A stretch of 64,000 bases of DNA from Fidelibacterota bacterium (GTDB lineage Bacteria > Fidelibacterota > UBA8477 > JABMPR01): contig JABIFG010000118.1 in the NCBI GenBank assembly GCA_018650795.1, positions 81,731-145,730 on the forward strand. Direction: 5' to 3'. The notes under the pieces were generated by a model. That model was given only the letters and a program-made list of their open reading frames with translations, was not told the origin of the DNA and did no database searches. Of this stretch, positions 1 through 64,000 are shown one piece after another. Both the position numbers and the translations under genes were made by a program. Numbering within the stretch: the stretch's first letter is position 1; the number at the start of each line of letters is the position of its first letter.

Positions 1-630
1 AACCGAGATAAGAGCAGGTGACAGATCCATCCCAAAGCCGAAAACGGAGCGGCCCATGCTGGTTGCGCCCTCTATTGCGGAGTGCCAGAGGGCAAAGCCT
101 TGTTGACCCAGTTTCATGAGTGCCGCAGTTATACTGGCCAGAGTAAGCAAGCGCAAGCCACCCTGCACCTCATCTTCAGCATCACTACTTTTTGCATTAC
201 CTGCTTCCAGAACCGCAGCGGTAGCAATCCCCTCAGGATAAGTCAGTTTTGCTTCAACAATCAGAGCACGTCGTAAAGGGATGGTAAATAAAACACCAAT
301 TAATCCACCCACACTGGCGATTTTGGCAATTTCCATATAATCAAAGGTTTCCCAATATCCCATAAGGAGCAGGGCTGGAATAGTAAAAATGACTCCAGCC
401 GCTAGTGACTCACCAGCAGACGCAGCCGTTTGAACTATATTATCTTCTAGAATGTTGTGTTTTTTGAACAGACTTAGAACACCCATGCTTATTACTGCAG
501 CTGGAATGGAGGCGGAAGCTGTCATGCCTGCAAAGAGACCGAGGTAGGCGTTAGCGCCTGCCAGGATCATAGATAGTAATATACCAAGTATAACAGCTTT
601 AAATGTAATCTCAGGTAATGGCTTACTCAC
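1..630 (-). CDS. OPT family oligopeptide transporter, N-terminal part
   Basis: This open frame is not in the ORF track because it starts with GTG and runs off the left edge; it gives 210 residues beginning MSKPLPEITFKAV. The text 'GANAYLGLFAGMTASASIPAAV' followed by 'NIVQTAASAGESLAAGVIFT' is the hallmark start of OPT-family transporters, inner-membrane carriers that import oligopeptides and sometimes metal chelates. Several hydrophobic segments are visible. An AAAGGG ribosome-binding site lies 6 nt before the GTG. The real protein should continue well beyond the window. It fits the peptide and amino-acid theme of the surrounding genes. Family assignment is firm; the substrate is unknown. Confidence 0.9.
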   Translation of the reverse strand, partial: MSKPLPEITFKAVILGILLSMILAGANAYLGLFAGMTASASIPAAVISMGVLSLFKKHNILEDNIVQTAASAGESLAAGVIFTIPALLLMGYWETFDYMEIAKIASVGGLIGVLFTIPLRRALIVEAKLTYPEGIATAAVLEAGNAKSSDAEDEVQGGLRLLTLASITAALMKLGQQGFALWHSAIEGATSMGRSVFGFGMDLSPALISV

Positions 631-720
631 GATATCCCTTTCTTAACTTGATGTGACCGCAAAGATAATGGAGATTAAAATGGGGGAAAGCGCAAAATAC
701 CTAGAATCTTTACGGGTAAA

Positions 721-2406
721 TCAGTCTGTATTGCTACTCGATTTTTCAAATTTTGCCTTGAGTGTGTCAAAATAGGTCTGCCATTTTAAGGTGATTTCAT
801 CAGCTGGTAGCTTAAAGCTGTGACGCACACCGCCAACACCAATGGAAACAGCATTAAAATAATCCATAGTAAATATGGTAACATTTGCCAGCGACCAGGA
901 CTGAATCAGAGTCTGTTTATTAGAAAGCACCATCCGTTCACTAGAGAGGATTAAACTCAAGTCATTTCCCTCCAAGACCTCCTCCTCATTATCATATTTC
1001 ACTATTGGGGATTGGAGGTGCACCTTCTCATCAGGCTCAAGAGCAAATGGTGGATCAAGTTCCAGGGGGTATTCCAGAATATCATTTGCGATCTGCTTTA
1101 TCCACTGAATGCTGGTAAGAGAGTCTGATTCACCTCGTGGTGTGAAGCTGTAATTATTGCCTACCTGCCACTCAGTTCCGCAATTTTGGCACCTGATCTT
1201 GTGCCCTGAAGTCACCTCGATTGAATCACGAGTATGACACTTATAGCAAGCCCATAATAAATGTTCCGTTCCATGTGCGATAGCATGGCTCTTTACTTTG
1301 CGGAATGTTTTATCGTTTGCAAAGATTTCCGTTTTGATACGGGTTTCCAAGGCCACCAGATTGTCTTGATCCTCCAGAGGAATCACAGGTTTGAACGAAG
1401 TAGTGACTTTACCACGTCGACGATTATGTGCCCATCTTGGCCATATCTCATATGCACCATCGAGATGAACTGGCAAAATGGGTACTCTGCAGTGCTGAAT
1501 TAATTTTAAAGTTTCCTTCAGAATGGGAAGCGGAGAGCCATCAATGGTTCGACCTCCCTCGGGGAAAATACAAACAACCTGACCTTTGGCTATCATTCTG
1601 ATCATGGTACGGATAGACTTTAAATCCTGACGATGTCTTCGCATGGGGAAACTACCAGTCCCTTTTAGCAGAAACCGCATCAAAGGGGTGGTGAATATAT
1701 CAGCAGTTGTCACAAACTTAATTTCATAAGGTACAAAAATACCAAACAGGAATGGATCCAGATAGCTTTCATGATTGGACACTATGAGAAATGGACGGTT
1801 ATGTGGGATGTTTTCAGAACCTTCGATTTTGATATTATACCAGAAGCGAATGACCAGCATACCAATAAGCCACACAAGCTGTGAACGAAAACCAACTTTG
1901 AGATTATCCTCCAGCTTTATTTTCCAGTACCAGAGAGGCGTATTTTTTTTGTATTGGAGGTAAGAATCACCAAGAGATCGGGAGAGAAAGAACTCCTGGA
2001 TGAGGAGAAGCCACAAGAGGTATATCAAAGAAATGCAGATAGATAGGCCTAATATTAGCCAGCTAAAGCCAAAAAATACCAAAAGAACTCCATACTGATA
2101 GATCGAGAAAAACCAAATAAATGGGTGCCGTGTTCTGGCATATAATCCAACGTCAACCAAGCGCGTGTTTTTGGTTGAGAAGTGGAGTTTTCCATCACCA
2201 AACCGGATAATCAATAAATCTGAGGACATCATGCCATATAGACCGATCAGGATAAACAGGGTGCCGAATATTGTGCTGAGAGGACCTGGCATCTGAGCAA
2301 GAGGCCATTGAGGAGAAATATAAAGGGCGTAGGGAATGATAGACAACTTCAGAGCCAATTCAATAAAGTTACGCAATATTCTGAGTCTGTTTTCCACCGC
2401 AAGCAT
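721..2406 (-). CDS. Membrane methyltransferase-like / PlsC acyltransferase / zinc-ribbon fusion
   Basis: This 561-residue protein appears to join three modules. Residues 1-165 are hydrophobic with 'GLYARTRHPFIW', resembling the isoprenylcysteine carboxyl methyltransferase/PEMT membrane family. Residues about 195-340 are a PlsC-type glycerolipid acyltransferase with the catalytic NHESYLD (HX4D, near 210) and FPEGGRT (near 281). Residues about 385-410 hold two CxxC pairs, 'CYKC' and 'CQNCG', a likely zinc ribbon, followed by about 150 residues I do not recognise. PlsC proteins acylate lysophosphatidic acid or related lipids at the inner membrane. The first module could instead be a degenerate membrane anchor. 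The gene stands alone between the OPT gene and a divergent STAS gene. The acyltransferase call is firm; substrate and purpose of the fusion are unknown. Confidence 0.82.
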   Translation of the reverse strand: MLAVENRLRILRNFIELALKLSIIPYALYISPQWPLAQMPGPLSTIFGTLFILIGLYGMMSSDLLIIRFGDGKLHFSTKNTRLVDVGLYARTRHPFIWFFSIYQYGVLLVFFGFSWLILGLSICISLIYLLWLLLIQEFFLSRSLGDSYLQYKKNTPLWYWKIKLEDNLKVGFRSQLVWLIGMLVIRFWYNIKIEGSENIPHNRPFLIVSNHESYLDPFLFGIFVPYEIKFVTTADIFTTPLMRFLLKGTGSFPMRRHRQDLKSIRTMIRMIAKGQVVCIFPEGGRTIDGSPLPILKETLKLIQHCRVPILPVHLDGAYEIWPRWAHNRRRGKVTTSFKPVIPLEDQDNLVALETRIKTEIFANDKTFRKVKSHAIAHGTEHLLWACYKCHTRDSIEVTSGHKIRCQNCGTEWQVGNNYSFTPRGESDSLTSIQWIKQIANDILEYPLELDPPFALEPDEKVHLQSPIVKYDNEEEVLEGNDLSLILSSERMVLSNKQTLIQSWSLANVTIFTMDYFNAVSIGVGGVRHSFKLPADEITLKWQTYFDTLKAKFEKSSSNTD

Positions 2407-2610
2407 TTTAAGAGAAATACTAGACCGTTAGTATAGAATAAAGCTTAGAAATTTATTTCAATTGACAGGGTTATGAACTTGCCCCCATATAGTACCTAGA
2501 ATATATTCGACCTTGCGGTAAATGAACTCGGAAATGGTCTCGATGTTTTAGAGACGTCTAATAGAGTGAAAAGCACTAAAATATTTTTGTGCAATTGGGA
2601 ATTCCATCAA

Positions 2611-2946
2611 ATGAAATTTGAGACAGAATTTAAAAATAATACTCTCATTGTGAGAGTTCAGAATACAACATTTGATATTCGCGGCGTAAAGGCTTTTAAG
2701 CGGGATATTTTTATGGCGATCGCTGAAGCGGATTTTAAAAATATTATTATCAATATGGAAAATGTTAGAATGGTTGACAGCACAGGCTTGGGTGGATTAC
2801 TATTCGCTAAACGCCAGGCTACCATTAAAGGCGGTGAATGTTTTCTAGTAAAACCTCAACAAAAAATCGCCTCCATCATCAAAATATCAAAATTAGATGA
2901 TGTATTTATCATCGTTGATGACGAAGAGACTGCTTTAAAAAAATAA
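2611..2946 (+). CDS. STAS-domain anti-anti-sigma factor-like protein
   Basis: A single STAS domain of 111 residues is encoded. 'MVDSTGLGGLL' matches the phosphorylation loop of SpoIIAA/RsbV-type antagonists, with Ser57 as the likely phospho-acceptor. In that family the unphosphorylated form binds a kinase/anti-sigma partner and frees a sigma factor or another effector. The ORF track starts at a GTG at 2566, but domain homology begins at the ATG at 2611, which has a GGGA about 10 nt upstream, so I chose that start. No anti-sigma kinase or sigma gene is adjacent, so the partner is elsewhere. A strong terminator follows directly. Confidence 0.85.
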   Translation: MKFETEFKNNTLIVRVQNTTFDIRGVKAFKRDIFMAIAEADFKNIIINMENVRMVDSTGLGGLLFAKRQATIKGGECFLVKPQQKIASIIKISKLDDVFIIVDDEETALKK

Positions 2947-2967
2947 GTAATGAGTTAGTTATTCAAT

Positions 2968-2995
2968 AAAAAAAGCGACCGAGGTCGCTTTTTTT
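2968..2995 (+). terminator. Intrinsic terminator after STAS gene
   Basis: A run of A, then GCGAC-CGAG-GTCGC, then seven T forms a short GC stem followed by a U-tract, 20 bases after the STAS stop codon. The flanking A and T runs extend the stem and could let it act in both directions. Confidence 0.85.
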
Positions 2996-3018
2996 ATGGT
3001 TTCTTTTCTGAAAAAGAA

Positions 3019-3073
3019 ACAGGGACAACTAAAATCCGGAAGCGGGGGAATACGACCAGACCGATGTCCCTGT
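3019..3073. other. Candidate structured intergenic element
   Basis: A 9-bp perfect inverted repeat (ACAGGGACA / TGTCCCTGT) closes a 37-base interior that holds a small hairpin UCCG-GAAG-CGGG and a single-stranded purine-rich stretch. It lies between the STAS terminator and the lipoprotein gene 165 bases downstream. There is no T-tract, so it is not a plain terminator. It does not match a riboswitch or small RNA that I know. The rest of the 2996-3238 gap is AT-rich, with a weak TATAAAAGTC-type inverted repeat near 3159-3182 that may be promoter-associated. Confidence 0.3.
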
Positions 3074-3238
3074 AAAATCATGATAAAAATAGTACTCAAT
3101 GCGTCTCATGTCAATGATTTATATTGAATATTTTGAAGGAAAATTGTCTTTAATACATATAAAAGTCGTGGACTCTTTTATATTGTTCAATTAATAGAAT
3201 CATGCAGACATATGTTGATATAGAATAGGAGATAGGTT

Positions 3239-4519
3239 ATGAGGATGGGGCAGATAATTTACAGACTAGGGGTTTTAGTATTATTGCTGAGCCTGAATTC
3301 TTGTACTTACTTCAGCGAATTTGCTAAACTTGAGCGGGGCGCTCGTGATGCCTATGGTAGGGCCGATTACGATGCCGCTGTATTAATGCTGTCACGGAGT
3401 TTACAGATTAGCCAGGATTATGACAAAAGTCAGATACTTATGGCAGATGCCTTTCTTATGGCGAATCGTGTACATGAAAATAGAATTGCTGAACTTGAAA
3501 GTAGCTCAGATGATTTCAGGTTTGATGGCTTAACCCGTGAATATCGGAGTTTGGTTAACCTCCACGATACAGTCAAAAATTTACCCCCTGTTCGGCATCC
3601 CAAGACAGGTTTACTTCTTGAACTGGAAATTATAGATTATTCCAGCCAACTGCTTGAAGCAAGGCAAATGGCGGCTGAATCTCATTACGTTGCAGGCACG
3701 GAATTATCAACTTCAACAGATTTGTCTCAACAAAAAGCTGCAGCCAAACAGTATAAAAAGGCTTTGAGCTTTGTCGCTGAGTACAAGGATGCTGAAGCGC
3801 GATATCAATCGACACGTAAAGCTGGGGTAAAGAGAGTTGCCGTATTTCCTTTTGAGGATCTAAGCGGTAAGAATAAAAGTTATGGTGCTGTTGAACAATT
3901 GGTTGTGGATGAAATGGTCACATCTGTCATGAGGGATCCATCAGCTACTGAATTTTTAGAACTCATCAGTAGAGATCAACTTGATCGAGTCATTGCTGAG
4001 CAAAAGCTAGGGCTCTCCGGTCTGGTTAATGACGAAACTGCTATCGAGGTGGGTGCTCTCTTGGGAGTCCATGAAATCCTAACGGGTAAGATTACCCAGA
4101 TTATTTATACACCAGTCCAAACAATCCATAGAGAATACAAGGAAGCAAAAAGAGTGGTTGTTAAAACTGAAAAGTACAAAGACAAAGAGGGCAAAACCAA
4201 GACTCGCAAGGTTTACGCTGATGTTGAAGCCAAAGTGAAACATTACACTCGTAGCACCAAGGCAGTGATCAAAGGTTCATACAAAATTGTTGATGTGCGG
4301 ACTTCAAAGGTGATCAGGAGTGAATCTTTTGAGGGGAAATCATCCTTTTCAACTGAGTGGGCTGTGGTTAAAGGGGATACTCGTGCTCTCAAATCACATA
4401 CAGCAAAACTTGCCCGGAAGGGCGAAACCGTGGCACCTGTAGGTGGTGAGATGGTTAGTCAGGCCGCGACGGATCTGGCTAATTCATTGAGCAATTCCCT
4501 TAAGATATATGCTCGTTAA
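3239..4519 (+). CDS. CsgG-family lipoprotein with TPR-like N-terminal region
   Basis: The 426-residue product starts with a lipoprotein signal ending in the lipobox LNSC (Cys22), so the mature protein should be lipid-anchored in the envelope. Residues 30-190 are helical and repeat-like ('YDAAVLMLSRSLQIS', 'AAAKQYKKALSF'), as in TPR proteins. From about residue 195, 'RVAVFPFEDLSGKNK' and 'ELISRDQLDRVIAEQKLGLSGLVND' match the CsgG/curli-assembly domain. CsgG itself is a curli secretion channel, but most relatives outside curli loci have no known role. No curli genes are nearby. Start choice is supported by AGGAGA upstream. A basic insert 'KYKDKEGKTKTRK' interrupts the domain. Family call is firm, function unknown. 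Confidence 0.82.
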   Translation: MRMGQIIYRLGVLVLLLSLNSCTYFSEFAKLERGARDAYGRADYDAAVLMLSRSLQISQDYDKSQILMADAFLMANRVHENRIAELESSSDDFRFDGLTREYRSLVNLHDTVKNLPPVRHPKTGLLLELEIIDYSSQLLEARQMAAESHYVAGTELSTSTDLSQQKAAAKQYKKALSFVAEYKDAEARYQSTRKAGVKRVAVFPFEDLSGKNKSYGAVEQLVVDEMVTSVMRDPSATEFLELISRDQLDRVIAEQKLGLSGLVNDETAIEVGALLGVHEILTGKITQIIYTPVQTIHREYKEAKRVVVKTEKYKDKEGKTKTRKVYADVEAKVKHYTRSTKAVIKGSYKIVDVRTSKVIRSESFEGKSSFSTEWAVVKGDTRALKSHTAKLARKGETVAPVGGEMVSQAATDLANSLSNSLKIYAR

Positions 4520-4540
4520 ATATCAGGGTTAAATATTTTC

Positions 4541-5974
4541 TCAAGATTCATCTGGTTTGAGGATTGAAAAGATGTAAACGGCGAGGAAGGCAATGATAAA
4601 TGCTGAAAATCGAGCGCTTACCCATTCACCAAATAAATCAAACACAGTAAACAAAGTCCCTGTTACCATCCCTGCAATAACACCAACCTTGCTGATTCGT
4701 TTCCACCAGAGAGTGAGTAGCAAAGCAGGTCCAAAGGATGCACCTAAACCTCCCCAGGCATAACTAACCATTTCAAATACGAGATCAGTTGACTGCCAGG
4801 CGAGATAAAATGCTAATAAACCGATGAAGATGGTGAGACCTCTTCCAATAGCGAGAATGTCGAAGCGATCTTTCAATCTCTGAAAGTAATTTGCAATCAA
4901 ATCCTCAGTGAGGACGGTGGTGGAGACCAGTAATTGGCTGTCTGCAGTTGACATCATAGCAGCAATCGCTCCTGAAATAAAAATTCCAGCGATCCATGGA
5001 TGGAGTAGGTTTTGAGCCATAATGGGCATCAGTTTTTCAGGATCGCTCAACGAGGCGGCAGATGTCAAGACCTGTCCATCAAAGCTCATGCTGCCGGCTT
5101 GGAGAAGAAAATAGCCTGTGAGACCAATAAACATGCTGCCAAAGAACGCGGGCACCGCCCATGAAATGGCTATGCGCCGGCTGATCTTGATATTTTCAGC
5201 TTTATCGATAGCCATATAGCGTGTGACGAGATGAGGTTGTCCCATGTACCCCAATCCCCAGCTCAGCCCACCGATGGCGGCTGCCAATGCCGCCATGCCC
5301 GCCTTACCGGCGAACAGGCTAGCACCGTCAAATTGAAAATCTACTGCAGGAAGTGCACTAATCTCAATCAGCGCCACCAGAGGTAGTACAATCAGCGTAC
5401 CTAACATGATGATACCCTGTACCAGGTCGGTCCAGGCCACTGCGAGAAAGCCGCCCATCAGTGTGTAAAAAACGATTATCACCGCTCCCAATAGCATACC
5501 CTGCATATGAGTGATGCCAAAGGTGACATTTAAAACTTTGCCTGCACCAGAAAATTGGGCTGCTACATAAAATGTAAAAAAGAAGGTAATGATGAGGGAG
5601 GCGAGAATTCTGAGAATGCCACGGTCATCCTGAAATCTTTTGGCGAACAACTCAGGTATGGTTAAGGCATCAAACTCTTCAGTAGCCTCTCTCAAGCGTC
5701 TGGCGATAAAGAACCAGGAAAATATGATCCCGGAAATACATCCTACCACTGTCCATAGTTCCAATAGACCAGCTAGCAACGCTGCTCCAGGTAAGCCCAG
5801 AATGAGCCAGGCTGATTCGCCTGAGGCTCTTTCAGAAAAGGCTATGACCCAGGGTCCCAACCGTTGGCCACCCAACGCGAAGTCCTTCATGGATTTTGTG
5901 AGGTGTGCGGTATAAAATCCAACCCCTAAAATAAGTGCCAGATATAATAAAAATCCTAAAGTGACGGGGTCCAT
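4541..5974 (-). CDS. putP: Sodium/proline-type symporter (SSS family)
   Basis: A 477-residue polytopic membrane protein of about 12-13 segments. 'KSMKDFALGGQRLGPWVIAFSERASGESAWLILGLPG' is the signature first repeat of PutP-like sodium:solute symporters, and 'SGAIAAMMSTADSQLLVSTT' is the second-repeat sodium-site region. Members couple Na+ entry to import of proline or related solutes. A P5C dehydrogenase gene 2.6 kb downstream makes proline a reasonable substrate, but a proline dehydrogenase gene is not visible here. Convergent with the CsgG lipoprotein gene, 21 bases apart. Substrate is inferred. Confidence 0.85.
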   Translation of the reverse strand: MDPVTLGFLLYLALILGVGFYTAHLTKSMKDFALGGQRLGPWVIAFSERASGESAWLILGLPGAALLAGLLELWTVVGCISGIIFSWFFIARRLREATEEFDALTIPELFAKRFQDDRGILRILASLIITFFFTFYVAAQFSGAGKVLNVTFGITHMQGMLLGAVIIVFYTLMGGFLAVAWTDLVQGIIMLGTLIVLPLVALIEISALPAVDFQFDGASLFAGKAGMAALAAAIGGLSWGLGYMGQPHLVTRYMAIDKAENIKISRRIAISWAVPAFFGSMFIGLTGYFLLQAGSMSFDGQVLTSAASLSDPEKLMPIMAQNLLHPWIAGIFISGAIAAMMSTADSQLLVSTTVLTEDLIANYFQRLKDRFDILAIGRGLTIFIGLLAFYLAWQSTDLVFEMVSYAWGGLGASFGPALLLTLWWKRISKVGVIAGMVTGTLFTVFDLFGEWVSARFSAFIIAFLAVYIFSILKPDES

Positions 5975-6148
5975 GCGGGCATTCCTTTAGATAGTGTGTG
6001 GTTTTATTGAGCTACGAGGAGCAAGGTAAAATAAACCGGGAGATGGGGTAACACATTTTATGTTTGTTGCTGGGAAGCGATGAGACAAAGATCAATTGAT
6101 CATAAAAGCATTATTAGCCCCGTGAAAATTGACTAAATTCAGCCCGAA

Positions 6149-6751
6149 ATGAAGAATATAATTTCTAATAAAATGCTACGATGGAGTCTGATTACTCTCA
6201 TCTTTCTACTTACATCTGGATTTGGTCAAATTGATAGTATCCAGGTTTACCCTGAATTTGATAGCCAATTATTGAAGTTGAAAGTGCCTGATGCATTTCA
6301 GAGAAGCAGTCTGAAACTCGAAGTCTTCTCCGATTCCTCCTGGCAGCTTTATCGAGGAAGTAAAGCTTTGGACTTCTCACAGTCTATGCATCTGCTAGGT
6401 CAGGAAAGTGTCATTGCAGAATATGAAGCTCACCTTAGCAAGGAAGCAGGTTTTATTAAGGATTTTCGTTCGCGTCGCGTGTTCTCAATTGTCAGCTCAA
6501 TTGGGGGAGCTACCTACCTCTCATTTATATGGAGCAAGGGTTGGGTCTACCAGATACCTGGTTATGCGGCGATTTTAATAGGTGGTGTCCGCTATTTCGA
6601 GAGTAGACAGTACGAAATAAGGGCTTTGAGAGAACAATATTATCTGCAAACATTGATTAGCCCGGCGCGCGTCCAAATGCTGGTTGATGATTATAATTTC
6701 CAGTTATACCAATATTTATCTACTGCGGGAATACAGTTTAGTGATAGCTAA
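6149..6751 (+). CDS. Unknown exported or membrane protein
   Basis: I do not recognise this 200-residue protein. It has an N-terminal signal sequence or membrane anchor (about residues 11-27, ending near 'TSGFGQ') and one further hydrophobic stretch around 110-150 ('SIVSSIGGATYLSFIW', 'GYAAILIGGVRYF'). The start ATG lacks a strong ribosome-binding site. Its stop overlaps the likely GTG start of the next gene by 11 bases, so the two are probably translationally coupled and work together at the cell envelope. Confidence 0.65.
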   Translation: MKNIISNKMLRWSLITLIFLLTSGFGQIDSIQVYPEFDSQLLKLKVPDAFQRSSLKLEVFSDSSWQLYRGSKALDFSQSMHLLGQESVIAEYEAHLSKEAGFIKDFRSRRVFSIVSSIGGATYLSFIWSKGWVYQIPGYAAILIGGVRYFESRQYEIRALREQYYLQTLISPARVQMLVDDYNFQLYQYLSTAGIQFSDS

Positions 6752-7466
6752 AAATATTTTAACTGTCATTTTTCTCCTCGGCTGTCTCTCATCAGGTTTC
6801 TCGTTTGAAATCTACCACAATCGACCTGAGCATTTTCTTCAGGGAGTACCCGGCCAACTAGAAGTCATATTGCCCCATTATCTGGATGAACCAGATTTTG
6901 TCTTACTCTACATCAAAGAGCAAGACAGTCAGGTTTTTCAAGAGCTCACTTTTTACGAGGAGAGCGGAGCCTGGTTTTGTGATATTCCTGCCGCATACAT
7001 GAATGGCGATACCCTCTGTTATTATATAGGCGCCTCGTTTGGTCCTGCTGGACTGGCAGCCTATCCTGCTCAGAACCCTGTAGGAAACCCCATAAAAGTT
7101 CCCCTGGTGAAGTTTACAACCAAAAACCGTAAATTTGACCCCGGTTTTATCAAGGATGTTATTGTCACTCATACTGTAACACCCTGGATACCAAAACCAG
7201 CCAGGCGATCAAATAATTTTCCAGTTTTGTATATACCTCGACCGAATCAAGCCTTTATTGAGAGTGGCTATATAAAGATTGTAGGGAATGACCAGGCCAC
7301 GACTGAAGATTTATTGCGATCTATGTTGTATCTTTGCCTTCAGGAGAACGCTGATGCGATCACCAGTCTGAAGTATTCATTGCTCACTTCGAAGGAGGTC
7401 ATGACCAAAGTCGATGGCCATATTGAGTTAGAGGGAGTCTACTTGAGGAGAGCCCCGAGGAAGTGA
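6741..7466 (+). CDS. Unknown secreted protein with Ig-like N-terminal domain
   Basis: The ORF track begins at 6684, but the GTG at 6741 gives a proper signal peptide (MIAKNILTVIFLLGCLSSGFSF), so I place the start there, overlapping the previous gene. The first ~110 mature residues ('PGQLEVILPHYLDEPDFVLLYIKEQ', 'ESGAWFCDIPAAYMNGDTLCYYI') have the strand pattern of Ig-like domains that sit beside lipoprotein or protease modules in FCB-group bacteria. The rest, including 'ALYLCLQENADAITSLKYSL'-type text near the end, is unassigned. Translational coupling with the upstream gene suggests a shared envelope role. Function not known. Confidence 0.65.
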   Translation: MIAKNILTVIFLLGCLSSGFSFEIYHNRPEHFLQGVPGQLEVILPHYLDEPDFVLLYIKEQDSQVFQELTFYEESGAWFCDIPAAYMNGDTLCYYIGASFGPAGLAAYPAQNPVGNPIKVPLVKFTTKNRKFDPGFIKDVIVTHTVTPWIPKPARRSNNFPVLYIPRPNQAFIESGYIKIVGNDQATTEDLLRSMLYLCLQENADAITSLKYSLLTSKEVMTKVDGHIELEGVYLRRAPRK

Positions 7467-7584
7467 TCAATTCCAGGCATGTAATAATTGCCTGAGGGGA
7501 GTATTCATTCTAGTTTAGGACCCTACACCGATTAGTAGATTTTGACGTAAAATTTCATTAAGAATATTGTCACAGGAGTGCAGA

Positions 7585-7983
7585 ATGCCGGGAAAAGACG
7601 AAAAACCTAAAGAAACTACCAGTGTCGAAGAACCTGTTGATTTTGATAATTCAGAAAGCCGCATGACTTTTCTGAAAGGTGAGCTAAATGATATGCTGGA
7701 TGGCATCAACAATGTCTATGGACAGGATCTCATGGACGAACTCCTCAAACGCCTCGAGAAAACAATTGAAGATTTCAATGGTGAAGTCAGTGGCTTGATT
7801 GGGAAGCTGAAGGCAGGCAAAATCTTTGACGAGGAAACGCCGGATGAAAGTCCTGCCAGCTCAGAACCAGACGAAGATGAAGCCTCCGAGGGGGAAGAAG
7901 AGCCTGAGAAGTCTTTCGAGGAGCAAGAGGAAGAAGACTCCGATATTATTGCGCGTATGCGAAAACGTATTACCCACGACTAA
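7585..7983 (+). CDS. Small acidic unknown protein
   Basis: 132 residues, with an amphipathic helical core (about 20-75: 'MTFLKGELNDMLDGINNVYGQDLMDELLKRLEKTIEDF') and a strongly acidic tail ('EPDEDEASEGEEEPEKSFEEQEEED') ending in a basic patch 'RMRKRITHD'. The track start at TTG 7567 is less likely than the ATG at 7585, which has AGGAG at a good distance. First of three small genes in a row. The acidic tail suggests binding to a basic protein or nucleic-acid protein, but this is only a guess. Confidence 0.65.
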   Translation: MPGKDEKPKETTSVEEPVDFDNSESRMTFLKGELNDMLDGINNVYGQDLMDELLKRLEKTIEDFNGEVSGLIGKLKAGKIFDEETPDESPASSEPDEDEASEGEEEPEKSFEEQEEEDSDIIARMRKRITHD

Positions 7984-7998
7984 ATTTTAACACCTCAA

Positions 7999-8235
7999 GT
8001 GCCAGCAAAGAATTCAAAGCCCCCATCTCCACAGGACCTTGGGGTTAGAATTGTGCGCAATTTGGAACAAGTTCAGGGCTTTCTCAAAGTGCTTCAAGAG
8101 GAAATCAATGATCCTACCAAGTCTTCTGGAGCTGGCTCCAAGGATGAGTGGCAAAGTCACACTGAAAAACTGGATTCCAGCCTGACTGAATTAAAGAGAA
8201 TCTTAACGGACCGCAATGAGGAGCTGAGCTCTTGA
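7999..8235 (+). CDS. Small helical unknown protein
   Basis: 78 residues with a GTG start and no good ribosome-binding site. Composition is helical, with heptad-like spacing in 'LGVRIVRNLEQVQGFLKVLQEEI' and 'HTEKLDSSLTELKRILTDRNEEL', so a short coiled coil is plausible. It lies 15 bases after the acidic protein and its stop overlaps the next start, which argues for a three-gene operon and for being a true gene. No family recognised. Confidence 0.5.
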   Translation: MPAKNSKPPSPQDLGVRIVRNLEQVQGFLKVLQEEINDPTKSSGAGSKDEWQSHTEKLDSSLTELKRILTDRNEELSS

Positions 8236-8462
8236 CCGAATCTATGCGTGACGTGGCCAGGCTCATCAAATCCTATGATAGAGAGCTTCGAAAAGCATTG
8301 ATGACTTCAAGATCAGGTCTTTTTCGAAATGATAAGGGGGAATTGTTTATCCAGTCAAATGTTCCCATGGGCCAGAGTTATCCAGATGAGGTCATAGGTA
8401 TCTTTGCTGACCCTTCTGATCTAGATTTTTATTACAAGATATACCTTTCTGAAGAAGAGTGA
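8232..8462 (+). CDS. Small unknown protein, translationally coupled
   Basis: 76 residues from a TTG start that overlaps the previous stop (TTGA); an ATG four codons later is an alternative start. GAGGAGCTGAG just upstream can serve as ribosome-binding site. The sequence has a basic helical start ('MRDVARLIKSYDRELRKALMTSRSGLF') followed by a probable beta-rich end. No family recognised. Third member of the small-gene set that precedes the P5C dehydrogenase promoter region. Confidence 0.5.
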   Translation: MTESMRDVARLIKSYDRELRKALMTSRSGLFRNDKGELFIQSNVPMGQSYPDEVIGIFADPSDLDFYYKIYLSEEE

Positions 8463-8511
8463 TATCGTTCAAATACAGATTGGATTAGAATTTGCATAAC
8501 GGATTTCAGAT

Positions 8512-8533
8512 CAAAATATGTGATCATATTTTG
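8512..8533. promoter_or_regulatory. Perfect 9-4-9 palindrome upstream of P5C dehydrogenase
   Basis: CAAAATATG-TGAT-CATATTTTG is a perfect AT-rich inverted repeat whose centre is about 49 bases before the ATG of the P5C dehydrogenase gene. It lacks a GC stem or T-tract, so it looks like a binding site for a dimeric regulator and not a terminator. A proline- or stress-responsive regulator would make sense, but none is encoded next to it. Confidence 0.5.
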
Positions 8534-8570
8534 TTAATGTTTAAATGATTATTGAATGAGGAGTTCAAAT

Positions 8571-10202
8571 ATGGCTGATAAAATCGTCCGTGTCCCAAAG
8601 GCAGTAAATGAGCCAATATTAGATTATGCACCAGGATCACCAGAAAAGACAGAATTACTAAATATTCTCAACAAAATGAAATCTGAGATTGTTGAAATTC
8701 CCGTAATCATTGGTGGTAAAGAAATATTCACAGGCGAGACTTCTACAAACGTCATGCCCCACAACCACAAACATGTCCTGGCAAAATACCACATGGCAGG
8801 TTCTGAAGAAATTAAACAGGCGATCGATGCTTCGCAGGAAGCCTGGAAAACCTGGTCGGTTATGCCCTGGGAATCACGGGTTGCCATATTCAAGAAAATG
8901 GCGGTTCTGTTAGCCGGTCCTTACCGGCATATTCTTAATGCAGCTACAATGCTCGGGCAAAGTAAGAATGCATTTCAGGCTGAAATTGATTCTGCCTGTG
9001 AGCTGATTGACTTCTTTAACTTTAATGCAGAATATCTACAGGAAATTTATAGTCAGCAACCAGCTTATTCACCCACAGGTATGTGGAATCAGGTAGAGCA
9101 CCGTTCGTTGGAGGGTTTCGTCTTTGCCGTCACGCCCTTCAATTTTACTTCAATCGCAGGAAATTTGCCCACAGCACCAGCACTAATGGGAAATGTAACG
9201 CTCTGGAAACCAGCCTCTTCATCGGTTTATTCAGGCTATTTCCTCATGAAAATGTTTGAGGAAGCGGGACTGCCAGATGGTGTGATCAACTTCATCCCTG
9301 GCAAGGGTTCTGTTGTCGGTCCTCAAGTGATTGAGAGTGAACATCTCGCAGGTATCCACTTCACTGGTTCCACGGCTGTTTTCCAGAGTATGTGGAAAAC
9401 TATCGGAAATAATATTGCCAAGTACAAAACCTATCCTCGCATCGTAGGGGAGACGGGAGGCAAAGACTTCATTGTTGCTCATGAGTCCACTGAGATGGAG
9501 GTGTTAAGAACCGCCGTGATTCGAGGTTCCTTCGAATATCAGGGACAAAAGTGCTCCGCTGCATCACGTGTTTATGTCCCCCGGTCCATGTGGGCAGAGC
9601 TTAAAGAAAGCTACATCGCAGAAGTGGCCAAGATCAAAGTGGGTGATGTCGAAGACTTTGGGAATTTCATGAATGCGGTGATAGATAGAGGAGCATATAC
9701 TGATATTACTGCTTATATCGACTATGCCAGCTCACATAAGGATGCAGAAATCATTACTGGTGGAAACTATGATGATTCCGTGGGATTTTTTATTGAACCA
9801 ACAACGATAGTCACTACAGATCCGCATTTCAAGACCATGGAAGAGGAAATATTTGGTCCAGTAGTAACCATTTATGTCTATGATGAGAGCTGGGAAGATA
9901 TCCTGGATATTGTGGATGCAACCAGTCCATATGCTCTGACAGGTGCTGTTCTAGCCAAGGACAGAAATGCAGTCCTGCTAGCACTTGAAAAATTGCGTCA
10001 TAGTGCTGGGAATTTTTACATCAATGATAAACCCACAGGGGCCGTGGTTGGACAACAACCTTTTGGTGGAAGTCGAGCTTCGGGAACAAATGATAAAGCG
10101 GGCTCCATCTTTAATCTGATCCGTTGGATATCTCAACGAACTATCAAAGAAAATTTTCTGCCCCCTAGTGAATTTCCTTATCCTTTTATGGATAAAGAGT
10201 AG
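8571..10202 (+). CDS. pruA: 1-pyrroline-5-carboxylate dehydrogenase
   Basis: 543-residue aldehyde dehydrogenase of the stand-alone P5CDH type. It oxidises glutamate semialdehyde (from P5C) to glutamate with NAD+ in proline breakdown. Visible motifs are 'FAVTPFNFTSIAGNLP', 'HFTGSTAVF' (NAD binding), 'VGETGGKDF' with the general-base Glu near 293, and 'YQGQKCSAASRVYVP' with the catalytic Cys near 328, then 'EEEIFGPVVTIYVY'. Length matches the mitochondrial/bacterial TIGR01236 group. The start at 8571 is set by GAGGAG seven bases upstream; the track start at 8556 overlaps that site. A palindromic operator-like sequence precedes it. The proline dehydrogenase partner is not in the window. Confidence 0.95.
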   Translation: MADKIVRVPKAVNEPILDYAPGSPEKTELLNILNKMKSEIVEIPVIIGGKEIFTGETSTNVMPHNHKHVLAKYHMAGSEEIKQAIDASQEAWKTWSVMPWESRVAIFKKMAVLLAGPYRHILNAATMLGQSKNAFQAEIDSACELIDFFNFNAEYLQEIYSQQPAYSPTGMWNQVEHRSLEGFVFAVTPFNFTSIAGNLPTAPALMGNVTLWKPASSSVYSGYFLMKMFEEAGLPDGVINFIPGKGSVVGPQVIESEHLAGIHFTGSTAVFQSMWKTIGNNIAKYKTYPRIVGETGGKDFIVAHESTEMEVLRTAVIRGSFEYQGQKCSAASRVYVPRSMWAELKESYIAEVAKIKVGDVEDFGNFMNAVIDRGAYTDITAYIDYASSHKDAEIITGGNYDDSVGFFIEPTTIVTTDPHFKTMEEEIFGPVVTIYVYDESWEDILDIVDATSPYALTGAVLAKDRNAVLLALEKLRHSAGNFYINDKPTGAVVGQQPFGGSRASGTNDKAGSIFNLIRWISQRTIKENFLPPSEFPYPFMDKE

Positions 10203-10231
10203 GCAATCGATCCAGATTTGGTAATTAACGG

Positions 10232-10259
10232 CCAAGCGGGGATTAGAATCCCCGCTTGG
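10232..10259 (+). terminator. Hairpin after P5C dehydrogenase
   Basis: A 13-bp perfect stem (CCAAGCGGGGATT / AATCCCCGCTTGG) begins 30 bases after the stop and is followed by the weakly T-rich TCGTTTCG. Probably a terminator or a 3' end-stabilising hairpin. Confidence 0.65.
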
Positions 10260-10288
10260 TCGTTTCGCAGAAAATAAAGCATAATTAG

Positions 10289-10969
10289 ATGACTAATATT
10301 CAACAACTCAATATAAACGGTAGAAAAATCCTTCAGCGTTCCGCTGCTGAATCATCTAATTCAAAAGGGACACTAGTCATCCTACATGGGTATGGAGCAG
10401 ATGAATATGATCTCATGGGTCTGGCACCATATTTTGACCCTAACCTCCACATCCTAAGTATTCGTGGTCCTGGAACAGTCATGTATGGTGGTGCATCCTG
10501 GTTTGATATTGATATGAATGCTGATGGTAGTCTCAGGTTCAATATTGAGCAAGCTTTGGAAAGTGCAGATGGCGTTATCCAACTGGTCAAGGATCTACAG
10601 GAACAGGGTATCATACCCGACCATAAAATTATTTTGGCAGGCTTTAGTCAGGGGGCAACTATTTCACAGCTGATTACCCTGAAACAGCCCGAATTAATTA
10701 AGGCTTTACTGGTCATGAGTGGTCGTTTGACTGATCAGGTTGAGCAATTACTTGAAAATATTTCAAGCCTGTCTGGCTTACCTGTATTTGCCGGACACGG
10801 AATCCATGACAATGTGATCCCCATTGTTTTTGGTCGCGAGATAGTCACTTTCTGGGAAAAGTTGCCTGTTGAGTTTGAACATCACGAATATCCCATGGGG
10901 CATGAAATATCCCAGACAGAGCTGGAACATATTCAGGGGTGGTTGGAAAGCGTTTTGTCAGGGGTATAA
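10289..10969 (+). CDS. Phospholipase/carboxylesterase-family alpha/beta hydrolase
   Basis: 226-residue soluble hydrolase. 'VILHGYGADEYDLMGLAPYF' and the nucleophile elbow 'GFSQGA' (Ser near 119) are typical of the acyl-protein thioesterase/carboxylesterase family PF02230; 'GHGIHDNVIP' and 'MGHEIS' supply the Asp and His of the triad. It likely hydrolyses carboxyl or thioester bonds in the cytoplasm. No signal peptide. It stands alone after the P5CDH hairpin; the substrate cannot be read from context. Confidence 0.85.
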   Translation: MTNIQQLNINGRKILQRSAAESSNSKGTLVILHGYGADEYDLMGLAPYFDPNLHILSIRGPGTVMYGGASWFDIDMNADGSLRFNIEQALESADGVIQLVKDLQEQGIIPDHKIILAGFSQGATISQLITLKQPELIKALLVMSGRLTDQVEQLLENISSLSGLPVFAGHGIHDNVIPIVFGREIVTFWEKLPVEFEHHEYPMGHEISQTELEHIQGWLESVLSGV

Positions 10970-11146
10970 ATTCCTAAACTGTCTATTGGATGTATGTCGG
11001 CAGGTATTGTGTTTGATAGGTATATGTCATATCATTACTTCGATAAACCATATCACATCAATTTAGTGGTTCCTCAGAAAAAAAATAATTAGTATATATA
11101 TTGTCACCATTGCATATGTGTGGTATCTATAGTTATAGGAGAAAAG

Positions 11147-11848
11147 ATGAAATTTAAAGATATTGGCATATTACTGATTAGTGGAATTTTAATATTTTCC
11201 TGTAATGGCAAATTTGGTGGTTCAGGTGGCGGCCCACCTATAGATGTCTCAGGTAAAGTTCAGGGTGGCTATCGGCATCTTCTTGTGGATATGAATAGCG
11301 ATTCAACAAAGCTGGTGGTCTATCGTGGCGACTATGTAAAGTTTTATCTTGATGATCAGGATAATGTCCAGGTAGAATATCCGCTGAACATCCCTGAATT
11401 AGGTGTGAGTGTTGTGCTTCAAGATAACACTTTGGATCAACCCTTCTTCAAAATGAAAACAACAGGGAGTTACCAATTTAAAATCGGTGACAAAGTAGGT
11501 ATAATCGAGGTCGTCGAGTTACGCCAATCCAATTATAGTGAATTGGGAGCGGAAGAAGCCTGGAAATTGATGTTGAAGAACCCACCTCTGCTTCTGGATG
11601 TTCGCACCAAGGGAGAATTCAGCCAGGGATACATAAAGGGAGCTGTACTGATTCCATTGCAAGAACTTCAGGCCAGATCTGGCGAATTAGAACAGTACCA
11701 GAATCAACCCATCCTGATATACTGTGCCACAGGAAATCGTAGCACTACAGCATCCAAAATTCTTTTAGATCAGGGCTATAAAGATGTGATGAATTTACGC
11801 CTTGGAATAATGGGCTGGGCTAGCAAAGGCTACAACATCCAGTTTTAA
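11147..11848 (+). CDS. Rhodanese-domain lipoprotein
   Basis: The track begins at 11120, but the ATG at 11147 has AGGAG upstream and gives a lipoprotein signal with lipobox IFSC (Cys19), so the mature protein is probably anchored in the periplasm or outer membrane. After a GGSGGG linker there is a beta-rich ~90-residue domain that resembles a cupredoxin-like fold ('LVVYRGDYVKFYLDDQDNVQVEYPL') but shows no obvious copper ligands. Residues about 130-234 are a rhodanese domain with active-site loop 'CATGNRS' (Cys near 191). Rhodaneses move sulfane sulfur; a lipid-anchored one may serve periplasmic sulfur or redox chemistry. A bidirectional terminator follows. Confidence 0.85.
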   Translation: MKFKDIGILLISGILIFSCNGKFGGSGGGPPIDVSGKVQGGYRHLLVDMNSDSTKLVVYRGDYVKFYLDDQDNVQVEYPLNIPELGVSVVLQDNTLDQPFFKMKTTGSYQFKIGDKVGIIEVVELRQSNYSELGAEEAWKLMLKNPPLLLDVRTKGEFSQGYIKGAVLIPLQELQARSGELEQYQNQPILIYCATGNRSTTASKILLDQGYKDVMNLRLGIMGWASKGYNIQF

Positions 11849-11868
11849 AAAAAAAATACTTGTGGTAC

Positions 11869-11899
11869 AAAAAAAGGAGAGCATTGCTCTCCTTTTTTT
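11869..11899. terminator. Bidirectional terminator between rhodanese and fur
   Basis: AAAAAGGAGAGC-ATT-GCTCTCCTTTTTTT has A- and T-tracts on both sides of a 7-bp GC-rich stem, and lies between the convergent rhodanese and Fur-family genes, serving both. Confidence 0.9.
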
Positions 11900-11919
11900 A
11901 TATCAAATATGGTTTAAAA

Positions 11920-12306
11920 TTAAGAATCTAGACAGCTCTTACAGGTTCCTTCCAGCTCAAGGTTGAAAGACTCAATACGAAAGTCATGTTTTTCTGCGAA
12001 GGATTGAATTATTGATTGATCGATCATCTCCACATCATACCATTTTCCGCAAACGGAGCAGCGAAAATGATCATGTTGTCTAACATTCCCATCATAGCGC
12101 ACCATGGCCTCATCTTTGAGTTTGATAATACGTCCACTCTCAACAAGTTGATTCAAATTCCTATAAACCGTACCGAGACTAATATTAGAAATGATTTTTC
12201 TGGTTTCATTGTAGATCCAATCAGCATTGGGGTGTACCAGCGTACTCTGTACAACCTGAAGAATGGTCTCTCTTTGCTTGCTATATCTTTGTTTAATTGG
12301 TTCCAT
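11920..12306 (-). CDS. Fur-family regulator, PerR-like
   Basis: 128 residues with the Fur winged-helix N-terminus ('HPNADWIYNETRKIISNISLGTVYRNLNQLVESGRI') and metal site 'RYDGNVRQHDHFRCSVCGKWYD' plus 'CKSC', which gives the two CxxC pairs of the structural zinc. The 'DGN..HDHF.C' pattern is closer to PerR (peroxide sensor) than to classical iron Fur, but this needs phylogeny. These repressors bind palindromic AT-rich boxes; one such box sits just upstream, so autoregulation is likely. Confidence 0.88.
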   Translation of the reverse strand: MEPIKQRYSKQRETILQVVQSTLVHPNADWIYNETRKIISNISLGTVYRNLNQLVESGRIIKLKDEAMVRYDGNVRQHDHFRCSVCGKWYDVEMIDQSIIQSFAEKHDFRIESFNLELEGTCKSCLDS

Positions 12307-12344
12307 AGTCAGACAAAGGTAAGCGCAATATGGCCGTTTTCAAG

Positions 12345-12367
12345 ATAATAGTAATAGTTACTGTTAT
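12345..12367. promoter_or_regulatory. PerR/Fur-box-like palindrome upstream of the fur-type gene
   Basis: ATAATAGTAA-TAG-TTACTGTTAT is a 10-3-10 inverted repeat with one mismatch, about 40 bases upstream of the regulator's start. Size and AT-rich symmetry match Fur/PerR operators (for example TTATAATnATTATAA). It probably mediates autorepression. Confidence 0.6.
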
Positions 12368-12372
12368 GTAAG

Positions 12373-13749
12373 TCATTTAGCATGACGCTGAAGGATACGC
12401 CAGGCTGCAGGGTATTTATTTCGAATTTGACCTGTCTCAAGGACATGCATCCAGCCCAGTCCATATCCATCATGAACAATCAGGTTATATCCCGAAGGAT
12501 ATTCATTCCCTTGACTTTTATGCATATGTGCCAAGTAATCCAAGGCATCATCAGAAGATAGCTCTATAGTTTGAATATTTTTTGAAATGGATTGACTCAG
12601 CGCTAATTCAGGCGAAGGTTTCAGTTGATCATGATAGACTTTCCCCAAGTATAAACCCGAATAAGTAATTCGAAGAGATCGGCTAATTGTGAGATAATCT
12701 TCAAAGATAGTTTTTGGGATAGCGATTCGATGTCGATCTCTGGTCACAAACGTATATCTATTGGGAGAGTGTAGCCATTTCAGGTCGTCTTGCGTAGCTA
12801 ACTCAGGATATCTTTTGTGTGAGGATCTATATATGTGGGATTTTGATGATAACTGATTATCAGCTTTTTTGAAGGCTGAAATGAAGAAGCCTTCACCTCT
12901 GGTATGGTGTGGATAAAACCGATGTCCAGCATTTCCAGGACCACTTCGAATTATTCCCCATGAATCAGGAATATCCAGGGGAATGGGAATCATGCCAGAC
13001 TCCTGCTCCAGCCATTCCATATTGGCTTCATTTTCCGCCTCAGAAAATGTACAAGTACTGTATATCAGAATGCCACCCCCAGCCAGGGAGGGCACTATAT
13101 CTGCCAGGATGCGTTTTTGTCGTCTGGAGCAAAGTGTCACATTGTCCTCAGACCATTCTTGGATTGCCTTGTGATCTTTTCTTATCAATCCTTCCCCTGA
13201 GCAGGGAGCATCTACCAGAATTAGATCGAAGAATTCAGGGAGTTTTTGAAAATGTTTTGGATCACTCTGTGTAACGATGTGATTGTCACCACCCCAACGA
13301 GATAAGTTTTGACGGAGAATCTTGTTCCTCGATCCGATGATCTCATTGGCAACAAGCAGCGAGTCTGGAGTAAGAAGTGATTGGAGGTGGGTGGCTTTCC
13401 CACCTGGAGCTGCGCTAAGATCCAGAACGCGATGATCCTGGTCAAGATCAATCACCCCTGCTACAACATGGGCTAGAAACATGGACGAAGCTTCCTGGAC
13501 ATAGTAGGTACCGGCATGGAATAGGGGATCACCAGTAAATCTGGGTCGCGATTTTAAATATTTGCCATACTCTGCCCAGGGGATATCCTCAGCACTGGAG
13601 TAGTGCTTAGTCGGCTTTCCAGGATTCAATCGTATTGATGTTTGCGGTGGGTTATCCAGAGCAGCCTGAAAAAGCGCGAATTCTTCGCCAAGTTGTTTCC
13701 GAAGACGATTTTCAAGGGCTAGCGGGAGATTGATCGAGGGATGAACCAT
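12373..13749 (-). CDS. NOL1/NOP2/Sun-family rRNA m5C methyltransferase (RsmF-like)
   Basis: 458 residues. The SAM-binding motif 'LDLSAAPGGKATHLQSLL' (near 110), motif IV 'DAPCSGEGLIRK' (near 181) and motif VI 'YSTCTFSEAENE' (near 232) carry the two cysteines used by m5C RNA methyltransferases. The C-terminal ~150 residues, with 'GLYLGKVYHDQLKPSPELALS', match the RsmF-type extension with a PUA-like tail that helps bind 16S rRNA. Predicted to methylate a cytosine of 16S rRNA in the cytoplasm. Lies upstream of and co-directional with the Fur-type gene but separated by that gene's promoter region. Confidence 0.88.
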   Translation of the reverse strand: MVHPSINLPLALENRLRKQLGEEFALFQAALDNPPQTSIRLNPGKPTKHYSSAEDIPWAEYGKYLKSRPRFTGDPLFHAGTYYVQEASSMFLAHVVAGVIDLDQDHRVLDLSAAPGGKATHLQSLLTPDSLLVANEIIGSRNKILRQNLSRWGGDNHIVTQSDPKHFQKLPEFFDLILVDAPCSGEGLIRKDHKAIQEWSEDNVTLCSRRQKRILADIVPSLAGGGILIYSTCTFSEAENEANMEWLEQESGMIPIPLDIPDSWGIIRSGPGNAGHRFYPHHTRGEGFFISAFKKADNQLSSKSHIYRSSHKRYPELATQDDLKWLHSPNRYTFVTRDRHRIAIPKTIFEDYLTISRSLRITYSGLYLGKVYHDQLKPSPELALSQSISKNIQTIELSSDDALDYLAHMHKSQGNEYPSGYNLIVHDGYGLGWMHVLETGQIRNKYPAAWRILQRHAK

Positions 13750-13977
13750 TGTAGAAACTAAGAGCAGATTGATAAAAAGAAATCATTAAGGGGAATGGAA
13801 GGCAGGATTCTGTAGTTTGGTTTTAGCAATAAAAATATTTCCGCAATTACTATATGCAGGCACTATATTTGCAGCAGTATTAGCCTAGAGTAATAATTGC
13901 CAAATAGCACCAATCCCCTGAAGAAGCAATTATTTTGAGCATCTTGTTGAGATCAAAAATATTAAGGAGTTTTGAAT

Positions 13978-15276
13978 ATGTCATTATTAAAGAAAAAATT
14001 AGAAGAGATCATTCCTCAATTTCGTGAAGAAGTTGGTGAGATTCGCAAGAATCATGGGGATAAAAAATTATGTGATGTTACTGTTGCTCAGGCATATGGG
14101 GGTATGCGTGGTGTCAAAGTGATGATTACTGAAACCTCTGCATTGGATCCAGATGAAGGTATTCGCTTCCGCGGGTATACCATCCCTGAGCTCCAGGAAA
14201 AATTACCTCACGCTGCTGAAGGGGAAGAGCCTCTACCTGAAGGATTATTCTACCTGTTAATGACTGGCGAGCTCCCGACAGATGAGAATATTGCTGAGAT
14301 TACCAAGGAATGGCAAGCAAGGGGAACCCTTCCTGCGCACGTCTATAAAGCCATCGATGCTCTTCCTAAAGATACGCATCCAATGACACAGTTCTCTGTA
14401 GGTATAGTTGCACAACAAACCGAATCTATCTTCGCCGCAGAATACCGCGAAGGTATTAATAAAGCAGATTACTGGAAGCCAGTCTACGAAGATACGATGA
14501 ACCTGCTTGCTCGTCTCCCAGCTCTGGCAGCGTATATTTATCGTCGTTCCTATAAAGATGGCAAAGTTATTCCTGCAGATCCAACACTCGACTGGGGTGG
14601 CAACTTCGCACACATGATGGGTTTTGATACAAAGATGTTTAGAGAACTTATGAGAATTTATCTAACCATTCATGCTGACCATGAAGGCGGCAACGTGTCA
14701 GCTCACACGACACATCTTGTCGGATCCACTCTCTCAGATGTTTACTATGCCTTATCTGCTGGAATGAATGGTCTGGCAGGTCCACTGCATGGTCTGGCAA
14801 ATCAAGAAGTATTGCGCTGGATTATGGACGTGAAAGATCAGCTTGGTGGTGGAGTTCCAACCATGGAAGAATTGAAGAAATTTGTCTGGGATACACTTGC
14901 GTCTGGGAATGTCGTTCCTGGTTACGGTCATGCAGTACTCCGCAAAACAGACCCCCGTTACTCAGCCCAACGCGAATTTGCTTTAAAGCATATGCCTGAT
15001 GATGAACTCTTCCAGGTCGTGAGTATGCTATATGAAGTTGTTCCACCAATCTTACTGGAACAAGGCAAAGCCAAAAACCCATGGCCAAATGTGGATGCAC
15101 ATTCTGGTGTACTGCTGGTTCACAATGGTATGCATGAATATGATTTTTATACTGTGCTATTTGGTGTATCCCGTGCAATGGGTGTACTGGCTTCCACAAT
15201 CTGGGACAGAGCTATCGGTTTACCCCTGGAACGACCAAAATCACTTACAACTGAATACATTAAATCTATTTTATAA
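13978..15276 (+). CDS. gltA: Citrate synthase (mitochondrial-like type)
   Basis: 432 residues. The N-terminal text 'YGGMRGVKVMITETSALDPDEGIRFRGYTIPELQEKLP' is that of the eukaryote-like citrate synthases found in some FCB bacteria, not the shorter or hexameric E. coli type. Active-site residues are visible: His in 'GPLHGLANQEVL' (near 271), His in 'PGYGHAVLRKTDPR' (near 316) and Asp in 'NVDAHSGVLL' (near 372). It condenses acetyl-CoA and oxaloacetate. The ATG at 13978 has AAGGAG eight bases upstream, better than the TTG at 13972. A 228-base upstream gap should hold its promoter; a terminator follows. Confidence 0.95.
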   Translation: MSLLKKKLEEIIPQFREEVGEIRKNHGDKKLCDVTVAQAYGGMRGVKVMITETSALDPDEGIRFRGYTIPELQEKLPHAAEGEEPLPEGLFYLLMTGELPTDENIAEITKEWQARGTLPAHVYKAIDALPKDTHPMTQFSVGIVAQQTESIFAAEYREGINKADYWKPVYEDTMNLLARLPALAAYIYRRSYKDGKVIPADPTLDWGGNFAHMMGFDTKMFRELMRIYLTIHADHEGGNVSAHTTHLVGSTLSDVYYALSAGMNGLAGPLHGLANQEVLRWIMDVKDQLGGGVPTMEELKKFVWDTLASGNVVPGYGHAVLRKTDPRYSAQREFALKHMPDDELFQVVSMLYEVVPPILLEQGKAKNPWPNVDAHSGVLLVHNGMHEYDFYTVLFGVSRAMGVLASTIWDRAIGLPLERPKSLTTEYIKSIL

Positions 15277-15299
15277 AAGCGGGGATCAGACCGATACAA

Positions 15300-15325
15300 A
15301 GCCCTGGGTAACACCGGGGCTTTTG
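15300..15325 (+). terminator. Terminator after citrate synthase
   Basis: AGCCCTGG-GTAACA-CCGGGGCT forms an 8-bp stem with one wobble pair, followed by TTTTGCGTTT. Confidence 0.75.
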
Positions 15326-15464
15326 CGTTTAAGCCTAACTCTTTCGAGGAATAATCCTGTAAATATTATTAGGTTGACCACACTCTATTAATAAATTTCA
15401 CGAATAATAGTTTCTTGTTTTTACTATTAAGTTTCATGGGGGCAATTTTGGAAATTAATTACGT

Positions 15465-15917
15465 ATGCAGTTAATAGATACGCGAGTACTCATCGTTGAA
15501 GATGAGATTGTAGTCGCCAGCGAAATTAAACTACGACTTGAGGCCATGGGATTTATGGTAATCGGTATCGTGAACAATGGTCGAGATGCTATAACAGCGG
15601 CTGATGAGCATTATCCAGATGTCATTCTAATGGACATTACTCTTAAAGGGAGCATGGATGGCCTCGAAGCCACTCGCGAGATCAGCCTAAAGTCAGATAT
15701 CCCAGTCATTTTCATTACAGCCCATACTGACACTCCAACACTTGATTCAGCTCGTGAAGCCAGTTCGCACGGAATATTCACGAAACCCTTCAGTGATGAT
15801 GAATTAATGGCGGCCATTCAACAGGCAACCATTTCAAAACTGATGACGACATATCTTGAAGCCGAGGATAAAAAGAAAGACGATGCGGACAATGCGGCAG
15901 GAGAAGCCGAGGACTAA
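15465..15917 (+). CDS. Stand-alone response regulator receiver protein
   Basis: 150 residues: one CheY-like receiver domain with acidic pocket 'VEDE' (Glu12, Asp13), phospho-acceptor Asp57 in 'ILMDITLKG', switch Thr in 'FITAH' and Lys in 'FTKPFS', then a charged tail ('EDKKKDDADNAAGEAED') in place of an output domain. The text 'GSMDGLEATREI' and the 'TLKGSMDG' loop resemble receivers that pair with PAS/histidine kinases. No kinase is adjacent; its target may be in trans. Convergent with the large acyl-CoA-synthetase fusion gene. Confidence 0.88.
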   Translation: MQLIDTRVLIVEDEIVVASEIKLRLEAMGFMVIGIVNNGRDAITAADEHYPDVILMDITLKGSMDGLEATREISLKSDIPVIFITAHTDTPTLDSAREASSHGIFTKPFSDDELMAAIQQATISKLMTTYLEAEDKKKDDADNAAGEAED

Positions 15918-15939
15918 ACCCTCATTCGTCTGTTATTTG

Positions 15940-18900
15940 TTATAAATATTTGACCAAACCCCCCTGGTCTTTTTCGATTGTAAATCCAAATTTGTAGAAA
16001 TATCCAGGATGGAGAAATCCTGTAGTAATCATCTTTTTCTTAGAATTTCTCATCCGATTTACGAATTCATTCAGTAGACCTCTACTGACACCTCCGCCTC
16101 GATGATTATCGGAGACTACAACTTTATCCATATAGACAACATCTTCCCCCTGATCAAGATAGAAAAGACCACCAATAACTCTGTTCTTCTTGTTCAATGC
16201 CACCAGGAATTTATGCTCATGAGTAAAATTGACATCCATACGCGCCTTTACGAAATGCTGTTGCAACTGGATAATTTCTTTCGGATGCATAGCCCTTCGG
16301 ATCCGGAAAGCAGTACCCTTGCTATCGTGCCTGGAGATCATAATTTCTATTTCATCCATGGCAGTTGAGCGTGTGGCAATGAGTTCGATATCTTCACTGG
16401 GTGGTAGCTCAGGGAAAGCCAAGCGTTTGAGAAAAAATGAACTATACTCATCCATTTCATTTGATCCGATATATTGACTGATCTCACTTTGGAGGGTTCC
16501 ACCATCCAAGGAAAGCTGTCGAAGGTTTCGTCCGAGGAGGGTCAGGTATTCCTTCAATTTTGCATCCGTGTCTGAGAATACCGTATTCAAAAACAACTGT
16601 ACGCGTGCATCCGGGTACTCTGGCTCACTATCCTGTATATTGTAATCCCGGTACAAGTCCTTCAAAAAGTGGGCTTTAGCATTCAGTGTGGCCCCCTGGT
16701 TGATAGAGAGCCAACGATGATAGCGACGTATGGCAAAGTAGACAGAATTAGGTTGGTAGCCATCGTCCTCAACGCTATCCAGGAATCTGAGAAGATCCTT
16801 ACGTCGAGCCGATGTAATCTTTTTGTCAGCGAGTATGCCCTTAAAGAAATCTATACTGTGTTTCTGTCCCAAGGCTTCTCTTATGGCGTGGTAAACAATT
16901 TCAGTCCCGACCTTGAGCATGAATGTTGGAAATTCTTTTTCGGTAGCCCTCACAAATAAACTTTCAAGATTCTCCATAAATTCAAGACCTGATGAAACTT
17001 CGGTAATACCGGAGATAGATACCAACCTGCCACCAACATGATAATCATGGATGGGGACCACAATCTTACCAGGGCTGGGATCCGAGATCATTTTCTTAAA
17101 TCGGGTACGTTTCCAGAAGCTTGTATAGGTTAGCACAGCGGTCCATACAAAATGAGGCCAGATATGCTCAGGGGCGGGCATCTCATCAGACGAACCTGCC
17201 CAGACTGCTTGTTTCAAATATTCTCTGACTGTCAGTCCAGAAATAAATTCTTCTGACCATAGATCTTGTTGCGGTTTATAGGATCCCAGAGTTTCAACCA
17301 GTTGATTGAATTGGTTATCAACTTCGCAGGCCATGAGCCAGAATAATTCAGTATAGATCTGTTCTGAACTCAATTCATCATTCAAGTTGAGAACAAACTT
17401 ATATCTGCCTTCAATACTCTGGATGGTTACTCGATATACAGTTTTCCCGTGAGCACTGCCAAGCAAGTTAATCCATATGCCTTGTGGAGGGATACTTCGC
17501 AGAGAAAGCTGTTTGCCCTCAAAAAATAGATAGATCGACTCATTCAGTATTGAGGTATTGATAAAGGCTGAGCTAATACGCTTACGATGCTTTGCTGGGA
17601 CTGGTTTATCAAAGAGTAAAACATCTTCCCAATCCAAAGTCTGCTCGTGGTGGATTTTGGTGGTATCTGGATCCATTTCCTGCATTGATTGTGAAAAACT
17701 ATCATTCAACGCCTCGTAGGAATTCAGGATTTGTTGTGTGATTTTACCTTTTGCGGGAAGATTGACAATAGAGCTAATCATGGCTGATCTAATGGTAGAG
17801 TAATATTGGGGGAATATTTTTGACCATGAAAAAAGAACCCCCAGAACATTTTCAAACAGAATTGATGATTCCTCAGTCCGAGATTCTTGGTATGATAACC
17901 ATTTCAGGTAATTCGATGCAAGTTTGACCTTATGAATATTGATATTTGACCAAGATGAGTTGCCAGAATTAATATTGAATAGTACTTTTCTTCCCAGCGC
18001 ATAGGTGACAATTCGTTCCAGGTCATTGGCGGGGAAGAGTGCAACCACCTGTTCCACGGCGAATTGAGCTTGAACAAGATCATCAGAACGAATGAGACGC
18101 AGGAAGGCATATCGAACAATGTGTCTGATGCTTTCACTCGAATTTGAATAAATTCGGTTCAAGAGGCGGAAAGCAGCTTGAGAAGGATGTAGACTTTGTG
18201 AGTAAACTAATAATATGACCGGTTTCAACGCTTCAATTGAGTAGTCCGAATGGTTCAGGGCTTTTTCAACTTCAGCTTCAGCTTGCTGTTTGTCCTCATC
18301 GGTAATCTCCAGATCAACCCAGGTGCCTGGAAGCAGATCAGGTCTTTTGTTGACAGGCTTTATTCTTAAATGAGCATAGTCCAGAAATTCTTCCAATTCC
18401 CGATTACCAAGACAATAAGCAGGTTGACGAATGAAATCTTCAAACTGGAGAATATTGCCTTCGAATTGATAAAAAAGTGCCCCAATACGGATTTCGTTTT
18501 CCCCGGGCTCAATTCTCAAAGAATGTCGTTTATTCCTATGCTTGAGAATTCGATCTTTTATAACCAGATCATTTTGTGTCCAACCACGCTGAAGAAATAC
18601 CCAATTTGGGATTTGGATCTCCAAGCCTTCCATAAAAAATGATTTGTATGGTCGTTCATAAAGTGACTCTACAGTGGATTTAAAATGTTCCAGAATAGCG
18701 CTACGTTTAAATGTCCCTTTTTCAGTCAGCTCACCTAAATCCTTTTTGAAGTCCCGGTCGACCTGGCGGAAATCAACAATTCTTTCAAACGGAGCTAAAA
18801 ATGAATTTACAGAATGAATGACATTACCAACATAGTCTCGAACTTTTTGTCGATCTGACCAGATGCTCTTAAGATCTTTGTGTTTCTTGTTCAGCCTGAC

Positions 18901-20577
18901 GAGTGCAGTATTATAGGGCATATGATCGCCGACAATAAAGAGCTGATGGATACTCTCAAAATCTCTGAACATATTTTCGATTTTTTGTGGGGCAATAGTT
19001 TGACCCTTAGCATTTTTGTAAATTTCTTTTTTACGATCAATGATTTCGATCTGGCCATTGTCCAGGGACTGGAAGATATCCCCAGTAGTAAACCATCCAT
19101 CCGGACGTTCATCTGGCTCAGTAGGATTCCAGTAACTGCCTGATACATAGGCGCCCCGGATCCATAACTCTCCATCCTCGACCAGTTTTATTTCCATACC
19201 GGGCAGGGGAATACCTACTGAGTTTTCGATATATCCATCGGTGGGCGTCATGGTGATACCACCAGTAGCTTCAGTCATTCCATAACCACTATGCAGGTGT
19301 AAATCATAAGCCTGGAAAAACCGAAATATCTCAGGAGGTAAATATCCTGCTGCAGAGAGTCCCCAACGCAAAGCACCACCGGTCACTTCTTTCACTCCCT
19401 TAGAAATATTAGAGGACTCATCGTTCACGAGATCAACACTTGCACCAATGGTGTCATAGATGTCCTGCCAGCGTTTAGGAATGCTGATCAGCACAGTAGG
19501 TTTGATGGCTTTGAGGTCGCTGAGGAGCGATTGAATTCCTTTTCCGCTGGAGAAAGTATATTCAGCGCCCCAGAATATTGAACCCCACATTTCTAAAAAT
19601 CTACCAAAAGTGTGAAAGAGGGGCAAAAAGCAAAGAAAACGATCTTCAGTGCCCAGGTTCAGTGCCAGGCTTCGGGCAAATCTTTTGGAAATGATATTCT
19701 CATAAGTGAAAACAATACCCTTCGGATACCCTGTTGTGCCTGAAGTATACATGATACTGGCAATATTAGAGAGGGATACAGAAAGTCGTATACCTTCCAA
19801 CCAATCAAGTGCCTCGGCTGAACCACCTTCATCAATCAACCGCTTATATGATTTCACCATCGGGTTGGTCGTAGCAACACTATTGTAGGTAATGATATGC
19901 TTTATCGCTGGTAGCTTGGGAAGGATACTTTCAATGGAACGCAAATGTTGTGAGTCAGAAATGAAAATTCCCTCAATCTCAGCATGGGCGAGGATATACT
20001 CGACTTGAGCCGGGGGAGCAGCTGGTTGGATAGGAACATTCACGAAGCCATACGTTAGACAGGCGATATCTGTAATGGCAACTTCCAGACGGTTTTCAGA
20101 AAGTATGGCAATACGAGGACTGGTACTGCCCATAAGATCAATGAGTGCTGCTGCCAGGTGGTTGGCAGATTGCTGAACGGCTGACCAGGATTGTTGTTGC
20201 CACTGGCGACCCCGCTTGAAATTAAAAAGGGTTTTGTTCCCCAACTGTGCGGCCTTGCGATTAAAGAGATGACCAGGTGTGTATTTGAGTTTCCGCACCA
20301 GCTCCATTTCGAGCTGGAACCATTCATTCTGGATGTTACAGGCTTTGATAAGTGAGGTGAAAGCTGGATTCCAGCCTTGCTCTAAAAGGAAGGTCAGACT
20401 TCTTTGACTTCCAGTTCCAAGAATATGATCAGCATATTTGAGAAGATTGTTGGACCAGGTTTCCAGGTCCTGAGGTGGTTGAACCTCAAAATCTTTGAAA
20501 TATTGGACCAGTGCGGTTTCCTGCTGAACAGGGTCTACATCCACATTATCCAAGAGATCATGTAGTGAATCTTTCAA
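15940..20577 (-). CDS. Acyl-CoA synthetase (AMP-binding) / large helical region / GNAT fusion
   Basis: This is a very large 1545-residue protein. Residues ~1-100 are unassigned. Residues ~110-640 are a long-chain acyl-CoA synthetase-like adenylation domain: 'MYTSGTTGYPKG' (P-loop, near 276), 'GYGMTEATGG' (near 429), 'GDIFQSLDNGQIEIIDRKKEIYKNAKGQTIAP' (hinge and C-terminal lysine, near 525). Residues ~650-1400 are a mostly helical region I do not recognise. The last ~130 residues are a GNAT acyltransferase domain with the acyl-CoA loop 'NHRGGGVSRGLL' and an ending 'GFLHPGYFYKFGF'. No carrier-protein serine motif is seen, so it is not an NRPS. The domain order suggests that acyl-CoA made at one end may be used by the other. 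The product is unknown. It is a single uninterrupted frame. Confidence 0.85.
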   Translation of the reverse strand: MKDSLHDLLDNVDVDPVQQETALVQYFKDFEVQPPQDLETWSNNLLKYADHILGTGSQRSLTFLLEQGWNPAFTSLIKACNIQNEWFQLEMELVRKLKYTPGHLFNRKAAQLGNKTLFNFKRGRQWQQQSWSAVQQSANHLAAALIDLMGSTSPRIAILSENRLEVAITDIACLTYGFVNVPIQPAAPPAQVEYILAHAEIEGIFISDSQHLRSIESILPKLPAIKHIITYNSVATTNPMVKSYKRLIDEGGSAEALDWLEGIRLSVSLSNIASIMYTSGTTGYPKGIVFTYENIISKRFARSLALNLGTEDRFLCFLPLFHTFGRFLEMWGSIFWGAEYTFSSGKGIQSLLSDLKAIKPTVLISIPKRWQDIYDTIGASVDLVNDESSNISKGVKEVTGGALRWGLSAAGYLPPEIFRFFQAYDLHLHSGYGMTEATGGITMTPTDGYIENSVGIPLPGMEIKLVEDGELWIRGAYVSGSYWNPTEPDERPDGWFTTGDIFQSLDNGQIEIIDRKKEIYKNAKGQTIAPQKIENMFRDFESIHQLFIVGDHMPYNTALVRLNKKHKDLKSIWSDRQKVRDYVGNVIHSVNSFLAPFERIVDFRQVDRDFKKDLGELTEKGTFKRSAILEHFKSTVESLYERPYKSFFMEGLEIQIPNWVFLQRGWTQNDLVIKDRILKHRNKRHSLRIEPGENEIRIGALFYQFEGNILQFEDFIRQPAYCLGNRELEEFLDYAHLRIKPVNKRPDLLPGTWVDLEITDEDKQQAEAEVEKALNHSDYSIEALKPVILLVYSQSLHPSQAAFRLLNRIYSNSSESIRHIVRYAFLRLIRSDDLVQAQFAVEQVVALFPANDLERIVTYALGRKVLFNINSGNSSWSNINIHKVKLASNYLKWLSYQESRTEESSILFENVLGVLFSWSKIFPQYYSTIRSAMISSIVNLPAKGKITQQILNSYEALNDSFSQSMQEMDPDTTKIHHEQTLDWEDVLLFDKPVPAKHRKRISSAFINTSILNESIYLFFEGKQLSLRSIPPQGIWINLLGSAHGKTVYRVTIQSIEGRYKFVLNLNDELSSEQIYTELFWLMACEVDNQFNQLVETLGSYKPQQDLWSEEFISGLTVREYLKQAVWAGSSDEMPAPEHIWPHFVWTAVLTYTSFWKRTRFKKMISDPSPGKIVVPIHDYHVGGRLVSISGITEVSSGLEFMENLESLFVRATEKEFPTFMLKVGTEIVYHAIREALGQKHSIDFFKGILADKKITSARRKDLLRFLDSVEDDGYQPNSVYFAIRRYHRWLSINQGATLNAKAHFLKDLYRDYNIQDSEPEYPDARVQLFLNTVFSDTDAKLKEYLTLLGRNLRQLSLDGGTLQSEISQYIGSNEMDEYSSFFLKRLAFPELPPSEDIELIATRSTAMDEIEIMISRHDSKGTAFRIRRAMHPKEIIQLQQHFVKARMDVNFTHEHKFLVALNKKNRVIGGLFYLDQGEDVVYMDKVVVSDNHRGGGVSRGLLNEFVNRMRNSKKKMITTGFLHPGYFYKFGFTIEKDQGGLVKYL

Positions 20578-22276
<1,699 letters not shown>

Positions 22277-22300
22277 GCACTCCAATCCTTAAAAGTTCAC

Positions 22301-22330
22301 AAAAAAAGCGCGGTCCACCGCGCTTTTTTT
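22301..22330. terminator. Terminator 1 between gdhA and the 607-aa gene
   Basis: A7-GCGCGG-TCCA-CCGCGC-T7. Symmetric A- and T-tracts let it work in both directions; it lies 25 bases after gdhA. Confidence 0.9.
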
Positions 22331-22383
22331 ATACCTATCAAAGAACCAATTGGTTTTCGATACTCTTAACTATTGTCAGCAAT

Positions 22384-22414
22384 AAAAAAAACGCGGCCTA
22401 CACCGCGTTTTTTT
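22384..22414. terminator. Terminator 2 between gdhA and the 607-aa gene
   Basis: A-run, ACGCGG-CCTACA-CCGCGT, T-run. Its stem is close in sequence to terminator 1, 80 bases away, and it lies just past the end of the convergent 607-aa gene, so each gene has its own bidirectional terminator. Confidence 0.88.
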
Positions 22415-22447
22415 ATATATAAATGCTTCTAGTAAATCAGAAGTTTG

Positions 22448-24271
22448 TTAAGCCTCTGTGGGCACTTCCTTGCTGATTTTAGCTTTAAAATTTGTATAAA
22501 TCTCTTCCAAGCGCTGCCCCTGTTTCTCAATCGCTTCACTTAGTGAAGGAAGATTTTCACCAGGGTAGGAATGCCCCTTGGCGATGGTTTTGCAATATTC
22601 AAAACCCCTGGTCATATTGTCATAGAAAGCATGTAGAGAAGGATATTCTTTAGGTCCCATGGTATCTTGAATACGAGTACGAAAGTGATCGACATAGAGC
22701 TGAATTTCTTTAGCAAACATATGCGGACGATCGGAAGAAAGCAATTCTTTACCACGGCCATAGATCTGATCTACCAATTCTTCCAGAGAATAATTCCGGG
22801 TAAACCATGAGAGATTTGGTCCAGGACAAATAGCCTGTGGCGATCGCTTTGCGGGAACGATTCCCAGACTGATGAGAGCTCCATTACCCAGATGCTCACA
22901 TAGACATGTTTTGGCTAATACGTTATTGATCGCTGTTTCTTTTTCAGATCCAGGCTCAATAGTCGATTCAATTTCTGCCAGTTTGTGAGTCATATATTCC
23001 GAAGAGGCTGTACAAATTGGTAGCTCTGTAAACTCAGTATTGGAAACAAGGAATCCCTTGGGGCATGCTGAACCAGGTTTTCCCTGGAGGTACCGTTTCT
23101 TGGACCATTTTTCAGAGCCAGAATCCTTTAAATTGTTGAAAGGAACTCCCAGGGGAGATGCACCACTCAAATAGAGACTGTCATCAGTAGAATTCATGAG
23201 CTGCATACGTGTTACTGTATCAATGGGCGTGGCTTCCGGTACCAACAGAAAAGGACTGGCCCATCCAGTGCGATCCATACCAAAATCTTTTTCTAATCTC
23301 TGGGCCTCACCATTATTACCAATGCCACCCTGAACAGTAATCTCAGGGTGATGTTCAAGGTTCTCCGGGTAGCTCCACCCCATTTTATCGTAGAAGCGTT
23401 TGATAATAGGCTGGAATTGTGTGCCTAATTCAGCACGTTTATCCTTGAAATCCTGGAGTAGGATAGGTAATAAATGACCTGGAGATGCAAAGGCGTGACC
23501 TCCACAATTCAATCCAGATTCAATTCTAAATTCTGATATTTCCAAGCCCTTCTTCGCCATATAGCGACCTTGAATCATGGCGGATCTAAAATCACTGACT
23601 TTCAGGATGATCTTCTTCTTAATCTCACCTTGCTGGTCACGATAAAAATCTTGATACTTTGTCATGTAACCATACAAACTTTGATTGATTCCAGCAGAAA
23701 AAACCATAGCTGAATCAAGCTTGCTTTTCGCAAACCCTCGTAGGGCAGCTTTTGCATCTGAAAAACCTTCACCCATGGGTTTGCCATGTTTATCCATATC
23801 AATACGATCCACTTTGACCATAATATTGACATCGATTCCACCTGGTTGCATTCTATGCGATAACTCTTTGGAAATCTTATCGCGTAATTCGCCTGGTTTT
23901 GTGGCCATGAGATCGTGATAAGCCTTTTTAAGCGTACTTGTATCAGGCAGCAGTTCGAAGTAGCGAGTTTTTTCATTTTTCTCAAAAAATGGGAGAGAAC
24001 GGACGTGATCCATCTTCATCTCAACGATATCATGGACCATGTCCAAATAGGCTGTAATGCGCTTGGCACGACCATCCTCTTCACGGGCAGAGATACGTTC
24101 AAACGGTAAATCATATTTTGAGGTGTAAAATTTCCTTAAACGTTCCAACAAAATATCATCAATAATAGATATGACTGAAGTGATTCCTAAATGGGCCAGG
24201 CGTATAGGTGTGTCGATTGAATGGCCAGTTCCCATTACGGGTATATGAAAATTATGTGTTGTATCTGTCAC
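22448..24271 (-). CDS. Conserved-looking 607-aa protein of unknown function, cysteine-rich C-half
   Basis: I do not recognise a named family. The N-terminal part begins 'FHIPVMGTGHSIDTPIRLAHLGITSVISIIDD', which reads like a barrel enzyme entrance strand, and the middle has 'SGLNCGGHAFASPGHLLPILLQDF' and 'EITVQGGIGNNGEAQRLEKDFGMDRTGWASPFLLVPEATPID', whose glycine pattern recalls FMN/TIM-barrel enzymes such as nitronate monooxygenase or enoyl reductase. The second half has clustered cysteines: 'ACPKGF', 'PICTASSEY', 'KTCLCEHLGNGAL', 'AICPGPN', which could ligate a metal or Fe-S cluster. No signal peptide, so cytoplasmic. It stands alone with its own terminator. An oxidoreductase is my guess only. 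Confidence 0.7.
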   Translation of the reverse strand: MTDTTHNFHIPVMGTGHSIDTPIRLAHLGITSVISIIDDILLERLRKFYTSKYDLPFERISAREEDGRAKRITAYLDMVHDIVEMKMDHVRSLPFFEKNEKTRYFELLPDTSTLKKAYHDLMATKPGELRDKISKELSHRMQPGGIDVNIMVKVDRIDMDKHGKPMGEGFSDAKAALRGFAKSKLDSAMVFSAGINQSLYGYMTKYQDFYRDQQGEIKKKIILKVSDFRSAMIQGRYMAKKGLEISEFRIESGLNCGGHAFASPGHLLPILLQDFKDKRAELGTQFQPIIKRFYDKMGWSYPENLEHHPEITVQGGIGNNGEAQRLEKDFGMDRTGWASPFLLVPEATPIDTVTRMQLMNSTDDSLYLSGASPLGVPFNNLKDSGSEKWSKKRYLQGKPGSACPKGFLVSNTEFTELPICTASSEYMTHKLAEIESTIEPGSEKETAINNVLAKTCLCEHLGNGALISLGIVPAKRSPQAICPGPNLSWFTRNYSLEELVDQIYGRGKELLSSDRPHMFAKEIQLYVDHFRTRIQDTMGPKEYPSLHAFYDNMTRGFEYCKTIAKGHSYPGENLPSLSEAIEKQGQRLEEIYTNFKAKISKEVPTEA

Positions 24272-24447
24272 TAAAGGACCTCACAAATATGTTTAGCTAA
24301 CTATTTCAGTACCACACCCTTATGGCGAAAAATATACCAGGTATGGGTCTGCTCAATACTAACCACGATATACACGATTTCAATAAAAGAATCCACCGTG
24401 AATCCTAACAATCCGGCAACTCTAAAATCAATTAGAGATGAAGGAAA

Positions 24448-24482
24448 ATAAAAAGCCCTGTTCAAAGAACCGGGCTTTTTAT
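24448..24482 (-). terminator. Terminator of the 24.5-kb outer-membrane protein gene
   Basis: Read on the minus strand: AAAAAGCCCGGTTC-TTT-GAACAGGGCTTTTTATTTT, a 10-bp stem with one mismatch followed by T-rich sequence, about 20 bases after the stop codon. The preceding 22-24 kb gene is transcribed away from it. Confidence 0.8.
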
Positions 24483-24502
24483 TAGAAAAATGCTAATACA
24501 GT

Positions 24503-24955
24503 TTAGAAAAAGTATCTAATTCCGAAGCCACCACCAAAACTAAAACCACCACCGCCAAGGATTTTCAGCGTAGGAGTACTTTCGATGAAAATATCTACAG
24601 GATATGATGAAAGATAGTAACTGATTCCAATCACACCGCGAACACCTAGATCAAACTCTGTCGTTTCTTCAAGATCATCGTTTAAGTCTGTGTGAGTTCC
24701 CAGGGTCATGCCGGCTCCGTAATATACTGGGGTAGCATTGTCTGTGATCTTTAGCAGATCTGGCATATCAAATAAGTAATCGGCCGCCAGTGCGCTTCCA
24801 AAATTCCAATGAACAGCTATGGCATTCGTACCATTCATCCAGTATTTCCCGGTTAGTCCATCAGTCGACAAGCCAATTCCGATACCAGAATTTTGTCCAA
24901 ATGCAGCGGTTGCAATCAGCAAAACAGTGAATAATGAAATAAGACTTTTGCGCAT
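24503..24955 (-). CDS. Small outer-membrane beta-barrel-like protein
   Basis: The track start at 25075 lies inside the neighbouring gene; the ATG at 24955 has AGGAGG upstream and gives a clean signal peptide (MRKSLISLFTVLLIATAAFGQ). The 150-residue product has alternating hydrophobic strands, glycine-rich turns ('LGGGGFSFGGGFGIRYFF') and a terminal aromatic residue, the classical C-terminal signal of outer-membrane barrels. It is predicted to be a small 6-8 strand barrel in the outer membrane. Downstream of the 991-aa gene on the same strand but with its own ribosome-binding site and terminator. Role unknown. Confidence 0.72.
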   Translation of the reverse strand: MRKSLISLFTVLLIATAAFGQNSGIGIGLSTDGLTGKYWMNGTNAIAVHWNFGSALAADYLFDMPDLLKITDNATPVYYGAGMTLGTHTDLNDDLEETTEFDLGVRGVIGISYYLSSYPVDIFIESTPTLKILGGGGFSFGGGFGIRYFF

Positions 24956-25022
24956 GTTAACATCTCCTCCTTGGTTGGCTTCAAACATAAAATATTTTAG
25001 AGAATACTCAATGCAGAAGTTA

Positions 25023-27998
25023 TCAACCTTCTGCCTCGGATATACCACAACCAGGTCTCCAGATATGTCCTTCACCCTTCACCCCGTCAACTTGAATAAT
25101 AAAGGGCTGTTCAAAATGAAAGTGTTTGAGGTAGGTCGTTTCGTTAGTGCACTCTTGATTTTTGAACCAATCCAGATTCATATTTTCTTTTAATTGTCGA
25201 GGGGGTATCGTAAAGTAGCTGATCCCCAGAGATGTGATATTTTGAAAAAAGTGGCTTCCAAAGGATGGTTCCACGTATAAATCAGGTAAACCCACCTCCA
25301 CAATGGATCTAGCGTTGGAAATAAAATTCCATGTAACCGGGATTCCCAATAGGGGGTCTGCTGTTCCCCAGCGTCCCGGACCCACTAATAAATAGGGTTT
25401 CTCAGAACTGAATTCCCGATTCATGTCGCGTATTTCCTGAGCGATTTGTTGACTTTTTAAAATGTCAAACTTATCAATGTCGATATACACTAAATCATGA
25501 ATCTCGATATTGTCACCGTTGCCAAGGCAGATCTCACTTTTAAATAGTTCATCCTTTTTCTCAGCATGAGTGACGTCAACCACATGGGGACGTTCAAATG
25601 TGACCATGGGTCTAATCTGTAGAATGGACAATTCAGCTGGATCCCCAGATTTTTTCGGAAGATTTACAGCAAACTCCATTTCCACTTCACAGCCCATACC
25701 TAACTTACCAAATTCCATTAAATCACTGAGCATATCAGCAAGGGGGAAAGATTTCCACTTCAAGATGTTGGAAAAGGTGATAATGCGGGGGCCTTGCTCA
25801 AACAGGGATTCACGAAATCGTCTATCCTGGAATGAATACACGCTAGCTATGTGATCAAGGCTCCCATGCTCCTCAGCAACTTTTAGATCGAGTTGAACCA
25901 GATTCGAACTTTCACCATTCTCCAGAGGTAATTCACAGTGCGTTGTATCCAGGGCGTAAAAGTGATTCTGACTATTCTTAAGAATAGATTTCTCATCAAA
26001 AAATTGGGGAAAAACGTTGGGTCTCCTGGGACTGAATTTAAGTGCTTTTTCACCATTCACGACGGTACGACCCAGACCCAAAGCCATTGTGGCCATACCC
26101 TCTTCTCGTTTCATGGCACCCTGTGGATAGTAGTTAAGAGTTTGCAGCACACCAGAAAAGCTGGGGTAATAATAGTCATCATGCTTGCGACCGCTGAGGT
26201 GTTGAATCACCACGGCCATTTTTTCGTCCTCCGGGCGGTTACCGGTTGATTTAAGGTAGGCGATAGCCTCTCGGTGGAATCCTGAAGCGTAAACAAGTTT
26301 GATAGCTTCCAGAAGTTGAAATACACGTGTGTCCAGGGCCGGAGCACAATTAGGAAGCATATACGTGCTATATATTCCAGCAAAAGGCTGGAAGAGTGAA
26401 TCCTCTAACAAACTTGATGATCTTACCGCCAGGGGACCTGCATGGTGTCCCAGATAGGAATGTAGTTGGTCAGCGAAGTTTCCCGGGAATACAGCTTTTC
26501 GAAATAGTTCATCTATCTCTTCATTGGTTCCAACTTCAAGAGCTTTTACACTCAATTTATTGATATCCAGAAATCGATCGTAAATATCGGTTGCCACGAC
26601 CGCAAATTGTGGGACATCGACCACCAGGTCTGAGTATTTCTGTGAAAAATCAAATCGGCGTTTGTGGGCCGTGAGAAATGCCAGACCTCTTGCTTTGCCA
26701 CCAATTGACCCTCCACCAATACGCACGGCTGCAATCGTCGGGTCGTAGGTGTCGATATCAAAGTATCCAACATTGTCAAAATGCTGAAGGACGAGTTGTC
26801 GTTCGATTGCATCCAGGAGAATCTTGCGAAAGTCTTCAGGGTTTTCAAAATCTTCAATATTAACAGGTTTAAGAAAGTCAGCCAGATCGAAGTAACCGCG
26901 AACTGCCAACCAATTTGAGAAATGATCCCGACGTGCATGATATTCGATACTTTGAATGGGAACTGACTCCAGTGCAGCTTTGAGAGCATTCAAATGACGG
27001 ATTTTTGTTATGGTTTTACCTTCGCGAGTACTGAATACCAGATCACCAAAACCACAATGCTTGATGACAAAATCCTGCAGGCTCTTAAGAAGTTGAGGTG
27101 AGTATTTTGCAATGAAGTAAGCCCCTAATTTCTTGGCAGTTTCTTCATTGCTACCTTCCATGGATTGCATGATAATGGGCATGCTGGGATTTTTTTTCAG
27201 AACAATTTTTATAAACGCGGCTCCGGCCTTAGGATCAAGTTTCCCCTTCCTGGGATATCTCACATCAGAGATTACAGCGAGAAGATTATTTTTGTACAGC
27301 TTGTACAACTCATTGGCTTCCTCAAAAGTGGATGCCAGCAGGATCTTTGGTCTAGAACGCATCCTGAACAGACGAAGCTCATCGGTGTACTCATGCTTCA
27401 TCAATTTCTGAGTGGTATTGATTATCACGCTGTATAACATGGGCAAAAAAATGGAATAATATTTTGGTGAGTCTTCCACCACAATGATGGCTCTGGCGCC
27501 ACCCTTAAGAATGTCTCGTGGTGCATTCATGTGGTCTTCGATATACTTTACAATCGTGGTGAAGATATTCGAGTCCCCATGCCAGATAAAGGTCTTATCA
27601 ATACCGTCAAGGTTAGCAACCCTCTGTGTAGCCCAAGTATATTCGCGACGATTTGAAGCCAGCATAATCACGGGAATGGATTCATGTTTCTTTTTAATCT
27701 TTCGCCCAAGCTCAAAAGGGTTCATATCTGAGATTCGAGTCATGGTTATAACCAGGTCATAATGTCTGGCTCGTAATCTTCTAAGAGCGTGATCGCCAGT
27801 AGACACTCTGGTAATCCGGGGAGCACTACTCAGGTTCATATCCTGGTACTCAGTGAAAATCATTTCACCAATACGCCCATCCTCTTCTAATTTGAAAGCG
27901 TCATAAAGGCTGGAGATCAATAAAATTTCATGAACCCGATGCTGCATCATGTCCCTGAAACCGGGGCGTTGTTTAAGTGTGAGAACCTGTTTAAACAT
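25023..27998 (-). CDS. Receiver-domain protein fused to a PEP synthase/PPDK N-terminal ATP-grasp domain
   Basis: 991 residues. Residues ~25-150 look like a receiver domain whose acceptor Asp is lost ('YDLVITMTRISDMNPFEL'). Residues ~165-320 look like a second, probably working receiver ('AIIVVEDSPKY', acceptor in 'LAVISDVRYPRKG', then 'MPIIMQSMEGS'). Residues ~430-790 are a pyruvate-phosphate-dikinase/PEP-synthase nucleotide-binding domain ('GGGSIGGKARGLAFL', 'PLAVRSSSLLEDSLFQPFAGIYSTY', 'LQIRPMVTF'). The phosphohistidine swivel domain and PEP/pyruvate barrel of true PpsA are not seen; instead a ~150-residue tail with 'YLLVGPGRWGTADPLLGIPVTW' follows. It is likely a phosphotransfer enzyme switched by two-component signalling, cytoplasmic, substrate unknown. 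Confidence 0.85.
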   Translation of the reverse strand: MFKQVLTLKQRPGFRDMMQHRVHEILLISSLYDAFKLEEDGRIGEMIFTEYQDMNLSSAPRITRVSTGDHALRRLRARHYDLVITMTRISDMNPFELGRKIKKKHESIPVIMLASNRREYTWATQRVANLDGIDKTFIWHGDSNIFTTIVKYIEDHMNAPRDILKGGARAIIVVEDSPKYYSIFLPMLYSVIINTTQKLMKHEYTDELRLFRMRSRPKILLASTFEEANELYKLYKNNLLAVISDVRYPRKGKLDPKAGAAFIKIVLKKNPSMPIIMQSMEGSNEETAKKLGAYFIAKYSPQLLKSLQDFVIKHCGFGDLVFSTREGKTITKIRHLNALKAALESVPIQSIEYHARRDHFSNWLAVRGYFDLADFLKPVNIEDFENPEDFRKILLDAIERQLVLQHFDNVGYFDIDTYDPTIAAVRIGGGSIGGKARGLAFLTAHKRRFDFSQKYSDLVVDVPQFAVVATDIYDRFLDINKLSVKALEVGTNEEIDELFRKAVFPGNFADQLHSYLGHHAGPLAVRSSSLLEDSLFQPFAGIYSTYMLPNCAPALDTRVFQLLEAIKLVYASGFHREAIAYLKSTGNRPEDEKMAVVIQHLSGRKHDDYYYPSFSGVLQTLNYYPQGAMKREEGMATMALGLGRTVVNGEKALKFSPRRPNVFPQFFDEKSILKNSQNHFYALDTTHCELPLENGESSNLVQLDLKVAEEHGSLDHIASVYSFQDRRFRESLFEQGPRIITFSNILKWKSFPLADMLSDLMEFGKLGMGCEVEMEFAVNLPKKSGDPAELSILQIRPMVTFERPHVVDVTHAEKKDELFKSEICLGNGDNIEIHDLVYIDIDKFDILKSQQIAQEIRDMNREFSSEKPYLLVGPGRWGTADPLLGIPVTWNFISNARSIVEVGLPDLYVEPSFGSHFFQNITSLGISYFTIPPRQLKENMNLDWFKNQECTNETTYLKHFHFEQPFIIQVDGVKGEGHIWRPGCGISEAEG

Positions 27999-28285
27999 GG
28001 CTTAAAATAGTTGAGATATCCTTATTAAAAATGCTCATTTGAATAATCCTATGCTAGAGATTCATTTTATAGAAGCAATGTGGCTTTCTCATGAGTATGC
28101 TTGTAGTAGGAATTCGACTTGCTCTATCGTAATCTGAACGCGTAAGATTTTCCACAAATAAAGTAATAAACAGATTTGTCCAGGGGAAATAGCAATATCA
28201 ATTTTGTGAGCTAGGGACACTTGGCACACTGTTTGTCTTTATTATTTTGTATCAAAAACATGGGGGTTGGGACTGGGAGTTGGCT

Positions 28286-29380
28286 ATGAATTTTGGGATT
28301 CTGCATGAAAGTCGCTTGAACGAAAAGCGAGTCTGTTTAACACCCAGGGGGGCAACATCTCTTATAAAGAGAGGACATAGTGTCTTTGTTGAATCCGGTG
28401 CTGGTGTAGCAAGTGGCTTCACTGACCAGGCTTATACAAATAAAGGCGCTCAAATTGTATTCAGTTCGGAAGAAATTTACGGTCGGTCTGATATCCTCCT
28501 AAAACTTCTACCAGTGAATGAAGAGTGTCTTGATCAAATGCTTGATGGTCAGACTGTCCTCACCTTCCAGCACCTATCAGTTAGTTCCCCGGGGGTTTTT
28601 AAGAGTTTAACCGAGAAAAAAATCACCTTGATAGGTATGGAAATCATGGAAGAGCAGGATGGCTCAAGGCCAATTTTGACTATCATGAGCGAATTAGCTG
28701 GCCAAATGGCACCTATCATCGCTGGAAACTATCTTGGACGTGACCCCATGGGAAGAGGGGTCCTCCTGGGAAGTGTCCCTGGTGTCGCTCCTGCGTCCGT
28801 TGTCATCATTGGTGCAGGAATGGTGGGCGCCAGTGCCGCTCAGGCTTTTGTTGGTCTGGGAGCACAGGTTCATGTCCTTGATAAGAATATTGATCAATTA
28901 CGCATTGTTAAAAATAGGCTGGGTGAGCGGATTACAACATTATATGCAAACCAAACCGCAGTCGAGAAAATGATTTCTTCAGCTGATGTCGTCGTAACAT
29001 CTATTCTTGAAAGAGGCGCACCAACTCCTCAGATAATCACACGAGCGATGGTTAAAAAAATGAAGCATTTATCTGTTCTCATCGATTATTCCATTGATGA
29101 AGGTGGAGCAAGTGAGACATCGAGACCTACCTTAATTTCGGATCCTGTGTATGTGGATGAAGGCGTTATTCACTATTGTGTTCCCAATATTACATCAGGA
29201 ATCAACAGGACCACTTCCATTGCACTTTCTAATGTTTTATCAAAATATCTGATTCAGATAGCAGAGATGGGCATCCACAGGGCGATGAAAGATTCACATG
29301 TGCTCAAAAAGGGCTTATACACTCTTGAGGGCCGCAATATGCAGCCCGTTCTTAATCGTCAGTTCGGAATAAAGATATAA
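28286..29380 (+). CDS. ald: Alanine dehydrogenase
   Basis: 364 residues from the ATG at 28286 (GGGAG upstream); the track start at 28247 adds a non-homologous lead. 'MNFGILHESRLNEKRVCLTPRGATSLIKRGHSVFVESGAG' is the N-terminus of the alanine dehydrogenase/transhydrogenase alpha family, and 'VVIIGAGMVGASAAQAFVGLGAQVHVLD' is the NAD-binding fold. It reversibly deaminates L-alanine to pyruvate and ammonium with NADH formation. It overlaps the next gene as TAATG and heads an operon for 2-oxoacid oxidation, which suggests a catabolic role. Family is clear; some family members act on other amino or imino acids. Confidence 0.88.
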   Translation: MNFGILHESRLNEKRVCLTPRGATSLIKRGHSVFVESGAGVASGFTDQAYTNKGAQIVFSSEEIYGRSDILLKLLPVNEECLDQMLDGQTVLTFQHLSVSSPGVFKSLTEKKITLIGMEIMEEQDGSRPILTIMSELAGQMAPIIAGNYLGRDPMGRGVLLGSVPGVAPASVVIIGAGMVGASAAQAFVGLGAQVHVLDKNIDQLRIVKNRLGERITTLYANQTAVEKMISSADVVVTSILERGAPTPQIITRAMVKKMKHLSVLIDYSIDEGGASETSRPTLISDPVYVDEGVIHYCVPNITSGINRTTSIALSNVLSKYLIQIAEMGIHRAMKDSHVLKKGLYTLEGRNMQPVLNRQFGIKI

Positions 29381-30678
29381 TGACCTGGACAGATAATTAT
29401 CGCTCTCGTATAGGAACTCCTGAGGAGGCCATGAGCCTCATCAAATCCAGGGATTCTGTTTATTTGCATGCCGGGGCAGCCACGCCTCAGATTTTTGTAG
29501 ATGCCTTTAGTAAACGTGTGATGGAACTTGAGGATGTAACCATTAGCCACATACTGTCACTCGGTGATGCGAAATATGTTACTCCTGAAATGGAAGGACA
29601 TGTCCGACTTAATTCATTATTTACAGGGACGAATGTAAGAGAAGCAGTTAACGCTGGCAGGGCTGACTGGACACCTATTTTTCTGTCCGAAATACCTGGG
29701 TTGTTTAAAAATGGTCACATCCCTGTGGATGTTGCACTAATTCATGTGAGCCCACCAGACACCCACGGTTTTTGCAGTTTTGGTGTCAGTACGGATACGA
29801 CCATTGCTGCCTGTAAGCGGGCAAAAATTATTGTTGCCATGGTGAACCAACAGATGCCCCGGGTGCATGGCGACAATTTTATCCATGCCTCAAAGCTAGA
29901 TTTTATCGTTGAGGCAAATGAGCCATTATTTCAAGCAGCCAAAGTCGAATTGTCCGACCGGCACATGTTGATAGGGAAATATATTGCCAGTCTTATAGAA
30001 GATGGTTCGACCCTACAAATGGGTATCGGGGCGATTCCGGATGCAACACTCTTTTATCTCAAAGAGAAGCGGAACCTGGGTATTCATACAGAGATGTTCA
30101 GTGATGGTGTTGTAGAGTTGGTTGAATCCGGTGTGATTAATGGTGAAGAAAAAACCCTGCATCCCGGAAAAGTGGTCTCAAGCATCGTTATGGGATCCCA
30201 GCATGTTTACGATTTTATCCACGAGAACCCCTTTATGGAATTTCATCCCACAGATTATGTGAATGATCCTTATATCATCGCCCAGAATAATAAAATGGTG
30301 GCAATTAATTCTTCGATTGAGATTGATTTAACTGGTCAGGTTTGTTCTGATTCCATGGGGCGCACAAATTTTTCAGGAATCGGTGGCCAGGTTGATTTTA
30401 TGCGAGGTGCTTCCCGAAGTGTTGGTGGGAGACCCATTATCGCCATGCCATCAACTGCTAAACAGGGGACACAATCCCGCATTGTCTTGGATTTGAAACC
30501 TGGTGCAGCAGTAACTACCAGCAGGGGAGATGTGCATTATATAGTTACTGAGTTTGGTATTGCCCATCTTCATGGAAAAACACTAAGAGAAAGAGCCAAG
30601 GCTCTGATAGCAATAGCTCATCCAGATTTTCGCGAGGAATTGGAGCGACAATCATTTGAGAGCAAACTTTTACATTGA
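29380..30678 (+). CDS. Acetyl-CoA hydrolase/CoA-transferase family protein
   Basis: 432 residues of the Cat1/4-hydroxybutyrate CoA-transferase family. 'IPVDVALIHVSPPDTHGFCSFGVSTDTT' and 'LQMGIGAIPDATL' are family blocks; the catalytic Glu is in 'HTEMFSDGVVELV' (near 237), and 'TEFGIAHLHGKTLRERAKALIAIAHPDFREEL' is the conserved end. These cytoplasmic enzymes swap CoA between acyl-CoA and acids such as acetate. Being between alanine dehydrogenase and a 2-oxoacid oxidoreductase, it may release the acyl-CoA as free acid while saving the thioester energy. The exact acid pair is unknown. Confidence 0.9.
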   Translation: MTWTDNYRSRIGTPEEAMSLIKSRDSVYLHAGAATPQIFVDAFSKRVMELEDVTISHILSLGDAKYVTPEMEGHVRLNSLFTGTNVREAVNAGRADWTPIFLSEIPGLFKNGHIPVDVALIHVSPPDTHGFCSFGVSTDTTIAACKRAKIIVAMVNQQMPRVHGDNFIHASKLDFIVEANEPLFQAAKVELSDRHMLIGKYIASLIEDGSTLQMGIGAIPDATLFYLKEKRNLGIHTEMFSDGVVELVESGVINGEEKTLHPGKVVSSIVMGSQHVYDFIHENPFMEFHPTDYVNDPYIIAQNNKMVAINSSIEIDLTGQVCSDSMGRTNFSGIGGQVDFMRGASRSVGGRPIIAMPSTAKQGTQSRIVLDLKPGAAVTTSRGDVHYIVTEFGIAHLHGKTLRERAKALIAIAHPDFREELERQSFESKLLH

Positions 30679-30706
30679 AAAATATGAATCTTAGGAGGTT
30701 CTGAAT

Positions 30707-31075
30707 ATGGCTAAAGCCCGTGGACTCGTTGCAGTCAACATCGAGGAATGTAAGGGATGCAATCTATGTGTCGTTGCATGTCCAGTTGATGTGCTCCACT
30801 TAGCAGATAGTTTTAATACTCATGGTTATAGTCCGGCCGAATATGATGGGGAAGGCTGTACAGGCTGCGGTGTTTGTTACTATGCCTGTCCAGAGCCTGG
30901 AGCTATTACTGTTTTTAAAAATTGGGCTGAAGCTCAAGAAGCCTATATATGTCAGACTAAAAATGTACCTAGCCGTCTGACAGTTACAGATGCTGTGAAA
31001 GGACTGGCAGAGTGTGAAGCCTGCGGTCAGCAAGTTGTCCTTAGTAATTTTAGAAGCTTAAGTTTTGCGGAGTAG
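30707..31075 (+). CDS. 2-oxoacid:ferredoxin oxidoreductase, ferredoxin-like delta subunit
   Basis: 122 residues with two 4Fe-4S motifs, [12 protein letters not shown] and [12 protein letters not shown], as in the small subunit of KOR/VOR complexes. It passes electrons from the TPP subunit to ferredoxin. The C-terminal tail has a further CEAC pair of unknown use, which is unusual for this subunit. AGGAGG lies upstream of the ATG. Next gene starts 3 bases after its stop. Confidence 0.9.
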
Positions 31076-31078
31076 AGT

Positions 31079-32137
31079 ATGGCCAAGCAATTTGTAAAAG
31101 GAAATGAAGCGATTGTCAAGGGAGCCATTCTGGCTGGTTGTCGCGCTTATTATGGATATCCAATTACTCCAGCGAGTGAAATTGCCCATGCTGCAGCACA
31201 GTTTATGCCGCTGGTAGGTGGGACCTTTCTTCAAGCTGAGAGCGAAATAGCAGCTATTAACATGGTTTATGGCGCTGCTGGCACAGGAATTCGTGCCATG
31301 ACTGCCAGCTCCAGCCCTGGATTTAGCCTTAAACAGGAGGGCTTGTCGTATCTGGCGGGTGCTGAACTACCCTGTGTAGTAGTGGATATCACACGCGGGG
31401 GTCCCGGTCTTGGAAATATTGCACCAGAACAGGCTGATTATCATCAGGTTGTAAAGGGTGGCGGACATGGAAACTACAAGAATATTGTGTTGGCTCCAAA
31501 TTCTGCTCAGGAAATGTGCGATCTGACCATGCTGGCTTTTGATCTGGCTGACAAGTATCGTAATCCTGCAGTGGTTCTGGCTGATGGGTTCATCGGACAA
31601 ATGATGGAGCCGGTGGATTTTCCCGAACCGGTGACTGAATTTGCCGAAAAGACCTGGGCAGTCAGGGGAGTGGACCGTGACCGTATGAATCTGGTCAGTT
31701 CCATCGAACTTGACCCAGATGACCTGGAGCGTCACAACCAGAAATTGCAGCAAAAATACGAGATCATTACCAATAATGACACCCGCTATGAAGAGTACAA
31801 ACTTGATGATGCTGAGTTTGTCGTCGTTGGTTATGGCATTGTATCCAGATTGGTACACACTGCCGTCAATCAATTGCGGGATGAAGGTGTTAAAGTCGGC
31901 ATGTTACGACCGATTACCTTGATGCCCTATCCGACCAAACGATTAAGTGAATTGGCAGCCCTTGACCGGGTCAAAGCCTTTAGTGTTATCGAATTAAGTA
32001 ATGGACAGATGGTGGATGATGTACGCCTGGCGGTGAATGGTGCTAAGCCAGTAGAATTTTACGGTCGTATGGGTGGAAACGTGCCATCCATTAAAGAATT
32101 GGTTCACGAGATCAAACGGATGATGAGGGTATTATGA
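31079..32137 (+). CDS. 2-oxoacid:ferredoxin oxidoreductase alpha subunit (VorB/KorA type)
   Basis: 352 residues. '[64 protein letters not shown]' is the typical pyrimidine-binding domain of the alpha subunit, and '[22 protein letters not shown]' is conserved as well. Together with the TPP subunit it oxidatively decarboxylates a 2-oxoacid to acyl-CoA, reducing ferredoxin. Sequence resembles the proteins called 3-methyl-2-oxobutanoate dehydrogenase subunit VorB, but 2-oxoglutarate is equally possible. Stop overlaps the next start (ATGA). Confidence 0.92.
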
Positions 32138-33567
32138 GTGTCAAAATCTTAGGAAAATCAAAAGGCTTTTACGATACCTACGAGCGTCGCCCGGGAAGCA
32201 ATAAGGAACAAACCCACTATTGTCCTGGCTGTGGCCATGGTATCCTGCATAAAATGATCGCCGAAGCCCTGGTAGATTTTGAGGTAGCAGAAAATATGGT
32301 CTTCATCAGCCCAGTAGGCTGCAGTGTGTTTGCTTATTACTATTTTAATGCCGGAAATATTCAGGCTGCTCATGGCCGTGCCCCAGCTGTGGCTACTGGT
32401 GTAAAACGGGCTCTGCCTGAGTCCATCGTCATCTCCTATCAGGGTGATGGTGATCTGGCAGCCATTGGAGGAAATGAGATCCTGCATGCAGCCAACCGGG
32501 GCGAGTCCATGACGGTCTTCTTTGTGAACAATGCCATTTATGGTATGACAGGCGGTCAGATGGCCCCTACGACCCTGATTGGACAAAAGACCACCACAAC
32601 ACCTTATGGCCGGACCCTGCAGAATGAGGGCTATCCCATCAAGATGGCCGAAATTATTGCCAGTTTGGAATCACCTGTTTATGTGGAAAGAGTTATGCTG
32701 GCTGATGTTCGCTCCAAGAACGCTGCTCGCAAAGCCGTACGCAAAGGCATCAGGAATCAGATCGAGAAAAAGGGTTTTTCCTTTATTGAAGTCCTTTCGA
32801 CTTGTCCGACTGGCTGGAAGATGACCGCCCCTCAATCCGAGGAATGGATCAAAACCACCCTGGTTGAGAACTTCCCACTGGGTGTGTATAAGGATATTGC
32901 AGATCAGGTTGAACCGCTGGATCTGAGCTCAAATTTGGCACCCACTGAAAGAGTGCCCAAATTGATCGGCCTGGAGCAGGACAAAATGGAATTTGATACT
33001 GCTGCAATGAAGATTGCTCCGCAGATAGATCAGGAGATCAAGATTGCCGGGTTTGGTGGACAGGGCGTTCTCTCTCTAGGAGTCTGGTTGAGTGAGATCG
33101 GAATGCGTGAGGACCTGCAGGTCAGTTGGATTCCCTCCTATGGACCTGAAATGCGTGGTGGGACGGCAAACTGTCATGTGAAGTTATCCAGAAACAATAT
33201 CGGTTCACCTCTGGTGACCCATCCCACAGTTTTGGTAGCCATGAATCGGCCTTCCCTGGAAAAATTTGAAGGTGATGTGGTGGATGGGGGAGCCATTGTC
33301 TGGGATAGTTCCTTGATCGATGTTGAGCCCCAACGCAAAGATATCAGGAATATTCCTGTACCAGCCACTAAGATCGCGAAGGACCTGGGGAATAGTAGAG
33401 TCTCAAATGTGGTTCTTCTCGGGGTGATGGCAGGCTTCTCCGATTTTCTCGATCCTTTGGTGGTTCAGCGAGTTCTACCGCTTATCTTTAAGAAGAAACA
33501 TCTTTTGGAGATCAACCTGATCGCATTCCAAAAGGGTCTGGAACTGGGGAGGGAACTCTCAGACTGA
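32134..33567 (+). CDS. 2-oxoacid:ferredoxin oxidoreductase, fused beta (TPP) and gamma subunits
   Basis: 477 residues. Residues 1-~270 are the TPP-binding beta subunit ('[15 protein letters not shown]', '[44 protein letters not shown]', the GDG..N cofactor motif). From about residue 300, '[22 protein letters not shown]', '[18 protein letters not shown]' and '[13 protein letters not shown]' form the gamma subunit. In many organisms these are separate genes; here one frame carries both. The operon thus encodes all four functions of the complex in three proteins. Confidence 0.92.
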
Positions 33568-33597
33568 TATTCCTCCTCAAAATTTGGAGGTCATAAA

Positions 33598-34059
33598 ATG
33601 AAGTATTCAAAAATTTTAGTGCCAACTGATTTTTCGGAATCTGCGAAATATGCTCTGCCCTTCGCAGTTGATCTGGCACAAAAGTATCAGGCCAGCTTGC
33701 ATGTTTTACACATCGTGGAGCCTATCGTTGCACCTGTTGATTTCGCCTGGGGGACCTATAGTTACCCTGATATCGAAAAGCAGCTGAGTGGATATGTTGA
33801 CGAGTCTCTGACCAAGATAATGGCTGAACAAATTCCTCCCGAAATCAAGAGTAAATCCACAAGCCTGCATGGCAAACCCTGGCGTGAAATAGTCGCTTTC
33901 GCAAAGGCAGAGGGCATGGATCTCATCGTGATGGCTACTCATGGCCTGAGCGGATTCAGTCATGCTATTTATGGTTCTACTGCTGAAAAAGTTGTCCGGA
34001 AAGCCCATTGTCCGGTATTGATAATTCGTCACCCCGATGTAAAATTCGAGATGCCATAG
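33598..34059 (+). CDS. Universal stress protein (UspA family)
   Basis: 153 residues. 'KILVPTDFSESAKYALPFAVDLAQKY' begins the fold and 'VMATHGLSGFSHAIYGSTAEKVVRKAHCPVLII' carries the G-x2-G-x9-G(S/T) ATP-binding motif. It is probably an ATP-binding regulator of stress or energy state, dimeric and cytoplasmic. It lies 30 bases after the oxidoreductase gene with GGAGG, so it is the likely last gene of that operon, which hints at a link to energy status. Confidence 0.9.
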   Translation: MKYSKILVPTDFSESAKYALPFAVDLAQKYQASLHVLHIVEPIVAPVDFAWGTYSYPDIEKQLSGYVDESLTKIMAEQIPPEIKSKSTSLHGKPWREIVAFAKAEGMDLIVMATHGLSGFSHAIYGSTAEKVVRKAHCPVLIIRHPDVKFEMP

Positions 34060-34320
34060 ATCGCTCTGACGTCTCGTTGCGAATTGAACGATATTAATCC
34101 ACCTCAACGTCCACTTTAAGTGTGAAACATTGATATTATTACATCAAGGTGCTTGATGAGATACTCTTTAACCGCTGATACATAGATAGTTAGATGCAAT
34201 AGTCTCGATAGTGACCTCCACAATTGGGTACCATATCATACCTAACTAAGAACGTGCCTATGTTTCGATAATTGGCAAATCTTTTAGTATTCACTCCCCT
34301 TTATTCTATCTTCTCAGCTT

Positions 34321-34914
34321 ATGAATGATGCCGACAAAAACGATCAAACATATGATCTGATATCAAGTCTGGAGCATATCTATCAGCTCAAGGCTATTCC
34401 AAGATCGGGATGGTTACAATCTGGAATTGCTGAAAGTGGTGTTGAATCGATTGCTGCCCATAGTTATGGGATGTCAATTCTCATTCTTCACCTTCGAACT
34501 GTTTTACTGTCAAATGGTGTGAATGTTGAAAGAGCATTGAGTATGGCTTTGGTACATGATATTGCAGAGTCCATCGTTGGTGATCTAACTCCACATGATG
34601 GTGTTCCAGAAGCGACAAAATATGCCGCCGAAGCATCTGCAATAAATCAGATTGTGAACGGGGTTCAGGAAGGTGATTACTTCCTTGATCTTTGGGAAGA
34701 TTTTGAGGCTGTTAAATCTCCTGAGGCAAAAGTAGTCAAGCGAATTGACAAATTGGATATGCTGATTCAAGCCTATCTTTATGAAAAGAAATACAAAATG
34801 AGACTCGATTCTTTCTGGGAAAATATGAACGAAATGTTCAAAGGGAGCGAATCAGAGTCGATTTACACATATATACGGACAAATCGATTTGAATTTAAAG
34901 GGAATGAAGCATGA
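34321..34914 (+). CDS. HD-domain phosphohydrolase (YfbR/HDDC2-like)
   Basis: 197 residues. 'SGVESIAAHSYGMSILIL', 'ALVHDIAESIVGDLTPHDG' and a later 'RIDKLDML' supply the H..HD..D metal ligands of HD hydrolases. The pattern matches the 5'-deoxynucleotidase YfbR/HDDC2 group, which dephosphorylates deoxynucleoside monophosphates. The 260-base gap before it shows nothing else of note. Its stop overlaps the next start (ATGA), so it is coupled to a NhaD-like antiporter, an unexpected partner. Confidence 0.85.
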   Translation: MNDADKNDQTYDLISSLEHIYQLKAIPRSGWLQSGIAESGVESIAAHSYGMSILILHLRTVLLSNGVNVERALSMALVHDIAESIVGDLTPHDGVPEATKYAAEASAINQIVNGVQEGDYFLDLWEDFEAVKSPEAKVVKRIDKLDMLIQAYLYEKKYKMRLDSFWENMNEMFKGSESESIYTYIRTNRFEFKGNEA

Positions 34915-36401
34915 GGACGTTTGTTTTTGGAAAACTAATATTATTGGCTCTGTTAATTATCAGTCCGGTGATGGCAGAGGAGCATATCAGCATCAGCGAG
35001 CAGACTGCCAGCGGAGAAATAGTTAGCCATGAAGGTGATATTCATCAGGAGGCTGAAGCTGCACATCATGGTGGTTTGCCACCGGTCTGGTTGGTCGCCC
35101 CATTTATCATTTTATTAATCATGATTGCTACAGGTCCTCTCTTTTATCCCCACTTGTGGGAACATCACTATCCAAAATTTGCCATGGCCCTGGGGGCTTT
35201 TGTGGCCGTCTATTATGGATTTCTGATGGATCATGGGGTACTCAGTCTCATGCATACACTTGAGGAGTACATATCCTTTATCGCTCTGCTAACAGCCCTC
35301 TTTGTGGCTTCAGGTGGGATTCTGGTCAAATTTAATGCTGCAGGGAAGCCCTGGGTGAATGGACTCATTTTATTGGGGGGAGCCATACTCTCCAATTTTA
35401 TCGGTACTACAGGTGCCTCTATGCTGTTAATTCGACCCTTTATGCGTTTGAACGAGGGACGGCTGAAACCATACCACGTCATTTTCTTTATATTTGTTGT
35501 AAGTAATATTGGTGGTGGTCTTACACCGATTGGAGACCCTCCGCTATTCTTAGGTTTTCTTAAGGGTGTGCCCTTCTTCTGGGTGATTGGTCATGTATGG
35601 CATATCTGGCTGGTTACTACTTTGGCCGTGATCGGTGTGTTTATGGCATTTGACATGAGGACCCCTGCCAGCAGTATTGTACCTAAAGAGGGTAGGACAG
35701 TAGAAATTCACGGCAGTAAGAACTTTATCTATCTGGGAATTGTCATCATTTCAGTGTTTATGGATCCAGCGGTGATTAATGGATTCCCAAGCTTACAGAA
35801 AATGTTCCATGTCCCCTTTGGCATTAGAGAAATCATTATGTTTAGCGTCGCTTTCCTTGCTTATAAGACGGGTGACAAAGAAGCTTTAAGGGGGAATGAA
35901 TTCAATTTTGAACCGATTAAGGAAGTTGCCTATCTATTTATCGGTATCTTTGCTACAATGATTCCGGCACTTCAGCTTATTGGGTCTTATGCCAGAGATC
36001 ATGCGGCTGAATTTACAGTATCTCGTTTCTACTGGTTCACAGGGTCACTTTCTGGTGTTTTGGACAATGCACCGACCTATTTGAATTTTCTAGCTGGATC
36101 TCTAGGCAAATTCGGTCTGGATATTGGCTCGATCAACGATGTACAGCATTTTGCAGCAGGTGTTGATTCACCGGTAGCCGGAGATTCGAACTCCATAGTT
36201 TATCTCATGGCCATTTCAGTGGCTGCCGTATTCTTCGGTGCTATGACTTATATTGGGAATGCGCCCAATTTTATGGTGAAAAATATTGCCGAACAGGCTG
36301 GAGTGGATGTGCCCAGTTTCCTGGGATATGTATTCAAATATTCAATACCAATCCTGCTGCCGATCTTTTTTGTCGTTTGGTGGGTCTTTTTTAATCTTTA
36401 A
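34911..36401 (+). CDS. NhaD-like sodium:proton antiporter
   Basis: 496 residues with an N-terminal signal-like segment, a histidine-rich periplasmic stretch ('HEGDIHQEAEAAHHGG') and about 12 membrane segments. 'LSNFIGTTGASMLLIRPFMRLN' and 'NIGGGLTPIGDPPLFLGFLKGVPFFW' are signatures of the NhaD/CitM (ion-transporter superfamily PF03600) group. Likely exports Na+ in exchange for H+, sustaining the sodium gradient used by the PutP and AGCS symporters in this window. A tricarboxylate or arsenite substrate is less likely given 'TPIGDPP'. Confidence 0.85.
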   Translation: MRTFVFGKLILLALLIISPVMAEEHISISEQTASGEIVSHEGDIHQEAEAAHHGGLPPVWLVAPFIILLIMIATGPLFYPHLWEHHYPKFAMALGAFVAVYYGFLMDHGVLSLMHTLEEYISFIALLTALFVASGGILVKFNAAGKPWVNGLILLGGAILSNFIGTTGASMLLIRPFMRLNEGRLKPYHVIFFIFVVSNIGGGLTPIGDPPLFLGFLKGVPFFWVIGHVWHIWLVTTLAVIGVFMAFDMRTPASSIVPKEGRTVEIHGSKNFIYLGIVIISVFMDPAVINGFPSLQKMFHVPFGIREIIMFSVAFLAYKTGDKEALRGNEFNFEPIKEVAYLFIGIFATMIPALQLIGSYARDHAAEFTVSRFYWFTGSLSGVLDNAPTYLNFLAGSLGKFGLDIGSINDVQHFAAGVDSPVAGDSNSIVYLMAISVAAVFFGAMTYIGNAPNFMVKNIAEQAGVDVPSFLGYVFKYSIPILLPIFFVVWWVFFNL

Positions 36402-36424
36402 AAAAAAATAGCAGGAGAAATATA

Positions 36425-36817
36425 ATGAGCAGAACCATAAAACAGGCCATGGACGCTAAGCAAAAGGGCTTCTTAATCAAAAATTCCATCTTTCTTCCAT
36501 TTCATCTGGAACTTTTGAGCGTTTGGATTGGCAAAGATATGTCTCTCGTGTCAAAACCTGATGTAATTACGGATTTTAGTGATAAAAAGGGAGACCTACA
36601 TATCAGGGAAGGTGAGAATTACACAAACCTGATCTTTGTCAACCATAAAGAGCTAAAGCGGGAATATGGGAATTATAAAGGACATATCATTCTTTTTTGC
36701 ACAGAAAAAGGGGATGATATCTTTGATAAGACCCGTCGACATTACATCAAATTATCCTTCCATGATGATACCAATAATGTTTACATGGAGTTAATTGACG
36801 ATCCCTTTGAACTGTAG
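36425..36817 (+). CDS. Unknown 130-aa protein
   Basis: Not recognised. A soluble, mixed alpha/beta protein with text such as 'KGFLIKNSIFLPFHLELLSVWIGKDMSLV' and 'RRHYIKLSFHDDTNNVYMELIDDPFEL'. No signal peptide. AGGAG lies before the ATG, and it is only 23 bases after the antiporter, so it is probably in the same operon. It ends with an acidic/hydrophobic tail. Confidence 0.65.
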   Translation: MSRTIKQAMDAKQKGFLIKNSIFLPFHLELLSVWIGKDMSLVSKPDVITDFSDKKGDLHIREGENYTNLIFVNHKELKREYGNYKGHIILFCTEKGDDIFDKTRRHYIKLSFHDDTNNVYMELIDDPFEL

Positions 36818-36837
36818 GTAAAGTGTAAATCCAGAAC

Positions 36838-38079
36838 ATGGAGCAAGTTGAAATAATCAGTGCGATGGTAACGGGTTACCTGTTATTATCCGGAATTCTC
36901 CTAAAATATTCAGGAAAATTCATTTCGGCCAGCCGACAACACCAATTAGCATTTGTAACAATCATTTTGCTGGTTGTTGGCCTACTCCCACAGCTAAAGC
37001 TGCCCATGGTTGCCCCTGGGGTTATCTTTCATCTTGGGATGATGCTTTTTGCACTGCACCTGAGTGCTTACTATTCAGGGACTTCAAAAAATTCAGCTCA
37101 CATGTATTCAATAATTCTGTTTTTGGCTGCAGTAGTGTTGGCTCCGCTCTCACATTCATTGTTTCTCGATTGGAGTTTAGCCAGATTTCTGATTATGGGT
37201 GGAAGCATGTTGCTCATACTGGAACTTGAAAGAACTGTCACTGATAACTCATACTCCCTCAGCACGGTAGAGAAAAATCTACTCTGGGTCTGGTTTATCT
37301 CGGCTATTATGGGTCTTTGGGAGCCTCAGGTTCAACTTCTTCCTGATCTATTCTTCCTGGTTATCCTTGTTGTTCATCTTGAAAAACGTTGGCCCCGTTT
37401 AAGTGTTCCTGCGCCCCTTATTGCTCTTTATGGCATGCTCATCGTATGGTATGGTCATTATACATTATCAGGTATTCCAGGGCATATTCTCGATATTTCA
37501 AACGTATTTCCACCTTCACGTACCCAGTTGATGCTCATTCTTGCGACGATGATTGGCTTGTTGGTATTTGGACTCCGTAGCAGGAGTATTACCAAACAAT
37601 TTCTGTATCTATTCCTGGCTCAGGAAACCTTGTTACTGGGAACTGGGTTTGAAAATTTCTTCCTGCCATCTCAAGAGTTGATAGGATTGCAGAGAATTCT
37701 TTTATTCGTCTCCTTAATAGGTCTGTTTGTGATGATTGAATCCAGAGAAAATGAGGGTCTGGACAAAGCGGGTTTAAGTGGACTGGTATTGGAGCGTCCA
37801 CGATTCACAAGTAGTGTTATACTGGTCTCCGTATTTTTTGCGTGCTATCCATTGGTCTATATTGCCGGAGATTCCTGGGTAGTAACTGGTATGCTCATTG
37901 GTATCGTCGTTGCGGGTGTGGGATGGACAGCGAATCTCATACGAATTCTTTTCACAAGAGTAGAGCGTGAGTATCGGATACTCAGACCGTCTCTATCCAT
38001 ATGGTCTACGGTAGTATTCACTATCTTATGGGCAGCGGTTGTCCTGCTGGAAATTGTCAGTAGAAATATTCTCAGCTGA
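36838..38079 (+). CDS. Unknown polytopic membrane protein
   Basis: 413 residues with about 11-12 hydrophobic segments along its whole length (for example 'FVTIILLVVGLLPQL', 'MYSIILFLAAVVLAPLSH', 'SVILVSVFFACYPLVYIAG'). No transporter family motif that I know is present. The regular spacing and length fit a NuoM/N-like or permease-like inner-membrane protein, but conserved charged residues are few. In the row HD - antiporter - unknown - this gene - adenosyltransferase, all on the plus strand with short gaps. Confidence 0.65.
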   Translation: MEQVEIISAMVTGYLLLSGILLKYSGKFISASRQHQLAFVTIILLVVGLLPQLKLPMVAPGVIFHLGMMLFALHLSAYYSGTSKNSAHMYSIILFLAAVVLAPLSHSLFLDWSLARFLIMGGSMLLILELERTVTDNSYSLSTVEKNLLWVWFISAIMGLWEPQVQLLPDLFFLVILVVHLEKRWPRLSVPAPLIALYGMLIVWYGHYTLSGIPGHILDISNVFPPSRTQLMLILATMIGLLVFGLRSRSITKQFLYLFLAQETLLLGTGFENFFLPSQELIGLQRILLFVSLIGLFVMIESRENEGLDKAGLSGLVLERPRFTSSVILVSVFFACYPLVYIAGDSWVVTGMLIGIVVAGVGWTANLIRILFTRVEREYRILRPSLSIWSTVVFTILWAAVVLLEIVSRNILS

Positions 38080-38109
38080 CGAATTGAAACAAAATAGGGG
38101 TAATTAAAA

Positions 38110-38661
38110 ATGAGACTCACCAAAATATATACACGCTCAGGTGATCAAGGAAAGACTCGTCTGGCAAATGGAGATGAAGTCTCAAAGGACTCACTGAGAG
38201 TAAGCGCATATGGTGATGTGGATGAACTAAATAGCATCATCGGGCTGGTGCTTACCCAGGATCCAGATATAAAACTTGTCCAGATTCTTTCACATATCCA
38301 ACATACTTTATTTGACCTGGGAGGTGAGCTGGCCTCTGCTGGAATGATTACTGACTTAGTTACACAGCAGCATATTCTTGATCTGGAACAACACATCGAT
38401 GACTTGAATGTTGAACTCCCGGCTCTTGAAGAATTTATCCTACCTGGTGGTACAAAATCCGCAGCAACGCTCCATTTGGCTCGCACGGTATGTCGTAGGG
38501 CTGAACGCGTAATAATTGCACTTGCTCAAAGCGATGATGTTGCGCCTGAAATCATCAAATATATGAACCGTCTCTCTGATTTATTATTTGTTATGGCCCG
38601 TTTTGAAAATCATCGCAGCGGTAACCAGGAAGTCTACTGGAAAAACCCCAAAAAAAAGTAG
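38110..38661 (+). CDS. pduO: Cob(I)alamin adenosyltransferase, PduO type
   Basis: 183 residues. 'KIYTRSGDQGKTRLANGDEVSKDSLRVSAYGDVDELNSIIG' and 'RTVCRRAERVIIALAQSDDVAPEIIKYMNRLSDLLFVMAR' are the ATP-binding and cobalamin-site motifs of PduO/MMAB enzymes. It transfers the adenosyl group of ATP to cob(I)alamin, making coenzyme B12 in the cytoplasm. It connects with the riboswitch-controlled BtuB/BtuG uptake genes 3-7 kb downstream. No cobalamin biosynthesis genes are seen, so salvage is the likely source. Confidence 0.93.
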   Translation: MRLTKIYTRSGDQGKTRLANGDEVSKDSLRVSAYGDVDELNSIIGLVLTQDPDIKLVQILSHIQHTLFDLGGELASAGMITDLVTQQHILDLEQHIDDLNVELPALEEFILPGGTKSAATLHLARTVCRRAERVIIALAQSDDVAPEIIKYMNRLSDLLFVMARFENHRSGNQEVYWKNPKKK

Positions 38662-38717
38662 GGTTAGTCATTCCGTTTGGAAACGACATGTTGAGCATTT
38701 ACTTCGAATCGTGAAAC

Positions 38718-39008
38718 TTAGAGAATTGTTAGCTCAGACTTCAGGATGTAAGCATGACCTATTATTTCATCATCAATAAAATGTGATATCGATTGAAATC
38801 TTGAATCAAGATAGGCTTTGTCTGTAGAGACCATCGCAACAGCTATTGCAGCATGTTGCCATTTATCCAGATAGTCAAACTCTGAAACTGAAACATTATA
38901 GCGGGAACGTAGTCTATCCTTTAAGCTTTTGACCACACTGCGTTTTTGCTTCAAACTCTGTGCAGCCGGCAGGTGTAATTCAATCTGCAATATGCCAGTG
39001 AGTAACAT
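38718..39008 (-). CDS. DUF503 family protein (YlxP-like)
   Basis: 96 residues. 'MLLTGILQIELHLPAAQSLKQKRSVVKSLKDRLRSRYNVSVSEF' with 'DKWQHAAIAVAMVST' is the DUF503/YlxP pattern: a small cytoplasmic fold often encoded near rbfA/infB and suggested to have a role in ribosome assembly. Here it is away from that cluster, convergent with the adenosyltransferase. Confidence 0.85.
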   Translation of the reverse strand: MLLTGILQIELHLPAAQSLKQKRSVVKSLKDRLRSRYNVSVSEFDYLDKWQHAAIAVAMVSTDKAYLDSRFQSISHFIDDEIIGHAYILKSELTIL

Positions 39009-39030
39009 CTAAGCGCCTAATCCTGGTTGT

Positions 39031-39831
39031 CTAAAGTCTGTGTTTAAACAGGCTGATTTCCTTAATGATGTGGGGATGAATGCTGGGATTGGCTGCAATG
39101 ATATGTCCTGTAGATAAATCCAGATCCTCTCCCAGAGGTCCTGAAACTAGTCCACCAGCCTCTTTGACCAACAATGCTCCTGCTGCGATATCCCATGGCT
39201 TTAGACTGAATTCCCACAGCCCATCTAATCTACCACAGGCCAGCCAGGCCAGGTCAATGGCAGCTGCCCCAGCCCGTCTCAGTCCCTGAGTTTTACCATA
39301 AATTGAAGCCCATAACTCCATATTAAGTTTGAAATAATCATCATTGAAATATGAGAATCCTGTAGCCATTAAAGATTTGCCCAATTCGTGAGTCTTACTC
39401 ACGGAAATCGGTTCTCCATTCAAAAAAGCACCTCGATCCCTGCCAGCAGTAAAGAGTTCATGGCGGTTTGGATCGAAGACAGCTGCTGCAAAGAGTTCGT
39501 TTTCAAACTGTATTCCGATGGATACGGCAAATACTGGAAATCCATGTACAAAATTGGTGGTTCCATCGAGGGGATCAATAATCCACTTATAGGGGGACTG
39601 GTTTGGGGTAGATGCACCACCTTCTTCAGCCAAAATCTCATGCTCAGGATAGAGTCGATTGATCTCTGATACGATATAGTTTTCTGAAGCTTGATCCACC
39701 TCAGTTACCATATCACGGGCACTCTTATAGGAAATTTGCCTTTCATGAGAGTTCAACTCGAGGATGATCTCACCTGCAGACTTGGCAATAGTGCCTGCGT
39801 CTTTAATGAGTTGGTCTAAATTATTATCCAT
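39031..39831 (-). CDS. suhB: Inositol monophosphatase family protein (SuhB-like)
   Basis: 266 residues from the ATG at 39831; the track adds three codons from a TTG. 'EILAEEGGAS', 'WIIDPLDGTTNFVHGFPVFAVSI' and 'KPWDIAAGALLVKEAGG' are the three metal-binding motifs of IMPase enzymes. Likely Mg2+-dependent phosphatase acting on inositol-1-phosphate or a related sugar phosphate; SuhB relatives can also act in rRNA transcription. Upstream lies the alanine symporter gene with a REP-like hairpin between. Confidence 0.9.
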   Translation of the reverse strand: MDNNLDQLIKDAGTIAKSAGEIILELNSHERQISYKSARDMVTEVDQASENYIVSEINRLYPEHEILAEEGGASTPNQSPYKWIIDPLDGTTNFVHGFPVFAVSIGIQFENELFAAAVFDPNRHELFTAGRDRGAFLNGEPISVSKTHELGKSLMATGFSYFNDDYFKLNMELWASIYGKTQGLRRAGAAAIDLAWLACGRLDGLWEFSLKPWDIAAGALLVKEAGGLVSGPLGEDLDLSTGHIIAANPSIHPHIIKEISLFKHRL

Positions 39832-39877
39832 ATCAATCAAAGCACATGAGGTGAAATCAACGCCAGAGGCGGACCAT

Positions 39878-39946
39878 GTCGAAGCCTGGGAAAGGAGGAC
39901 ATTTCGAGAGCACTTCGACGGGGCTCAGCAGCCACCTCAATGTCCT
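39878..39946. repeat. REP-like intergenic hairpin, copy A
   Basis: AGGACATT (39896-39903) pairs with AATGTCCT (39939-39946), and GTCGAAG (39878-39884) pairs with CTTCGAC (39913-39919), which lies inside the first hairpin's loop, so the two pairings cross. The inner text CTTCGACGGGGCTCAGCAGCC resembles common REP-type elements. It sits directly after the alanine symporter's stop codon. A related element follows the BtuG-like gene. Confidence 0.55.
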
Positions 39947-39950
39947 GAAT

Positions 39951-41525
39951 TTATTTATACGGGACATGCTCTTGATCAAAATATTCATTGGTCATGGTCT
40001 TCAGTTTTCTGGATAAAAGAATAATCGCTAACAGGTTGGGTAGTGTCATGAAGCCCAGAGCTGCATCTCCAAATTTCCAGACTGCATCCAGACCAGCAAT
40101 TCCTCCTAAGAAGACGAAGAAGACATAGACGCTGCGATAGGGTAGAATGGCTTTGGGTCCAAACAGGTATTCTGTAGACCGATCACCATAAAATGACCAA
40201 CTGATGGCTGTCGAAAGTGCAAAGAGCAGGATTGAAATGGTAATAATTTTATCACCCCAACCGATCATCCAGCTCAGGCCTTCTTTAAATGCAAAGGAAG
40301 TTAATAAACTGCTATTTAAGAGCTCACGGCCCTCGAAAACTCCTGAAGCTACAATGGAATCTGCCAGGGTTGCATCTTGAACACTGATTCGGACAAAAAA
40401 TTCAGTGTGTTCCCAGGCGCCGGTGGAGATGATAGCCAGTCCTGTTAAGGTACAGATAAGGATAGTGTCAATAAAAGGCCCTAGCATAGCCACAGCACCC
40501 TCTCGCACCGGTTGATTCGTCTTGGCAGTGGAATGGGCAATAGCTGCACTTCCCTGACCGGCTTCATTGGAGTACAATCCTCTTTTAATACCATGGAGCA
40601 TAACCAAAAGCACACCACCGCCAACACCACCTGCCATAGCCGGTGGATTAATGGCCATTTTGAAGATCAAGCCAAATGAGTTTGCGATTTGATCAAAATG
40701 TGAGAGTAGAATTAGTAGCGCAGCAAAAATATAAACTCCAGCCATAATGGGAGCGAGATATCCAGTCACTTTACCAATACGCTTGATTCCACCGATTATT
40801 ACTAGACCCACCAGCGTGGCCATGATCAAACCGTTAATTATTTGCTGAACGGAAACTTCAAATCCCTCAAAAACTAAATGCTTAAGTGTAAGCCAGTGTG
40901 TTGAACCGACCACTTGTGATACTTCAGAGTAAATCTGATCGGAGACGGTGAATGACTGGATGGCGTTTCCAGTCGCCATGGAACAGATGATGGTGAAGGC
41001 GGCAAATGCCACAGCGAGCCATCTCCAATTTTTACCCAGACCGTTTTCAATCGTATACATGGGACCACCAGCGGTATCTCCATTGATGTCCATCTCTCTA
41101 TACTTTAAAGCAAGCGTACTTTCAGCAAATTTTAAAGTGGTTCCAAAAAAGGCAGTAATCCACATCCAGAGCAGAGCTCCGGGTCCACCATAATAGATGG
41201 CAATCCCCACACCAGCTATATTGCCAATCCCTACTGTGGCTGAAAGGGCAGTTGTTAAGGCGCGGAAATGATTCAAGTCACCTTCATCATCCGGATTATC
41301 ATAGATACCCATGGTGACTTGAACTCCATGCCAGAAGCGTTTGATCTGAGGAAATCCAAGATAAATCGTCACATAAATTCCAGAACCAACCAGAGCCAAG
41401 ACCATAAATGGAACCGCCCGCTCAGAGGGAAAAGACCAGATTGCATCAAAGAAATCAACTCCGAATGCATATAGGAAAAACGTGATTGTTGCGAATGCAA
41501 GAATACCAGCAGTAGATCGTTTCAT
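39951..41525 (-). CDS. Sodium:alanine symporter (AGCS family)
   Basis: 524 residues from the ATG at 41525, chosen over the track start (41549) because AGAAGGG lies six bases upstream. 'LSATVGIGNIAGVGIAIYYGGPGALLWMWITAFFGTTLKFAESTLALKYRE' is the AGCS signature, and 'GIKRGLYSNEAGQGSAAIAHSTAKTNQPVREGAVAM' is the second conserved block. About 10-11 membrane segments. It imports alanine or glycine with Na+, feeding the alanine dehydrogenase operon 10 kb away. Length is longer than the ~450-residue norm because of loop insertions. Confidence 0.9.
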   Translation of the reverse strand: MKRSTAGILAFATITFFLYAFGVDFFDAIWSFPSERAVPFMVLALVGSGIYVTIYLGFPQIKRFWHGVQVTMGIYDNPDDEGDLNHFRALTTALSATVGIGNIAGVGIAIYYGGPGALLWMWITAFFGTTLKFAESTLALKYREMDINGDTAGGPMYTIENGLGKNWRWLAVAFAAFTIICSMATGNAIQSFTVSDQIYSEVSQVVGSTHWLTLKHLVFEGFEVSVQQIINGLIMATLVGLVIIGGIKRIGKVTGYLAPIMAGVYIFAALLILLSHFDQIANSFGLIFKMAINPPAMAGGVGGGVLLVMLHGIKRGLYSNEAGQGSAAIAHSTAKTNQPVREGAVAMLGPFIDTILICTLTGLAIISTGAWEHTEFFVRISVQDATLADSIVASGVFEGRELLNSSLLTSFAFKEGLSWMIGWGDKIITISILLFALSTAISWSFYGDRSTEYLFGPKAILPYRSVYVFFVFLGGIAGLDAVWKFGDAALGFMTLPNLLAIILLSRKLKTMTNEYFDQEHVPYK

Positions 41526-41652
41526 GAAAAACCCTTCTGTGAATAACATGTGGTGACTATTGGCGGCTTTATTTTAAAGCTGAAGTGGGTTGGGGAAAGG
41601 AAAAATTTATATCAATTGTAGTTCTGAGTTTAGGGTCACTAGAGGCAGAGCC

Positions 41653-41712
41653 CACCGAAGTCCATGATCTGCGCAATGGTCTGGACATTTCGGTGAACTC
41701 AATGTCCAGACC
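41653..41712. repeat. REP-like intergenic hairpin, copy B
   Basis: GGTCTGGACATT (41678-41689) and AATGTCCAGACC (41701-41712) form a 12-bp stem with an 11-base gap. CACCGAA (41653-41659) can pair with TTCGGTG (41689-41695) inside that gap. The shared words AGAGGC, CGAAG, GGACATTTCG and TCAATGTCC relate it to copy A. It follows the BtuG-like gene's stop by nine bases but has no T-tract. Confidence 0.55.
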
Positions 41713-41720
41713 GGCTGGGA

Positions 41721-43049
41721 CTACTTGATCAAATTAAGTTTAATAACCGATTTGGTTGAACCAGTACTCAAAAATGCAAAGTAGATACCACTGGGAACGC
41801 CTCTTCCAAGATCATTGGTGCCATTCCAGGTCAGTGTATAATTTCCCTGTTCCAGTGCCGAATTCATCAGGGTCGTAACCAATTGCCCCTGCGCATTATA
41901 TAATCTCAAAGTAGTTTGGCCCGCCTCTTCAAGCTGAAAAGGGATACTGGTGCTTGGATTGAAAGGATTGGGGAAGGCATTTCCCAGCGCGTTTGAACTG
42001 GGAAGTTCTGGTGCATCATCCAGGGCAACTACATTCGCATCATAAAACACCACATCATCAGGGAGGGCGCCTACCGTAAAACTTGACAGGCTCTGCCCAT
42101 CCAATGAGTAGATCTCAAGTATATCAGGGGCAACATAATCGCTGGAACCAACAATAATACTGCCATTCTGAACATTAAAGGAGATGAAGTCATCGGTATG
42201 CGCTATGGCCTGATCTGTTACTAAATTTAGATCAGAATCAAGCGGTACGATGGAGCTGGCATAGGTACGATGGGGCACATCATTAATAATTGCGATATCA
42301 ACTCGATCACTATTGTAGGTGCCCTGGTCGACAGCCAGGATAGCTCCTGTTTGTAGATCGATTCTGGAAGTCCCGGTAAAAATCTCCCAGGCATCATTGT
42401 AGTAAACCGAGGTCACATAGAGATTATTGTTGGAGAGAGCCATTGACCCAGGACCAGGAGTTACCTCATATGTCTCAATCACTTCCGGAGTCGGTGAACT
42501 AATATCCAATTGGATTACCCTATTATCTGAGCTATAGTCAGCCTGGATGTTCATGGAAACGAACAATTGATCGCCATCAATCAGCAATTCCTCAGGGAGA
42601 CCAGCCATGAGAAAGGTATCCACCACTGTATTCGTAGTGAGATCAATAATAAGGAGTGCTTCAAGACTCCAACTACTTATGAATCCACGTTCCGGGGATC
42701 TTTGAATTTTCATGTAACGGGGGCTGGCACCGGCGAGATCAATATCTTCTAACTGGCTGGGACCATTTTCTAAATCCAGAACCCGAACTTTATGCGAGTT
42801 ATTCATGATGATGTACAATTTATGATCGTAAAGTGAGAAGGATTGACCCACATCACCCAGGGGATTGCTCCCCGTATCCCAAATCAGGGGGCCATCCAAA
42901 GTCGCAAGAGATTCATCAAGGGACCATAAGGATGAATTTGCTTGCCCGAAGTTGCCTTCACAAAGAACGTAATAATCTCCAGCAATCGAAGGCTTAATGA
43001 TGAGGAATAAGAGGGTAGTAAGAATTAATGATCGTAAGATTGTCTTCAC
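41721..43049 (-). CDS. Secreted beta-propeller protein, BtuG-like, with C-terminal sorting tail
   Basis: 442 residues from a GTG at 43049 (AAGGA upstream), giving signal peptide MKTILRSLILTTLLFLIIKPSIAG; an ATG seven codons earlier is the alternative. The mature start 'YYVLCEGNFGQANSSLWSLD' and the repeated strand pattern ('LYIIMNNSHKVRVLDLENG', 'QLFVSMNIQADYSSDNRVIQLDIS') match the YncE/DUF5074 propellers, which include BtuG, the surface cobalamin-capture protein of Bacteroides. Here a type-IX-like tail 'NAFPNPFNPSTSI...GNYTLTWNGTNDLGRGVPSGIYF' replaces a lipoprotein anchor. It follows the BtuB-like receptor under a cobalamin riboswitch, so cobalamin binding is well supported by context. Confidence 0.82.
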   Translation of the reverse strand: MKTILRSLILTTLLFLIIKPSIAGDYYVLCEGNFGQANSSLWSLDESLATLDGPLIWDTGSNPLGDVGQSFSLYDHKLYIIMNNSHKVRVLDLENGPSQLEDIDLAGASPRYMKIQRSPERGFISSWSLEALLIIDLTTNTVVDTFLMAGLPEELLIDGDQLFVSMNIQADYSSDNRVIQLDISSPTPEVIETYEVTPGPGSMALSNNNLYVTSVYYNDAWEIFTGTSRIDLQTGAILAVDQGTYNSDRVDIAIINDVPHRTYASSIVPLDSDLNLVTDQAIAHTDDFISFNVQNGSIIVGSSDYVAPDILEIYSLDGQSLSSFTVGALPDDVVFYDANVVALDDAPELPSSNALGNAFPNPFNPSTSIPFQLEEAGQTTLRLYNAQGQLVTTLMNSALEQGNYTLTWNGTNDLGRGVPSGIYFAFLSTGSTKSVIKLNLIK

Positions 43050-43113
43050 AGTTGTTTCCTTGTCTATCATTTGATGTATTCGTTTATGGAGATACTAAAT
43101 AAAGTCTCTGCTA

Positions 43114-45237
43114 TCATTCAAAATTAAAGGTGGCAGTAACGCGCATTGAGCGTCCGGGTTCAGGATACCCGCGTATGCTTTCATACTGGACATCCAGTAG
43201 ATTATCGCCAGCAATTACCAGGGTAAGCCCTCCAAAAGCGGCACTCCAGGTGTGTGCTACACTTAATGACCATAATTCTGCAGCTTTCAGGATCGTGTCC
43301 AGGGGATAATCATACATGCTGATCCGATCAGATACATAATTATACTGGAGGTTGATTTCAAATTTTGATGGAGACCAGTTTATTCCGAAAGCTGATGTTT
43401 GAGTGGGGGCATAGCGCATGGGTTTCTGACGAATCTCATCAAAGGTATGAATCAGGCTGAGATGAGCAAAAGTCGAGAGCCGCCAAAGGGGCTTGTTCAG
43501 TTGCCAGATAAGCTTGCTGCTCTCCCGATCAGCAGACTGAACATTTTCTGGTTGCCAGTAAGAGTGAACCGGCATCCATTGGATCAAATTGGCACTTTCT
43601 TTCTTTTGCCACTGGAACATGAACTGACCCAGATCGTCGAGGTCAAATTGTATTTGGGCAGTTGTTACCTGAGTCTCCTCTGCTAGGAGATCTGGATTGC
43701 CGCCTGGCCACCAATACAGATCATTAAAACTAGGGTAACGATACATATCTCCCCGGCTGGCAGCAATTTTTGTCAATGGTCCCCACCTAAGTGGAATCTG
43801 AATCTGGAGGTCTGCCAGGACTTGCTCAAATAGACCCGGACTTGCCTGGAATTTCAAAGATGGGACAACCTTAAGGTTTTTGATCAGTTGAAAGCCAGGC
43901 TTAATTGACGCGGCATAGCTCATCCGTTTATGAGCACTTGTTGCGCTACTCTGGATCTCATCCTGACTTAATGCGAGATCAGTGAGCAATTCGATTCCCC
44001 TGGCATAGGATTGCATATTACTGATATTCAAGTGGTAACTGGAGAGCTTATGATCACTATCCAGATTTAATAATGGATTAACATAATTTTCATGAGAATT
44101 ACGTAACGAAAGCTGCAAACGGGTGCTGCCTGAGGGACGAATCCAACTCAGAGCAAACCCAATGAGTTTGAGTTGATCCTCCCGATGGGACAAGGTGTCT
44201 GGTGACCAAACCAGGCCAGCAACTCCACGGGATTGTTGTGACTCAAGAGCAGTCAACTGCCAGAACAGATCTGGACGAAGCATCTTACGTAGTTTTAATG
44301 AGACAAAACGCTGGTCCAGGTCATTATTTTTACGAAAACTGCTTTCGTGATCCCAGAATACTCTGTAGTTGCCTGCTTCACGACGTTGCCCAAATTGAAG
44401 TGAGGTCCAAATACCGGAAATTTGCTTTCTGAGATTAACATCGTATGCCTGATGACCAAAACTACCATTACTGATACTCAAGTGACTCTTTTGCTCCCCG
44501 GATCCCAACTTGACGATCCCATCACTTCCTCCGCTCGTGCTGTGGGAAATATCATAGGGGATGTAACTCATCCTTTCCACAAAGGGGAGTGGGAGTTGTG
44601 AGATGTCAGCTTCTCCATTTTGGGCCGAGGTAATATCGATACCATCGATTAATACTTTTGTGTGAGAACTGGGACCTCCATCCATACTTAGGGTACTGAT
44701 ACCTGCTGGTCCCCCATAACTTTTGATGGAAATTCCTGGAATGCGCCCAAGCATTTTGCTATGATCAATACTGCCAGATCCACTGGATTTAGAAAAGCGG
44801 CTGATTGGGGCTAGAACTGTTCCCGTAGGTGATTTATTCTCAGCCAGGATTTCAATACTCTCCAGGGAGAGAATGACTGGGGAAAGTCTGATGTTACTAT
44901 CTCGGAGAAGTGATTTTATGGAAAAAGTTTGGCTCTCATATCCAATGCGCTGCACCATAACGGAGTCATTTTCTGAGAGTTGAGCTGAGTACCAGAAGTA
45001 ACCATTCTCATCGGATAGAATAAATACGTTTGAGGGTGTAAATATAAGCGATACAAACGGAATAGATTGACTGTCCTGGTCAAGCGTCTGGCCGTAGATT
45101 GTGTGATGAATAGGTAGAGTCGCAGGGGCTGAAAAGGCAGAGAGAAAAGAAAAGTGCAACAATAACAGAGCATAAAAAAAGCCCCGTCTCAAGTTGGGGC
45201 TTTTTTTTGAATGTGTCCTGGTTCTCAGGCGCATCAT
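43114..45237 (-). CDS. btuB: TonB-dependent receptor, BtuB-like cobalamin transporter
   Basis: 707 residues. N-terminus has a signal sequence (RRGFFYALLLLHFSFLSAFSA), a carboxypeptidase-like beta-sandwich ('GQTLDQDSQSIPFVSLIFTPSN...LSDENGYFWYSA'), then the plug ('LGRIPGISIKSYGGPAGISTLSMDGGPSSHTKVLIDGIDIT') and a barrel ending 'YPEPGRSMRVTATFNFE' with a terminal aromatic pair. Outer-membrane active transporter powered by TonB. A cobalamin riboswitch lies directly upstream, and the BtuG-like propeller gene follows, so vitamin B12 is the expected substrate. The first 20 codons overlap an intrinsic terminator hairpin, which is unusual. AAGGGA precedes the ATG ATG start. Confidence 0.9.
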   Translation of the reverse strand: MMRLRTRTHSKKSPNLRRGFFYALLLLHFSFLSAFSAPATLPIHHTIYGQTLDQDSQSIPFVSLIFTPSNVFILSDENGYFWYSAQLSENDSVMVQRIGYESQTFSIKSLLRDSNIRLSPVILSLESIEILAENKSPTGTVLAPISRFSKSSGSGSIDHSKMLGRIPGISIKSYGGPAGISTLSMDGGPSSHTKVLIDGIDITSAQNGEADISQLPLPFVERMSYIPYDISHSTSGGSDGIVKLGSGEQKSHLSISNGSFGHQAYDVNLRKQISGIWTSLQFGQRREAGNYRVFWDHESSFRKNNDLDQRFVSLKLRKMLRPDLFWQLTALESQQSRGVAGLVWSPDTLSHREDQLKLIGFALSWIRPSGSTRLQLSLRNSHENYVNPLLNLDSDHKLSSYHLNISNMQSYARGIELLTDLALSQDEIQSSATSAHKRMSYAASIKPGFQLIKNLKVVPSLKFQASPGLFEQVLADLQIQIPLRWGPLTKIAASRGDMYRYPSFNDLYWWPGGNPDLLAEETQVTTAQIQFDLDDLGQFMFQWQKKESANLIQWMPVHSYWQPENVQSADRESSKLIWQLNKPLWRLSTFAHLSLIHTFDEIRQKPMRYAPTQTSAFGINWSPSKFEINLQYNYVSDRISMYDYPLDTILKAAELWSLSVAHTWSAAFGGLTLVIAGDNLLDVQYESIRGYPEPGRSMRVTATFNFE
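45174..45208 (-). terminator. Intrinsic terminator inside the receptor's signal-peptide codons
   Basis: Minus-strand reading: AAAAAAAA-GCCCC-AACTTGAGAC-GGGGC-TTTTTTT. It is a canonical hairpin plus U-tract but lies 30-64 bases after the receptor's ATG, within codons for 'KKSPNLRRGFF'. With a cobalamin riboswitch just upstream, it may be the expression platform of that riboswitch. Confidence 0.75.
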
Positions 45238-45276
45238 GCAGGTCCCTTTTCTCGCGAAGGTTCATGGTAATTCTCT

Positions 45277-45425
45277 TAGACAAGTATCCTGACTTCCAGA
45301 TCATCCTCCGCTGACGCCTTCCCTCAATTTGAAGTGGCCTTTATCAGCATTGTCCCTGGTTACAGTAGCGCGACTGTGCCCGACTTTCACGGGCTTCCTT
45401 GTGCTAGGAGACGTTTACAAAAATC
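45277..45425 (-). ncRNA. Cobalamin riboswitch
   Basis: On the minus strand, 'GGAAGCCCGTGAAAGTCGGGCACAGTCGCGCTACTGTAA' matches the conserved core of adenosyl/hydroxo-cobalamin riboswitches (GGAA..GGTGAAA.TCC..CACTGTCCCGCCACTGT), and 'GGAAGTCAGGATACTTGTC' is the 3' conserved box, with the variable P-arms between. It should bind cobalamin and reduce expression of the BtuB/BtuG genes that follow 40 bases downstream. Outer limits are approximate to about 10-15 bases. Confidence 0.92.
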
Positions 45426-45469
45426 AGTCTTACGTTATCCGGTGGTGCATGCTTTGTCAATCGATATGT

Positions 45470-46612
45470 TTAATACATCACAAATTTAGCGAGACGTCCA
45501 TCTAAACCGCCATTTCTCAACGGTCGTTTCCATTCAGGGCGCAGGCCAATATTTTTCAAGTATTTCCGTTCACCGAAATAGATATAGACCTCACTTCCTG
45601 TACATTTCTGCTTCATCCAATCGCCCATTTCCTTATACATGGTGGATAAATCTTCACCAGTTTGCAGCCGAATGCCATAAGGTGGATTCATGACCAGAGT
45701 GGCTCCCTGGGGAATTGTAATCTCCTGGTAATCTTTACGATGGGTGTAGATCTCGACTCCACGTGGTAAGTGGGAGAGATTTCGTTTGGCCACTCTCAGG
45801 GCACTGGGGTCCACATCAGATGCTTGAATGGGAATATCCTCGGGGGCATCAAAGGCGCTATCCATCTCTTTGCGTACATGTGTCCAGAGACCCCTGTTGA
45901 AATCGGGCATTTTCATAAACCCAAATCTTTTTCGAAAATAGCCTGAGGGAAGGTTGGTGAGTGACATATAAGCTTCAGCGGGGAGGGTCCCTGAGCCACA
46001 CATAGGATCAATAAATGTGGTCTTACCATCCCATTTGGTCATTTGAATAATGGCTGCGGCCAGAGTTTCCTGCATAGGAGCTTCCACTGTATCCAGACGA
46101 TAACCCCTGCGATGCAATGAGCCTCCACTGGTATCCAGACTGATAACAGCCCGATTGTTCTCAATATGGAGATTGAACCAGATGTCAGGATATTTTGACT
46201 CAACATTGGGTCGACGTTTCGTTTTCTCCCGAAAACGATCTACAATGGCATCCTTCAGCTTGAGTGAAGCATATTGTGAATGAGTGATTGCACTATTACT
46301 GACCTGGGAAAATATGGCAAAGGTCTGATCAGCTCCGAAGAGCTCTTCCCAGGGGATTTCCATGGCGGTCTTGTACAGATATTTTGTGCTGTGACAATCA
46401 AAGGAGATCAGAGGTGCTAATATTCTGGTAAGCAGTCTCGAACCATAATTAATTCTATAAATGGCTTCTGTATCCGCAGTGAACTGTAAACCTCTGAAAC
46501 GTTGATTAACTTTGGAAGCACCGAGATTTTCAATCTCGGAAGCGGCCATTTCTTCGAGACCGTTGGCTACCTGAGCAAAATAGCTATTGGTCTTCTGATA
46601 TTGGAAATTCAT
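45470..46612 (-). CDS. THUMP-domain SAM-dependent RNA methyltransferase
   Basis: 380 residues. N-terminal ~160 residues contain the THUMP fold ('YFAQVANGLEEMAASEIENLGASKVNQRFRGLQFTADTEAIYRINYGSRLLTRIL') that binds RNA; the C-terminal methyltransferase has 'TKWDGKTTFIDPMCGSGTLPAEA' and the N6/N2-type 'VMNPPYGIRL' motif. It resembles the N2-guanine methylase half of RlmL (G2445 of 23S rRNA) or Trm14. The ATG at 46612 overlaps the typA stop (TGATG), so the two are translationally coupled. Confidence 0.9.
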   Translation of the reverse strand: MNFQYQKTNSYFAQVANGLEEMAASEIENLGASKVNQRFRGLQFTADTEAIYRINYGSRLLTRILAPLISFDCHSTKYLYKTAMEIPWEELFGADQTFAIFSQVSNSAITHSQYASLKLKDAIVDRFREKTKRRPNVESKYPDIWFNLHIENNRAVISLDTSGGSLHRRGYRLDTVEAPMQETLAAAIIQMTKWDGKTTFIDPMCGSGTLPAEAYMSLTNLPSGYFRKRFGFMKMPDFNRGLWTHVRKEMDSAFDAPEDIPIQASDVDPSALRVAKRNLSHLPRGVEIYTHRKDYQEITIPQGATLVMNPPYGIRLQTGEDLSTMYKEMGDWMKQKCTGSEVYIYFGERKYLKNIGLRPEWKRPLRNGGLDGRLAKFVMY

Positions 46613-48444
46613 CAATCGTCAATTCGTTTTTCTTTCCTCATTTGGGAAAGACGTTTTTGTGGATCAAGTTCCATTTTGCGGATACGAATATTGTCTGGAG
46701 TGATCTCGACCAGTTCATTCTCGGAAATAAATTCAATCGACTCATCTAAGGTCATTAAATGTGGTTTTCTAAGCGTCACCGTAGCATCCGCATTAGCACT
46801 ACGCATATTGGTCAGTTTTTTCTCACGTGTTATGTTCACATCCAAGTCTCCAGGACGATTTCGCTCACCAATAACCATTCCACCATAAACATGGGTTCCC
46901 ACTTCAATTTGGAGCTCCCCACGATCTTCCATACTTAGACTTGCATAAGCTGTGACTTTGCCAGGACGATCTGAAACAAGAGCGCCAGTATTTCTTTGGG
47001 GGATAGGTCCAAACCATGGTTCATAACCTTCCATGATGGTATTCATCACACCTGCACCTTTTGTATCGGTCATAAAGGTGGTACGAAAACCAATCAGTCC
47101 TCTGGATGGAATCCTGAATTCCAGGTTCACACGACCACTTCCATGATTGATGATATTGACCATTCGCCCTTTACGGATTGATAGTTTTTCGGACATGACT
47201 CCCACAAAATCTTCAGGAATATCCAGATAAAGCATTTCAACGGGTTCCGAAACCTTCCCATCTATTTCTTTGGTGATAACACGGGGTTTGGAAACCATAA
47301 ACTCATAGCCTTCGCGACGCATGGTCTCGATAAGCACTGCCATTTGCAGCTCACCACGTCCTCTAACTTCAAAGGCATCCGCCCGACCCTTGATCTGCTC
47401 AATTTGTAAGGCCACGTTGAGACGCATTTCCTTATCCAAACGGGCAAGAATGTGTCTGGAAGTCAGGTATTTACCATCCTGGCCTGCAAAGGGGCTTGTG
47501 TTGACATAGAAAATCATCGATACCGTCGGTTCATCTACATGAATACGTGGCAACAATGCTGGATTTTCGATTGAGGTGATCGTATCACCAATTGTAATGC
47601 TATCAATGCCAGCAAAGGCGATGATATCACCTGCTTCAACTTCCTCAACCTGCTGGCGACGAAGTCCCTCAAAAGTATATAGGGCTGAAAATTTTACATT
47701 AGGTGTCTGTTTGTGTTCACCTGCCAGTAGATAGTTGGTACCCATCTTGAGCGCGCCGTTCTTCAGTCGACCGATAGCAATCTGTCCGACATAGGCATCA
47801 TAATCAAGATTGGCAATGAGGAATTGAGGTACATGATCATCGATGGCCTCAGGACCCTGGATATAGTCAATAATGGTATCGAAGAGTGGACGCAGATCAG
47901 TTGAACCATCTTCAAGCTCTGCATGAGCTACACCATCCTTGGCGATTGTATATAATATGGGGAAGTCGATCTGCTCTTCTGTTGCATCCAGATCAATAAA
48001 TAGATCAAAGACTTCATCGATGACTTCAGCAATTCGTGAATCAGCTCGATCAATTTTATTGATGACCAGGATGATACGCAGATCTTTTTCCAGAGCTTTT
48101 TTAACTACAAATCTTGTTTGAGGTAGGGGGCCTTCGCTGGCATCAACCAACAGCATAGCTCCATCCACAAGGTTTAATCCACGCTCAACTTCGCCGCCAA
48201 AATCGGCGTGTCCCGGTGTATCAATGATATTGATTTTTACACCGGAGTATTCAATAGCAGTATTTTTTGCGCTAATGGTAATACCGCGTTCTCGTTCCAG
48301 ATCCATATTGTCCATGACTCTATCCGTGAGCTCCTGATTCTCACGAAAAATTCCGCTCTGTCTTAGCATACCATCAACCAGAGTGGTTTTGCCATGATCA
48401 ACGTGAGCAATGATGGCGATATTTCTAAAATTCTCTTTGCGCAT
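46612..48444 (-). CDS. typA: Translational GTPase TypA/BipA
   Basis: 610 residues: G1 '[15 protein letters not shown]', G3 '[16 protein letters not shown]', G4 'NKID', then EF-G-like domains and the TypA-specific C-terminus ('[32 protein letters not shown]', '[26 protein letters not shown]'). It is a ribosome-binding GTPase with roles in ribosome assembly at low temperature and stress. Coupling to an rRNA methyltransferase gene and the closeness of a cold-shock gene fit that role. Full length. Confidence 0.97.
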
Positions 48445-48666
48445 TTATGTCCTTTCAACGTGGATTTCCCCATCGGAAACACCACAAAATTAAACAGTTA
48501 AAAAAGCGCGTGCAGGATGCATTCTAATGCTGCTGATTACAATGAAAAAATGAATTCGCCTAGTCTTTAAATTGAATTAAAGCAAGCCGTTGGAATGTGT
48601 GAATAGATTAATTACTTTGGTCAAGCTCAATAACATGACCTGGTGTAATTTTGTGGGAGGCTCAGC

Positions 48667-49257
48667 ATGACTGAAATGTATCTCGAAATGGTCGAACTAT
48701 TCTTTATTGTAGGTGCCTTATTTGCACTCGGTATGGGTTCGATTTTATTCTATAAACCGGAACAGATATCCAATTGGTCCACATCAGGTAATAAGTGGTA
48801 TTCAGGAAGAAAAAGCACCAAACCTCTAGATGTTATGCATGAGACAGATTCATTTTACTTCAGTAATCATGTACCCGTAGGTGTGACGATGATGATTGTT
48901 TCTCTGATCGGATTGTTTTTAATCATAACGCGCATGCCCGATGCGAATGAAGTGCTTGCCTCGACCCATGACATTGAAATGGGTATGGGTTTGGGGATAC
49001 TACTGGAATCAATAAAGTGGTTTCTCATCGTTAGCATCATTTTGGGATTCCCCGTCTGGGGATTTCTGGCCTTTAGTCCTGATAAATTGAAACATATCAA
49101 CAAGACGCTTAATAAATGGGTATCAACTCGACTCATCCTACTCCCGCTAGAAAAGATGAACCATGGCTTTGATAATTTTGTGCTACATTACCATCGATTT
49201 TTTGGTGCTATCTTTATCCTTGGAGCAGCATTTATTCTATTCAAATTCCTGGTATGA
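48667..49257 (+). CDS. Unknown four-segment membrane protein
   Basis: 196 residues with four hydrophobic stretches (about 10-30, 70-92, 115-137, 175-195) and a soluble loop 'KPEQISNWSTSGNKWYSGRKSTKPLDVMHETDSFYFSNH' between the first two. Not recognised. GGGAGG precedes the ATG. It is divergent from typA across a 222-base gap and 50 bases upstream of rnhA. Confidence 0.7.
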   Translation: MTEMYLEMVELFFIVGALFALGMGSILFYKPEQISNWSTSGNKWYSGRKSTKPLDVMHETDSFYFSNHVPVGVTMMIVSLIGLFLIITRMPDANEVLASTHDIEMGMGLGILLESIKWFLIVSIILGFPVWGFLAFSPDKLKHINKTLNKWVSTRLILLPLEKMNHGFDNFVLHYHRFFGAIFILGAAFILFKFLV

Positions 49258-49306
49258 GTAAAAACACCCAAAACAGACTTCACATCTCGCCTTACTCCAA
49301 GCAAGT

Positions 49307-50029
49307 ATGAGTAAAAAAGTTTATGCTGTATTCCAGGGACATCAACCTGGTCTTTTTGATTCCTGGGATGAAGCTTCTCTCCAGGTAAAAGGATTCAAAG
49401 GCGCAACTTATAAAAGTTTTCCCAGCCAGGCCGCTGCTATTGCATGGCTCCGGGAATGCGTTCTAAATGCAAAAGAACCAGTAGCCCAAATTCTTATTGA
49501 TCTTATCAAGGCACAAACTGACAATGGATCAAACACCTCAAATTTATCCCTCACAAAACCCAACGGGAAAATCATCATTCACACTGATGGCGGAGCGTCT
49601 CCCAACCCGGGGGTAGGGGGCTACGGTGTGGTCCTGCAACAAGGTAAGCGGCGCAAAGAGTTATCTGCAGGATACCAATTAACCACCAATAACCGCATGG
49701 AAATGATGGCCGTAATTGTTGCTTTGCAGTCGCTGAATGGATCCTCTGAAGTTCTTCTGCATACGGATTCAAAATATGTTGTTGATTCCATCACCAAACG
49801 CTGGGTTTATGGCTGGAAACAACGGGGCTGGAAGAAGTCAGACGGTAAGCGCCCTGTAAATGTAGATCTCTGGGAAGTCCTCATCGAATTGCTTGATGGA
49901 CATCAGGTTGAATTCCGTTGGGTCAAGGGTCATGCCGGTAATATTGAAAATGAGCGCTGCGATGCTCTGGTTACTGAGGCTAGAAAAATGAAAAACCTCT
50001 TGGTGGATACTGGTTATAAAGCATTCTGA
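49307..50029 (+). CDS. rnhA: Ribonuclease HI with N-terminal RNA-binding domain
   Basis: 240 residues. Residues 1-48 ('KKVYAVFQGHQPGLFDSWDEASLQVKGFKGATYKSFPSQAAAIAWL') are the RNase H1 N-terminal (viroplasmin-like) hybrid-binding domain. The catalytic half shows 'IIHTDGGASPNPGVGGYG' (Asp), 'TTNNRMEMMAVIVAL' (Glu), 'LLHTDSKYVVDSI' (Asp) and 'VKGHAGNIENERCD' (His, Asp). It removes RNA from RNA-DNA hybrids. This eukaryote-like domain layout is known in some bacteria. Confidence 0.95.
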   Translation: MSKKVYAVFQGHQPGLFDSWDEASLQVKGFKGATYKSFPSQAAAIAWLRECVLNAKEPVAQILIDLIKAQTDNGSNTSNLSLTKPNGKIIIHTDGGASPNPGVGGYGVVLQQGKRRKELSAGYQLTTNNRMEMMAVIVALQSLNGSSEVLLHTDSKYVVDSITKRWVYGWKQRGWKKSDGKRPVNVDLWEVLIELLDGHQVEFRWVKGHAGNIENERCDALVTEARKMKNLLVDTGYKAF

Positions 50030-50068
50030 AGGGGTACTAACCTTAAGTGGGGAAGGGAGTTTGTATCA

Positions 50069-50302
50069 ATGAAGCATATTCACTTATTATGGATCATACT
50101 CGTTCTAGGTTTTATCCTTTTCAATTGCAGCGGTTCTGAAAATCTAGCTACAAGTGATCAACAGACACTGCGGCTTCCTGGAATGCCTGCTCCAGCGGAT
50201 AGTGCTGAATTTTTAGAACCCGATGGTTTGATTGGGGTTGAGACAGAAGAGTCATCAAAATCCTATAATGTCTTGGATAGCATCCTGGTTGCACCCAACT
50301 AA
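50069..50302 (+). CDS. Small lipoprotein
   Basis: 77 residues with signal sequence MKHIHLLWIILVLGFILFNC and lipobox LFNC (Cys20). The mature ~57 residues are low in complexity ('LPGMPAPADSAEFLEPDG') and match nothing I know. A strong GGGAAGGGAG site lies upstream. It is 39 bases after rnhA. Confidence 0.7.
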   Translation: MKHIHLLWIILVLGFILFNCSGSENLATSDQQTLRLPGMPAPADSAEFLEPDGLIGVETEESSKSYNVLDSILVAPN

Positions 50303-50364
50303 GGCAGGTCAATAGTTACTGCACCAGCTTTTCAGATTTTCTTATAAGATGGAATAAATTGGGT

Positions 50365-50402
50365 AAAAAAAACGCCGGTACTCCTGAGGAGACCGGCGTC
50401 TT
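50365..50402 (-). terminator. Terminator of the cold-shock gene
   Basis: Minus strand: GACGCCGGT-CTCCTCAGGAGT-ACCGGCGT-TTTTTTT. A long stem with an inner CTCC/GGAG pairing and a strong U-tract, 23 bases past the cold-shock gene's stop. Confidence 0.92.
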
Positions 50403-50424
50403 ATAAATTCTTTAATATAAAGAA

Positions 50425-50637
50425 TTATACAGCAGTAACGTTCTCTGCCTGTGGACCTTTTTCGCCCTGTGTGACATTCAAAGTAACGTTTTGTCCTTCT
50501 TTCAATGACACATGTCCTGAACCGTTGATTGCACGATAATGTACAAATACGTCTGGACCGTCTTCCTGCTGAATAAAACCGTAGCCTTTTGAATCGTTAA
50601 ACCATTTGACCACGCCGTTGACTAGTTGATCAGTCAT
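50425..50637 (-). CDS. Cold-shock protein (CspA family)
   Basis: 70 residues from the ATG at 50637 (AGAGG upstream); the track start adds seven codons. '[15 protein letters not shown]' is RNP1 and 'DVFVHYRAI' RNP2 of the cold-shock domain, which binds single-stranded nucleic acids and melts RNA structure. '[24 protein letters not shown]' ends the fold. The leader contains a small CCACC/GGTGG hairpin directly before the ribosome-binding site. Confidence 0.95.
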
Positions 50638-51358
50638 TTTTACCTCTTTCTTAAACATACCACCTTCAGGTGGCTTTTTTTAGTCAGGCTTTTTTTACAT
50701 ACAGCTGCAAAAAGCATTTCCGTCCGATTGGACATTTCTGACCGTCGCAGGGAATATGAACTACAAAAATTGAAAGTAAACAACAATTTATAAATATTAT
50801 TTAATCAATATTCAGACTGATTTACATTTCACTTCGATACCAGACCATCACTATGTTTAGGAGAAGTATGCTTAAATATTCTTAAAAATTGTTTACTACT
50901 CAATGTGCTGCAGAATCACAAATTGATATGAGTAGGGATAATGATAATTGAACATAAACAGCTTTAAAATCGTGTAAAAACACAATATAGATGCACATTG
51001 AGGTTTCTTAACAATTTAGGAATCCATACATTTATGAGATATGCTCCCTTTGTCGATATTGATGAAAAATCTCACATCAATGCATTATTTGTGTCTCTAG
51101 ATTGATTGTGTTGTATCCATGACGAAATGGGTCTCTATACAACTCACGAACCCTGATTAATAAATCATTGAGGAACTACCCGCTCGCATTAATCCGAACT
51201 AACAAAAGATGCGAATCCGACATAACAAATCATTTTACATGTCAATGTCATGTAAATAGTTATTATGTAGCTATGGAAATTCAAATAACAACTTATCCCA
51301 TCAGATACTTCGCACTCTCTCTACAAACTGTGACCATTTACTTAACCAGGGGTATGTA
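50638..51358. other. 721-base gene-free region
   Basis: Between the divergent cold-shock and triple-rhodanese genes. The left part should hold the long cold-shock leader and promoter; CCACC-TTCA-GGTGG (50660-50673) and two short T-runs are there. The middle (50750-51150) is AT-rich without a convincing open frame. Near the rhodanese end TTTACAT-GTCAATGTC-ATGTAAA (51234-51256) is a perfect 7-9-7 inverted repeat, a candidate operator about 100 bases before that gene. The 63-codon frame 51168-51359 there has no support. Confidence 0.5.
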
Positions 51359-52642
51359 ATGGCAAATTTCCCTAAGCTGACTTCAAAGGAATTAATTAAA
51401 CAACATTTTACACCTACCACTAAAATTATAGATTTACGCCCAACAGCCGCTCATAACGGCTGGCCATTACGGGCTGAAAAACGTGGTGGTCATATACCAC
51501 AAGCTATTTCCTTTCCCCTGCGTTGGTTTAGCGAACTTAGCCAAGCTAAAATTTTACTCATTTTACAAAGTAAAGATATCCATTCCTCTACAGACATTAT
51601 TCTTACGGGATATAGTGAGGATGAGACTGAAACTGCTGCACACAAACTACTGTCACTCGGTTTCAACTCACTGTCGATTCATGAGGGTGGCATGCTTGCG
51701 TATCTAGAAGATGAGGAATTGCCCGTTAGAAGCCTCCCACGCTATAAGCACCTGGTACACCCGGAATGGTTAAAACGTATTTTGAGCTCAAATCGTTCAG
51801 AGAAGGATATTGTTCTGGCTCATGTTAGTTTTGATAATTGGGGAGATTATAATGAAGGACATATCCCTGGAGCGATTTGGCTGGATACACTCGCCCTGGA
51901 GGATGAAACGACATGGAATCATCGGACTAACACTGAGCTTGAAGAAGAGTTATGCGCTCATGGAATCAACAAGGATAGTATGGTTATTCTTTATGGCCGT
52001 ACTGCCAACCCAAATATGTCACAGGAGCAACCTGGCCAGCAAGCAGGTCAACTAGCCTCAATGCGCGCTGCTTTGCTACTCATGTTCGCAGGAGTTAGGG
52101 ATGTGTATGTTTTAGATGGTGGTTTGGATGCATGGATTCGTGAAGGTGGTAGTATCACTAGAGATGAAACACTTCCTACGAAAATTGAATCAAGTCGTTT
52201 AATAATTCCTGAGCATCCTGAATACATCACGCTGATTGATAAAGCGAAGCAATATCTCTCTGATCCTCAATCTGAATTGGTTAGTGTCCGAAGCTGGGAA
52301 GAGTTTATTGGTGAGGTGAGTGGCTATCATTATATAGAGAAGAAAGGCCGGATTCCAGGGGCTGTATTCGGAAATTGTGGATCAGATGCTTACCATATGG
52401 AAAATTATCGAAATCATGATGACAGCATGCGTAGTCTCTGTGAAATTGAAGCCATATTATTCGAGTCTGAACTTACTCCTGACAAAAACTTAGCCTTTTA
52501 CTGTGGGACGGGTTGGCGAGCCAGCGAAGCCTGGTTTTGTACCTGGCTCATGGGCTGGGAGCATGTGTCAATTTTTGATGGAGGATGGTTTGAGTGGAGC
52601 AATGATCCCAAAAATCCTTTTGAAATAGGAACACCAGAATGA
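51359..52642 (+). CDS. Triple-rhodanese sulfurtransferase
   Basis: 427 residues with three rhodanese-fold repeats (about 1-130, 140-265 and 285-425). Only the third has the active-site loop with cysteine, 'YCGTGWRASEAWF'. In the second the loop reads 'LYGRTANPN' and in the first 'LTGYSEDET', both without Cys, so they are probably structural or regulatory. The tandem layout and CRRS-like loops suit a cytoplasmic thiosulfate/mercaptopyruvate sulfurtransferase. No signal peptide. Its stop overlaps the next gene (ATGA), a small cysteine-rich protein. Confidence 0.88.
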   Translation: MANFPKLTSKELIKQHFTPTTKIIDLRPTAAHNGWPLRAEKRGGHIPQAISFPLRWFSELSQAKILLILQSKDIHSSTDIILTGYSEDETETAAHKLLSLGFNSLSIHEGGMLAYLEDEELPVRSLPRYKHLVHPEWLKRILSSNRSEKDIVLAHVSFDNWGDYNEGHIPGAIWLDTLALEDETTWNHRTNTELEEELCAHGINKDSMVILYGRTANPNMSQEQPGQQAGQLASMRAALLLMFAGVRDVYVLDGGLDAWIREGGSITRDETLPTKIESSRLIIPEHPEYITLIDKAKQYLSDPQSELVSVRSWEEFIGEVSGYHYIEKKGRIPGAVFGNCGSDAYHMENYRNHDDSMRSLCEIEAILFESELTPDKNLAFYCGTGWRASEAWFCTWLMGWEHVSIFDGGWFEWSNDPKNPFEIGTPE

Positions 52643-52848
52643 CGATTATCACTCATTCCACAATTACGTGTCCAGAATGTGGATTTGAAAAAAAGGAAGA
52701 AATGCCCACAGACACCTGTCAATTCTTCTATGAATGTGAAAGTTGCAAAACAGTACTGAAACCGAAGCAGGGTGATTGCTGTGTTTATTGCAGTTATGGG
52801 ACCGTTCAATGTCCATCCATGCAGGCTGGAGATGACTGTAACTGCTGA
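52639..52848 (+). CDS. GDCCVxC-domain small cysteine-rich protein
   Basis: 69 residues with CPEC, CESC and the 'GDCCVYCSYGTVQCPSMQ' block that names the GDCCVxC family, giving 11 cysteines in all. Such proteins accompany mercury-resistance or heavy-metal/sulfur genes and likely bind metal or sulfur. Overlap with the rhodanese gene suggests that it takes part in sulfur or metal-thiol handling. Confidence 0.85.
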   Translation: MTIITHSTITCPECGFEKKEEMPTDTCQFFYECESCKTVLKPKQGDCCVYCSYGTVQCPSMQAGDDCNC

Positions 52849-52907
52849 TCCAAAAACAATCTAGCTCGCACCAATAATTTCGACGTAAGCAGATTTACAT
52901 GATCAGT

Positions 52908-53172
52908 CTAAACTAAGGCAACATCACTTTCAATTTCTACCAGGGCGGGACCATCTGTTGTAAATAATTCTTGTAATATTCCCTGGAGATGGGCTCTATC
53001 TGTCACTTTATATCCTTTTGCACCAATGGAGGTGGCCAATTCAGCAAAATCGGGGTTAACCAGATCAGTGCCCCAAACCGGAAATTCACCGGAGAGTTAC
53101 TCCTTAGAAATCTTGCCTAATTCATTGTTGTTTAAACAACGACTTTTACAGGTAGAAAGTATATAGAATAAA
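52908..53172 (-). pseudogene. Decayed C-terminal fragment of a TPP-dependent pyruvate oxidase/acetolactate synthase-like gene
   Basis: Not in the ORF track. Reading the minus strand, '..LPVKVVV' then, after a frameshift at GTTTAAAC, 'NNNELGKISKE', an in-frame TAA, then 'SGEFPVWGTDLVNPDFAELATSIGAKGYKV', 'LQGILQELFTTDGPALVEIESDVALV' and a stop. This is the C-terminal end of the TPP-binding domain of PoxB/acetolactate-synthase-like enzymes ('VKVVVFNN.ELG.I..EQ...G...FGTDL.NPDFA'). At least one frameshift and one stop break the frame, and the first ~450 codons are absent. The upstream limit is approximate. It is a dead remnant, not a working gene. Confidence 0.78.
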
Positions 53173-53283
53173 CACAGTTATTGCTATGGTGGGGACATAA
53201 AGTGTTGCTCGAAGCTTGTAGGGGATTATCCATTTACATTATAAACATTCAGTATAACTTATGTGCAATACATTCGCATAATT

Positions 53284-56200
53284 ATGAAAAGTAGCCACAT
53301 AAAAGCTGCGTTCTATTTATTACTCTGGGGGATCACACTTTCTCTTCATGCACAATCCAGCTCACCCCGTTTTGAGCATCTTTCTGTAGAACAGGGACTT
53401 TCCCACCACAATGTGTCCTGTATGGTTCAGGATGATCAGGGCTTTCTCTGGTTTGGGACCGTTGACGGTCTTAACCGATATGACGGTCATTCTTTTAAGG
53501 TGTTTCGGAATGATCCATTGGACCCTAACAGTATCAGTAACAACAATATCCAGCAAATTATCAAATCGGAAGCCCGAGGGGAGCAGCTTCTATGGATCGG
53601 CACTCGCTTTGGCCTTAATAAGCTGAATCTTAGAACTGAGCAGTTCACCAGCTATATAGATAGTTCAGGTGAATCTGATATCCGCAGTAAAAATATAATT
53701 AAGGGAAATGTAATTTACGATCTGGCTGAAGATTCATCAGGGAATACCTGGTTGGCGACTGGAAATGGACTAAAGATGTTCAAACCTGAAACGGGGCAGA
53801 TGACACAAATCATCACAGATCGAATACTAAATCAAGTATGCTTTGATCGCAATGGAATGCTATGGATTGGATTAATGGGAAGCCCATCTACCAACTTTAT
53901 TAAATATGATCCAGCTAAGGCTAGCTTTGAGGAAGTACCATACCCTCTGGCTTTCCGCCCAGATATAAGCAATAGTCTTGGTTTTATTTATTGTTCTCCC
54001 AATGAGTCGGAAAATATGCTCTGGTACGATGCTGAGGGCCAATGGCTGACCCATTACAATACAGTTGAGAAAACTCATGTTTCCTATGAATATGTAGAGG
54101 AAGATGAGGAAAGTATCAGTTATGGCTTGACTAATTCAATGATCGAGGATAGCAGAGGCTTTCTCTGGATTGGCACCGGCTCAGGTCTAAATCGATTTGA
54201 CCGGGAGACAGAGAAATTTAAACGCTTCTATATGAAATCAGGGGATAAATCTATTTGGGATTCAAATTGGGTGAACTGTCTATTTTTGGATAATTCAGAT
54301 ATGCTCTGGATCGGTACACCTGATGGGGTTTACAGGTTAAATCTACGCAATAAACCATTTACAAACTATCAACATCATCCAGGTGAGATAAACTCCTTAA
54401 TCTCAAATGTGGTTACTGCAATATATGTTGACTCACGCGATGTGTTGGTGTTAGGGACAAATCTTGACTTGAACCTGATTGATCGCAAAAAGAATAGTAT
54501 TGGTCTCTTTCCCCCGGATAAAGAGGTAGTGGTACTTGTTACGGTTTATGATATCTACAATGGAGCTGACGGTTATCTGTATTTAGCGACTGATCGGGGG
54601 CTTGCCAGGTTTGATTCTACTAAAGCATGGTTTTCTGCTTTTGATCCGTATCGGAATGAAATGGTTAGCTATGCGGATTATCCAGAAGTCTCAGAAGGTC
54701 TCATTGGGATACCTGCTTATGATATCCAGAGTGATGTAGATGGACAGATTTGGTTGGCTACACAGGGTGGTCTGGATCATCTCGATCGCAAGACGGAGTT
54801 ATTTACACACTACTTTCCAGGGGATGCAATAAACATGCTCCTTAATCCAAAGTTAGAATTCTCAAATGAATTGCTATTAGGGACTATATCATCTGGTTTA
54901 ATCAGATTTGACCGTATCCAAAGGGAAGTCATTAGCATTCATAGCAATAATCCCAGTAACCCTAATAGTCTTAGCAACAATCGAGTGAACGATATATTTG
55001 AGGACTCGAAAGGTGACATCTGGATCGCGACCCAATTTGGTCTAAATCTAATGCAGCGAAATCTGAATCCGGATAGTACCTGCTTTATCACTTATACCCA
55101 GGAAGATGGCTTGCCCAGCAATATTATTAAAAGTATTCAGGAGGATACCCGGGGTAATCTCTGGCTGGGTACCGGTGATGGCCTTTCAAAATTCGATCCT
55201 GTAACTAAAACATTCAAAAACTATGATAGCAGGGATGGCTTGCCAGGTAATAGATTTACAGAAAATACGAGTCAGAAAGGACCTGATGGAGAACTGCTTT
55301 TTGGTACTACAGATGGATTGACAACTTTTTTCCCGGATAGTATACCTGATGATGTGCTGGATAATCCCCATATTCCACCCGTTGTACTAACTGATTTTAA
55401 ATTATTTAATAAATCAGTCCTCATAGACCCTGCTGTAACGATAAATACAAACAATACTTTCTCTATTCCCCAAACGATATCCCAGCTTGAGGTTATTGAG
55501 TTGAGTTATGAGCAAAATGTCTTCAGTTTTGAATTTGCAGCCCTGGATTATCAGAAATCCATGAGCAATCAATACGCTTACAAAATGGAAGGGTTTAATC
55601 AGGACTGGATCTATACCGACGCCTCAAACTGCATAGCCAGCTATACCAATCTTGATCCAGGGGATTATGTATTCCGTGTAAAGGGCTCCAATAATGATGG
55701 TGTCTGGAATGAGGAAGGTACATCTCTTAGAATTGTTATCACACCTCCCTGGTGGAAGACCAGTATAGCGTATTTCGTCTATTTTCTGTTGGTTGTGGGT
55801 ACTTTTACCACTTTATACAGGATTAGACTGGCTCGCTTGCGACTCCAGTATCAGGCTGAAATGGATCACCTCGAAGCAGAACGTTTTGCAGAAATGGATC
55901 AGCTTAAATCACGTTTCTTTGCCAATATTTCCCATGAGTTCAGAACGCCTCTGACCCTGATCCTAGGTCCGGTTGCAAAGATGCTGGGACGAGTAAAAGA
56001 TACTGAATCTGAGCGGGATCTAACTCTAATGCAGCGACAAGCCAAACGTCTGCTGGAATTGGTGACTCAACTCCTGGACCTATCCAAACTGGAAGCCGGG
56101 AAGATGAAAATCCAGGTTTCACAGCGCAATATTGTACCATTAATTAAAGGTCTGACTCTATCTTTCGCTTCATTAGCAGAGCGTAATAAAATCACTCTCA

Positions 56201-57486
56201 GTTTTAATAGTGAGTTGGAAGATATCCAGGTCTTTGTTGAAAAGGAAGCTATTACCAAAATTATCAATAATCTGTTATCCAATGCTTTCAAATTCACAGG
56301 AGCAGGGGGTAATATTCAGGTTAATATCAACACTAGAAAGGAATTGGATCTCAGTAATGAAGGAGCGATTTGTTTAGAAATTACAGATAATGGTATCGGT
56401 ATTCCTACAGAACGTCTTGATAAAGTCTTCGACCGTTTCTATCAGGTCGATAATAGTGAAACACGGGAGCAAGAGGGGACAGGTATCGGCCTGGCCCTTA
56501 CCAGGGAGCTAGTGGAATTGCACAAGGGCTCCATAGATGTGATCAGCAAGGAAAGTACTGGAACCACATTTACTATCTGCTTACCTCTGGGACGGGATCA
56601 TCTCTCAAAAGGGGAGATTATTGAACCTAATCAGAATCAACCTTCTGATATACCGACAGATCAGATTCCAGTGGAAAGTGACATGCCATTTGGAACCCTA
56701 TTAGATCAGGAGGATGATTCTCTGCCCATTTTGCTAATCGTTGAAGATAACCTGGATGTGCGCAGCTATATCCGCTCCTATTTGAATGAGCGATACCAGT
56801 GTCATGAAGCAGTTGATGGTGAAGATGGATTAGAGCAATCTCTAAAACTCATTCCTGATATAATAGTTTCTGATGTGATGATGCCAAAAATGGATGGAGT
56901 AGAGTTCTGCCGTCGGATTAAGTTTGATGAACGAACCAGTCATGTCCCGGTTATTCTGTTAACAGCTAAGGCTGATCTGGAGAGCAAGCTTGAAGGTCTT
57001 GAAACCGGTGCTGATGATTATCTTACTAAACCATTTGAAGCGGATGAGCTACTGGTCCGAATCAAGAATCTGATTGACCAGCGCGAACTGCTGAGGCAAC
57101 GGTTTACAAAGGATCTCAGCCTGCTTCCAGAAAACATTAATCTGTCCTCCATGGATGAGCAGTTCCTTGAAAAAGCCACGGTGATAGTGAGGAATTATTT
57201 CATGGATGAAGAATTTAATGTGGATATGTTTTCCAGTAAGATTTTCATGAGCCGCCAGCATTTGAATCGCAAAATTAAAGCCCTGACCGGTCGCACCAGC
57301 ATGGAATTCATTAGATTGATCCGCTTGAAAAGTGCTGCTCAACTGCTCCGCAAACGGCAGGGGACCATCAGTGAGATTGCCTATACGGTCGGCTTTAGCA
57401 ACTCTTCCCATTTTGCAAGATCATTTCAGGATGAGTTTGATCAATCACCCACAGAATTCATGGCGGAGCACAAAACCGTGGATTAG
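53284..57486 (+). CDS. Hybrid two-component sensor/regulator (propeller-kinase-receiver-AraC)
   Basis: 1400 residues from the ATG at 53284 (the track starts at 53263). Order: signal peptide (to 'LHAQ'); 14-strand-type two-component-regulator propellers to ~720 ('DQGFLWFGTVDGLNRYDG', repeated); Y_Y_Y domain ~765-830 ending 'ITPPWW'; one membrane segment ~840-860; HisKA with 'FFANISHEFRTPLTLILGP' (His near 883); HATPase ('NNLLSNAFKFT', 'DNGIGIP', 'GTGIGLAL'); receiver from ~1150 (Asp in 'IIVSDVMMPKMDG'); AraC helix-turn-helix at the end. A one-protein signal chain from periplasm to DNA. Such proteins in Bacteroidetes sense glycans. Followed by two secreted-protein genes. Confidence 0.95.
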   Translation: MKSSHIKAAFYLLLWGITLSLHAQSSSPRFEHLSVEQGLSHHNVSCMVQDDQGFLWFGTVDGLNRYDGHSFKVFRNDPLDPNSISNNNIQQIIKSEARGEQLLWIGTRFGLNKLNLRTEQFTSYIDSSGESDIRSKNIIKGNVIYDLAEDSSGNTWLATGNGLKMFKPETGQMTQIITDRILNQVCFDRNGMLWIGLMGSPSTNFIKYDPAKASFEEVPYPLAFRPDISNSLGFIYCSPNESENMLWYDAEGQWLTHYNTVEKTHVSYEYVEEDEESISYGLTNSMIEDSRGFLWIGTGSGLNRFDRETEKFKRFYMKSGDKSIWDSNWVNCLFLDNSDMLWIGTPDGVYRLNLRNKPFTNYQHHPGEINSLISNVVTAIYVDSRDVLVLGTNLDLNLIDRKKNSIGLFPPDKEVVVLVTVYDIYNGADGYLYLATDRGLARFDSTKAWFSAFDPYRNEMVSYADYPEVSEGLIGIPAYDIQSDVDGQIWLATQGGLDHLDRKTELFTHYFPGDAINMLLNPKLEFSNELLLGTISSGLIRFDRIQREVISIHSNNPSNPNSLSNNRVNDIFEDSKGDIWIATQFGLNLMQRNLNPDSTCFITYTQEDGLPSNIIKSIQEDTRGNLWLGTGDGLSKFDPVTKTFKNYDSRDGLPGNRFTENTSQKGPDGELLFGTTDGLTTFFPDSIPDDVLDNPHIPPVVLTDFKLFNKSVLIDPAVTINTNNTFSIPQTISQLEVIELSYEQNVFSFEFAALDYQKSMSNQYAYKMEGFNQDWIYTDASNCIASYTNLDPGDYVFRVKGSNNDGVWNEEGTSLRIVITPPWWKTSIAYFVYFLLVVGTFTTLYRIRLARLRLQYQAEMDHLEAERFAEMDQLKSRFFANISHEFRTPLTLILGPVAKMLGRVKDTESERDLTLMQRQAKRLLELVTQLLDLSKLEAGKMKIQVSQRNIVPLIKGLTLSFASLAERNKITLSFNSELEDIQVFVEKEAITKIINNLLSNAFKFTGAGGNIQVNINTRKELDLSNEGAICLEITDNGIGIPTERLDKVFDRFYQVDNSETREQEGTGIGLALTRELVELHKGSIDVISKESTGTTFTICLPLGRDHLSKGEIIEPNQNQPSDIPTDQIPVESDMPFGTLLDQEDDSLPILLIVEDNLDVRSYIRSYLNERYQCHEAVDGEDGLEQSLKLIPDIIVSDVMMPKMDGVEFCRRIKFDERTSHVPVILLTAKADLESKLEGLETGADDYLTKPFEADELLVRIKNLIDQRELLRQRFTKDLSLLPENINLSSMDEQFLEKATVIVRNYFMDEEFNVDMFSSKIFMSRQHLNRKIKALTGRTSMEFIRLIRLKSAAQLLRKRQGTISEIAYTVGFSNSSHFARSFQDEFDQSPTEFMAEHKTVD

Positions 57487-57530
57487 GACAGGTTTCCATT
57501 CAGGATAAATCTTTGCATTACACATGTACG

Positions 57531-57548
57531 GGCGCATTGCAATGCGCC
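57531..57548. repeat. 18-base perfect palindrome
   Basis: GGCGCATTGCAATGCGCC is fully self-complementary, 45 bases after the hybrid-sensor stop. Similar GCGyATTGCAATrCGC motifs are common dispersed repeats in some genomes; only one copy is in this window. No T-tract follows. The rest of the 57487-57757 gap shows nothing else. Confidence 0.5.
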
Positions 57549-57757
57549 ACTTCTACCTGCCATCACCATATTTTTAATTATTAAAAACCCGCCCGATTCC
57601 ATCTAGATACAAATTCTCACAATAATCCCCTAAAACCCCCAAAAATGTTCCCTCATGTATTAAGAATGTTCCCTGTGTGGTATTCAAGCTCCTGATCAAT
57701 CTGTATTTTGGGTCTGATTCTCAGAACTGATTGAAATCTTAGATAAAGGGGAAAATC

Positions 57758-59053
57758 ATGCGTAATCGAAAATACCTAACAGTAGTACCGGTTCTGATCA
57801 TTTTGTGTAGCAATGTATTTGGGCAAGACAACTACAATACAAGCATGATTGGACAGGTGACTATAGTTGGTGCACATGACGTTGCCATCAGCGGTAGTCA
57901 CGCCTACATGGCTGGTGATAGTGGATTACACATCATAGATACCTCCACGCCTTCTTCTCCGCAGGAAGTTGGCTACTTTGAAACGGGTGATCATGCTTAT
58001 GGTGTTACCGTTAGTGGCAGTTACGCATATGTGGCTTGTGGCACCCGGTGGGGTGGAAGTTTAAGCATCATCGATATATCCAACCCTTTCTCACCGCAGG
58101 AAGTGGGCATATATGATGATATTTGGGGTAAGTGTAGTGGTGTTGCTGTCAACGGTAATTATGTCTATGCAGCTGTCACGTGGTCGGATTTGGACGTTTG
58201 GTCTGGTGGGTTGCTAATCATTGATATTTCTGATCCTTCTTCTCCCCAGGAAGTGGGCTTTTTCTTTAATGGCAGCTATACTACTAGTATTGCCGTAAGT
58301 GGGATTTACGCTTATGTAACCAGTCAGCGAGGGTATACGTCTGGTTTATACATCATAGACGTTTCCACCCCTTTCGCACCACAGGAAGTGGGTTCCTTTG
58401 AGATGGCGGGGTTGTGGGAAGGGAGCGTTACCGTCAGTGGCAGTTATGCCTATGTGGGGGGAGTGCGCATTATAGATATATCCAGCCCATCCTCACCGCA
58501 AGAAGTGGGTCTTTTGGGTACGGGTGGTGGCGCAAGGAGTGTTACTGTCAGCGGTAGTTACGTCTATGTGGTCGAAAGGTTGGTTGGTCTACGCATCATT
58601 GATGTCTCCAACCCTTCCTCTCCCCAGGAAGTGGGTTTCTTTGATACGGGTAACGAAGTTTTGGACGTTGCCGTGAGTGGCAATTACGCCTATGTGGCTG
58701 ATAGGGAAGATGGATTGTATATTATACGGAACGATCTGCTTGTTTTGTCCAATGATGAAGAACCGTCAATACCTGAATCATTTACTTTAGAGCAGAACTA
58801 CCCCAACCCCTTCAATCCGACAACCACTATTCAGTATAGCCTGCCTGGGGCAGAACAAGTCAAACTGACCGTATTCGATATTCGGGGGCAGGAGGTCATA
58901 ACGCTCCAGGATGATGTGAAACCTCCTGGTAATTATGAAGTGCAATGGAATGGGAATGATGCTACCGGAAATCCGGTGAGTACAGGAATCTATTTTTGCA
59001 GGATTGTAGCAGGGGAGTATAGTCAGACAATTAAGATGACGTATCTTAGATAA
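57758..59053 (+). CDS. LVIVD-repeat secreted protein with sorting tail
   Basis: 431 residues: signal peptide to 'SNVFGQ', then about seven propeller blades of the LVIVD type, each containing a version of 'VSGSYAYVA....L.IIDIS.PSSPQEVG'; the exact word PQEVG occurs six times. Residues ~345-431 are a FlgD-like Ig fold with 'NYPNPFNPTTTIQYSLP...YEVQWNGNDATGNPVSTGIYFCRI', the type-IX-like secretion tail. Predicted cell-surface or secreted binding protein. Downstream of the hybrid sensor and 45 bases before another protein with the same tail. Confidence 0.85.
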   Translation: MRNRKYLTVVPVLIILCSNVFGQDNYNTSMIGQVTIVGAHDVAISGSHAYMAGDSGLHIIDTSTPSSPQEVGYFETGDHAYGVTVSGSYAYVACGTRWGGSLSIIDISNPFSPQEVGIYDDIWGKCSGVAVNGNYVYAAVTWSDLDVWSGGLLIIDISDPSSPQEVGFFFNGSYTTSIAVSGIYAYVTSQRGYTSGLYIIDVSTPFAPQEVGSFEMAGLWEGSVTVSGSYAYVGGVRIIDISSPSSPQEVGLLGTGGGARSVTVSGSYVYVVERLVGLRIIDVSNPSSPQEVGFFDTGNEVLDVAVSGNYAYVADREDGLYIIRNDLLVLSNDEEPSIPESFTLEQNYPNPFNPTTTIQYSLPGAEQVKLTVFDIRGQEVITLQDDVKPPGNYEVQWNGNDATGNPVSTGIYFCRIVAGEYSQTIKMTYLR

Positions 59054-59098
59054 ATAGAATCAAGAACTGATTAAAATCAATCACTTGAGGGAACAATC

Positions 59099-61687
59099 AT
59101 GAATAAACTCAGAATGCTTTCGCTTGGATTCACAGTGATGTATCTAATATTTATAACCACAAGCAGTTATGGGCAAACAGTTTGGGACAATGATCCACAT
59201 AACCTGCGAGTAGTTTCAGGCACTACCCAATCTGATTTCAATCACATACCCAAACGAATCGGTCATTACACGAGAGAAAACTGGCAGGGTTTCATTGATT
59301 CAACCTGGGGACCAGGATTGCCAACAGCAGAAAAACTAGTGCTGTTTGACGAAGCCTGGAATACGTTTAACGCTGAATATGCTGCATTCCAGAACCTGGA
59401 TGTAAACCTGGACTCCCTCTGGGTTCTCTATCGCCCGGAGATTGAAGCCGGTGTGAGTCGGGGACGATTTGCAGCAATCATGAATCAGCTATCCTTAGCC
59501 TTTAATGAAATGCATACATTCATTATAGATCTATCGGTAAATCAGACGACACCTCTTGAACCAGGTGTCCCCCTGTTTGTTGTAGGGGCGCGAGAAAATG
59601 AATCCCATTTTGGTGCCAGCCTGACCCCCTTACCTGACAGCACATTGCTGGTATATAATGTCCTTCCAGATCACCCCCTAGACCTGATCCCTGGTGATAT
59701 TGTCCTGGGTTATGATGGTATTCTCTGGAAGGTGCTCTATCATGAGTTGCTAGAGGCAGAACTACCTTTGTACAATATTCGGCACTTAAGGTCAACTGAG
59801 AGTGCCAACACCCACGGCTTTTTAATGAGTGCAGGATGGAACTGGCATCTTTTTGATACACTGGATGTAGTTAAGTATGCTACTGGAGATACCATGCATT
59901 ATGCTACTGCTGCTCTGGCTGGACAAAGTGGATTCATCTGGGGTAATGAACAATTACCGATTCCTGGCGTACCCTGGCTGGATATTGGGTCGGGAGAGGA
60001 TATTCAATATGTTTATGAATTGGGTGACTATGTCAGTTGGGGAATCGTTGAAGGGACCCAGATCGGATATATATATGTTGTTAGTTGGAATCCTCCCTGG
60101 CAGGCTGATCTGGAGGCTGAGTTTCTTGATGCGCTTGATAACTTGATGAATATCCATGAGACATCAGGATTGATCCTCGACTATAGACTCAACTATGGTG
60201 GCAAAGTAACCACTGGATATTCAGGCTTAAGCTTGTTGTTTAATTCCAATATTGAAACAATTCGTTATGACCAGCGCTGCGGAGATCCTAATAATCATTT
60301 TGAGATGTGTGACCATCCATTATGGACAGCTGAATACTTGGCTATCCCGGGTGATCCTGGAAGTTTCTATGATAAACCAATTGCTGTGTTAACTGGCCCC
60401 GGAGGAGGATCCATGGGTGATATTAATCCCTTAAGAATGAAATCCCATCCCATGACCAGACTGTTTGGAAAACCGACTGCTGGAGGTTTTAGTGGCATGA
60501 GTAGTACGGTCGGTAATTTGGCTGGAAATTCGGATTGGTTGTATGGGGTCACCCATAGCAACGCCATCTTTGCAGGTGATTCCAATAACTATCTCACACA
60601 CACAGAGTTGGAAATCGATGAGGAGGTCTGGTTTACCCAGGAAGATGTAGCCCAGGGCCATGATACGGTAGTGGAAAGAGCTATCGAGTGGATTCAAAAT
60701 CTGGCGCACGCTCATGATGTTTCTATAGATCCTACTTATGCGTATCCGGGTACGGATATGGTTACTGTGAATGCATCGGTCGAAAACCCTAATAACCATG
60801 AGTTATCAGTATTTGCCCAGATTATGAGTAGCGACAGTAGTCTGATTGATTCAGCTTATCTTTATGATGATGGAAACCATGCTGATAGTTTGGAAAATGA
60901 TGGTTTGTGGGGTGGTGATTGGCAGACAGAGACTGTCGAAGGATTTTATTCAATAGATTTGACCGCGGCTGATCTTACTGAGGGCACCAGTCGTACCATT
61001 CCAGCCGCAGCCAGGTTTACCACTGTGGGGCCATTAGAGATTGAATCTTTGGTACAGCTCCATCCAGCCCAGGGAGCAATAGCTCCTAATACTGCCATTT
61101 ATTTTGACGTTTTTCTTGAGAACCTTGGGGCTATCACTACGGCTGAGGATATTTCTGTTCATATCCAACCTGCTGATACAAATTCGACTCTATTGGGTGG
61201 CTATTCCATAGCAATGTTTGAAAGTATTCCAGCTGGAGAGGTGCGTATGGGTCAGTCATATCTGGCATTAACCACTTCTGCTAATTGCGTAGAAGGGACG
61301 CCGATCCATTTCGATGTGAAGATTAAAAGTCAGGGTATGACCTACTGGGAAGACACCGGTGTATTACTTGGCTACGTTGGGCTTGCTGAGAGCAATTCAC
61401 AGATTCCTCAGAACTATGCTTTGCAGCAGAACTATCCCAACCCCTTCAACCCAGCGACAACTATCAGTTATGCTTTGCCAGAGATGTCGGATGCAACAAT
61501 GACCATATATGGTTTAAATGGCCGGGAGGTGGTCCGTATTGCCAATGGCCAACAAGCTACTGGTTACCATAATGTTCATTGGGGTGGATTGAATAGTCAA
61601 GGGCTTGGGGTAAGTACGGGTGTGTATTTCTGTCGATTAAGTGCGGGATCATATAGTAAAACTATTAAGATGGTATATTTGAGATAA
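59099..61687 (+). CDS. S41-like peptidase with choice-of-anchor domain and sorting tail
   Basis: 862 residues: signal peptide to 'SYGQ'; a helical N-terminal domain; a PDZ-like stretch around 165-215 ('LPDHPLDLIPGDIVLGYDG'); an S41/C-terminal-processing-protease core with 'GYIYVVSWNPPW', 'LILDYRLNYGGKV', 'VLTGPGGGSMGD' (putative Ser near 440) and 'FGKPTAGGFSG'; an Ig-like domain near 540-640 ('AYPGTDMVTVNASVENPNNHELSVFAQI...YDDGNHADSLENDGLWGGDW'); and a tail 'NYPNPFNPATTISYALP'. The usual Lys four turns after the Ser is not obvious, so the catalytic set may differ. Secreted or surface protease is the best call. Confidence 0.82.
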   Translation: MNKLRMLSLGFTVMYLIFITTSSYGQTVWDNDPHNLRVVSGTTQSDFNHIPKRIGHYTRENWQGFIDSTWGPGLPTAEKLVLFDEAWNTFNAEYAAFQNLDVNLDSLWVLYRPEIEAGVSRGRFAAIMNQLSLAFNEMHTFIIDLSVNQTTPLEPGVPLFVVGARENESHFGASLTPLPDSTLLVYNVLPDHPLDLIPGDIVLGYDGILWKVLYHELLEAELPLYNIRHLRSTESANTHGFLMSAGWNWHLFDTLDVVKYATGDTMHYATAALAGQSGFIWGNEQLPIPGVPWLDIGSGEDIQYVYELGDYVSWGIVEGTQIGYIYVVSWNPPWQADLEAEFLDALDNLMNIHETSGLILDYRLNYGGKVTTGYSGLSLLFNSNIETIRYDQRCGDPNNHFEMCDHPLWTAEYLAIPGDPGSFYDKPIAVLTGPGGGSMGDINPLRMKSHPMTRLFGKPTAGGFSGMSSTVGNLAGNSDWLYGVTHSNAIFAGDSNNYLTHTELEIDEEVWFTQEDVAQGHDTVVERAIEWIQNLAHAHDVSIDPTYAYPGTDMVTVNASVENPNNHELSVFAQIMSSDSSLIDSAYLYDDGNHADSLENDGLWGGDWQTETVEGFYSIDLTAADLTEGTSRTIPAAARFTTVGPLEIESLVQLHPAQGAIAPNTAIYFDVFLENLGAITTAEDISVHIQPADTNSTLLGGYSIAMFESIPAGEVRMGQSYLALTTSANCVEGTPIHFDVKIKSQGMTYWEDTGVLLGYVGLAESNSQIPQNYALQQNYPNPFNPATTISYALPEMSDATMTIYGLNGREVVRIANGQQATGYHNVHWGGLNSQGLGVSTGVYFCRLSAGSYSKTIKMVYLR

Positions 61688-61867
61688 GGAATCACAGGAT
61701 CTTGAGTTTTCTGAGTGAAACGAAGAATGTATTGAAAGGTCAGGTAGGCAGGATTGGCTGAACCTCCATCACTATCGTGATTCCGTTCGCCTTCCTACAC
61801 AGATTTACCGCTGGCAACTTTGCTCTGGATCTAACCATTAGGACTCAACTCCAATCTCCAGACAAAC

Positions 61868-61900
61868 AAAAAAGGCCACTCTATTCGAGTGACCTTTTTT
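61868..61900 (-). terminator. Terminator after the tRNA-Met fragment
   Basis: Minus strand: AAAAAAGGTCACTC-GAATA-GAGTGGCCTTTTTT, an 8-bp stem with one mismatch plus U-tract, directly after the tRNA 3' end. It looks like the native terminator of the tRNA gene and can also work on the plus strand. Confidence 0.8.
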
Positions 61901-61905
61901 ATTTG

Positions 61906-61952
61906 TAGAGGGAGTAGGATTCGAACCTACGACCTTTGGGTTATGAGCCCAA
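61906..61952 (-). tRNA. tRNA-Met (CAU) 3' half only; probable island attachment site
   Basis: Minus strand: TTGGG-CTCATAA-CCCAA (anticodon arm, CAU), AGGTC variable loop, GTAGG-TTCGAAT-CCTAC (T arm), TCCCTCT + A (acceptor 3' strand). The 5' acceptor strand and D arm are missing; the sequence before the anticodon arm is AT-rich and unrelated. This is the shape left when an element integrates at a tRNA anticodon-to-3'-end core. CCA is not encoded. It cannot make a tRNA. Confidence 0.85.
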
Positions 61953-62003
61953 CAAAAGTACAATAAAATCAATAACTTAGAGAGCTAGTGTGGCGTATAT
62001 GTG

Positions 62004-62022
62004 TCACCGTTTGCACCGGTGA
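62004..62022. repeat. Inverted repeat beside the attachment site
   Basis: TCACCG-TTTGCAC-CGGTGA, perfect 6-7-6, 50 bases inside the presumed island end. It could be a recombinase arm or accessory site, or a hairpin at the element boundary. Confidence 0.4.
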
Positions 62023-62127
62023 ATGTGCATCTTTACCCATCAAATTATGTATATTGACTAACTAAGCAATGCCTTAAAAAGGGATTCAATTCTATGATCA
62101 TTTACACCAAATAGGAAGGGGGATCAT

Positions 62128-63237
62128 GTGAAAGAAGAGATAATCATTAATAGGACAGTGCTGTATCGACAGGTGTGGTCTTACCCTGTCACTGAGGTGG
62201 CTAAACAGTATGGTATTTCTGATGTTGGTTTAGCAAAGATCTGCAAGAAACTGAATATCCCAAAACCAGGACTTGGTTACTGGGCAAAGAAGCAAAACGG
62301 ACATAAGGTGCAGCAGCTTCCTTTGCCAAAGCTTGGACTCGGTGATACAGCCACCTATACGATTCGGAAGGCAAAATCAGAGCCCATTGAGACCGAAAGT
62401 GAAGATATGCAAAAGGCTAGAGTCTTCGAGTCTAAACCTGAGAATAAGGTTGTGGTCAAATCGACACTTAGAGGCCTGCACCCGCATGTTCAACAAACTA
62501 AAGCAAAGCTAAAAGACCCTCACACTGACCAATACTATCGATGTTCAGGTGGTCTAGGCGCATTTAGGCTAGCTGTATGCAAACCAAGCATTCGCAGGAC
62601 ACTACTCATATTAGATGCATTGATCAAAGCGCTTGAGACAAGAGGTTATTCATCATCACTATCAAGTGAATATGGTGAGAAAACAGCCATATCAATCAAT
62701 AATGAAGAAATTTCATTCACAATCCAGGAATCAGTTCGACAAATTCCCAACCCTACTCCACGTCATACAGGGAGTCTCAGCTTATTGAATAATAAATGGG
62801 ACTATGTACCAACTGGAAAACTGATGCTTAGAATCGATGAATATCTTCCAGGCACTAAAAGCATTCGTGATGGCAAGGTACAGCGAGTGGAGGAGAAGTT
62901 AAATGAGTTCATCTTTTTACTGGTCAAGACTGCTGAGACTAAAAAGGTAAGAGCTCATCAGAACGAAATCAGAAGAAAGGAAGATGAGAAACGCACACGA
63001 ATAGAGCGAGAAGCGCTTCTTAAAAGGGAGAGAGAGAAAGAACTTCTACAGCAACTATTTGCTAATTCAGCCACATGGAATAAATGTGTTCTAGCGCGGA
63101 ATTACATAGCTGCTATTCGGACTCAGGCTGATGAAGAATCCGCTGACAGAGAACTGGATTCATGGGTCCTCTGGGCAACGCAACAGGTGGAAAGAGTAGA
63201 AGCCCAACTGCATCCATCTGTTACCGAGTCACAATAA
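62128..63237 (+). CDS. Mobile-element-associated HTH protein of unknown function
   Basis: 369 residues from GTG with AAGGGGG upstream. The N-terminus 'LYRQVWSYPVTEVAKQYGISDVGLAKICKKLNIPKPGLGYWAKKQNGHKV' is a helix-turn-helix seen in a broad family of proteins in genomic islands and plasmids. The middle is mixed alpha/beta and residues ~270-315 are a highly charged helix ('RRKEDEKRTRIEREALLKREREKELLQQLF'), likely a coiled coil. Function is not known. It is the first gene inside the presumed island next to the tRNA scar. Confidence 0.72.
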   Translation: MKEEIIINRTVLYRQVWSYPVTEVAKQYGISDVGLAKICKKLNIPKPGLGYWAKKQNGHKVQQLPLPKLGLGDTATYTIRKAKSEPIETESEDMQKARVFESKPENKVVVKSTLRGLHPHVQQTKAKLKDPHTDQYYRCSGGLGAFRLAVCKPSIRRTLLILDALIKALETRGYSSSLSSEYGEKTAISINNEEISFTIQESVRQIPNPTPRHTGSLSLLNNKWDYVPTGKLMLRIDEYLPGTKSIRDGKVQRVEEKLNEFIFLLVKTAETKKVRAHQNEIRRKEDEKRTRIEREALLKREREKELLQQLFANSATWNKCVLARNYIAAIRTQADEESADRELDSWVLWATQQVERVEAQLHPSVTESQ

Positions 63238-63505
63238 AGTCAACTGTCAAACTGTAACGAGACTGCAAAATAGTGCTTGAATTATGAGACACCCTTTTTG
63301 AGACAAATATTTGGGCAAAGTCACTCTGAACTAAAAATCCAAGGTTCCGTTGCGGTGCTGTTTTAGTCCGATGAGGGCTTAGCATCATCACTATTACATG
63401 TACGTATGTCACATCATAGTGATTTTGGTTTGTAAGAGAGTAAGTACTTATTGCTTCCTTTGCCAAAGCGATGGGTCAAACTTCTAGCAAAGAAGAAAGA
63501 CTGAA

Positions 63506-63868
63506 TCAAGCACTCATCCCAAGCACAGCACCGTTGATATAGGAAAACATCCATAGAATCCAGACTGTGATGCTAAAACGGTGAAATCGAAGTTTCATCG
63601 ATTCAAGGTTTCTGGCCAATACCACACTCGCCCAGACAGTATGAATAAACATCAGGATGATTCCAGCATATCCGGATAGAGAATGCAAACTAAATGTCTC
63701 AATGGTTGAATTTTGAATCATCAAACCCGTACCACTCGTATCAAATATTAACCCAATCCAAAACAGGACAAGATGGATAGGCTTGAGAATCCCTGACAGT
63801 CGTTCACTCCAGGTCGCGATGGAATAGAATACGAGGGCTGCGGTGATTAGGATTGCTGGTATTGGCAC
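63506..63868 (-). CDS. HsmA-family small membrane protein
   Basis: 120 residues from GTG (AGGGAGA upstream) with four hydrophobic segments. 'LKPIHLVLFWIGLIFDTSGTGLMI', 'LHSLSGYAGIILMFIHTVWASVVL' and 'RFHRFSITVWILWMFSYINGAVLGM' match the HsmA family (TIGR03987) of inner-membrane proteins with conserved histidines. Its biochemical role is not established. It lies 24 bases downstream of an MntP-like gene in the same direction, so the two may be co-transcribed. The 268-base gap on its left (63238-63505) shows nothing convincing. Confidence 0.78.
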   Translation of the reverse strand: MPIPAILITAALVFYSIATWSERLSGILKPIHLVLFWIGLIFDTSGTGLMIQNSTIETFSLHSLSGYAGIILMFIHTVWASVVLARNLESMKLRFHRFSITVWILWMFSYINGAVLGMSA

Positions 63869-63892
63869 ATTCTTCTCCCTTAGTACTTAGAA

Positions 63893-64000
63893 TCAATAAA
63901 TATGTGTATAGAGTATCCTTAATCCAATTCCAAGTAGAATCAGACCACCAAATACCTCAACGCCCTTGCCAATTAGTTTTCCTGCTACCTTTCCAAGTTG
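63893..64000 (-). CDS. mntP: MntP-like manganese efflux pump, C-terminal end
   Basis: The last 35 codons are in the window: 'QLGKVAGKLIGKGVEVFGGLILLGIGLRILYTHIY' and a TGA. The 'G..GK..E..GGLILIGIG.KIL' ending is that of MntP/YebN, an inner-membrane Mn2+ exporter. Too short for the ORF track. The gene continues beyond the right edge. Confidence 0.7.
   Translation of the reverse strand, partial: QLGKVAGKLIGKGVEVFGGLILLGIGLRILYTHIY

Follow-up and report, generated by a model that had tools for sequence, protein, structure and literature searches.

A five-part bacterial protein combining an AMP-forming synthetase domain, an alpha-solenoid, a probable pseudokinase and a GNAT domain, linked in several lineages to citrate synthase

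Introduction

Bacterial type I acetyltransferases combine a synthetase-like domain with a GNAT domain (PMC8556138), and the synthetase-like domain of the Pat-type enzymes is NDP-forming and inactive (PMC8556138, PMC11254643). Acetylation of citrate synthase is reported to alter the activity of this enzyme in E. coli (review PMC11254643). In the known synthetase-linked bacterial acetyltransferases, the synthetase is inactive and acts as a sensor. Here we describe a protein family in which an AMP-forming synthetase that is apparently active is instead joined to a GNAT domain, together with a probable pseudokinase and a solenoid; the phyla that carry it have few cultured members. A literature search of open-access papers found no description of this five-part architecture. 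Starting from the representative encoded in a 64,000-nucleotide stretch of DNA (hereafter the window), we computed the domain order, the folds, the conservation of synthetase residues, the loss of kinase residues, the recurrence in three bacterial groups and the linkage to citrate synthase.

Results

An intact gene transcribed alone

The gene occupies 15940..20577 of the window on the minus strand and encodes 1545 amino acids from a TTG start. The frame contains no internal stop. The start is preceded by a good ribosome site (aaggagaagg) and its position is common to relatives, GTG being found at exactly the corresponding position in 10 of the 10 near relatives examined. On the 3' side lies a convergent response-regulator gene (15465-15917) after a gap of 22 bases, and on the 5' side a divergent glutamate dehydrogenase gene (20936-22276) after a gap of 358 bases. 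Because both neighbours are on the opposite strand, the fusion gene is transcribed alone, in accordance with the earlier description of it, from the sequence only, as transcribed alone and intact.

A pattern scan revealed a hairpin with T-tracts at the convergent gene end (15952-15969), terminator-like on both strands; it falls within the last codons of the fusion gene and is possibly a terminator common to both convergent genes. Elsewhere in the window, 22448-24271 (minus strand) encodes a 607-residue protein without Pfam or NCBIfam match that is found at the same position in at least 12 relatives, and in the same relatives a protein of ~1000 residues is encoded further upstream of it.

Domain order and distribution of the family

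Pfam assigned AMP-binding to residues 105-483 (E 3.6e-64), AMP-binding_C_3 to residues 524-642 (E 1.4e-10) and a GNAT domain to residues about 1436-1533 (Acetyltransf_1, E 4.1e-5). No other Pfam family in the 1545-residue protein passed the cut-off, and residues about 645-1415 were without assignment, which matches the about 750 unassigned residues reported previously. Residues 1-100 form an N-terminal extension (20278..20577, minus strand), of which residues 1-50 are weakly conserved in the conservation profile. PADLOC gave no match to anti-phage defence. The sequence-only reading had also stated that there is no carrier protein, and we indeed observed neither a Pfam PP-binding match in the window protein nor carrier-protein families among the 25 commonest families of 54 relatives; a carrier protein between the two enzymes was dropped on these grounds.

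When a single genome was scanned for each species, full-length relatives turned up in Neomarinimicrobiota, KSB1 and Acidobacteria. Among 149 sampled genomes of Neomarinimicrobiota, the phylum of the window, over 50 gave strong matches, and 10 of 82 KSB1 genomes contain full-length relatives. For Acidobacteria the fusion was found in 21 of 247 genomes, in 17 of 41 of one class and in 27 of 142 of another, more than 40 in total. The gene is nearly always single copy per genome in the KSB1 and Acidobacteria samples, and the aligned full-length relatives span about 1420 to 1629 residues. The whole domain order is kept in all three groups, so that the search proposed earlier for the same order, together with the single frame and the Pfam domains at both ends, bears out the 1545-residue acyl-CoA synthetase-GNAT fusion. 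The fragmentation of the window's assembly (355 contigs) could speak for a misassembly or for a degenerate join without meaning. However, dozens of independent assemblies from three bacterial groups, nearly all without stops, show the same length and order, and the recurrence of both at 30-40% identity in other genomes excludes a fusion made by chance or by assembly and leaves this explanation with almost no probability.

Residues 640-1545 had no match in 198 genomes of the phylum of Syntrophaceae or in 249 genomes of the alphaproteobacterial phylum. Homologues from Syntrophaceae and Pelagibacter-like bacteria were rejected as full relatives, their similarity being confined to the synthetase domain.

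The synthetase domain

The AMP-binding (ANL) large domain (residues 105-483; 19129..20265, minus strand), defined by Pfam PF00501 and motif conservation, carries A3 as YTSGTTGYPKG and A5 as YGMTE, and is followed by the ANL C-terminal domain (residues 524-642; 18652..19008, minus strand; PF23562). Across 76 members, motifs A3, A5, A7 and A8 are invariant or nearly so, as are T278, S279, G280 and K286 of the nucleotide loop, T435, E436, D500, R515, K517, K521, T618, K620 and R625. Lys620, which lies in the sequence LTEKGTFKR, is present in 76 of 76 members and is A10-like, an assignment made from its position. Judged from these residues, the N-terminal AMP-forming synthetase is apparently active. 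In profile searches, adenylation domains of carboxylic acid reductases and the coronafacate ligase Cfl are among the solved structures that score best, and for this reason the acid used by the synthetase would probably be fatty or bulky rather than acetate.

The same residues bear on whether the protein is a sensor like Pat and PatZ, an acetyltransferase whose synthetase domain would only bind ligands and set the activity of the GNAT domain. The broad layout, a synthetase-like domain followed by a GNAT, is that of type I acetyltransferases (PMC8556138), and PatZ (9it0) is among the structural matches of the GNAT domain. However, the synthetase here belongs to another superfamily, the AMP-forming ANL enzymes. 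Its catalytic motifs show little or no variation, in contrast to the inactive domains of Pat, and we therefore regard such a sensor as unlikely.

The middle region

Residues 640-1545 were modelled by AlphaFold2 with 54 family members, giving a mean pLDDT of 86. In the model, a beta segment is followed by paired helices (760-970) and a mixed domain (985-1286), and further helices lead to the GNAT domain. The beta segment (residues 650-735; 18373..18630, minus strand), delimited by conservation and by DSSP of the model, matches no family, and P657, W659, G699, Y703, G724 and N725 are nearly invariant in it; it could serve as a docking or acceptor site. The paired helices of the model form an alpha-solenoid of HEAT/ARM-like type (residues 760-970; 17668..18300, minus strand), for which profile searches gave weak matches to engineered helical-repeat proteins.

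Since the match list of the GNAT was uninformative on the middle region, residues 985-1345 were folded alone with 68 relatives and then searched, and the resulting model of the mixed domain (residues 985-1286; 16720..17625, minus strand) had a pLDDT of 92.7 and a pTM of 0.90. Foldseek matched it to protein kinases (E 8e-7), and VIA-align gave Z scores of 13.0 to PRPK, 12.7 to Bud32, 11.7 to RIO1 and about 11 to 5-methylthioribose kinase, choline kinase and JAK2. As sequence-profile searches of this part against PDB and Pfam gave nothing convincing, the kinase fold is revealed by fold comparison only. The segment LGSxHGKxVYR resembles a glycine loop. With positions taken from predicted secondary structure rather than residue-level superposition, most of 76 members have Asn1064 in place of the beta-3 lysine, the position of the HRD aspartate (1166) is Asp in under half of them, and the DFG position (1187-1189) holds Ser, Ala or Thr without Asp. 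We had considered HDY (D1178) as the DFG motif and dropped it, because the predicted strands put the DFG position at 1186-1190, where there is no Asp. With the usual lysine and both catalytic aspartates missing, residues 985-1286 are probably a pseudokinase.

A helical linker (residues 1287-1415; 16333..16719, minus strand), defined by the model and by conservation, leads to the GNAT domain; W1289 is nearly invariant and R1325 invariant in it. The middle is not a single helical domain, and the earlier description of it as an unknown helical domain is partly incorrect: of its 750 residues, about 300 form the protein-kinase fold, about 210 the alpha-solenoid and about 85 the beta segment.

The GNAT domain

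The C-terminal GNAT domain (residues 1416-1545; 15943..16332, minus strand) was identified by Pfam and by structure comparison. Its model aligns over 131 residues with YhbS (4rs2; Z 16.0, rmsd 1.7), and further matches include ArgA and Tetrahymena GCN5 (both Z 15.6), PCAF (about 15) and the GNAT of S. lividans PAT in complex with the C-terminal domain of acetyl-CoA synthetase (4u5y; Z 13.4). Gly1470 and Arg1508 are found in 76 of 76 members, and 75 of 76 have an acidic residue (Asp or Glu) at position 1484 in beta-4. In the window protein motif A reads R1493-GG-G1496-V-S1498, with Ser where R/Q-x-x-G-x-G/A expects G or A. Among the 76 members, R or Q is kept in 63 and S, G or A at position 1498 in 75, and G1496 is present in 47. 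Because this P-loop glycine is replaced in the other 29, some members may not bind CoA well.

A GNAT lacking acyl-CoA-binding geometry had been named in advance as evidence against a synthetase and an N-acyltransferase in one chain; so far as fold and motif tell, the window protein does not lack it. That proposal is supported by fold and conserved catalytic residues; in some clades the CoA loop of the GNAT is degenerate.

Genomic surroundings

A citrate synthase gene (13972..15276, plus strand; Pfam PF00285) is a recurrent neighbour of the fusion gene in several lineages. It is the adjacent convergent gene in the window's family and in a sister family, both of Neomarinimicrobiota; in the window, the small response-regulator gene sits between the two. 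Citrate synthase and glutamate dehydrogenase lie on opposite flanks of the fusion gene throughout the genus. Among Acidobacteria, citrate synthase adjoins the fusion gene in five members (L132, L134, L135, L185 and L187) and is 2.6 kb away in L186. The citrate synthase gene of L149 lies upstream in divergent orientation, and KSB1 member L025 has beside the fusion gene a distant citrate synthase (28% identical) with isocitrate dehydrogenase after it. Other members have the fusion gene beside acetate kinase (L144 and L145) or beside class I fumarase (L143, L150 and L198). In the last three, which are Acidobacteria, the fumarase adjoins a protein of 315 residues that carries the P-loop motif GSGKST and lacks a Pfam match (L143:14817-15761, L150:13280-14227, L198:12834-13778).

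Citrate synthase is absent beside the fusion gene in 32 Neomarinimicrobiota members outside the window's order and in many Acidobacteria members. Mapped on a 94-member tree, the presence of citrate synthase beside the gene requires 6 changes, and the linkage is either old with several losses or repeatedly gained; the distant citrate synthase of L025 and the different orientation in L149 speak for independent origins in some cases. The only candidates for a conserved operon partner in the other Neomarinimicrobiota were opposite-strand genes of cytochrome-oxidase type and transporter-like genes, named by eye. Outside the window's order, L092, L084, L098 and related members have on one side a divergent gene of roughly 570 residues and then a transporter-like gene, and on the other side a convergent run resembling, by eye, cytochrome-oxidase assembly genes.

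A lipid or signalling system, as suggested in the sequence-only reading, finds no support in these surroundings. The neighbours (citrate synthase, isocitrate dehydrogenase, fumarase and acetate kinase) instead indicate the TCA cycle and acetyl-CoA, a neighbour category that was defined post hoc, after the data had been seen. In a related explanation, the ANL domain would make a fatty acyl-CoA and the GNAT would N-acylate a small amine, such as an amino acid or polyamine, to give a lipid or signal. It is consistent with catalytic modules that look intact at both ends, with the close fold match of the GNAT to ArgA, which acetylates glutamate, and with glutamate dehydrogenase as divergent neighbour in the window's genus. 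However, transporter, lipid and biosynthetic genes do not recur next to the fusion gene across lineages, Pfam matched the protein to no long-chain N-acyltransferase family, and the modules of protein-interaction type would be left idle; we consider a small N-acylated product rather improbable.

The acetyl-CoA neighbourhood also fits a regulatory role in cis. Here the synthetase would be the business end, the GNAT would acetylate it, for example at Lys620, and so switch it off when acetyl-CoA is plentiful, and the kinase-fold domain and solenoid would position or sense. Pat and AcuA acting in trans on acetyl-CoA synthetase offer a parallel, the S. lividans complex noted above is among the structural matches, and the host genome encodes a sirtuin, as reversal would need. 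On the other hand, targets of Pat carry the motif PxxxxGK, from which the sequence around Lys620 differs, and a 600-residue scaffold seems too much for self-modification. Cis-regulation is thus conceivable, if somewhat doubtful.

Discussion

The anatomy of this five-part protein is well supported. For its function, we infer both enzyme activities, any channelling between them and a protein target. It is likely that the protein has two activities, because the synthetase residues are invariant and the GNAT is sound, and acyl-CoA might be made and spent within one chain. We tentatively prefer, at less than even probability, a multidomain protein acyltransferase with a built-in supply of acyl-CoA, aimed at the node of the TCA cycle and acetyl-CoA. 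The ANL domain would convert a carboxylic acid, fatty or bulky, with ATP and CoA to acyl-CoA; the alpha-solenoid and the kinase-fold domain, probably non-phosphorylating, would serve to bind a partner protein or to sense a nucleotide; and the GNAT would move an acyl group, either the product of the ANL domain or acetyl from acetyl-CoA, onto an amine. The acceptor would most likely be a lysine of an enzyme of this node, e.g. citrate synthase, a best guess made because the middle modules usually bind proteins and the neighbours are TCA/acetyl-CoA enzymes. The sirtuin of the host and the reported effect of acetylation on E. coli citrate synthase also fit such an enzyme. Counting against an acyltransferase of this kind, the neighbour is usually convergent rather than co-transcribed and is missing in many members, the linkage may be old synteny, and the replaced P-loop glycine may impair CoA binding in some members. 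Overall we rank protein acylation first, followed by cis-regulation, a small N-acyl product and a sensor.

A more specific and more speculative form, to which we give a low probability, is a self-fuelling acylase that passes its own acyl-CoA in-chain to the GNAT, picks targets with the solenoid and pseudokinase, and acylates citrate synthase to set carbon flow. If true, it would add a new type to the five recognised kinds of bacterial protein acyltransferase. Acylation of citrate synthase or neighbouring enzymes would amount to a dedicated switch on the entry of carbon into the TCA cycle, with the acyl donor both made and consumed by a single protein, and the citrate synthase link supplies a concrete candidate target.

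Comparison with known systems

Like Pat, PatZ/YfiQ and PatA (type I/II), the window protein is a large single chain in which a part related to acyl-CoA synthetases is joined to a GNAT, with a link to acetyl-CoA metabolism (PMC8556138, PMC11254643). The synthetase part of those enzymes is NDP-forming and inactive, whereas that of the window protein is an AMP-binding ANL domain, and for this reason it is not a member of the Pat/PatZ group. The known enzymes also lack an alpha-solenoid and a kinase fold, and have 700-900 residues plus GNAT compared with 1545 here. Residues 105-642 hold all core motifs of ANL acyl-CoA synthetases and of carboxylic acid reductase adenylation domains; unlike carboxylic acid reductases and NRPS, the window protein has no carrier or reductase domain after them and carries about 900 extra residues. 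Residues 985-1286 share the fold of Bud32/PRPK, RIO and aminoglycoside-phosphotransferase-like kinases (Z 11-13), but are without the beta-3 lysine (Asn1064) and the DFG Asp, do not conserve the HRD Asp and match no sequence family. Finally, AcuA and Pat acting on AMP-forming acetyl-CoA synthetase likewise pair a GNAT with an AMP-forming synthetase, but as two separate proteins, whereas the window protein unites the two in one chain, with a synthetase of another subfamily and without PxxxxGK.

Follow-up and report, generated by a model that had tools for sequence, protein, structure and literature searches.

A conserved 607-residue protein of the Neomarinimicrobiota as a probable remote relative of the flavin enzyme FabX

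The 607-residue protein encoded on the minus strand of a 64,000-nucleotide stretch of DNA from a Fidelibacterota bacterium (the window) is probably a distant, as yet unnamed relation of the FabX-type flavin enzymes, that is, an FMN TIM-barrel oxidoreductase extended by a C-terminal redox domain, most likely of the [4Fe-4S] type. Judged from profile alignments, membership of the NMO/FabK/FabX superfamily is very probable and the binding of FMN highly likely; that the protein also holds an Fe-S cluster is reasonably likely.

A first-pass annotation had placed a 607-aa open reading frame at 22448-24271, and the frame there is indeed uninterrupted on the minus strand, while the plus-strand frame within the same positions contains many stops. 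The genome belongs to Candidatus Neomarinimicrobiota, the name carried by its nearest relatives in a scan of a genome collection with exact peptides of the window. Of 149 genomes of this phylum 34 have a homolog, at identities of ~43-91%, and comparison of the gene with its nearest relative gives dN 0.054 versus dS 1.70. Both motifs quoted in that annotation, CGGHAF (residues 256-261) and VQGGIGNNGEA (residues 313-323), are present in the translation, and its observation that cysteines cluster in the second half holds as well, five of the seven (256, 403, 420, 456, 458, 482 and 560) lying within residues 403-482. Across 18 diverse members, drawn from seven of the phylum's families, ~110 columns are invariant, among them G257, G258 and H259 of CGGHAF, Q314, G315, G316 and G318 of VQGGIG, and every cysteine but the last (C256, C403, C420, C456, C458 and C482). 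The reading frame is thus a real gene, strongly conserved and constrained, and more than a product of chance, given its homologs, a dN far below dS, and the invariance of the motif letters and of six cysteines. Conservation peaks in residues 6-52 and 144-345 and is lower in residues 53-143 and 510-607; no obvious signal peptide is seen in the sequence. One homolog (L005/L024, a single gene of genome G009) has a TGA ~18 codons short of the usual end; the other complete homologs are intact and have no such TGA. A search for relatives on plasmids, phages and viral contigs found none, and similar hypothetical proteins are presumably present in Bacteroidota. The features of the gene and protein are as follows.

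22448..24271, minus strand: gene of the 607-aa protein, with its stop codon at 22448-22450 and a GTG start at 24269-24271; the start region is kept in relatives.
24116..24256, minus strand: residues 6-52, predicted beta1-beta2, 'HIPVMGTGHSID...GITSVISI', aligned with FabX 'PIFQGGMGVGIS...GALGVISA' (segment alignment p 0.009); model strands 7-9 and 31-35.
23843..24115, minus strand: residues 53-143, helical insert between beta2 and beta3 with no FabX counterpart; helices in the model; conservation 0.56 versus 0.69-0.75 in the barrel.
23237..23842, minus strand: residues 144-345, predicted beta3-beta8 of the FMN TIM barrel (hhalign P 7.6e-8 and 3.7e-8), with 59 invariant columns.
23495..23521, minus strand: ESGLNCGGH (251-259), putative active-site motif; H259 aligns with FabX H182 and C256 with S179, a flavin contact.
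23318..23332, minus strand: QGGIG (314-318), putative flavin-phosphate loop, aligned with FabX AGGIW (G220, G221).
23249..23266, minus strand: GWASPF (336-341), aligned with FabX QMATRF; A/G338 corresponds to A242 and S/T339 to T243, and G336 replaces Q240.
23138..23158, minus strand: SPLGVPF (372-378), aligned with the 'SPVGxPxRAI' loop of the FabX-type subgroup.
22826..23065, minus strand: cysteine region from C403, C420, C456 and C458 (putative [4Fe-4S] ligands) to C482, invariant in 18 members and aligned with the FabX cluster domain.
22757..22834, minus strand: residues 480-505, 'AICPGPNLSWFTRNYSLEELVDQIYG', aligned with FabX 'LYFTGANGYRVDKIISVHELIKEL'; C482 corresponds to F339 and G484 to G341, both flavin contacts (segment p 0.005).
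22451..22744, minus strand: residues 510-607, helical C-terminal tail with no FabX counterpart, the least conserved part.

The evidence for the superfamily comes from profile-profile comparison, which the first-pass annotation had proposed as a check for a TIM barrel and which returned a match to the FMN barrels of NMO/FabK/FabX. When the family alignment A2 was compared by hhalign with 27 NMO/FabX proteins taken from the same phylum, the score was 69 (P 3.7e-8 over 234 columns), and a rerun with the separate alignment A4 gave P 7.6e-8 over 270 columns, covering residues 140-504. Scores of the family profile against NMO/FabX are thus 67-69, against 18-36 for the controls: the reversed template scores 18, 60 column shuffles reach at most 25 and 60 block shuffles (15-column pieces kept whole) at most 36, and IMPDH and DHOD score 20 and 23, though both share the generic phosphate-binding barrel. 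As a yardstick from the same run, NMO and IMPDH, whose relationship is accepted, give a score of 66 with each other. Within the NMO proteins those with a C-terminal cysteine motif score 47 and plain NMOs 28; the best-scoring subgroup is FabX-like, its members being NMO proteins that bear a [4Fe-4S] domain at the C-terminus. The closest solved chain to a member of this cysteine-bearing subgroup (L054) is 9lt5/7e1q, labeled '2-nitropropane dioxygenase', which we identify as H. pylori FabX (HP0773) on the grounds that the residues published for FabX, namely those at the flavin, the catalytic His and the four cluster cysteines, fit the letters of the chain. The match to FabX is colinear, running through VNIM (beta-3), CGGHAF, VQGGIG, SPLGVP, the first cluster cysteine and ICPGPN, and the N- and C-terminal segments, when aligned separately, fall in the expected places, each alignment being weak.

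Searches with the protein alone give a different picture, and here the earlier statement that no family can be named holds true: Pfam and NCBIfam yield no match up to E 5, PHROGs only a chance match (E 0.18), and the PDB sequences nothing up to E 10. None of 18 diverse members matches PF03060 (NMO), and Pfam and NCBIfam are likewise uninformative for them; in a scan of the protein's own genome PF03060 matches at other loci only, the 607-aa protein staying below the gathering cut-off, and TIGR03151 (FabK) does not match the protein. Matches to apolipoproteins, the only ones obtained when the family profile was run against the PDB by hmmsearch, were rejected as an artefact of the amphipathic-helix C-terminal tail, an artefact that recurs in Pfam. 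A clear match to a characterised enzyme, which would have told against an enzyme not yet described, thus does not emerge by sequence search and appears in remote profile comparison only. Of the proposal of an enzyme not yet described there survives the lack of a family by sequence search; the fold is probably no orphan, and the protein probably a far relative of the characterised FabX.

Structure prediction, also proposed earlier for the TIM barrel, gave a mixed outcome. The AF2 models were built from a shallow alignment and have a pLDDT of 39.6 at full length and of 47 for residues 1-510 (pTM 0.46), too low to identify a fold, and Foldseek returned no match at E<=0.001. The low-confidence model of residues 1-510 nevertheless places strands at 7-9, 31-35, 147-151, 188-192, 221-225, 247-250, 312-314 and 334-336 with helices between them, an eight-strand beta/alpha order whose positions are those expected from the FabX alignment; the strand order lends mild support to a barrel fold.

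In FabX the FMN is contacted by N99, E175, S179, G180, G220, G221, Q240, A242, T243 and F339-G341, the catalytic residue is H182, and the cluster ligands are C300, C304, C308 and C320 (PMC8626469). In the alignment N149 corresponds to N99 and G315/G316 to G220/G221, CGGHAF falls on the active-site SGGH of FabX with H259 on the catalytic His, SPLGVP falls on SPVGYP and ICPGPN on the flavin-contacting YFTGAN. Counting against the assignment, E251 is one residue off E175, and Q240 is replaced by a glycine (G336) that is invariant in the family. C403 aligns with C300, and in the full alignment C456 coincides with the final cluster cysteine of FabX-type proteins; the spacing C403-X16-C420-X35-C456-X-C458 does not match the CX3CX3CX11C of FabX, and because of this spacing the protein is not a member of FabX proper. 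It is set apart from FabX and probably shares its working principle. The earlier suggestion of a metal- or flavin-dependent enzyme is therefore largely right: a flavin barrel is supported by the profile match, with the histidine, the phosphate loop and the flavin contacts in register, and a metal site is plausible from the alignment with the FabX domain and the six invariant cysteines.

On this reading the FMN barrel would comprise residues ~6-52 and 144-345 and the redox domain residues ~346-505, with the helical insert and tail as additions of the protein's own. The substrate, probably an acyl thioester (of ACP or CoA), would enter over the flavin; by descent from FabX such a substrate is the best guess, held tentatively. 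H259 would shift a proton, the part played by H182 in FabX, and FMN would trade two electrons, singly, with a cluster whose ligands are likely C403, C420, C456 and C458. C256 and C482 would lie beside the flavin, where we infer that they may be near each other or redox-active, and they may tune the flavin or serve as thiols.

Because FabX makes unsaturated fatty acids, it was asked which genomes carry which route to them. Of the 149 genomes, 34 have the 607-aa protein, 47 a strong FabA, 20 a FabX-like protein and 42 a desaturase. FabA and the 607-aa protein are found together in none (p 0.002 by genus, 0.005 by family), and FabX and the 607-aa protein together in one genome only. The absence from FabA genomes hints at unsaturated-fatty-acid synthesis, a hint that is lost in a tree-aware test: on a protein tree of 59 genomes the exclusion is not significant, with 6 changes and about one informative independent pair, and as proof of function it was dropped. 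A single FabX-like gene was found in the genus of the window (L054/L079, G037:C61:5577-6641). It shares 80% identity with a gene of another family (G030) and 70% with a further one (G060), and reflects either a transfer of recent date or contamination of that MAG by a foreign contig.

These distributions bear on the possibility that the protein simply functions as FabX, dehydrogenating acyl-ACP to the trans-2 form and isomerising it to cis-3, so as to supply unsaturated fatty acids in lineages lacking FabA. Such a role is possible and on balance doubtful. It draws on the homology to FabX, on the lack of overlap between the FabA genomes and those with the protein (and the single overlap with FabX), and on a Neisseria FabX homolog reported, as cited in PMC11300592, to be essential for anaerobic unsaturated-acyl synthesis; it is opposed by the result of the tree test, by the 29 genomes, among 126 with a completeness of 85% or more, in which FabA, FabX, the 607-aa protein and a desaturase are all missing, and by sister genomes that lack the 607-aa protein and any substitute route as well.

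Alternatively, the enzyme might run in the reducing direction as a FabK- or PfaD-like enoyl-thioester reductase that takes ferredoxin electrons via the cluster, which seems unlikely. The superfamily is the same, E. coli-type FabI (E<=1e-30, in a search for which the phylum offered no positive control) and FabV were not found in the genomes bearing the protein, and the searched genomes of f2, together with one of f3, show no match of NMO/FabK size. However, two genomes have a short-chain dehydrogenase next to fabA that may be a divergent FabI, TIGR02814 (PfaD) has no match in the protein's own genome (G000), and the 607-aa protein lacks the universal distribution to be expected of an enoyl reductase.

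A flavin barrel that lacks an Fe-S cluster and uses its cysteines for zinc binding or structural disulfides is likewise an improbable arrangement. The FabX ligand spacing is lost, and C403 and C456 (or C420) are the sole cysteines to align with ligands of FabX, as this arrangement would have it; the equivalent domain of the nearest relatives, however, carries a [4Fe-4S] cluster (PMC8626469), and anaerobic-type genes lie nearby in the window (a 2-oxoacid:ferredoxin oxidoreductase subunit). A further speculative reading is a separate FMN/[4Fe-4S] class with two flavin-flanking cysteines (C256 and C482) and a new ligand set, which would catalyse O2-independent acyl-thioester desaturation (or another reaction), pass electrons to ferredoxin, and replace FabA in part of the phylum. 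That the protein is unrelated to NMO, its profile match being a coincidence of glycine-rich loops, is very improbable despite the lack of a direct sequence match and the weak AF2 model, since the scores lie far above the controls, including other phosphate-binding barrels that share these glycine loops, and three separate segments are colinear.

The gene neighborhood, put forward earlier as a guide to function, disappointed in that no partner points to a substrate. In the window's own genus a gene for a REC-PPDK_N protein lies upstream and glutamate dehydrogenase downstream, and in other families of the phylum the homolog has unrelated neighbors. A functional link to the REC-PPDK_N gene was considered and set aside as not specific: the 991-aa protein at 25023-27998 (minus strand), with response-regulator and PPDK_N (PEP synthase-like) domains, is matched in 122 of 149 genomes at E<=0.001, mostly at full length. 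At 24503-25075 (minus strand) lies a small protein that has no Pfam match and whose internal start resembles a signal peptide (MRKSLISLFTVLLIATAAFGQ); it is conserved next to the 607-aa protein gene in several genomes of the genus. Further off, at 15940-20577 (minus strand), a 1545-aa protein has an N-terminal AMP-binding acyl-ligase and a C-terminal GNAT acetyltransferase with ~800 residues between them that match no Pfam family. In the gene tree the family of the window falls with families f14 and f18 and not with its order-mate f2, and the gene may therefore move between lineages.

If the FabX-branch reading is true, this second and strongly diverged branch, its cysteines rearranged, would show how the FabX electron relay can be rebuilt, and a conserved, uncatalogued protein of uncultured marine bacteria would gain a name and a testable reaction; it might also explain how unsaturated membrane lipids are made without O2 in lineages lacking FabA. 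FabX was described in 2021 as the sole enzyme of the NMO family then characterised that carries an iron-sulfur cluster (PMC8626469). A 469-aa NMO-like protein of genome G044 (L104) has a four-cysteine motif of its own, CKGCLAGC...YCI, with longer spacing, and is a possible cluster-bearing NMO variant.

Of the known enzymes, IMPDH and dihydroorotate dehydrogenase would have the generic phosphate-binding TIM barrel in common with the 607-aa protein, and their profile scores (20 and 23) are at control level. PfaD/PksE enzymes are long, of NMO type, and have an SGGH motif; TIGR02814, as stated above, has no match in the protein's own genome. NMO and FabK (PF03060, TIGR03151) have the GGH motif, the AGGI phosphate loop and, as predicted, the superfamily barrel in common with the 607-aa protein, and differ in having no cysteine domain such as it carries. 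The nearest known system is FabX (H. pylori HP0773; 7e1q, 9lt5), an NMO-family dehydrogenase/isomerase with a [4Fe-4S] cluster, which shares the order of elements, the catalytic His (H182, here H259), the residues at the FMN contacts N99, G220-221 and A242/T243, the SPxGxP loop, the position of the first cluster cysteine, and an 'FTGAN'-like flavin contact followed by 'SVxEL'. The two differ in length (363 aa in FabX, about 607 aa here), the insert 53-143 and tail 510-607 being confined to the 607-aa protein; in the cysteine set, C300-C304-C308-C320 in FabX versus C403-C420-C456-C458; and in the cysteines that the 607-aa protein has at the positions of FabX S179 and F339, all without similarity at the BLAST level.
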